From Candidatus Hydrogenedentota bacterium (GTDB taxonomy: Bacteria > UBA8481 > J006), in assembly GCA_003697085.1 (NCBI GenBank), contig RFFU01000022.1, positions 1-23,275 of the forward strand: 23,275 nt of DNA, read 5' to 3'. The notes beneath the pieces are model-generated. The model had not been told where the DNA came from, did not search any database, and saw nothing but the letters and a program-made list of their open reading frames with translations. Within the stretch, counting starts at the first letter, position 1, and every line of letters begins with the position of its first letter. The translations under genes were made by a program, and so were the position numbers. Positions 1 through 23,275 of the stretch are shown in pieces.

Positions 1-329
1 ACGCGCGGCCGGTCTTTCCTATCTTGGCGAGCATATCCGTAGTAGGGTATCACGGCCGTTATCCGGCTCGCGGAAGCCCTTCGGGCCGCGTCGATCATCA
101 CCAGCAGTTCCATCAAGTTTTGATTAACGGGGCGGCACGTCGACTGAATGAGGAAGCAATCGACCCCCCGTATGTTCTCCTCGATCCGCACTCGGCTCTC
201 TCCGTCGGAGAAGGTTCCCACGTCGACCTGTCCCAGGGGCATTCCGAGGTATTCGGCGATCTCCTCCGCCAGTCCGGGATTCGAGCGCCCCGCGAGAAGT
301 CGGATTCCACTTCCGCTTTCCGCCGTCAT
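1..329 (-). CDS. prs: Ribose-phosphate pyrophosphokinase, N-terminal part (runs off the left edge)
   Basis: This is the first 109 codons of PRPP synthetase, which makes 5-phosphoribosyl 1-pyrophosphate from ribose 5-phosphate and ATP for purine, pyrimidine, histidine, tryptophan and NAD synthesis. The reading frame starts [20 protein letters not shown] and contains the family landmarks [19 protein letters not shown] (substrate-binding loop) and [15 protein letters not shown], the conserved ATP/Mg loop. The start ATG is at 327-329, with GAGGCGG just upstream. It begins 12 bases after the glmU-like stop codon, so the two form an operon; glmU-prs is a common pairing in bacteria. The C-terminal two thirds, including the PRPP-binding motif, lie outside the window. 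Identification is firm; the rest of the protein cannot be judged. Confidence 0.93.
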
Positions 330-341
330 AACCGCCTCAGT

Positions 342-1184
342 TTACTTCCGCGCCGCACGGGTGGCAAGGATTCGCCGAACGGCCTCGAGTTGTTCGGGGG
401 TGTTGACACCGCGCACCTCGTCCACGTCGTCAACCGCGATTCCAACCACCCGCTTCCCTTCGTCCGCCAAAAACCGCACGACTTCGGTCAAATAATACTC
501 CCCCTGAGCGTTGTCGCACCCGATCCGCGGGAGTGTTTCGAGGAGGTCTCGGCAGCGAAAAACATACGTCCCCGAATTCACCTCGCGAATTTGCCTTTCC
601 CGCTCGGTGGCATCCCTTTCCTCCACGATCCCTGTAATATCGCCGTTTGCGTTGCGCAGGATTCTTCCGTATCCCGCGGGGTCATCAAGAAACATTGTCA
701 AGACAGCAGCAGGAACATCTTCCTTGAGGCGGAGAGAAACGAGGGACCGCAGCGTGGCCGGTCGAAGACATGGAACGTCTCCGCAGAGGACGAGCACGCT
801 CTCCAAATCGGCGATGAGAGGCGCAGCCTGAAGAACCGCGTGGCCGGTACCGAGACGTTCCTTCTGAACGACACAGACGAAACCGTCGAGATATTTCCGT
901 TTTTCTTCGGCGGTCATTTCCGGACCGATAACAGCGACAAGAAGGTCGGCACCGGCGCGGCGAGCCGCGTCGCCGACCCACCCGATCAGGGCCCTCCCGC
1001 AGGCTTCGAGGAGCACCTTGGGCCGATCCGCACCCATTCTCACCCCCTTGCCGGCCGCCAAAATTACGGCCGCCAACCGTTCCGCCGCCATTGTTACAAT
1101 CTCCCTCATCCGGTATAGGTTTCGACGGCGGTTCCCCCTTCTCCCCATCAACGTCTCGCCGTCTGGAAGAGGCGTATTTTCCAC
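342..1184 (-). CDS. glmU: GlmU-like UDP-sugar pyrophosphorylase (nucleotidyltransferase domain only)
   Basis: A nucleotidyltransferase of the GlmU N-terminal type, expected to form UDP-N-acetylglucosamine from UTP and GlcNAc-1-phosphate for cell-wall precursors. Visible motifs are LAAVILAAGKGVRMGADRPK (nucleotide-binding loop), QKERLGTGHAVLQA, VLCGDVPCLRPATL, GYGRILRN and EVNSGTYVF. The protein ends right after this domain (VRGVNTPEQLEAV), so the left-handed beta-helix acetyltransferase half of a normal 450-aa GlmU is missing; acetylation would need another enzyme, or the substrate may be another sugar phosphate. Start choice is open. The GTG at 1184 has an excellent AAAGGAGGT Shine-Dalgarno site but adds a 31-residue Arg-rich leader unlike the family. 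The ATG at 1091 has AGGGAG upstream and gives the family-typical start MAAERLAAVILAAGKG (249 aa). It is cotranscribed with prs. Confidence 0.88.
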   Translation of the reverse strand: MENTPLPDGETLMGRRGNRRRNLYRMREIVTMAAERLAAVILAAGKGVRMGADRPKVLLEACGRALIGWVGDAARRAGADLLVAVIGPEMTAEEKRKYLDGFVCVVQKERLGTGHAVLQAAPLIADLESVLVLCGDVPCLRPATLRSLVSLRLKEDVPAAVLTMFLDDPAGYGRILRNANGDITGIVEERDATERERQIREVNSGTYVFRCRDLLETLPRIGCDNAQGEYYLTEVVRFLADEGKRVVGIAVDDVDEVRGVNTPEQLEAVRRILATRAARK

Positions 1185-1190
1185 GCTCTC

Positions 1191-1198
1191 ACCTCCTT
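1191..1198 (-). promoter_or_regulatory. Strong Shine-Dalgarno site for the glmU-like gene
   Basis: On the minus strand the sequence reads AAAGGAGGTGAGAGC followed by GTG at 1184, an optimal match and spacing. The same GGAGGTGAGAGC string precedes the flagellin ATG at 22756, which suggests a real ribosome binding site here. It is the main argument for the upstream GTG start. Confidence 0.6.
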
Positions 1199-1252
1199 TA
1201 CAAGCGCTTTTCGTAAGATTCCCGTCTCCATCGTGAATTTGTTTTGCTTCTT

Positions 1253-1276
1253 CCCCGCCCACGGAAGGTGGCGGGG
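1253..1276. other. GC-rich hairpin between divergent glmU and queE
   Basis: CCCCGCCCAC and GTGGCGGGG form a near-perfect stem (one bulged C) around the loop GGAAG. It lacks a following T-run on either strand, so it is not a typical intrinsic terminator. It lies in the leader side of the glmU-like gene. The rest of the 1185-1498 gap holds the repeat at 1286-1408 and the presumed queE promoter. Confidence 0.45.
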
Positions 1277-1285
1277 GACGCGGCC

Positions 1286-1408
1286 AAAAATGGGCATCTT
1301 TTGCCGGATCGTGTCGGTCCACTGATGGGCGAAACTCCGCTTCGGGAGCCGAAAGGTGGGGTCCTCTACGAACCCGTTTTTGCAGGCGAGATGCCTACGC
1401 TCCCAGGA
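1286..1408 (+). repeat. Dispersed intergenic repeat, copy 1
   Basis: This stretch begins CAAAAATGGGCATCTTTTGC and ends with the hairpin GCAGGCGagaTGCCTAC plus GCTCCCAGGA. A second copy at 3363-3508 shares the opening AAAAATGGGCA(T/C)CTTTTGC, the middle part around CCACT...GAGCGAAAC or ATGGGCGAAAC, the segment CTACGA(A/G)CCCGTTTTTGCAGGC and the closing GCTCCCAGGA. Both are in the same orientation and lie between genes. No coding potential is apparent. Confidence 0.65.
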
Positions 1409-1498
1409 TGGCCTGTCTACCGAAATTTGACCCTGTCCACAATTTGCCATGCCCCCACAGTGGCGTTCCGGTGGTCTCTCCTTTACAATCCCGCCCTT

Positions 1499-2197
1499 AT
1501 GAAGAAGAAAGACAACACGATTCTGATTGCGGAACTCTACACGAGTCTTCAAGGGGAGACCCGTTTCGTGGGGTTGCCGTCGTTCTTTATTCGAACCGCC
1601 GGCTGTCCGCTGCGCTGTTCGTGGTGCGACAGCCCTCACGCCTTCTCCGGTGGAAAACGTATGACGATCCGCGAAATCGTTGCGCAATCTCTTTCCGGCC
1701 CCGAATTCGTCACGGTCACCGGAGGCGAACCGCTCGTCCAAGGCGCCGTCCCTCGCCTTCTTTCCCGTTTGATCGAGGCGAAAAAGTCTGTTCTGCTCGA
1801 GACATCCGGCGCTTTTTCGATCGCGGATCTCCCCCCTGAGATCATCGTGATCCTCGATTGGAAGGGACAGTCCAGCGGGGAAGCCGATCGGATGCTCAAA
1901 GACAATCTTTCCCGCTTGCGGCCTCACGATGAATTGAAGTTTGTCATCGCAACGGAGGAAGACTACCGCGACGCAAGGGAACTTCTTCGATCCGAATCGC
2001 TCCACCGACGGTGTCACGTTACGTTTTCCTGGGCCTTCCCGCCTCCCGATCCCCATCCGCTCAAACCGTTTCCCAAAGAGCAGCGGCGGATTTCCTTGGC
2101 GGAACTAGCCGGCCGGATACTCGAAGACCGATTGCCGGTGAGAATGATCCCTCAAGTACACAAATTTGTATGGCCGGAAGAGGGAAGCGGCCGTTGA
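1499..2197 (+). CDS. queE: 7-carboxy-7-deazaguanine synthase (radical SAM)
   Basis: QueE rearranges 6-carboxy-tetrahydropterin to 7-carboxy-7-deazaguanine, a step of queuosine (preQ0) synthesis. The 232-aa protein has the N-terminal substrate signature ELYTSLQGETRFVGLPSFFI, a compact CX3CX2C cluster motif at C36, C40 and C43 (GCPLRCSWC), and the SAM-binding TGGEP at residues 74-78. It ends in the family-typical PQVHKFVWPE. The start is ATG 1499; frames further upstream run through a repeat and are not conserved. No Shine-Dalgarno site is visible; a TACAAT at 1484-1489 sits 9 nt before the ATG, so the mRNA may have almost no leader. No other queuosine gene is in the window. It is convergent with the TrpD2-like gene, with 16 bp between the two stop codons. 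Confidence 0.93.
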   Translation: MKKKDNTILIAELYTSLQGETRFVGLPSFFIRTAGCPLRCSWCDSPHAFSGGKRMTIREIVAQSLSGPEFVTVTGGEPLVQGAVPRLLSRLIEAKKSVLLETSGAFSIADLPPEIIVILDWKGQSSGEADRMLKDNLSRLRPHDELKFVIATEEDYRDARELLRSESLHRRCHVTFSWAFPPPDPHPLKPFPKEQRRISLAELAGRILEDRLPVRMIPQVHKFVWPEEGSGR

Positions 2198-2213
2198 AAA
2201 ATACATCCCGTAC

Positions 2214-3296
2214 TTATTCCTCCCGCCCGCGGCGGCGCCACTCCGACAGGGCCGTCCAGGCGGCCCCGCTCGTCAAGGACGCCCGTGCCAGTTCCAGCCC
2301 CTCTTCCCAGCCGGAAACAATTCTTCCGACGTGAAGCAGAACCGCGGCGTTGGCCAGAACGAGATCACGATAGGCCTCGGAAACGGTTCCACCGGTGAGG
2401 AGAAGTTCCGTGCTCCGAGCGCTTTCACTCGACAACTGTTCCATCGTGACCGCCGAACTGCGAATCTCCTCCGTCCTGGCCGCAATTCCGAGTTCCCGAA
2501 GGTCAATGTCGTATGTTCGGATTCCGTTCATTGCTTTTTCGTAAAAGCGCGTCACACCGCCCCCGATCTCCGTCGCTCCCTCGACACCCTCGGCGATGAC
2601 CACTCGCTCGAATCCCAACCGCCGCGCCGAACCCGCGGCTTCGCAGACGCGTTCGCCGAAGGGTCGATGGAAAACGCTGCCGAAATGAACCGAGACTCCA
2701 AGCGGATTCAAAAGGGGTTCGATCGTATTGAGAAAGGTGCGCTTGACCACCGCATCACGGATCGGGAGAAGTTCCTTCCAAACAGGGCAGGCGATCGCCA
2801 GATCGACAAAGCCGACACCGCAGGAACTGATATCGACGGCACTCGAAGCCAGTTTTCTTCGCGTCTCGATCCCTAACGCCCGCAAAACCGCTCCGGGAGT
2901 CACTCCTCGCTTCGGAGGAACGTTGTCCGCGCCGACGAAGACGATTCCCGCTCCGGCTCCCGCCGCCACGAGAGCCGCCGGAACGGAAAGGATCAGGGTC
3001 CGGTTCTTCCCGTCGAAGGCTCCGCCGATGTCGATGACATTATCAAGCCGAATCTCCGGGCGCGTAATCCGAGAAGCGAATGCATCGGCGAAAGCGGCCA
3101 GTTCTTCCGCGGTCGGGCCTTTCCACCGCATCGCCATCAGAAACGCTCCCAACGTCGCCGGTTCGTAATCCCCCGAAAGGATGACGTCCATCGCCTCGAA
3201 GGCTTCCTCGTATTCGAGGTCCTTTGATCCACGTGGTCCGACACCGATCCGCTTCAGAAACGACTTAAGACGATTTCGCGAGTTTCTCATCCCCAT
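2214..3296 (-). CDS. TrpD2/YbiB-like phosphoribosyltransferase-fold protein
   Basis: A 360-aa member of the anthranilate phosphoribosyltransferase / nucleoside phosphorylase (glycosyltransferase family 3) fold. Residues about 25-80 form the small helical domain (ILSGDYEPATLGAFLMAMR), then comes the alpha/beta domain with DIGGAFDGKNRTLILSVPAA, NVPPKRGVTPGAVLRALGIE and RTFLNTIEPLLNPLG. Genuine TrpD has GTGGD and a glycine-rich PRPP loop; here GTGGD is replaced by GGAFDGKNRT. This matches the TrpD2/YbiB branch, whose E. coli member binds nucleic acid rather than making tryptophan (family knowledge). No trp genes are nearby. Two starts are possible, ATG 3296 and ATG 3290, neither with a strong Shine-Dalgarno site. 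The substrate or ligand is unknown. Confidence 0.8.
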   Translation of the reverse strand: MGMRNSRNRLKSFLKRIGVGPRGSKDLEYEEAFEAMDVILSGDYEPATLGAFLMAMRWKGPTAEELAAFADAFASRITRPEIRLDNVIDIGGAFDGKNRTLILSVPAALVAAGAGAGIVFVGADNVPPKRGVTPGAVLRALGIETRRKLASSAVDISSCGVGFVDLAIACPVWKELLPIRDAVVKRTFLNTIEPLLNPLGVSVHFGSVFHRPFGERVCEAAGSARRLGFERVVIAEGVEGATEIGGGVTRFYEKAMNGIRTYDIDLRELGIAARTEEIRSSAVTMEQLSSESARSTELLLTGGTVSEAYRDLVLANAAVLLHVGRIVSGWEEGLELARASLTSGAAWTALSEWRRRGREE

Positions 3297-3362
3297 CCCG
3301 ATCCGAAGGTGAGTCTAATCCAAACGAGAAAGAAGACAAAGCGTTTTCCAGGGTACCCGGCG

Positions 3363-3508
3363 AAAAATGGGCACCTTTTGCGGAATCACATCAGACCACT
3401 CCTGAGCGAAACCCTGCTAATGATCGGGGCGGCCGAAATGTAAACTTCTACGAGCCCGTTTTTGCAGGCAAGAACCTGCCTGCAGGCAAGATGCCTGCGC
3501 TCCCAGGA
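3363..3508 (+). repeat. Dispersed intergenic repeat, copy 2, with two hairpin units
   Basis: This copy corresponds to 1286-1408 but carries an extra hairpin unit. GCAGGcaagaaCCTGC at 3464-3478 is followed at once by GCAGGCAagaTGCCTGC at 3482-3498 and then GCTCCCAGGA. The element fills most of the 222-bp gap between the XerC/D-type gene stop and the TrpD2-like gene start and would be transcribed with either. Confidence 0.65.
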
Positions 3509-3518
3509 AGGACTCCCT

Positions 3519-4541
3519 TTATGCGCTCCGACCTTTCGCGTGATTCGACTTGGAAGGAGCGACTTCCTTTTGTGACGCCTTTCTTCTTCCGCCCCGGGGA
3601 TGGAATTCTTCCACGACCTTCTTGAGTCGTTTTCGGGAGACGGAGGTATAGATCTGCGTTGTGGAGATATTTGCGTGGCCGAGCATTTCTTGGACGCTCC
3701 GCAGATCCGCTTCCCCCTCGATCAGATGGGTCGCGAAGGCGTGACGAAAGGAATGCGGCGAGACCTTGATTCCCGCGTTGCGGGCGGCGGCCTTCACCAT
3801 CAACCACACGGCCTGCCGGCTCAATCTCCCCCCCCGCGCATTGAGGAAGAGGTAGCCGGGATCCATCCGTTTGCGGAGAAAGCGGGGACGCACCTCCACG
3901 AGATAGCGGCCGATCCATTCGATCGCGCACCGCCCCAACGGCACGAACCGTTCCTTCCGCCCCTTGCCTCGAACCTTCAAAAGGTGCTCGTCGATCGAGA
4001 CGTCCCGACAGCGCAAACCGATCACTTCGGAAACCCGCAGGCCCGAACTGTAGAGGGTTTCGAGAATGGCCCGATCTCGAATCCCGGAGGGCTTCGTCAG
4101 ATCGACCGCCTCCAGAATCCGCTCCACTTGCTCCACGGAAGGAGAACGCGGAAGCGGAGGACGAATCCGCGGCCCCTCCAGTTCCTCAACGGGCGGTTCC
4201 CCGTATCCAAACTCGGTGAAGACGAAGCGGAAGAAGGTCTTCATCGCGGACAAGGCGCGCGCGACGCTTCGCGCCGAAAGGCCGTCCGCAGTCAGTTCTC
4301 TCACCGCTTCCTGAATATCGGAGCGCCGCACCGCCGCCGCGCTTCGTTTCTTTTTCTCGAGAAAAAAGACCGCCGCACGCGAGAGATCGCGGATGTAATT
4401 TTCGACCGTATGCGGGGAGAGATTTCGTTCCACCTCCAAATACGTTCGGAAGGCTTCGAGTTCCTTCCTCCACTCCGGAGCTGGAACAACGACGATACTC
4501 TGCCCCCTTTCCGCAGGCCCCCGCCGCCCGCGGTTCTTCAC
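3519..4541 (-). CDS. Tyrosine recombinase of the XerC/XerD type
   Basis: A site-specific recombinase that probably resolves chromosome dimers at dif with a second Xer protein; a role in element mobility cannot be excluded. The N-terminal SAM-like core-binding domain spans about residues 22-112 (FRTYLEVERNLSPHTVENYI). The catalytic domain carries the complete set R169 (SSGLRVSE), K193 (RGKGRKER), H263 and R266 (HSFRHAFATH), H289 (LGHANISTTQIY) and Y298. At 340 aa it is about 40 longer than typical XerC/D, from a 20-residue basic N-terminal leader and a Lys/Arg-rich tail. The start is GTG at 4541, which overlaps the MBL stop by 4 bp (GTGA). Xer genes usually do not sit behind a methyltransferase and an MBL hydrolase. 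XerC versus XerD cannot be decided from sequence alone. Confidence 0.9.
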   Translation of the reverse strand: MKNRGRRGPAERGQSIVVVPAPEWRKELEAFRTYLEVERNLSPHTVENYIRDLSRAAVFFLEKKKRSAAAVRRSDIQEAVRELTADGLSARSVARALSAMKTFFRFVFTEFGYGEPPVEELEGPRIRPPLPRSPSVEQVERILEAVDLTKPSGIRDRAILETLYSSGLRVSEVIGLRCRDVSIDEHLLKVRGKGRKERFVPLGRCAIEWIGRYLVEVRPRFLRKRMDPGYLFLNARGGRLSRQAVWLMVKAAARNAGIKVSPHSFRHAFATHLIEGEADLRSVQEMLGHANISTTQIYTSVSRKRLKKVVEEFHPRGGRRKASQKEVAPSKSNHAKGRSA

Positions 4542-5152
4542 ACCGCCCCCAGAAACGGGTTGAAGCGCCGTTCGGTTCCGACGGTCGTTCGCGGCCCGTG
4601 GCCGGGATACAAGGCGGTTTCATCAGGTAAAGCGAGAATCTTCTCGCGAATCGAACGCAGAAGAAGCGCGGAATCCGAGAAAGGGAGATCCGTCCGTCCG
4701 ATCGAACCGGCGAAGACGGTATCACCGCTGAAAGCGAAATCCCTTCCGAGCCAAATCACGTGAGCGGGAGAGTGTCCCGGTACGGCGACGACCTCGAGAA
4801 CCGTTCCTCCGATCTTCAACCGATATCCCTCCTCCACGACGGAATCGGCGGGGCGGCGCGTCATCGGCATTCCAAAAAAGGCCGAGAGATTCCGTTCTGG
4901 ATCCTCAAAGCCCCTCTCTTCTCCTCGAGGGGCCAGAACGGGAGCCCCCGTTGCGTCCCGCGCCTCGTCCACGCCGTAAATGTGGTCGAGGTGGGAATGC
5001 GTCACGAGGATCGCGCGCACCTTTCGCCCGGCAACCGGTCCTGCGAGTTCCGACCACGGCGCTCCCGGATCGAGAAGGATACATTCACGTTCGTCCCCGT
5101 AAAGATAGGTGTTCTCCTCGAAAGGCCCCCAGCAAATCGTCTCCAACCTCAT
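4538..5152 (-). CDS. MBL-fold metallohydrolase (glyoxalase II-like)
   Basis: A 204-aa cytoplasmic metallo-beta-lactamase-fold hydrolase. Metal ligands are visible in order: THSHLDH (H52, H54, D56, H57), PGHSPAH (H127), FSGDTVFAGSIGRTD (D144) and YPGHGP (H185). The opening CWGPFEENTYL and the GSIGRTDLP motif are typical of YcbL/GloB2-like enzymes that hydrolyse glutathione-type or other thioesters; the substrate is not certain. The start ATG at 5152 overlaps the methyltransferase stop (ATGA), and its own stop overlaps the recombinase GTG start, so all three should be translationally coupled. The frame is open for 62 codons upstream, but these overlap the methyltransferase and do not look like an MBL domain. 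Confidence 0.9.
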   Translation of the reverse strand: MRLETICWGPFEENTYLYGDERECILLDPGAPWSELAGPVAGRKVRAILVTHSHLDHIYGVDEARDATGAPVLAPRGEERGFEDPERNLSAFFGMPMTRRPADSVVEEGYRLKIGGTVLEVVAVPGHSPAHVIWLGRDFAFSGDTVFAGSIGRTDLPFSDSALLLRSIREKILALPDETALYPGHGPRTTVGTERRFNPFLGAV

Positions 5153-5814
5153 TCGGGTTCTCCCGTCGCGACAGCCTCGACGACATACGTCGGCGCCAGC
5201 CCTGGGATCCGGGAGACAAGCCATCCGATGAGATGCCTTCTTTGGAACCCGGTGTTGGGATCCGCGGGGGGACGAATGACCGGGTGGAATCGCACAGGCC
5301 GCCAACCGTTTTTTTCCAGCAGGCGCCGAAAATCCCATCTCGTGCTCGGTCGATAATCCATATCCACCCTCCTGAACCGACTCCGAGAACGAAGCGTCTT
5401 CAGAAAGACGATCGGGTTCAAGAGATTTCGAAAATCAACGACGATCTTTCGGGCGCCGCCTCGGCGAGCGCTCCTCAACCAAATCTCGGGGTGGTCCTGG
5501 TTGTGGAGCACATTGAGAAAGACAAGGGTTCCAACGCTTCCTCGGCGCAGCGGCAATCGTGTCGCGTCGCCGAGCACGAAACCGCGCTCCGGTAGAAGCC
5601 GCCGCGCCTCACGGAGCATTCCCTCCGAGAAGTCGATTCCGATCGCCGTTGGCACGGTAGTCTCCGCCAGGAAAAGGCCTTTTCCGCAACCAACCTCCAC
5701 GAATCTTTCCTCTCCCGACACAACGCGCGCCGCTACGATACGGTTCTCTTCCTCGATCGTCCATTTCAGGCCGTACGTCCGAGCGATTCGATCGAAGAAT
5801 TCCCTCTGATTCAT
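5149..5814 (-). CDS. Class I SAM-dependent methyltransferase
   Basis: A 221-aa Rossmann-fold methyltransferase, first gene of a three-gene overlapping unit. Motif I is FVEVGCGKGLFLAE (about residues 38-51), motif II ends GIDFSEGML (acidic D61), motif III is LGDATRLPL (D83) and the following strand is GTLVFLNVLHNQDHPE. These match the UbiE/Methyltransf_11 group, which acts on small molecules, lipids or quinones; the substrate cannot be named. The start ATG 5814 has AAAGGCGG 6 bases upstream. The C-terminal region (PRTRWDFRR-like, TGFQRRHLIGWL) is not one I recognise. It is divergent from the small ORF and the PII gene. Confidence 0.85.
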   Translation of the reverse strand: MNQREFFDRIARTYGLKWTIEEENRIVAARVVSGEERFVEVGCGKGLFLAETTVPTAIGIDFSEGMLREARRLLPERGFVLGDATRLPLRRGSVGTLVFLNVLHNQDHPEIWLRSARRGGARKIVVDFRNLLNPIVFLKTLRSRSRFRRVDMDYRPSTRWDFRRLLEKNGWRPVRFHPVIRPPADPNTGFQRRHLIGWLVSRIPGLAPTYVVEAVATGEPE

Positions 5815-5924
5815 TTTCTGCCGCCTTTCGTTTCTTCTTCCCCTTCATCCGCACCGCGGGCCGCTCTCCTGTTTCCCGCTTTTCCCATCAAGAAACGATC
5901 TCCTCCTGCCGATGCTTACGGGTG

Positions 5925-6477
<553 letters not shown>

Positions 6478-6624
6478 GCGTGGCGCCCCTCCCTTCTTTC
6501 CCATAAAATAATTCTGTCGGGATCCTCGGATACGGAATCCCGGAGGGAGAGAATCGGAACGCGCCCGAACGCCTGACGGAGATGAATTCCTTTCGCCGGC
6601 TTCGGGCCGGAAGGAGAGGAATCG

Positions 6625-8181
6625 ATGAGGAAAGGGAAGGCGTTTTCCGTTGCGGGCAAGTTGGCTTTGGGTGCGACGACTCTGGTTCTTGCGACGATCG
6701 CGGTTACGAGTTTTCTCCAGTACCGCCAACAGAGCGCGGCACTGGAGGCTTCGCAGGAACGTACCGCTTCCCTGCTGGCGACCTCCGTCTCCGTTCTCGC
6801 CGCACAGGACATCGTCAAGCGCGACATCGCCAATCTTTCCATCTCCCTCCGCCGGATCGCTCAAAACAACCCCAGCATAACGTGGATCGCCATCTTCGAT
6901 GCCAATCGAAAACTCCTCGCGCGCTATCCCGAACAGACGACGCGGGGATTGACGGAAAACATTCGGCCGATCGAACAGGAAATCCGCCATGGCCAGACCC
7001 GCTTTGGTTTCATCCAGATTCTCTTCGACGAGACGCCCCTGAAGGAGGCGCGGCGTTCCTTGATCCGCACGACGCTGATGACGGCCTTGATTCTCTTTCT
7101 CGCCGCGCTCTTCCTCACCCTCACCTGGGCGAAAATCTTTTCGAAGCCGATCGAAAACCTGGCGGAGGCCGCCGAGAAGGTCGGCGAGGGTGATTTGACG
7201 GTCCAGGTTCCGGTTCCGTCCCAGGACGAGATCGGGCTCCTTTCCGACCGCTTCAACAATATGGTCTCGCAGCTCAACGCCAGCCGAAAACGCCTCGAAC
7301 AAATGCTCAACGAACTCTCCACTCTCTACAGCGTTTCGCGTGTCATCAACTCCACCTCCGACCGTTCCGAAATCCTCAAACTCAATCTCGAAACGCTCGC
7401 CACGGGTTTCGGATTCTCTCCCGTGGCGATCCTGATCGAGCAGAATCGAACGTGGTCTCTGGCGGCTTGGCGCGGCGCCGATCCCGAAGCCCCCTCGCCT
7501 CTGAATACGGGGAAAGACGTCTCTCCCCTCGACCTTGACCGGTTGAATCTCAAAGGACTCATCGAGTCGGATTCCGTCGAGAAGGTGCTTCCCAATGCCT
7601 TTCCCCAAACCTGGGGATTCGAACCGGACAAGCCTTGCCTCGGCGTCACTCTGCGGTCCGGCTCGACCGTCGTCGGAATTCTCCTGGCGCAGGCCGCGGG
7701 AGAGAGCACGACCGAGGCGGACCAAATCCTCAGCGTCGTTGCCTCCCAAATCGCGCCGCCGATACTGATAAGCATCCTCACGGAAAAGGAGATGGAAAAG
7801 ATAACCAATCCGTACCGTTATATTGCACAGCGCATCGAGGCAATTCAAAAACGGGCTCTCGACTTCGGGGTTCCCGTTTCCGCGGTGGTCTTCGAAACGG
7901 AACGGGTCCCGGCCCCCGGACAGGCCGCGGAAACCGAGAAGGCCTTCGATGCTCTCGACCGCGCGTTTCGCAAAGAGTATCCGGAGACGGCGCTCGTCGT
8001 TCGATACGGACTGCGCCAATTCCTTGCGATCGTTCCGGGGTGGGACAAGGCGGAAGCCCGTCGCAGTCTGATGCGTGCGGAACTTCCGCATTCGGATTCT
8101 TTCACCACACGTCTTTTCACAATGCCGGACGACGCCCGTTCGGCGCAGGACCTCTTCGCGATCCTCGAGACGCGGGCCTGA
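6625..8181 (+). CDS. Membrane sensor: HAMP, GAF-like and degenerate GGDEF domains
   Basis: A 518-aa inner-membrane signalling protein. TM1 is at about residues 10-30, an extracytoplasmic sensor region at 31-147 and TM2 at 148-168. A HAMP domain (about 169-222) shows KPIENLAEAAEKVGEGDLTV and DEIGLLSDRFNNMV. A short coiled coil (222-240) leads to a GAF-like domain (about 245-380). Residues about 395-518 look like a GGDEF fold, with VPVSAVVFETER for the metal strand, FDALDRAFRKEYP, and VVRYGLRQFLAIVPG where active enzymes have RYGGDEF; the catalytic residues are lost. It probably acts as a non-catalytic receptor or nucleotide sensor. The ATG 6625 follows AAGGAGAGG. It lies 8 bases upstream of the FapA-like gene, so they form an operon. 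The domain assignment of the C-terminus is inference from motif spacing. Confidence 0.82.
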   Translation: MRKGKAFSVAGKLALGATTLVLATIAVTSFLQYRQQSAALEASQERTASLLATSVSVLAAQDIVKRDIANLSISLRRIAQNNPSITWIAIFDANRKLLARYPEQTTRGLTENIRPIEQEIRHGQTRFGFIQILFDETPLKEARRSLIRTTLMTALILFLAALFLTLTWAKIFSKPIENLAEAAEKVGEGDLTVQVPVPSQDEIGLLSDRFNNMVSQLNASRKRLEQMLNELSTLYSVSRVINSTSDRSEILKLNLETLATGFGFSPVAILIEQNRTWSLAAWRGADPEAPSPLNTGKDVSPLDLDRLNLKGLIESDSVEKVLPNAFPQTWGFEPDKPCLGVTLRSGSTVVGILLAQAAGESTTEADQILSVVASQIAPPILISILTEKEMEKITNPYRYIAQRIEAIQKRALDFGVPVSAVVFETERVPAPGQAAETEKAFDALDRAFRKEYPETALVVRYGLRQFLAIVPGWDKAEARRSLMRAELPHSDSFTTRLFTMPDDARSAQDLFAILETRA

Positions 8182-8189
8182 AGCACGCG

Positions 8190-9347
8190 ATGCCTCACCG
8201 GTTCCCCGTCTCCCACTTCCGCCCGGGGATGCGACTCAAGACGGATATCTTTTATGACGGGAGCCTTTTGCTTCCGGCGGGCACGACACTGGCGGATCGG
8301 CATATCAATCAACTTCGATCATGGGCGATCGAAACCGTCGAGACGCAGGAAAACCTCGCCTCTTTCGCGGAAGTCGTGGAGGCGCCGGAAGGGGAGGGAA
8401 GCGGCGAGCCGGTGGTACTCGATATCAGCGAGATCGAGAAAGCGGCGGCGCCTGAACCGCCGCCGCTTCCGAAGGGTTACGCGACGCAGGACGGAAAGAC
8501 CTACGTCGTCGAAGAGGATCTCCCCTCGAACGCCCCCCCAATCAAGACAGATCTTTCCCTCGTCTTTCAGGGAGCCATCGGAGCGGGGAACAAGATCGAG
8601 AGTGAGGCGTCGATCCGGGTCGCCGGCGAGGTTGCGGAGGGATGCACCCTGATCGCAAGAGGGGAGATCACGTGCGGAGCGCCGGTCACGGGAACGGACG
8701 AGACCGCGGTGTCGCTCACGGCTCCGGTCGTCACTCTCTCGCTCGCCTCGTATTGTCAGATCGATGCGGCGGCCTCGATCAAGGCCTCGGGACTCGTTCA
8801 CTGCCGCGCCCGCGCCGGAAAGGAAATCCTCGTTTCCGGCTCCGACCCCGGGATATTGGGAGGAGATCTGGAGGCGGGCGAGACGATCGCCGCCGGTTGC
8901 ATCGCGGAACACAGCGGTGAGCCGGCGGTCGTGCGGATCACGATGGCACGCTACAAGAAACTCTACCTCAACCTGGAACGGCTCGATCGAACGGCGGAAG
9001 CGCGGCGGAAGGAGCGCGAGTCTCTCGAGAAGGTGATTCAGGTCATCAAACTCCTGGGAGAAAAGGTCGTCGATCTCCCGCCGGAAAAGAAACAGGAGTT
9101 GGCGATGCAGTCGAAACGGTATATGGAACTGAAAAAGGAACTATCGGACCTCGCGTTGGCACGGCAAAGACTCGAGGAGGAACTGGCGCGCGAATACTCG
9201 ACGGTCGATGAATGTCCGGTCCGTTTCGATTCCGTGCGCCCATCCGTCAAGATCGTGATCGGGACGGCCGAACTCACCGTCAATTCGCGACAGAATCGCA
9301 TCGGCTACTATCTCCATAAAGGACGCATTCTCGCCGCCACGCACTGA
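8190..9347 (+). CDS. FapA/DUF342-like protein with an HD-GYP-type N-terminal cap
   Basis: A 385-aa protein of the Flagellar Assembly Protein A (DUF342) family. Residues about 5-55 (FRPGMRLKTDIFYDGSLLLP, then LADRHINQLRSWAIETV) resemble the small module found at the N-terminus of HD-GYP proteins. The next 60 residues are acidic and Pro-rich. Residues about 115-250 are a right-handed beta-solenoid, with repeats such as IRVAGEVAEGCTLIARGEI and ILGGDLEAGETIAAG. A long coiled coil follows (about 255-336), then a short beta tail. DUF342 proteins are scaffold-like and linked to flagella or polymers; the exact function is unknown. The start is ATG 8190, since frames upstream lie inside the sensor gene. 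Pairing with a HAMP sensor suggests a signalling role. Confidence 0.8.
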   Translation: MPHRFPVSHFRPGMRLKTDIFYDGSLLLPAGTTLADRHINQLRSWAIETVETQENLASFAEVVEAPEGEGSGEPVVLDISEIEKAAAPEPPPLPKGYATQDGKTYVVEEDLPSNAPPIKTDLSLVFQGAIGAGNKIESEASIRVAGEVAEGCTLIARGEITCGAPVTGTDETAVSLTAPVVTLSLASYCQIDAAASIKASGLVHCRARAGKEILVSGSDPGILGGDLEAGETIAAGCIAEHSGEPAVVRITMARYKKLYLNLERLDRTAEARRKERESLEKVIQVIKLLGEKVVDLPPEKKQELAMQSKRYMELKKELSDLALARQRLEEELAREYSTVDECPVRFDSVRPSVKIVIGTAELTVNSRQNRIGYYLHKGRILAATH

Positions 9348-9364
9348 TTTTTCCCTGATTCTCC

Positions 9365-9400
9365 TTCCGCGATCCCTGCCTTCCGCTCCGCGTCGCGGAA
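9365..9400. other. Inverted repeat between convergent FapA-like and phoH2 genes
   Basis: TTCCGCGA at 9365-9372 and TCGCGGAA at 9393-9400 are perfectly complementary across a 20-base loop. Neither side has a T-run, so it may stabilise both 3' ends or be incidental. Confidence 0.3.
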
Positions 9401-9418
9401 ACTCCCGCGGCGCCCGCG

Positions 9419-10756
9419 CTACATGATCCGCGCCGCCGTCTCCGCCAATTCGCTCCGTTCTCCCTTCTTCAGCGTGACCGTTCCGAAGAGATTCTCGCCC
9501 TTGAAGCCTTCCACGACATAGGTGAGGCCGTTGGAACGCGAATCGAGATAGGGATGGTCTATCTGGTAAGGATCGCCGCAAAGGATGATCTTCGAGCCCT
9601 TTCCCGCGCGCGTGATGATCGTCTTGAGCTCCAACGGAGTCAGATTCTGCGCCTCGTCCACGATGATGAATTGCCGGGGAATCGAACGGCCGCGAATGTA
9701 TGTCAACGGCTCCAACTCGATGATGTTATCCTCGATCAGTTCCTGCAATCTGTCGGCTCCCCCGTCCTCGCCGCTCGTCGCCAGAAAGAGGTACTCGAGA
9801 TTGTCCGCGACCGACTGCATCCGCGGCATCAGTTTTTCGTCCACGTCTCCCGGAAGATACCCGATGTCTTTGCCGACGGGAATGATCGGCTTGCAAACAA
9901 GCAGTTTTCGGTAGACATCCTCGTTGACAACCTTCTCCAGCCCCGCCGCCAGCGACAAAAGCGTCTTTCCCGTTCCCGCATAACCGACGAGAGCGACGAG
10001 CGGCACGGCGTCATCCATCAGTAATTCGCAGACGAATCTTTGTTCGCGATTCAGAGGTTTGATTCCGAAGATGTTCCCGTCGTCGGGAAAGGCGAGCCGC
10101 TGCACCTCCTTCTTGACGGAATCGAACCTCCCCAAAGCGGTGTGCGAGGGATTGGCGGAATCCTCCAGCATCACGAATTCGTTCGGAAAACAGTCCTCTC
10201 CTTCCGGAAGCGCACACCGCCCCTCTTTATAGAAGCCATCCACGGTCGCGGCTGAAACAGCAAGCGTCCTGTAGCCGGTGTAGAGTTCATCGAGGTTAAC
10301 GGTCCCTCGTTCATAATCCTCGCTCCTGACCCCGACCGCATCCGCCTTGACGCGAAGATTGATATCCTTCGTGATCAAGGTCACGGGGCGTCTGCGGTTG
10401 ACCTTCTCCTCCTTCGTCAAAAGGAAGGCCAGGTTCAGAATTCGAATGTCATTCTTGCTCGTGTCGAATCCCGCCGGAAGTTCCCTTCCGTCCTGCCCCT
10501 CCAGAGCAATTCGCAAGGTTCCGCCGTTATCGAGCGGGACACCGTCGATGAGACGGCCGTGGCGGCGGAGTTCATCGAGTTCGCGGGTCACCTGGCGGGA
10601 ATTGCGCCCCACCTCGTCCTGCCGCTTCTTGAAAGCGTCCAACTCTTCCAGAACCGTAATCGGCACCACGACTTCGTTCCCTTCCCCGAAGACGAAGAGA
10701 CAATTCGAGTCGTGCAAGAGTACGTTCGTATCGAGAACGAATACTTTTTCCTTCAA
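9419..10756 (-). CDS. PIN-PhoH protein (PhoH2-type ATPase/RNase)
   Basis: A 445-aa fusion of an N-terminal PIN nuclease domain (about residues 4-150) and a C-terminal PhoH ATPase (about 228-445). The PIN acidic residues are visible as D9 (FVLDTNVLL), E38 in VLEELDAF, D103 and D131 (TKDINLRVKA). The ATPase shows Walker A GYAGTGKT (258-265) and Walker B FIIVDEAQN (363-371), plus GDPYQIDHPYLD. PhoH2 proteins are RNA helicase/ribonucleases, often attributed to toxin-antitoxin function when paired with PhoAT; no such partner gene is adjacent here. The start is TTG at 10756 with AGGAAAGG upstream; no in-frame ATG lies near. It is convergent with the FapA-like gene. Confidence 0.92.
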   Translation of the reverse strand: MKEKVFVLDTNVLLHDSNCLFVFGEGNEVVVPITVLEELDAFKKRQDEVGRNSRQVTRELDELRRHGRLIDGVPLDNGGTLRIALEGQDGRELPAGFDTSKNDIRILNLAFLLTKEEKVNRRRPVTLITKDINLRVKADAVGVRSEDYERGTVNLDELYTGYRTLAVSAATVDGFYKEGRCALPEGEDCFPNEFVMLEDSANPSHTALGRFDSVKKEVQRLAFPDDGNIFGIKPLNREQRFVCELLMDDAVPLVALVGYAGTGKTLLSLAAGLEKVVNEDVYRKLLVCKPIIPVGKDIGYLPGDVDEKLMPRMQSVADNLEYLFLATSGEDGGADRLQELIEDNIIELEPLTYIRGRSIPRQFIIVDEAQNLTPLELKTIITRAGKGSKIILCGDPYQIDHPYLDSRSNGLTYVVEGFKGENLFGTVTLKKGERSELAETAARIM

Positions 10757-10900
10757 ATGTTGCGTTTCCTTTCCTTCATTCCGTAAATGTTGACGGCCGA
10801 CTTGCCCTTCCTAAACGAAAACGCGAATAACCTATCCTCGCAAACCTTTCTACCGTTTCACGCCACCGTATCGTCGCGGATTAATCAGCATTCTTCAACG

Positions 10901-10923
10901 AAAAAAGCACGCCCGGGGGGCGC
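10901..10923 (-). terminator. Candidate intrinsic terminator (minus strand)
   Basis: On the minus strand GCGCCC-CCC-GGGCGT forms a short GC stem, with one G-U pair, followed by GC and six T. It lies about 500 bases after purH and 145 before phoH2. It could end a long purH 3' region or a small RNA originating in 10924-11340. Confidence 0.5.
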
Positions 10924-11176
10924 CTGAGAAAAAATGGGCCTTCCTGGAAACGCGGGCCCCCTCCTTGCCGGAACGAAGCGCATGCGTTCAACCCGAGGTG
11001 GCGAACAAAGCAATAATGATCCCGGCGTTCTCGCCGGGGCGGGGACGTCCGAGCGCAATGGTCGCGCTCGGACGCCCCCTCCCTCCCTCTCTTCCGCGTG
11101 GTCCGTGTTTTTTTCGGCCGCGGCGCACCGCGTCCCTTCCTCTTCTCCTTCTTTTCCTTCCTTTTTCCCCTTTAAC

Positions 11177-11220
11177 TTTTGCTTTTCTCTTTTTCCCTGT
11201 CTTCCGTGTGTTCCGTGTTT
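11177..11220 (+). repeat. Pyrimidine-rich intergenic repeat, copy 1
   Basis: TTTTGCTTTTCTC... followed by TTCCGTGTGTTCCGTGTTT. It shares the CTTTTGC...TTCCGTGT layout with copies at 11345-11400, 13411-13488, 13581-13649 and, inverted, 16974-17040. Confidence 0.5.
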
Positions 11221-11344
11221 GTCGCCGTTTATCGTTTTCCGTTTACCGTTCTTCGTTTTTCATTTTCCAAGGTTGAACGGCATGGTTGAAACCGTCAACG
11301 GTAAGGAGTGAACAGCGAATGTTGGACAAGCATTTCTTTTTTTC

Positions 11345-11400
11345 CCTTTTACCCTTTGCCTTTTGCCTTTTCCCTTTCCTTTTTCCGTGTCTTCCGTGGT
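11345..11400 (+). repeat. Pyrimidine-rich intergenic repeat, copy 2
   Basis: Contains tandem 7-base units CCTTTTG (TTTGCCTTTTGCCTTTTCC) followed by TTCCGTGTCTTCCGTGGT. It lies just downstream of the purH stop codon and would be purine-rich in that mRNA. Confidence 0.5.
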
Positions 11401-11416
11401 TCCTTCCCCTTCCGTG

Positions 11417-12997
11417 TCAATGCCGGAAATGCCGTCGGTCCGTAAAGACCATCGCCAGCCCCGCCGCGTCCGCATAGGCGATCACTTCCTCGTCACGAAT
11501 CGATCCTCCGGGTTGGATCACGGCCGTGATCCCTTTGGCTTCCTCCAAGCCGTCCGGAAACGGAAAGAAAGCATCCGACCCCATTACGGTCCCCGGAAGA
11601 CGGTCTCCCGCAATCGAAACGGCATCCCGCACCGCCTTCACCCGGCTCGTCCTCCCGGAGCCTATACCCACCGCCGTGCCGTTCTTTACGAGCGCCACCG
11701 CGTTCGAACGCGCGTGCTTGGCGATCAATTCCGCGATCCGTAGATCCCGCTTTTCCTCTTCCGTCGGTTCTCGTTTCGTCACCACCCTCCAGTTCTTCAA
11801 TCCACACGTCTCCTCTTCTTCCTCGTCCGACCGCTGGATCAGAAGTCCTCCCGGAACATTCCGTATCACTAGGCCGTCGGAAAGAGGGTTTTCCCAAATC
11901 ACGGCACGCATCTTCTTTCGCTTTCCCAAGAGGCTCCGCGCCCCGGAGGAAAGCCCTCGAACAAACAGCACTTCGACGAACAACCCCTTCATCGCGGCAA
12001 ACGCTTCTTCATCGACGGCACCGTTGACCGCGATCACGCTTCCAAAGGCCGATTCGCGGTCTGTCGCGATCGCGGCGGCGAGATTTTCCGAAATCGTCCC
12101 CCCAACCGCGGCCCCGCAAGGTGTCTGATGCTTGATAACGGCCACGGCGTCCTTGCCGAGATCAAGCGCCAGATTCATCGCGGCGGTCATATCGAGAAGA
12201 TTGTTATACGAGATCGTCTTCCCATCGAGTATCTCGATTTCGTGAACACCGCGCTTCGCCGTTCGAAACCACCCCGCCCGCTGGTGCGGATTCTCCCCGT
12301 ATCGCAGCGGCATCACCTGTTCGAGGAACAGGGTTCCGCGACCGCGTTCCAACAACGACAGCGCCGCGGGTCCCTCTTCTTCCTCCGGCGCGAAAGCAGA
12401 AGCGATCCTTTCGTCGTAATCCCTGACCAGCCGCCAGGCACGCAGAGCCAGACGCCGCCGCCATTCCTCGGTTCCGAGCGCGCCGGCCAAGGAAGCGTTT
12501 CGCGCCTCCGATTCCAAAACCGCGACCGTTTCTTCGTAATCCTCCGGATCCGTCACAACGGCGACATACTTCCAATTCTTCGCCGCCGCGCGTAACATCG
12601 CCACCCCTCCGATGTCAATCCCTTCTACCGATTCCGGCGAAACACCTTCTAGATGATAGAGATTGCAGACGAGAAGCCGGATCGGAAGCGCGCCGAGGCG
12701 TTTCATATCGTGCCGGTCCTTCTCCTCGTCCCAGCGCCCGAGAAGGCCGGCATGAATCCGCGGCGCCAATGTCTTCACCCGACCCGAAAGGATCTCACCC
12801 GCTCCGCTGTATTCCCCTGCCTCCTTCACCTCGATCCCGTGGTTCCGGAGATGGCGGGCCGTGCCTCCCGTGGAAAGAATCTCCAGACCGGCGGCGCAGG
12901 CCGCGCGAGCAACTTTCTCGACCCCTTCCTTCTCCGTCACCGAAAAAAGCGCTATCCCGCGTGCATTGATCCCCTCTTCTTCTCCCGCAGCTCTCAT
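11417..12997 (-). CDS. purH: Bifunctional AICAR transformylase/IMP cyclohydrolase
   Basis: PurH carries out the last two steps of IMP synthesis. The 526-aa length is normal. The N-terminal cyclohydrolase domain (about residues 13-205) shows ALFSVTEKEG, ILSTGGTARHLRNHGI, SGRVKTLAPRIHAGLL and IDIGGVAMLRAAAKN. The C-terminal transformylase shows LRYGENPHQ, DGKTISYNNLLDMTAA, the catalytic Lys-His at 289-290 (VIKHQTPCGAAVG) and SDAFFPFPDGLEEA; it ends MVFTDRRHFRH. The usual KHxNPCG is KHQTPCG here; that position varies among homologues. The start is ATG 12997 with GAGGAT upstream; it may also be slightly later, since family homology begins near residue 14. It stands alone, not in a pur operon. Confidence 0.97.
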   Translation of the reverse strand: MRAAGEEEGINARGIALFSVTEKEGVEKVARAACAAGLEILSTGGTARHLRNHGIEVKEAGEYSGAGEILSGRVKTLAPRIHAGLLGRWDEEKDRHDMKRLGALPIRLLVCNLYHLEGVSPESVEGIDIGGVAMLRAAAKNWKYVAVVTDPEDYEETVAVLESEARNASLAGALGTEEWRRRLALRAWRLVRDYDERIASAFAPEEEEGPAALSLLERGRGTLFLEQVMPLRYGENPHQRAGWFRTAKRGVHEIEILDGKTISYNNLLDMTAAMNLALDLGKDAVAVIKHQTPCGAAVGGTISENLAAAIATDRESAFGSVIAVNGAVDEEAFAAMKGLFVEVLFVRGLSSGARSLLGKRKKMRAVIWENPLSDGLVIRNVPGGLLIQRSDEEEEETCGLKNWRVVTKREPTEEEKRDLRIAELIAKHARSNAVALVKNGTAVGIGSGRTSRVKAVRDAVSIAGDRLPGTVMGSDAFFPFPDGLEEAKGITAVIQPGGSIRDEEVIAYADAAGLAMVFTDRRHFRH

Positions 12998-13191
12998 AAT
13001 TGATCCTCATCGGCTCTCTCTCGGCCGGAAAAGAAGCGCCAATAAACCATCGCAAACCTCCGTAACCCTCCGTTCTCGCCGTTTCCCACGCGGTTGTATC
13101 TTCAACCGAGGAAAAAAAAGGAAGAAAAGGAGACCAAATCGCCCCGTCCTCTTCTCTTCCCTTCTCCTCCCCTGCCCCTCCACGCTGTTTT

Positions 13192-13208
13192 GCAGGCAGG
13201 ATGCCTGC
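13192..13208 (+). repeat. Hairpin repeat unit (GCAGGCA type)
   Basis: GCAGGCAGGATGCCTGC followed by GCTCTCAGGA. It matches the units at 1382-1398 and 3482-3498, including the preceding GTTTT/TTTTT and the following CAGGA. Confidence 0.6.
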
Positions 13209-13313
13209 GCTCTCAGGATCGCTCCCCTTTCCGTTGTCTTACCCTTGCCCCCTGCCTCCGCCCCTGCCTCCCCCATTATTCAGCGCCTTCCGTAGTCTTA
13301 CGCATCGTCCTTC

Positions 13314-13411
13314 GCGGATAAGAGTCCGCGCTCCATACCACGGCCAAAGTGGAGCGTAGGTTCTCCAACCTGCGAAAAGGGGATCGCCAATTCGCAGACT
13401 GGAGAGTCTGC
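13314..13411 (+). repeat. Cluster of three hairpin repeat units
   Basis: Three self-complementary units lie in 98 bp. GCGGATaagaGTCCGC at 13314-13330 is followed by GCTCCAT. TAGGTTctccAACCTGC at 13357-13374 is in reverse orientation and preceded by TGGAGCG. GCAGACTggagAGTCTGC at 13394-13411 is followed by GCTCCAT. Arms differ in sequence while keeping pairing. Confidence 0.6.
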
Positions 13412-13488
13412 GCTCCATATTTCCTTTTCACTTTGGCCTTTTGCCTTTTGCTTTTCCTTCTTCCGTGTTATTCCGTGCGTTCCGTGGT
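13411..13488 (+). repeat. Pyrimidine-rich intergenic repeat, copy 3 (direct repeat A)
   Basis: CGCTCCATATTTCCTTTTCA, then CTTTTGC-type units, then TTCCGTG three times and GTGGT. It is a near-identical direct repeat of 13581-13649; the two copies start 170 bases apart. Confidence 0.65.
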
Positions 13489-13564
13489 GTTTTCGTTCAC
13501 CGTTCTTCGTTTACCGTTTTTCGTTTCTTTGCCGCATTCCTTTGGAATGCCGGCCCGTTCTTTC

Positions 13565-13582
13565 GCAGACAAGAGTGTCCGC
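13565..13582 (+). repeat. Hairpin repeat unit (aaga loop)
   Basis: GCAGACAagagTGTCCGC followed by GCTCCATA. The left arm is GCAGACA and the right arm TGTCCGC, with one mismatch. It directly abuts the second pyrimidine-rich copy, as the unit at 13394-13411 abuts the first. Confidence 0.55.
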
Positions 13583-13649
13583 GCTCCATATTTCCTTTTC
13601 ACTTTTGCCTTTTGCCTTTTACCTTTCCTTTTTCCGTGTGTTCCGTGGT
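13581..13649 (+). repeat. Pyrimidine-rich intergenic repeat, copy 4 (direct repeat B)
   Basis: GCGCTCCATATTTCCTTTTC, then CTTTTGCCTTTTGCCTTTTA and TTCCGTGTGTTCCGTGGT. It is a direct repeat of 13411-13488 with a slightly shorter 3' part. It lies just downstream of tRNA-Gly. Confidence 0.65.
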
Positions 13650-13679
13650 CGATTTTCTGGAAACAGCCGTCAACGAACG

Positions 13680-13750
<71 letters not shown>

Positions 13751-13760
13751 TGAATCTCGA

Positions 13761-13790
13761 ATTATGCGTCACTCAACAGCACTGCATCAA
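13761..13790 (-). promoter_or_regulatory. Promoter of tRNA-Gly
   Basis: On the minus strand TTGATG (13785-13790) and CATAAT (13761-13766) are separated by 18 bases. The -10 ends 10 bases before the mature tRNA 5' end, giving a very short leader. It is a sigma-70-type match. Confidence 0.55.
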
Positions 13791-13895
13791 TTTATACTGA
13801 AAATCAGTCGCGGATTCAAAGAAAATCCCCCTCCCCCGTTTCGCTCTTTCTTTCCCGAATTCTTCCCCAAAAAGAAAGTCGAGTTCGGAAGGAAA

Positions 13896-14219
13896 TTATT
13901 CGAAAACTCCCTCCCCCGAGGCCGAACCTTCCTCCTCCAACCCCCGTTCGTTGACCAACTCTTTCAATATCCTTCCTGGTATGAACTTCGGAACGCGGCG
14001 CGCGGGAATCGGGACGGTTTCTCCCGTCGCGATGATTCTCCCCAACTTCGGTTTTCTCATCACGGCGCGGAAGGTACCGAACCCCCTGATCTCAATTTTT
14101 CCGTCCGTTTCGAGAATATCTTTGATCGAATCGATGATCTGCTCAACGATATCCTGCCCCTCCTGTTTCGGGACGTCCAATTCTTCCGCAATTCCTTCGA
14201 CAACGTCCTCTTTAATCAT
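13896..14219 (-). CDS. HU/IHF-family DNA-binding protein
   Basis: A nucleoid-associated, DNA-bending protein of 107 aa that acts as a dimer. The helical dimerisation part is MIKEDVVEGIAEELDV through IIDSIKDIL. The beta-sheet core contains KIEIRGFGTF, and the DNA-binding arm ends IPARRVPKFIPGRILKELV. The arm tip reads RIIATGETV instead of the usual RNPQTGE, so the Asn-Pro intercalating pair is altered. A 15-residue acidic tail (GLEEEGSASGEGVFE) follows the normal end of the fold. The start is ATG 14219, with GGAGG about 9 bases upstream. Sequence does not separate HU from IHF-alpha. It is transcribed alone. Confidence 0.93.
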   Translation of the reverse strand: MIKEDVVEGIAEELDVPKQEGQDIVEQIIDSIKDILETDGKIEIRGFGTFRAVMRKPKLGRIIATGETVPIPARRVPKFIPGRILKELVNERGLEEEGSASGEGVFE

Positions 14220-14303
14220 TCTCCGCTCCTCCCCTCTCTCTTAATCGCCGAGGCCACGCCCATTAATCCCACCCTTCCCCATCGTCCGTTCCTCGCCCTT
14301 CCC

Positions 14304-14332
14304 TTTATAACGCCTCGCGGAAGGAAGGTAAA
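14304..14332 (-). promoter_or_regulatory. Promoter of the HU/IHF gene
   Basis: On the minus strand TTTACC (14327-14332) and TATAAA (14304-14309) are spaced by 17 bases, a good sigma-70-type arrangement. It implies a leader of about 80 bases before ATG 14219. Confidence 0.5.
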
Positions 14333-14515
14333 GAAAGAATTGCGAAAATGCTGGGAATTTCCGGCGCCTACTGGCCGGATACAATCGAACACGAAACTGT
14401 TCAGGCCGGGGGATCCCTGCGGAGCATCAAATGAATCCTCCGGCCCCTCTCTTCGCCGCAAACCTTCACGGTCGAAGAGGCCTTCTTTTGCTTCTCAACG
14501 CCTGACGGCCCCCGG

Positions 14516-14536
14516 TTCTCCCTAACAAAGGGAGAA
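14516..14536. other. Hairpin at the 3' end of the YjfB-like gene
   Basis: TTCTCCCT-aacaa-AGGGAGAA is a perfect 8-bp stem that ends on the base next to the TGA stop codon. It is not followed by a T-run on the minus strand, so it may stabilise the 3' end rather than terminate transcription alone. Confidence 0.5.
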
Positions 14537-14704
14537 TCAGGCCGAGACGTCGATATTTTTTCCGAGCCCCTGAAGCAGCGAGAGAACCTCGTTCCCTGCC
14601 GTCTCCAGCGCCTTGTCCAACACCTTGATCCCGACGGCGTTGTTCGTCTGGATCTGGGCCAGTTCCGTCGATGCGGACGTCAATGCGCCCGATACTCCGT
14701 CCAT
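14537..14704 (-). CDS. YjfB-like putative motility protein
   Basis: A 55-aa protein resembling the YjfB_motility family, short proteins linked to sigma-D/flagellar regulons in Firmicutes. The telling segment is NNAVGIKVLDKALETAGNEV followed by LLQGLGKNI. The function is not established. I chose ATG 14704 (MDGVSGALTSASTELAQIQT) because GGAGGG lies 8 bases upstream and family members start MD. An alternative ATG at 14719 adds five residues (MEGED) with no Shine-Dalgarno site. A sigma-28-like promoter about 75-100 bases upstream supports a motility role. Confidence 0.8.
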   Translation of the reverse strand: MDGVSGALTSASTELAQIQTNNAVGIKVLDKALETAGNEVLSLLQGLGKNIDVSA

Positions 14705-14770
14705 GTCTTCGCCCTCCATCTGTTTTTGGACAAGTGGCGTCTCGGGCTTCTTCCGGTCCGCAACGTGCCC

Positions 14771-14805
14771 GTTCCGATTATCGGAACGTTTCCGAAAAAA
14801 CTTGA
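14771..14805 (-). promoter_or_regulatory. Sigma-28-type promoter of the YjfB-like gene, overlapped by a palindrome
   Basis: On the minus strand TCAAGTTT (14798-14805) and TCCGATAA (14778-14785) are separated by 12 bases. This is close to the FliA/SigD consensus TAAAGTTT...GCCGATAA. The perfect palindrome GTTCCGATtATCGGAAC (14771-14787) covers the whole -10 element and could be an operator. Confidence 0.65.
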
Positions 14806-14907
14806 GTCTTTTTTTTGATTTTTTTTGTGGGAGGACACCAAAGCCTTGTGGAACTGAAAATTAGAGAATTAGGAAGTATGCCGTTCAGGTTTCGCCATGG
14901 GAGGGAT

Positions 14908-14949
14908 TAAAGAAAGGAGCGGGCCCTGCTCCGCAGCTCGAACCCGCTC
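14908..14949 (-). terminator. Intrinsic terminator (minus strand)
   Basis: Minus strand: GAGCGGG (14943-14949) pairs perfectly with CCCGCTC (14917-14923), with an inner GCTgcggAGC stem, followed by CTTTCTTT. It terminates a transcript entering from 14950 upward, either the secreted-protein gene with a 260-base 3' region or a separate RNA. Confidence 0.6.
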
Positions 14950-15204
14950 AACGGCTTGTATGAAACTATTATGAGGCCCACAAGAACCTAACTGTTATCT
15001 ATATCGGCGCACGCCCTGTTTTTCTTAACCTCCAAACCGAGGACGGTCCTCCACTTTTCACCACGGAACTCACGATAAAACAGCCTCTCCCAGGAACCAA
15101 CAATTAGGCCACAAGGCCGCCTTCGCTTCTCAAGGATAAGTTGTGTTCTTCCGCCGGATCTTTCCGTGCTGCCTCGGCCCCAAAAATCCCCTCCCTCACT
15201 TCGC
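14950..15204 (-). other. Unidentified transcribed segment: structured RNA or coding remnant
   Basis: This lies between the secreted-protein stop and the terminator and is lower in GC than its neighbours. On the minus strand one frame is open from 15329 to a TAG at 14988-14990 and ends LFYREFRGEKWRTVLGLEV then KKNRACADIDNS, which looks protein-like but has no ATG, GTG or TTG start in its visible distal part. The same DNA can fold: CTGTTATC at 14992-14999 pairs with GATAAAACAG at 15074-15083 (two-base bulge), with CCTAA 14987-14991 and TTAGG 15104-15108 outside it. I do not recognise the RNA or protein family. 6S, tmRNA, SRP and RNase P signatures were not found. Confidence 0.35.
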
Positions 15205-15735
15205 TCAATCCACGACGGCCACGATCTCCAAAAGGTGGTCTTCCCCCTTATCCGGATCCGAGATTCGAAAGATTGCCACGCGTTTTTCCTTTCCGGCGGC
15301 GACCGCGGTTTCCCCGGAAAAACGCCCGGTTATGTCCGCTCCCCCGGCACCTTCCCCGAAAAAGACGGTATATCTCCCCTTGACACGAAGAAGAAAACCG
15401 CCGCTTTTCGCCGGTTTGAGAACTCCTTCGACCTCGAGCGCGGATTCGACGGCGTTGGAGTCGCTTTCCGTCGCCCGTACCGATCCGGAAACGACAAACG
15501 GGCGCGCGGGAAGCGTCGCCACACCGACCCGACTTCCCTCCGCCAACTTCGCTCCCGACTCCGTCGCCGGACCGAATCGAAGAAATATCTGAACGAAATG
15601 CCCCTCCTCTTCCGCACGGACAGGAGAGAGGACCAAGGCGAGAAGGAGGAAGGCAAGGACTCCCCCGCCCTTCCGAACTTTCTTCCTTGCTCCGCGAGGA
15701 AGCAGAGGATTCACACATAATTTTTCGTTTTTCAA
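15205..15735 (-). CDS. Secreted or periplasmic protein of unknown function
   Basis: A 176-aa protein with a signal peptide: basic n-region (RGARKKVRKGGG), hydrophobic core VLAFLLLALVLSPV and cleavage near VRA-EEE (about residue 41). The mature part is beta-rich and repeats short strands such as FVQIFLRFGP, GSRVGVATLPARPFVVSGSV and YTVFFGEGAGGADITG. I do not recognise a domain. The start is TTG 15735 with GGGAGG 10 bases upstream; no in-frame ATG is near the N-terminus. Several copies of CAGCGA lie upstream. The stop is followed by the unidentified segment and the terminator at 14908-14949. Confidence 0.65.
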   Translation of the reverse strand: MKNEKLCVNPLLPRGARKKVRKGGGVLAFLLLALVLSPVRAEEEGHFVQIFLRFGPATESGAKLAEGSRVGVATLPARPFVVSGSVRATESDSNAVESALEVEGVLKPAKSGGFLLRVKGRYTVFFGEGAGGADITGRFSGETAVAAGKEKRVAIFRISDPDKGEDHLLEIVAVVD

Positions 15736-15760
15736 GATTCCGGTTCCTCCCTTTCGTTTT

Positions 15761-15818
15761 TTTCAGCGAATTATTTCCAGCGAGACGCTGATCGTTCCCG
15801 CTCGCTGAAATCCAGCGA
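15761..15818 (-). promoter_or_regulatory. Cluster of CAGCGA boxes upstream of the secreted-protein gene
   Basis: Within 58 bases the plus strand reads TTTCAGCGA (15761-15769), CCAGCGA (15777-15783), TCGCTGAAA (15802-15810) and CCAGCGA (15812-15818). The first and third are a 9-bp inverted repeat. The position, 26-83 bases before the TTG start, would suit an operator. Confidence 0.3.
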
Positions 15819-16023
15819 AAACGATGGTAAACGGTAAAAGAGGAAAAGAGAAGAAGAAAGGGGAGAATGATTGTATTCCTCCTTTCCGGGCCCCCTTCTT
15901 CCTCTTGTCTTCCGCCTTATTTCTTCGGTTAACCCCTTCCTCGCCGCGCTTCGTTAATCCCATCGCTTTCGATGGACTCCTTTCTTATTGCACGGTATGC
16001 GCCACTACGGACATACTCTCACA

Positions 16024-16941
16024 ATGTCACGCTCGATACTCATTACCGGAGGAAGTGGTCTGATCGGCCGGGCCTTGAGGCGGGAATTGGCGGACAACAA
16101 CGGCCGAATCACGCTCATCAGCAGGAAACGAATGGTTCCCCCCGTGCCCCGCGAGAAACTCTTCTTCCTCCGCGCCCCTTCTTTCCCCAACAAACTTCTT
16201 CTTCCACGAGATCAGTATTTCGACGCCGTTGTTCATCTCGCGGGCGAGAATGTCGCAGGAGGTTATTGGACGCCTCGGAGGAAGGAACGCATTCGCGCCA
16301 GCCGCATCACGGGCACGCGAACCCTCGTTGAGGCAATCAAATCTCTGGAAAAGAAACCGAAGGTGCTTCTCTGCGCCTCGGCCGTCGGCTACTACGGAGA
16401 CGCGGGAGAGAGGGAACTCACCGAGGCCTCGCCGCGAGGCACCGGATTTCTCGCCGAACTTTGTCGCGACTGGGAAGCGGAAGCGAACCGCGCCGCCGAA
16501 CTCGGGATCCGCGTCGTCAATCTGCGCTTCGGCGTCGTGCTTTCTCCTCGAGGCGGTGCTCTTCAAAAAATGCTGCCCGCCTTCCGATTCGGCCTCGGTG
16601 GTCCGCTCGGAGACGGAAGGCAGTTCATCAGCTGGATTTCCCTTCGCGACACCGTTCGGGCCATTGCGTTCCTGATGACGAAACCGGAAATCGAAGGCCC
16701 GGTGAATCTCACGGCACCGAATCCCGTCCGCAACAACGAATTGACCCGCGCTCTCGCCAAGGCTCTCCATCGTCCCGCTTTCCTCCGCGTTCCCGCTCCT
16801 ATCCTTCGCCTTCTCCTGGGCGAACTCGCGCGGGAGATGCTTCTCTGCAGCCAACGGGTTCTTCCGGCACTTCTTCTCAAGCATCATTTTTCGTTTCAGG
16901 ATCCGGAGATTCTCTCGGCATTGCAATCCTGTCTGAAATAA
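16024..16941 (+). CDS. TIGR01777/YfcH-family SDR epimerase
   Basis: A 305-aa NAD(P)-binding protein of the extended SDR type. It opens with the Rossmann signature SRSILITGGSGLIGRALRRE, then shows FDAVVHLAGENVAGGYWTPR, a motif peculiar to the TIGR01777 family, CASAVGYYGD for the active-site Ser/Tyr region and LRFGVVLSPRGGALQKMLPA. The C-terminal DUF1731-like end carries EMLLCSQRVLPALL. The physiological substrate of the family is unknown. The start ATG 16024 is chosen because the Rossmann strand starts two residues later. There is no Shine-Dalgarno site, and a TTGCAC (15988-15993) / CATACT (16012-16017) pair places the likely transcript start at the ATG, hinting at leaderless translation. It is transcribed alone. 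Confidence 0.9.
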   Translation: MSRSILITGGSGLIGRALRRELADNNGRITLISRKRMVPPVPREKLFFLRAPSFPNKLLLPRDQYFDAVVHLAGENVAGGYWTPRRKERIRASRITGTRTLVEAIKSLEKKPKVLLCASAVGYYGDAGERELTEASPRGTGFLAELCRDWEAEANRAAELGIRVVNLRFGVVLSPRGGALQKMLPAFRFGLGGPLGDGRQFISWISLRDTVRAIAFLMTKPEIEGPVNLTAPNPVRNNELTRALAKALHRPAFLRVPAPILRLLLGELAREMLLCSQRVLPALLLKHHFSFQDPEILSALQSCLK

Positions 16942-16973
16942 CCGGGACCGGACCACGGACTATAGGGAAGGGA

Positions 16974-17040
16974 AAAAACCACGGAAGACACGGAAGGGGA
17001 GAAAGGCAAAAGGAAGAAGGCAAAAAGCAAAAGGGAACAG
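16974..17040 (-). repeat. Pyrimidine-rich intergenic repeat, inverted copy 5
   Basis: Read on the minus strand this gives CTTTTGC-type units followed by TTCCGTGTCTTCCGTGGT, as in the copy at 11345-11400. Confidence 0.5.
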
Positions 17041-17052
17041 AAGATTTGGAGA

Positions 17053-17070
17053 GCAGACTCTCCAGTCTGC
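17053..17070 (-). repeat. Hairpin repeat unit, reversed
   Basis: GCAGACTctccAGTCTGC, the reverse complement of the unit at 13394-13411. It is preceded by TTTGGAGA and followed by GAATTGCCGATTCGCC, which matches GGATCGCCAATTCGCAGACT near 13381-13400 in reverse. Confidence 0.6.
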
Positions 17071-17092
17071 GAATTGCCGATTCGCCCCTGGT

Positions 17093-17314
17093 GTCATTCC
17101 GAGGCGGGCGCAGCCCGACGAGGAATCCCCCAAGATTGCTGACAACCGCCTCGTTCTCCCTCGCCCCTCGGGAGACCTGCCTGCCGCGACGCATCGCGGC
17201 GCAGGCAGGGAGGGTTGGGGTGAGGGGGGGCGTATTGGCACCACGGCGGGATACCGCGAGAAGGGGATTCCTCGCGGAGCCTGTCCCGAGCGAATGCGAG
17301 GGGCTCGGAATGAC
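17093..17314 (+). mobile_element. MITE-like element, copy A (222 bp)
   Basis: Bounded by GTCATTCCGAG (17093-17103) and CTCGGAATGAC (17304-17314), perfect 11-bp terminal inverted repeats. It contains GACGAGGAATCCCCC, GCCTCGTTCTCCCTCGCCC and GGTTGGGGTGAGGGGG, all also present in copy B at 23034-23212, which is inverted. There is no transposase frame. The inner part includes an extra palindrome, GCCTGCCGCGACGCATCGCGGCGCAGGC. I infer a non-autonomous element; target-site duplications are not evident. Confidence 0.6.
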
Positions 17315-17336
17315 AACGCGGACGGCGATCCGCCCC

Positions 17337-17411
17337 GCAGGTTGGAGAACCTGCGCGCCAATCACAGGAGTTGAAAAACGCGTGCTTCAACTTGGCGGGC
17401 AAGAAACCCGC
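17337..17411 (+). repeat. Two hairpin repeat units
   Basis: GCAGGTTggagAACCTGC (17337-17354) is a perfect stem with the ggag loop. GGCGGGCaagaAACCCGCC (17394-17411) keeps an aaga-type loop with different arms. Confidence 0.55.
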
Positions 17412-17456
17412 CTGCGGATTGGCGGGCCCGCGCCACATTGGAACTGAGAAGCGCGG

Positions 17457-17497
17457 AATAAAGAAAGACGGGCAAGGGAGAACCTCTCCTTCGCCCG
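17457..17497 (-). terminator. Intrinsic terminator downstream of the FlgM-like gene
   Basis: Minus strand: CGGGCGAAGGAGAG-GTT-CTCCCTTGCCCG forms a long stem with two single-base bulges, followed by TCTTTCTTTATT. It is about 120 bases after the stop codon and is the clearest terminator in the window. Confidence 0.75.
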
Positions 17498-17616
17498 CCC
17501 GCTCGTTAGAAATTCGTAATCTCGTTTCCGGTGGCTGATACGGATCCCGTCCGCTCCGGAAAGGAAAAACTCTAGCGCTCTTCCTTCACCGCTTCAGAAC
17601 GAAACCGCGAATTCGA

Positions 17617-17937
17617 TCAGCCACGAATGAAGAAGTCGGCAATACGGTCGGCGATCTCTTCGATCACCTGGTCCGTGATGAGCGTTCCCTCCTGAAGCTT
17701 CTTCCGGGCGGCTTCCACGCGGTCCATCCGGACCTCGGCACTGCGCGGATCGCTCCCGGGAACCTTCTCAACGGCCTCCGCCAAGGCCTTCCTCAAATCG
17801 GCCTTCGCGCGACCATCCTTCAACTCAACACGGTCGGATTTCTTTTCTTCCTTGGCATCCGTGCCTGTCGTCTTGCGGATCTGGTTCTGATAGGCGGCCT
17901 GAATGTTGTTCAGAGCGCCGATTTGATCTATCACCAT
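17617..17937 (-). CDS. flgM: FlgM-like anti-sigma-28 factor
   Basis: A 106-aa protein that should bind and hold the flagellar sigma factor (FliA/SigD) until the hook is finished and FlgM is exported. The N-terminal half is polar and probably disordered (MVIDQIGALNNIQAAYQNQI, then a Lys/Asp-rich segment with SDRVELKDGR). The C-terminal helices carry the FlgM pattern, from VRMDRVEAARKKLQEGTLIT to VIEEIADRIADFF. The start is ATG 17937, with AAAGGAGG about 10 bases upstream. A sigma-28-like promoter lies about 30-58 bases upstream and a strong terminator follows. It is transcribed alone. The assignment rests on pattern and context, as FlgM sequences diverge widely. Confidence 0.78.
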   Translation of the reverse strand: MVIDQIGALNNIQAAYQNQIRKTTGTDAKEEKKSDRVELKDGRAKADLRKALAEAVEKVPGSDPRSAEVRMDRVEAARKKLQEGTLITDQVIEEIADRIADFFIRG

Positions 17938-17967
17938 GACCCGATACCTCCTTTTATCCTGTTATCA

Positions 17968-17995
17968 TTATCGACCAAAACCTGCACCCGCTTAA
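17968..17995 (-). promoter_or_regulatory. Sigma-28-type promoter of the FlgM-like gene
   Basis: On the minus strand TTAAGCGG (17988-17995) and GTCGATAA (17968-17975) are separated by 12 bases, the same spacing as at the flagellin and YjfB-like promoters. The -35 match is weaker (TTAAG for TAAAG). Confidence 0.55.
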
Positions 17996-18026
17996 GAGAA
18001 AATGGTAAGTTTTTTCGAAAAATGTT

Positions 18027-18443
18027 CTATTTCGTATCATTTCTTTTCATTTCAGATTCTATCTTCTCGGCCTGAAGACGCAACACTTCCGCCGCTTCAG
18101 CAATTTTTTCTCCGTCCGCCCCCCGCTCGGCCGCCTCCCTCCCCAAGCGTAACGCCTCCTTCGCGAACGTATCCTTCAAAGAAGCAAGAAACTCCCTCGG
18201 GGGATGCTCGGACTCGGCCAATTCCGCGATCAAGCGGTCGTAATTCTCTCGGAGTTCCGCGTAGGGTTCGGCCGCGATATAGGCTCCGATGATCCCGGCC
18301 CCGAGCCCGATGAACGGAGGGATGACCCAGCCGAGCCATTCGGCCCCCTTGAAGAGGATCATCGCGGTCATTCCCAACAGCCCCAAGAAGAATCCGGCGA
18401 CAGCCGACATTCCGTACGAAGGTTCCGAGGGAGTGGAATTCAT
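18027..18443 (-). CDS. Small inner-membrane protein of unknown function
   Basis: A 138-aa protein with two hydrophobic segments, about residues 12-31 (MSAVAGFFLGLLGMTAMILF) and 38-57 (WVIPPFIGLGAGIIGAYIAA). A hydrophilic helical tail follows, rich in Glu, Ala, Lys and Arg. No domain is recognised. Its ATG (18443) overlaps the gatB stop by 4 bp, so it is the last gene of the gatCAB unit and is probably translationally coupled. Its presence may be incidental; GatCAB itself is cytoplasmic. It ends about 30 bases before the FlgM-like promoter. Confidence 0.75.
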   Translation of the reverse strand: MNSTPSEPSYGMSAVAGFFLGLLGMTAMILFKGAEWLGWVIPPFIGLGAGIIGAYIAAEPYAELRENYDRLIAELAESEHPPREFLASLKDTFAKEALRLGREAAERGADGEKIAEAAEVLRLQAEKIESEMKRNDTK

Positions 18444-19867
18444 AACAATCTCCTCAAAATTTCATTCACCGAACGGGGATCCGCCTTGCCTTTACTGGCT
18501 TTCATCACCTGTCCGACGAGCCATCCGAAGGTTGCGGTCTTGCCCGCGCGATACTCTTCCACGGGTCCCGGGTTCGCGTCAATCACTTCCCGACAAAAAG
18601 CCTCGATCGCGGCCGAGTCGCTGATCGGCTTCAGTCCTCGCTCCTCGATCAGTTTCTCCGGATCCTTACCTTCTCGAACGACCTCGGGAAAAATCTTCTT
18701 GGCGATTTTCCCGGTAATGGTCCGCGAGTCAATGAGCCGCACGAGGGTGGCGAGATGTCGCGGAGAGACTTCTCTCTTCCCCATCTCTTCCGCCGGAACC
18801 TCGCGCAGGAGTTCCGCGGTGATCCAGTTGGCGATTCCCTTGGGGTTTTCCGGGTACGACCGAACGGCTTCCTCGAAGAAATCTCCCAGAGCGCGGGTCG
18901 AGGTGAGGATTCCGGCGTCCGTTTCCGGAATTCCGTACTCTTCGACGAAGCGCGCGGCGCGGAGCCGCGGCAGTTCCGGGATCTCGCGCTCGATCTCTTC
19001 GATGACTTCACGGGAGACGGTAAAGGAGACGAGATCGGGATCGGGGAAATAACGATAATCCTCGGAGCCTTCCTTTCCGCGCATACTCCGCGTCATCTTC
19101 CGGTCCGCATCCCAAAGCCGTGTTTCTTGAACCAATGTCCTTCCCGCCCGCAATTCCCTTTTCTGCCGTTCGATTTCGAAACGCAGCGCACTCTGAACGG
19201 CCTTGAAGGAGTTGAGATTCTTGATCTCGATCTTGACCCCCAACTCCGACGATCCTTCCGGGCGAACCGAGACGTTGGCGTCACACCGCAGGCTTCCCTC
19301 CTCCATATTACAATCCGAGACCTCACAGTACTCGAGCGTAAGTTTGAGAGTCTTGAGGAACTCGTAGGCCTCTTCGGGGGTTCGGATGTCGGGGTTGGTC
19401 ACGATCTCGATCAACGGGGTTCCGGCGCGGTTGAGATCGACGCGCGTGAAACGTGATTCATCGAGGCTCTCGGCGGTATGAAGGAGTTTCCCGGCGTCTT
19501 CCTCGAGATGAATTCTCTTCAAACCGACTCTCCGGCCGTTGGAGAGCGTGATTCCACCTCCGGAAGAGAGCGGGCGGTCGAACTGGGAGATCTGATACCC
19601 CTTGGGAAGATCAGGGTAAAAATAATTCTTCCGATCGAACTTCATCGTTTCCGCGATCTCTCCTTCGAGCGCAAGCGCCGCCTTGATCGCCAATTGAACG
19701 GCGCGGCGGTTGAGAACCGGCAGCGCGCCCGGCAACCCGAGGCACGTCGGGCAGATGTTCGTGTTGGGTTCGTCGCCGAAACGATTGGGACAGGAACAGA
19801 ATATCTTCGTTCGCGTCGCGAGTTGGACGTGGACCTCGAGGCCGATGACGGCTTCCATCGTCTTCAC
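18440..19867 (-). CDS. gatB: Asp-tRNA(Asn)/Glu-tRNA(Gln) amidotransferase subunit B
   Basis: GatB holds the misacylated tRNA and the kinase site that activates Glu or Asp before amidation with ammonia from GatA. The 475-aa length is normal. Motifs are [19 protein letters not shown], the zinc cysteines C24, C26, C39 and C42 (CSC...CPTC), [40 protein letters not shown]-type text and [20 protein letters not shown]. The C-terminal helical and YqeY-like domains end in [16 protein letters not shown]. The start is GTG 19867, overlapping the gatA stop (GTGA); an internal ATG at 19858 is possible. A full GatCAB set suggests that the organism makes Gln-tRNA and/or Asn-tRNA by the indirect route. Confidence 0.97.
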
Positions 19868-21378
19868 GAAAACGCCTCGGGGACTCGAAGATGGTAATCG
19901 GTTCGGCGCTGGTAAGCGTCGGCGACTCGAAGAATCCCCGCCTCGTCGAACGGCTTACCGATCAGCTGGAGCCCGACGGGGAGATCCGCCCCCCCTTGCA
20001 TCGCCTCTTCCTCCGCATCCCCATTCTTCCTTTCCTCCAACGCCTTTCCGCGCTTCACGAAGCCGCAGGGAATTGAGATCGCGGGGAGGCCGGCGAGATT
20101 GACCGAGATGGTGAAGACATCGGAGAGATACATTTTGATGGGGTCGTCGAGCCGTTCGCCGGCACGAAAGGCGGGGGTGGGGCTCGTGGGCGTGGCGATC
20201 ACATCCACCGAACGGAAGGCCTCGAGAAAGTCCCGCTGGATGAGTGTCCGAACCTTCAACGCCGTTTTGTAATAGGCGTCGTAATAGCCGGAAGAGAGGG
20301 CGTAGGTTCCGAGAAGGATCCTCCGTTTGACCTCCGGGCCGAAACCGGCTCCGCGCGTGGAGAAGAAACTCTCCATCATCGTCTCCTCCTCCTTTCGCAG
20401 GCCGTAGCGAACACCGTCGAAACGCGCCAGATTGGACGAAGCCTCGGCGGGCGCGACGATATAGTAGACCGGCACGGCGTAGCGCGTATGCGGCAGGGAC
20501 ACCTCGACCAGGTCCGCCCCCTCGCCTTCCAAAAGCCGCAAGGCTTCCTCCACCCGTTCCCGTACATCCTCTTCCAATCCCTCGGAGAAGTATTCCTTTG
20601 GAATTCCGACCCGCGTTCCGTTGATTTCGCCGTCGAGCGTTTCGGTGAAGCGAGGGACGGGAACGGAAGCGGAGGTTGAATCGAGGGGATCGTGGCCGGC
20701 GAGGATTTCGAGCAGGAAGGCGGCATCGGCCGCGTCGATCGTCAGCGGCCCGATCTGATCGAGGGACGAGGCGAAGGCGACGAGACCGTAGCGGGAAACG
20801 CGGCCATACGTCGGCTTGAGACCCGTGACGCCGCAGAAGGAAGCGGGTTGGCGGATCGAGCCTCCGGTGTCGGAGCCGAGCGAAGCCGGAACGAGACGCG
20901 CCGCAACGGCGGCGGCCGATCCGCCGGAGGAGCCGCCGGGGACACGATCGCGATCCCAAGGATTGCGGCACGGATGAAAAGCGGAGTTTTCGTTCGAGGA
21001 GCCCATTGCGAACTCGTCCATATTGAGTTTCCCCAAGAAGCACGCTCCTGCTTCCCGCAGTCGTTTCACGGCGGTGGCATCGTACGGCGGCCGGTATCCC
21101 TCCAGAATCCGCGAGGCGCAGGTCGTCGGCATATCGCTCGTTACGAGAAGATCCTTGAGCGCAATCGGGGCGCCGTGAAGCGGAGCGCATTCGGAAGTGT
21201 CCGTGTCGCCGGATACCTCCGCGACGTGAAGAAAGCAGCCGAGGTCACCGTCGTAGCGGTCGATTCGCTCGCGGTAATGGGCCGTGATTTCTTTCGGCGA
21301 AAAGAGGCCCTGGGCGAGTCCGGAGGCGATTTCCCGCAGGAGAAAGGGAAACGGTTCCGCGGCGGTATCTCGAGCCAT
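19864..21378 (-). CDS. gatA: Asp-tRNA(Asn)/Glu-tRNA(Gln) amidotransferase subunit A
   Basis: The glutaminase subunit of the transamidosome, an amidase-signature enzyme. The 504-aa protein carries the complete Lys-Ser-Ser triad: K75 (IALKDLLV), the cis-Ser S150 ([15 protein letters not shown]) and nucleophile S174 ([16 protein letters not shown]), each displaced by four from S. aureus GatA. Also seen are [38 protein letters not shown] and [19 protein letters not shown]. The start is ATG 21378 with GAGGAA 7 bases upstream and 8 bases after the gatC stop. Near the C-terminus a charged insert ([20 protein letters not shown]) lengthens the loop before LPVGLQLIG. Confidence 0.97.
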
Positions 21379-21386
21379 TCGGTTCC

Positions 21387-21683
21387 TCAACCGATTCGTG
21401 GAGTCACGAAACACGCCCCGTCGTCGTGAGGTGCATTTTCGAGAACGCGGGCGCGTTCCAGACCACGGCGGGGTTCGTCCTCCCGCCATACGTCCGTGAG
21501 TTCGATGACGTGAGTTGTCGGCTCAATTCCTTCCGTGTCGAGTTCTCGGATCGTCTCGGCGAATTCCAGTATCCGCGACATCTCTTCGCTCAATCGGGAA
21601 ACCTCGTCCTCCTCGACCCGCAAGCGCGCCAGGTTCGCTATCCGTCTGACTTCACTGTGACTCACCTTCATAGCGCGTATCAT
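21387..21683 (-). CDS. gatC: Asp-tRNA(Asn)/Glu-tRNA(Gln) amidotransferase subunit C
   Basis: The small belt subunit that wraps GatA and GatB. The 98-aa protein has the family text [40 protein letters not shown] and a tail with the expected DEPRRGL...FVTPRIG. The ATG at 21683 gives four extra residues (MIRA) before the usual start MKVS at ATG 21671; neither has a good Shine-Dalgarno site, although GGGGGG precedes 21683. It is first in the order gatC-gatA-gatB, all expressed from the minus strand. Confidence 0.95.
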
Positions 21684-21773
21684 ACCCCCCGCGAAAAAAA
21701 AGAAAACCGATAAACGGAAAGGTTCACCACACCACGAATTATTGTGCGGCGGTCATCCTCTCCGGCAAGTGAA

Positions 21774-21850
21774 CCTTCCTGGAAACGCAGGTATCTGCCT
21801 GCAGGGAGAAGACGACGGCGCCGCAATGGAGCGTAAACTCTCCAGGCTGC
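21774..21850. repeat. Repeat fragment and hairpin units upstream of gatC
   Basis: CCTTCCTGGAAACGC (21774-21788) is identical to 10939-10953. It is followed by the hairpin GCAGGTATCTGCCTGC and by GTAAACTctccAGGCTGC (21833-21850), a degenerate reversed unit preceded by ATGGAGC. It occupies most of the 245-bp gap between gatC and the flagellin stop. Confidence 0.5.
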
Positions 21851-21871
21851 GATTTGTCGATCCCCCCTCTT

Positions 21872-21906
21872 CCCGCTCCGCCGGCATCCGTTCCGGTCGG
21901 AGCGGG
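21872..21906 (-). other. 3' hairpin of the flagellin transcript
   Basis: CCCGCTCC (21872-21879) and GGAGCGGG (21899-21906) are a perfect 8-bp stem, with an inner CCGG/CCGG pair. It starts 22 bases after the flagellin stop. No T-run follows on the minus strand, so it may protect the mRNA or work with a factor. Confidence 0.45.
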
Positions 21907-21928
21907 TCGGGTCAACTGCGCGGGTGAA

Positions 21929-22756
21929 TCAGCCGAGCAGTCTGATAACGTTCGCCATTCCGATACTGGCTTGTGAAAGGGCCGAGAGCCCCACCTGCGT
22001 CTTCAGTGTAGCCAGGGCGTTTCGTGTTATCTCCTGCGGAAAATCGGTGTCCCGCAGACGAGATTCCGACCGGGACTGGTCCTCCGCACCGATTCTGACC
22101 GCTCCGGTCACCATCTCAAGCCGGTTCTGATAGGCACCGAGCGTACTGCGATTCTCCGAAACCTTGTCGATCGCGCCGTCAACCGTGGCAATCGCGCTTT
22201 CCGCCTCGGACCTCGTTGCGACCGAAAGGGAGTCGATTCCCAGTGTGGCCGTTCTCATATCCCCGAAACTGACGTTCAACGTGTCATCCTTGTTCGCTCC
22301 GATATGGAAGACAAACGGATTTGCCGCTCCGTGACTTCCATCCAGAAGCATCTGCCCGTTGAAGGTGACCGTGCTGACGAGCAGATCGATGTCCGACACC
22401 GTACCCTGGATCTCCAATTGAATCGTCCTCCTGTCGGCCGATGTGTTCGTATCGTTGACGGCTTGAACCGCCAGGGTCCGAATTCTCTGGAGAAGATCGC
22501 CGATCTTGTTCATCGTCCCATCGGCCAACTGAATCATCGAGATGCCGTCTTGAACGTTCAAATCGGCGCGCCGAAGCCCTCTGATCTGCGTCTTCAAACG
22601 CTCCGAAATTCCGAATCCCGCGACATCGTCCGCCGCCACGTTGATCCGTTTTCCCGAAGCAATCCTTTTCGTGGAAACCGTCGCTTCCGAAAGGTTCTTC
22701 TGCACGTTTCGGAAGGCAAAGTCCGCCGTCACATTGGTCCTGATACTCAGTGTCAT
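21929..22756 (-). CDS. fliC: Flagellin
   Basis: A short flagellin of 275 aa. The D0/D1 N-terminal part is MTLSIRTNVTADFAFRNVQK then SGKRINVAADDVAGFGISERL, and the C-terminal D1/D0 ends NALATLKTQVGLSALSQASI then GMANVIRLLG. The variable domain between about 150 and 195 is minimal, as in Bacillus Hag, so the filament has a slim surface. The conserved LQRIRTLAVQAVNDTNTSAD is present. The last ten residues differ from the usual ANQxPQxxLxLL. The start ATG 22756 has GGAGG 10 bases upstream. It is transcribed alone from a sigma-28-type promoter with a structured leader. No flagellin chaperone or cap gene is in the window. Confidence 0.96.
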   Translation of the reverse strand: MTLSIRTNVTADFAFRNVQKNLSEATVSTKRIASGKRINVAADDVAGFGISERLKTQIRGLRRADLNVQDGISMIQLADGTMNKIGDLLQRIRTLAVQAVNDTNTSADRRTIQLEIQGTVSDIDLLVSTVTFNGQMLLDGSHGAANPFVFHIGANKDDTLNVSFGDMRTATLGIDSLSVATRSEAESAIATVDGAIDKVSENRSTLGAYQNRLEMVTGAVRIGAEDQSRSESRLRDTDFPQEITRNALATLKTQVGLSALSQASIGMANVIRLLG

Positions 22757-22765
22757 TTCGCTCTC

Positions 22766-22845
22766 ACCTCCGTGTTCCCCGGTCGCCCGAACCGGGTCTT
22801 CTTTTCGGCGACCTCCGTGTCGCCGCCGGGGACAAATCGTCCCCG
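22766..22845 (-). promoter_or_regulatory. Structured flagellin leader, probable CsrA target
   Basis: The mRNA leader holds three consecutive hairpins: CGGGGAC-gattt-GTCCCCG (22827-22845), GGCGAC-acggag-GTCGCC (22807-22824) and a CCCGGT/ACCGGG stem (22778-22796). The decamer ACACGGAGGT occurs twice: at 22811-22820, placing GGA in a hairpin loop, and at 22766-22775, covering the Shine-Dalgarno site. That pair is the classical layout of a CsrA-repressed leader. Confidence 0.5.
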
Positions 22846-22850
22846 TCTTC

Positions 22851-22878
22851 TTATCGGCAGATTCGAGATAAATCTTTA
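22851..22878 (-). promoter_or_regulatory. Sigma-28-type promoter of flagellin
   Basis: On the minus strand TAAAGATT (22871-22878) and GCCGATAA (22851-22858) are separated by 12 bases. The -10 is a perfect FliA/SigD match, and an A/T-rich stretch (AAAAAATTTTTT-like, 22880-22892) precedes the -35. It sets the leader at about 90 bases. Confidence 0.8.
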
Positions 22879-23033
22879 GGAAAAAATTTTTTACAGAATC
22901 GATGCGCCTCGCGGCCCTCAAGACCCTGAATAAGACGGCCTTGAAGAATCAATAAGGAGGAAGGGGGCAAACGTTCGAGCGGACTTTTATTTTTGCGGGC
23001 TGGAGGCCTGCGGGCCGGGGCGGTCGGCACCGT
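22879..23033. other. Gap upstream of flagellin: no gene seen
   Basis: Contains the A/T-rich upstream element of the flagellin promoter and, at about 22997-23013, the hairpin GCGGGCTggagGCCTGC, another member of the ggag-loop repeat family. No reading frame is supported; what follows is the MITE-like copy B and sequence running off the edge. Confidence 0.5.
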
Positions 23034-23212
23034 GTCATTCCGAGGCTCGTCTGCGCCGAGGAATCTCCGCCGCGAGGTATGCCGCGTTGTGGGCCAATAT
23101 TCCCCCTCACCCCAACCCTCTCCCCCGAAGGGCGAGGGAGAACGAGGCGTTTGTTAGCAATCTCGGGGGATTCCTCGTCGGCGTCGCTCCGCTCCGCCTC
23201 GCTCGGAATGAC
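23034..23212 (-). mobile_element. MITE-like element, copy B (179 bp), inverted relative to copy A
   Basis: Bounded by GTCATTCCGAG (23034-23044) and CTCGGAATGAC (23202-23212). Read on the minus strand it follows copy A: CGACGAGGAATCCCCC, then AACGCCTCGTTCTCCCTCGCC, then GGGTTGGGGTGAGGGGG and ATTGG. Compared with A it lacks an internal palindrome of about 40 bases. No transposase is encoded. Confidence 0.6.
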
Positions 23213-23275
23213 ACCAGGGGGGAGCGAAGCGACACACTGCTGTCACCCCGAGTTCTCCGTAAGGCGAACGGGGGA

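What the first reader, a model, noticed from the sequence alone, without database searches (positions are those of the whole stretch)
6625..9347. Membrane HAMP-GAF-like receptor with a dead GGDEF, coupled to a FapA-like scaffold
Seen: RYGLRQF in place of RYGGDEF in an otherwise GGDEF-like C-terminus, and a downstream DUF342 protein 8 bases away whose N-terminus looks like the cap of HD-GYP proteins. Both genes therefore carry relics or modules of cyclic-di-GMP signalling without catalytic sites. Inference: a two-protein device that senses an external cue and steers a beta-solenoid scaffold, possibly in motility or polarity. I know of no described system of this composition.
Basis: partly seen in the sequence, partly recalled or inferred. 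Interest (0 to 1): 0.65.

Follow-up and report, generated by a model that had tools for sequence, protein, structure and literature searches.

The report
Dead-cyclase receptor paired with FapA-type scaffold
Two neighbouring genes encode a membrane sensor whose signalling-enzyme domain has lost its active site and a FapA-type scaffold protein, and the same kind of pair recurs in at least four bacterial phyla, several times inside flagellar or chemotaxis gene clusters, which suggests an undescribed way of feeding signals into flagellum-related scaffolds.

Summary
The sensor (6625-8181) is TM-periplasmic domain-TM-HAMP-GAF followed by a true but catalytically dead GGDEF fold: RYGLRQF replaces RYGGDEF, the metal and guanine residues and the RxxD I-site are gone, yet hhalign, hmmsearch against solved structures and Foldseek all point to GGDEF. 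Eight bases on lies a 385-aa protein: an N-terminal cap, found in the same genome on three HD-GYP proteins, plus a FapA/DUF342 beta-solenoid. The pair is conserved in the only other genome of the phylum (44% and 36% identity), and a GAF-pseudoGGDEF gene lies beside a FapA/DUF342 gene in 32 genomes of at least four phyla, Spirochaetota among them, in both gene orders. None of 51 canonical GGDEF relatives examined lies beside FapA. Inputs vary (HAMP, second GAF, response-regulator receiver); the GAF-pseudoGGDEF output and the FapA neighbour do not. Relatives sit next to fliS, or between cheX/cheB/cheZ and flgBC. Most likely the dead GGDEF relays a signal to the scaffold by protein contact; contact, cue and phenotype are untested. 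I found no description in open literature. New variant of a known kind.

The parts
6625..8181 (+). sensor gene, 518 aa: TM - periplasmic - TM - HAMP - GAF - pseudo-GGDEF
6655..6717 (+). first membrane-spanning segment, about residues 11-31
   Evidence: read directly from the sequence (hydrophobic run); no topology predictor was run
6718..7062 (+). presumed periplasmic sensor region, residues 32-146 (CHASE8/Cache-like, weak)
   Evidence: Pfam CHASE8 E 0.017, below cut-off; orthologue sCache_4 E 0.0033, below cut-off
7063..7131 (+). second membrane-spanning segment, about residues 147-169
   Evidence: read directly from the sequence
7132..7278 (+). HAMP domain, residues 170-218
   Evidence: Pfam PF00672 E 3.5e-15
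7342..7755 (+). GAF domain, residues about 240-377
   Evidence: AlphaFold model vs PDB GAF domains, Z about 12; weak Pfam GAF_2
7795..8175 (+). degenerate (pseudo-)GGDEF domain, residues about 391-517
8002..8022 (+). RYGLRQF in place of RYGGDEF; modelled beta-hairpin turn
8190..9347 (+). DUF342/FapA-domain partner, 385 aa
8190..8345 (+). N-terminal cap, residues 1-52, shared with HD-GYP proteins of the same genome
8541..9329 (+). FapA beta-solenoid domain, residues 118-380
   Evidence: PF03961 E 3e-27; model pLDDT 77 with beta-solenoid
8946..9197 (+). antiparallel helical hairpin inside the FapA domain, residues 253-336
   Evidence: AlphaFold model; conserved block around EKVI.VI.LLG..V..LP.EKKQELA.QSKRYMELK

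Best explanation
A signal-relay pair. The first protein is a membrane receptor in which HAMP and GAF domains drive a GGDEF domain that no longer makes c-di-GMP; the dead domain has become an output module that contacts and regulates the FapA/DUF342 scaffold encoded next door, changing its assembly or localisation. Shown by computation: the domain architecture, loss of catalytic and I-site residues, GGDEF ancestry, and conserved adjacency of GAF-pseudoGGDEF and FapA in at least four phyla with exchangeable input domains. Inferred: physical contact, direction of signalling, a periplasmic cue, and a role in flagellum or polarity control.
For: Pair conserved in the only other genome of the phylum, 44% and 36% identity, RYGVNCL there. 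In Spirochaetota (FlaA present) a GAF-GAF-pseudoGGDEF gene is followed at once by FapA/DUF342 in four families. In the G330 and G345 phyla and in G055 the order is reversed (FapA first), often with a receiver domain fused to GAF-pseudoGGDEF. Tally: 32 genomes with degenerate domain and FapA neighbour; 0 of 51 canonical GGDEF relatives have one. The catalytic Asp, the base-binding Asn and the GG[DE]EF motif are lost in all 15 sequences checked by residue. The tree puts canonical cyclases on one side of a branch (100/99) and all pseudo-GGDEFs on the other, and does not reject one origin for the paired ones (AU 0.37). Context: fliS close by; cheR/B/D/X/Z cluster; cheX-cheB-HDOD-cheZ-fapA-pseudoGGDEF-REC-NtrC-flgBC. 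Precedent: a GGDEF domain with degenerate I-site binds the polar landmark HubP (PMC9061725); HubP recruits FapA in Vibrio (title of a paper cited in PMC8789113; that paper was not read here).
Against: No physical-interaction evidence, and no fused gene was found. In the window the pair is not in a flagellar operon, and the partner lacks FapA_N, so it is not the canonical FapA. Nineteen further spirochaete degenerate domains are not next to FapA within the loci fetched, so the dead domain has other contexts too. The canonical/degenerate split in the tree could partly reflect long branches, and the search profile was seeded with paired proteins.
Confidence: 0.55

Rival explanations
1. PelD-type receptor: the dead GGDEF domain still binds c-di-GMP (or GTP) and passes nucleotide status to the scaffold.
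For: Best structural match is PelD, a GAF + degenerate GGDEF protein, which binds c-di-GMP at its I-site (PMC7112168). The genome has 17 GGDEF matches and several HD-GYP proteins, so the nucleotide is probably present.
Against: The I-site RxxD is P..A in the window, N..E in G001 and lacks the arginine in all 15 paired proteins checked; the guanine-binding Asn and the metal Asp are gone too.
Confidence: 0.15
2. Pseudo-enzyme regulator of c-di-GMP enzymes: the sensor pairs with an active cyclase, or the cap ties the scaffold to HD-GYP phosphodiesterases, so that the pair sets local c-di-GMP levels.
For: The cap is shared with three HD-GYP proteins of the same genome and a HAMP-GAF-GGDEF cyclase of similar architecture exists there.
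Against: Most FapA partners of pseudo-GGDEF proteins that were read show no cap (present in own phylum and spirochaete family f280), so the cap cannot be the conserved link; no cyclase or HD-GYP gene lies beside the pair in the window.
Confidence: 0.15
3. The two genes are merely co-transcribed parts of a larger motility or envelope regulon, with no direct contact.
For: Neighbours in relatives include other chemotaxis and flagellar genes.
Against: The two genes stay immediate neighbours while the rest of the surroundings changes between phyla, and both gene orders occur.
Confidence: 0.12
4. The C-terminus is an active or only slightly altered diguanylate cyclase.
For: Overall architecture resembles DgcN/YfiN (NCBIfam E 5.8e-14 over the TM-HAMP part only).
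Against: GG[DE]EF, metal Asp and base-binding Asn are all replaced.
Confidence: 0.02

Closest known systems
PelD (Pseudomonas, Bacillus), c-di-GMP receptor of Pel export
   Same: membrane protein with GAF + degenerate GGDEF; best Foldseek match of the model
   Different: PelD keeps the RxxD I-site and binds c-di-GMP (PMC7112168); here it is lost; neighbour is FapA, not Pel genes; HAMP input instead of the PelD membrane part
PdeB-HubP of Shewanella
   Same: a GGDEF domain with degenerate I-site acts as a protein-docking surface for a polar scaffold (PMC9061725)
   Different: PdeB is an active phosphodiesterase whose GGDEF domain binds GTP; HubP is not a FapA protein
FapA of Vibrio (and FapA of the Borrelia flgV operon, PMC11607428)
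   Same: FapA beta-solenoid domain; Vibrio FapA interacts with dephosphorylated EIIA-Glc (PMC6877527) and is recruited by HubP (title cited in PMC8789113), so FapA is a known target of signalling input
   Different: window protein lacks FapA_N, carries an HD-GYP-type cap, and is not in the flhF-flhG-fliA-like cluster where this genome keeps its canonical FapA
DgcN/YfiN-type membrane cyclases
   Same: periplasmic domain - HAMP - GGDEF layout
   Different: GAF inserted, GGDEF dead, neighbour is a scaffold

Membership tests
GGDEF diguanylate cyclase (active) | GG[DE]EF signature | tested here: not met
   RYGLRQF; none of the 32 paired proteins has the signature
GGDEF diguanylate cyclase (active) | metal Asp and guanine-binding Asn | tested here: not met
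   E and P at these columns in the window; absent in all 15 paired proteins checked
GGDEF fold superfamily | homology to and fold of GGDEF | tested here: met
   hairpin at the motif in the model
PelD-type c-di-GMP receptor | RxxD I-site | tested here: not met
   P..A in the window
PelD-type c-di-GMP receptor | membrane protein with GAF + degenerate GGDEF | tested here: met
   Foldseek 4etx E 1.4e-7 over the whole model; TM-score only 0.34, so the domain arrangement differs or is poorly modelled
FapA | FapA beta-solenoid PF03961 | tested here: met
   96.4 bits, cut-off 31
FapA | FapA_N domain PF20250 | tested here: not met
   no match in the window protein; present in partners L152, L201, L260
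FapA | role in flagellar assembly or polar localisation | not testable with these tools
   needs genetics and microscopy
HD-GYP phosphodiesterase | HD-GYP catalytic domain | tested here: not met
   only the N-terminal cap is shared

The most novel reading that the evidence does not exclude
A widespread, undescribed signalling pair: in at least four phyla a dead GAF-GGDEF domain, probably inactivated long ago and then conserved, serves as the dedicated input module of FapA-type scaffolds, with HAMP, receiver or second GAF domains plugged in as sensors. GGDEF has become a nucleotide-independent protein-docking domain controlling flagellum placement or assembly.
Probability: 0.45. Interest if true: 0.78.

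Novelty: new variant of a known kind. Interest (0 to 1): 0.62.

Why it matters
FapA/DUF342 proteins are common (eight in this genome) and little understood; what controls them is known to me only from the glucose-PTS/HubP work in Vibrio. A conserved partner with exchangeable sensor domains would give a general, testable answer, and would be a clear case of a c-di-GMP enzyme fold kept across phyla for something other than c-di-GMP. It also warns against counting these proteins as cyclases or simply as GGDEF decay products.

Tried and rejected
Active cyclase: rejected on residues. Chance loss of the motif in one genome: rejected, the relative is also dead and the pairing conserved. Pfam and PF00990 alone miss the domain, so a single-library look would have called it absent. 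The VIA-align list for the sensor model was filled by GAF domains and says nothing about the GGDEF part; the Foldseek list did cover it. For the partner model the list shows general beta-helices and coiled coils only. Fusion genes joining both halves: none found. Plasmid search with the sensor: one HAMP-only hit. Literature: 'DUF342' in six papers, 'flagellar assembly protein A' with 'GGDEF' in none, FapA papers none with this pairing; subscription journals are not covered. The acidic neighbour of the spirochaete pairs was considered as a third core part but is not found beside the window pair.

Full report
WHAT IS THERE. Two genes on the + strand, 6625-8181 (518 aa) and 8190-9347 (385 aa), 8 bases apart. 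Upstream is a P-II regulator gene (6133-6477), downstream a PhoH-like gene on the other strand (identified by eye). The window is contig C52 of a 3.2 Mb, 95% complete draft genome whose phylum holds one other genome in the collection, labelled in a public record as Candidatus Hydrogenedentes bacterium CG07_land_8_20_14_0_80_42_17.

THE SENSOR. Two membrane-spanning segments frame about 115 residues of presumed periplasmic domain with only sub-threshold CHASE8/Cache matches; then HAMP (E 3.5e-15), a GAF domain and a C-terminal domain not recognised by Pfam. That last domain is a GGDEF domain by four lines: profile-profile comparison with 14 GGDEF domains of the same genome (probability 96.5%, E 8e-10, motif in register); hmmsearch of a seven-sequence profile against solved structures (6d9m 2.9e-8, DosC 1.2e-6, over this domain only); sub-threshold PF00990 hits in homologues; and the structure model (two-sequence alignment, mean pLDDT 70.6), whose best Foldseek hit is PelD, GAF plus degenerate GGDEF, with the cyclase DcsBis close behind. 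The modelled hairpin turn is at G462-L463-R464, where GGDEF carries its GGDE turn. Metal Asp, base-binding Asn, GG[DE]EF and RxxD are replaced. So on sequence grounds it can neither make c-di-GMP nor bind it at the usual I-site.

THE PARTNER. PF03961 FapA at 96 bits; the model (pLDDT 77) shows a beta-solenoid with a long helical hairpin. FapA_N is absent; in its place is a 52-residue cap. A cap profile run on the own genome finds three HD-GYP proteins (E 7e-9, 5e-6, 6e-4; HD_5 domains confirmed) and one stand-alone copy. The genome's canonical FapA (573 aa) lies in a flhF-flhG-fliA-like cluster elsewhere (read by eye), so the window protein is a distinct member of the domain family, one of eight.

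CONSERVATION. The relative has the same pair, 44% and 36% identical, with RYGVNCL. The lists of the own, G330 and G345 phyla do not overlap with each other or with the spirochaete genomes, so at least four phyla are involved; G055 is probably a fifth. Among 51 hits of the same searches with intact GG[DE]EF none had a FapA neighbour (Fisher p about 3e-13 against all degenerate hits including 19 unpaired ones; related genomes are not independent, so this is a description, not a strict probability). Gene order is sensor-first in the own phylum and Spirochaetota, FapA-first elsewhere, so adjacency was kept or regained through rearrangement.

INPUTS AND CONTEXT. The part in front of GAF-pseudoGGDEF changes: HAMP membrane module (own phylum), a second GAF (Spirochaetota), a response-regulator receiver (G330 phylum, G055, part of the G345 phylum), or nothing (G345). 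In spirochaete family f280 a separate HAMP protein with HATPase and SpoIIE phosphatase domains lies upstream, and there the FapA partner carries the same kind of cap as in the window. Neighbours are fliS (families f19 and f288), a cheR-cheB-cheD-cheX-cheY-cheZ cluster (G345) and, in G055, cheX-cheB-HDOD-cheZ-fapA-REC/GAF/pseudoGGDEF-REC-NtrC-flgB-flgC (flgB, cheB and HDOD by eye). The partners read in G345, G055 and the G330 phylum are canonical FapA with FapA_N.

TREE. With 54 sequences, canonical cyclases fall on one side of a branch (100/99), all degenerate ones on the other; one origin of the paired group is not rejected (AU 0.37). This fits one old inactivation, but long branches and profile seeding prevent certainty.

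MECHANISM. Most likely the pseudo-GGDEF domain is an output surface that contacts the FapA-type scaffold and reports the state of the attached sensor. Shown: anatomy, dead site, conserved coupling. Inferred: contact, cue, effect. Precedents are PdeB-HubP, where a GGDEF domain with degenerate I-site binds a polar scaffold (PMC9061725), and Vibrio FapA, which interacts with dephosphorylated EIIA-Glc (PMC6877527) and is recruited by HubP (title cited in PMC8789113). PelD (PMC7112168) is the nearest architecture but keeps its I-site.

NOVELTY AND LIMITS. No paper found in the open library describes the pairing; subscription journals are not covered. I file it as a new variant of a known kind: a dead-GGDEF receptor with a new, conserved partner. 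The link of the window pair itself to motility is by analogy only; flagellin and a weak FlgM-like gene are in the window but 8-13 kb away.

Noticed in passing
L040 6483-8585; L085 8214-10331; L198 3348-6305; L191-L197, L199: In Spirochaetota the GAF-pseudoGGDEF gene is preceded by a large, mostly very acidic protein (25-35% D+E) that ends, in 11 of 11 cases read, in a conserved tail like YLDxLLxxLPExxIxxFxxSxYYxLYxKixxxLG; no Pfam match for the one tested.
   Followed up: partly
L191-L197: A second group of spirochaete degenerate GAF-GGDEF proteins (RxGQGRF or RxDRxK at the motif) sits with the acidic protein downstream of atpD-atpC-like genes, without FapA next door (L192 has a FapA gene five genes away).
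   Followed up: partly
L206 382-702 (G000:C97): A stand-alone protein of about 70-100 aa in the window's genome consists of little more than the HD-GYP/DUF342 cap.
   Followed up: no
L086 4243-5412 (G019:C104): A cap-DUF342 protein like the window's, beside hydrogenase/ferredoxin-like genes; no pseudo-GGDEF neighbour on the stretch held, which ends at a contig end.
   Followed up: no
L108 (G000:C63:39775-40068): Another degenerate GGDEF (AKIDGGRF) in a 771-aa frame of the window's genome.
   Followed up: no
L200 391-4188; L203 1314-4820: HATPase - HAMP - SpoIIE phosphatase membrane proteins shortly upstream of the spirochaete f280 pairs: a partner-switching-type phosphatase that may feed the pair.
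   Followed up: no
window 17617-17937 and 21929-22921 (-): Weak FlgM match (below cut-off) and a flagellin gene: the organism is probably flagellated, but these genes are not near the pair.
   Followed up: partly
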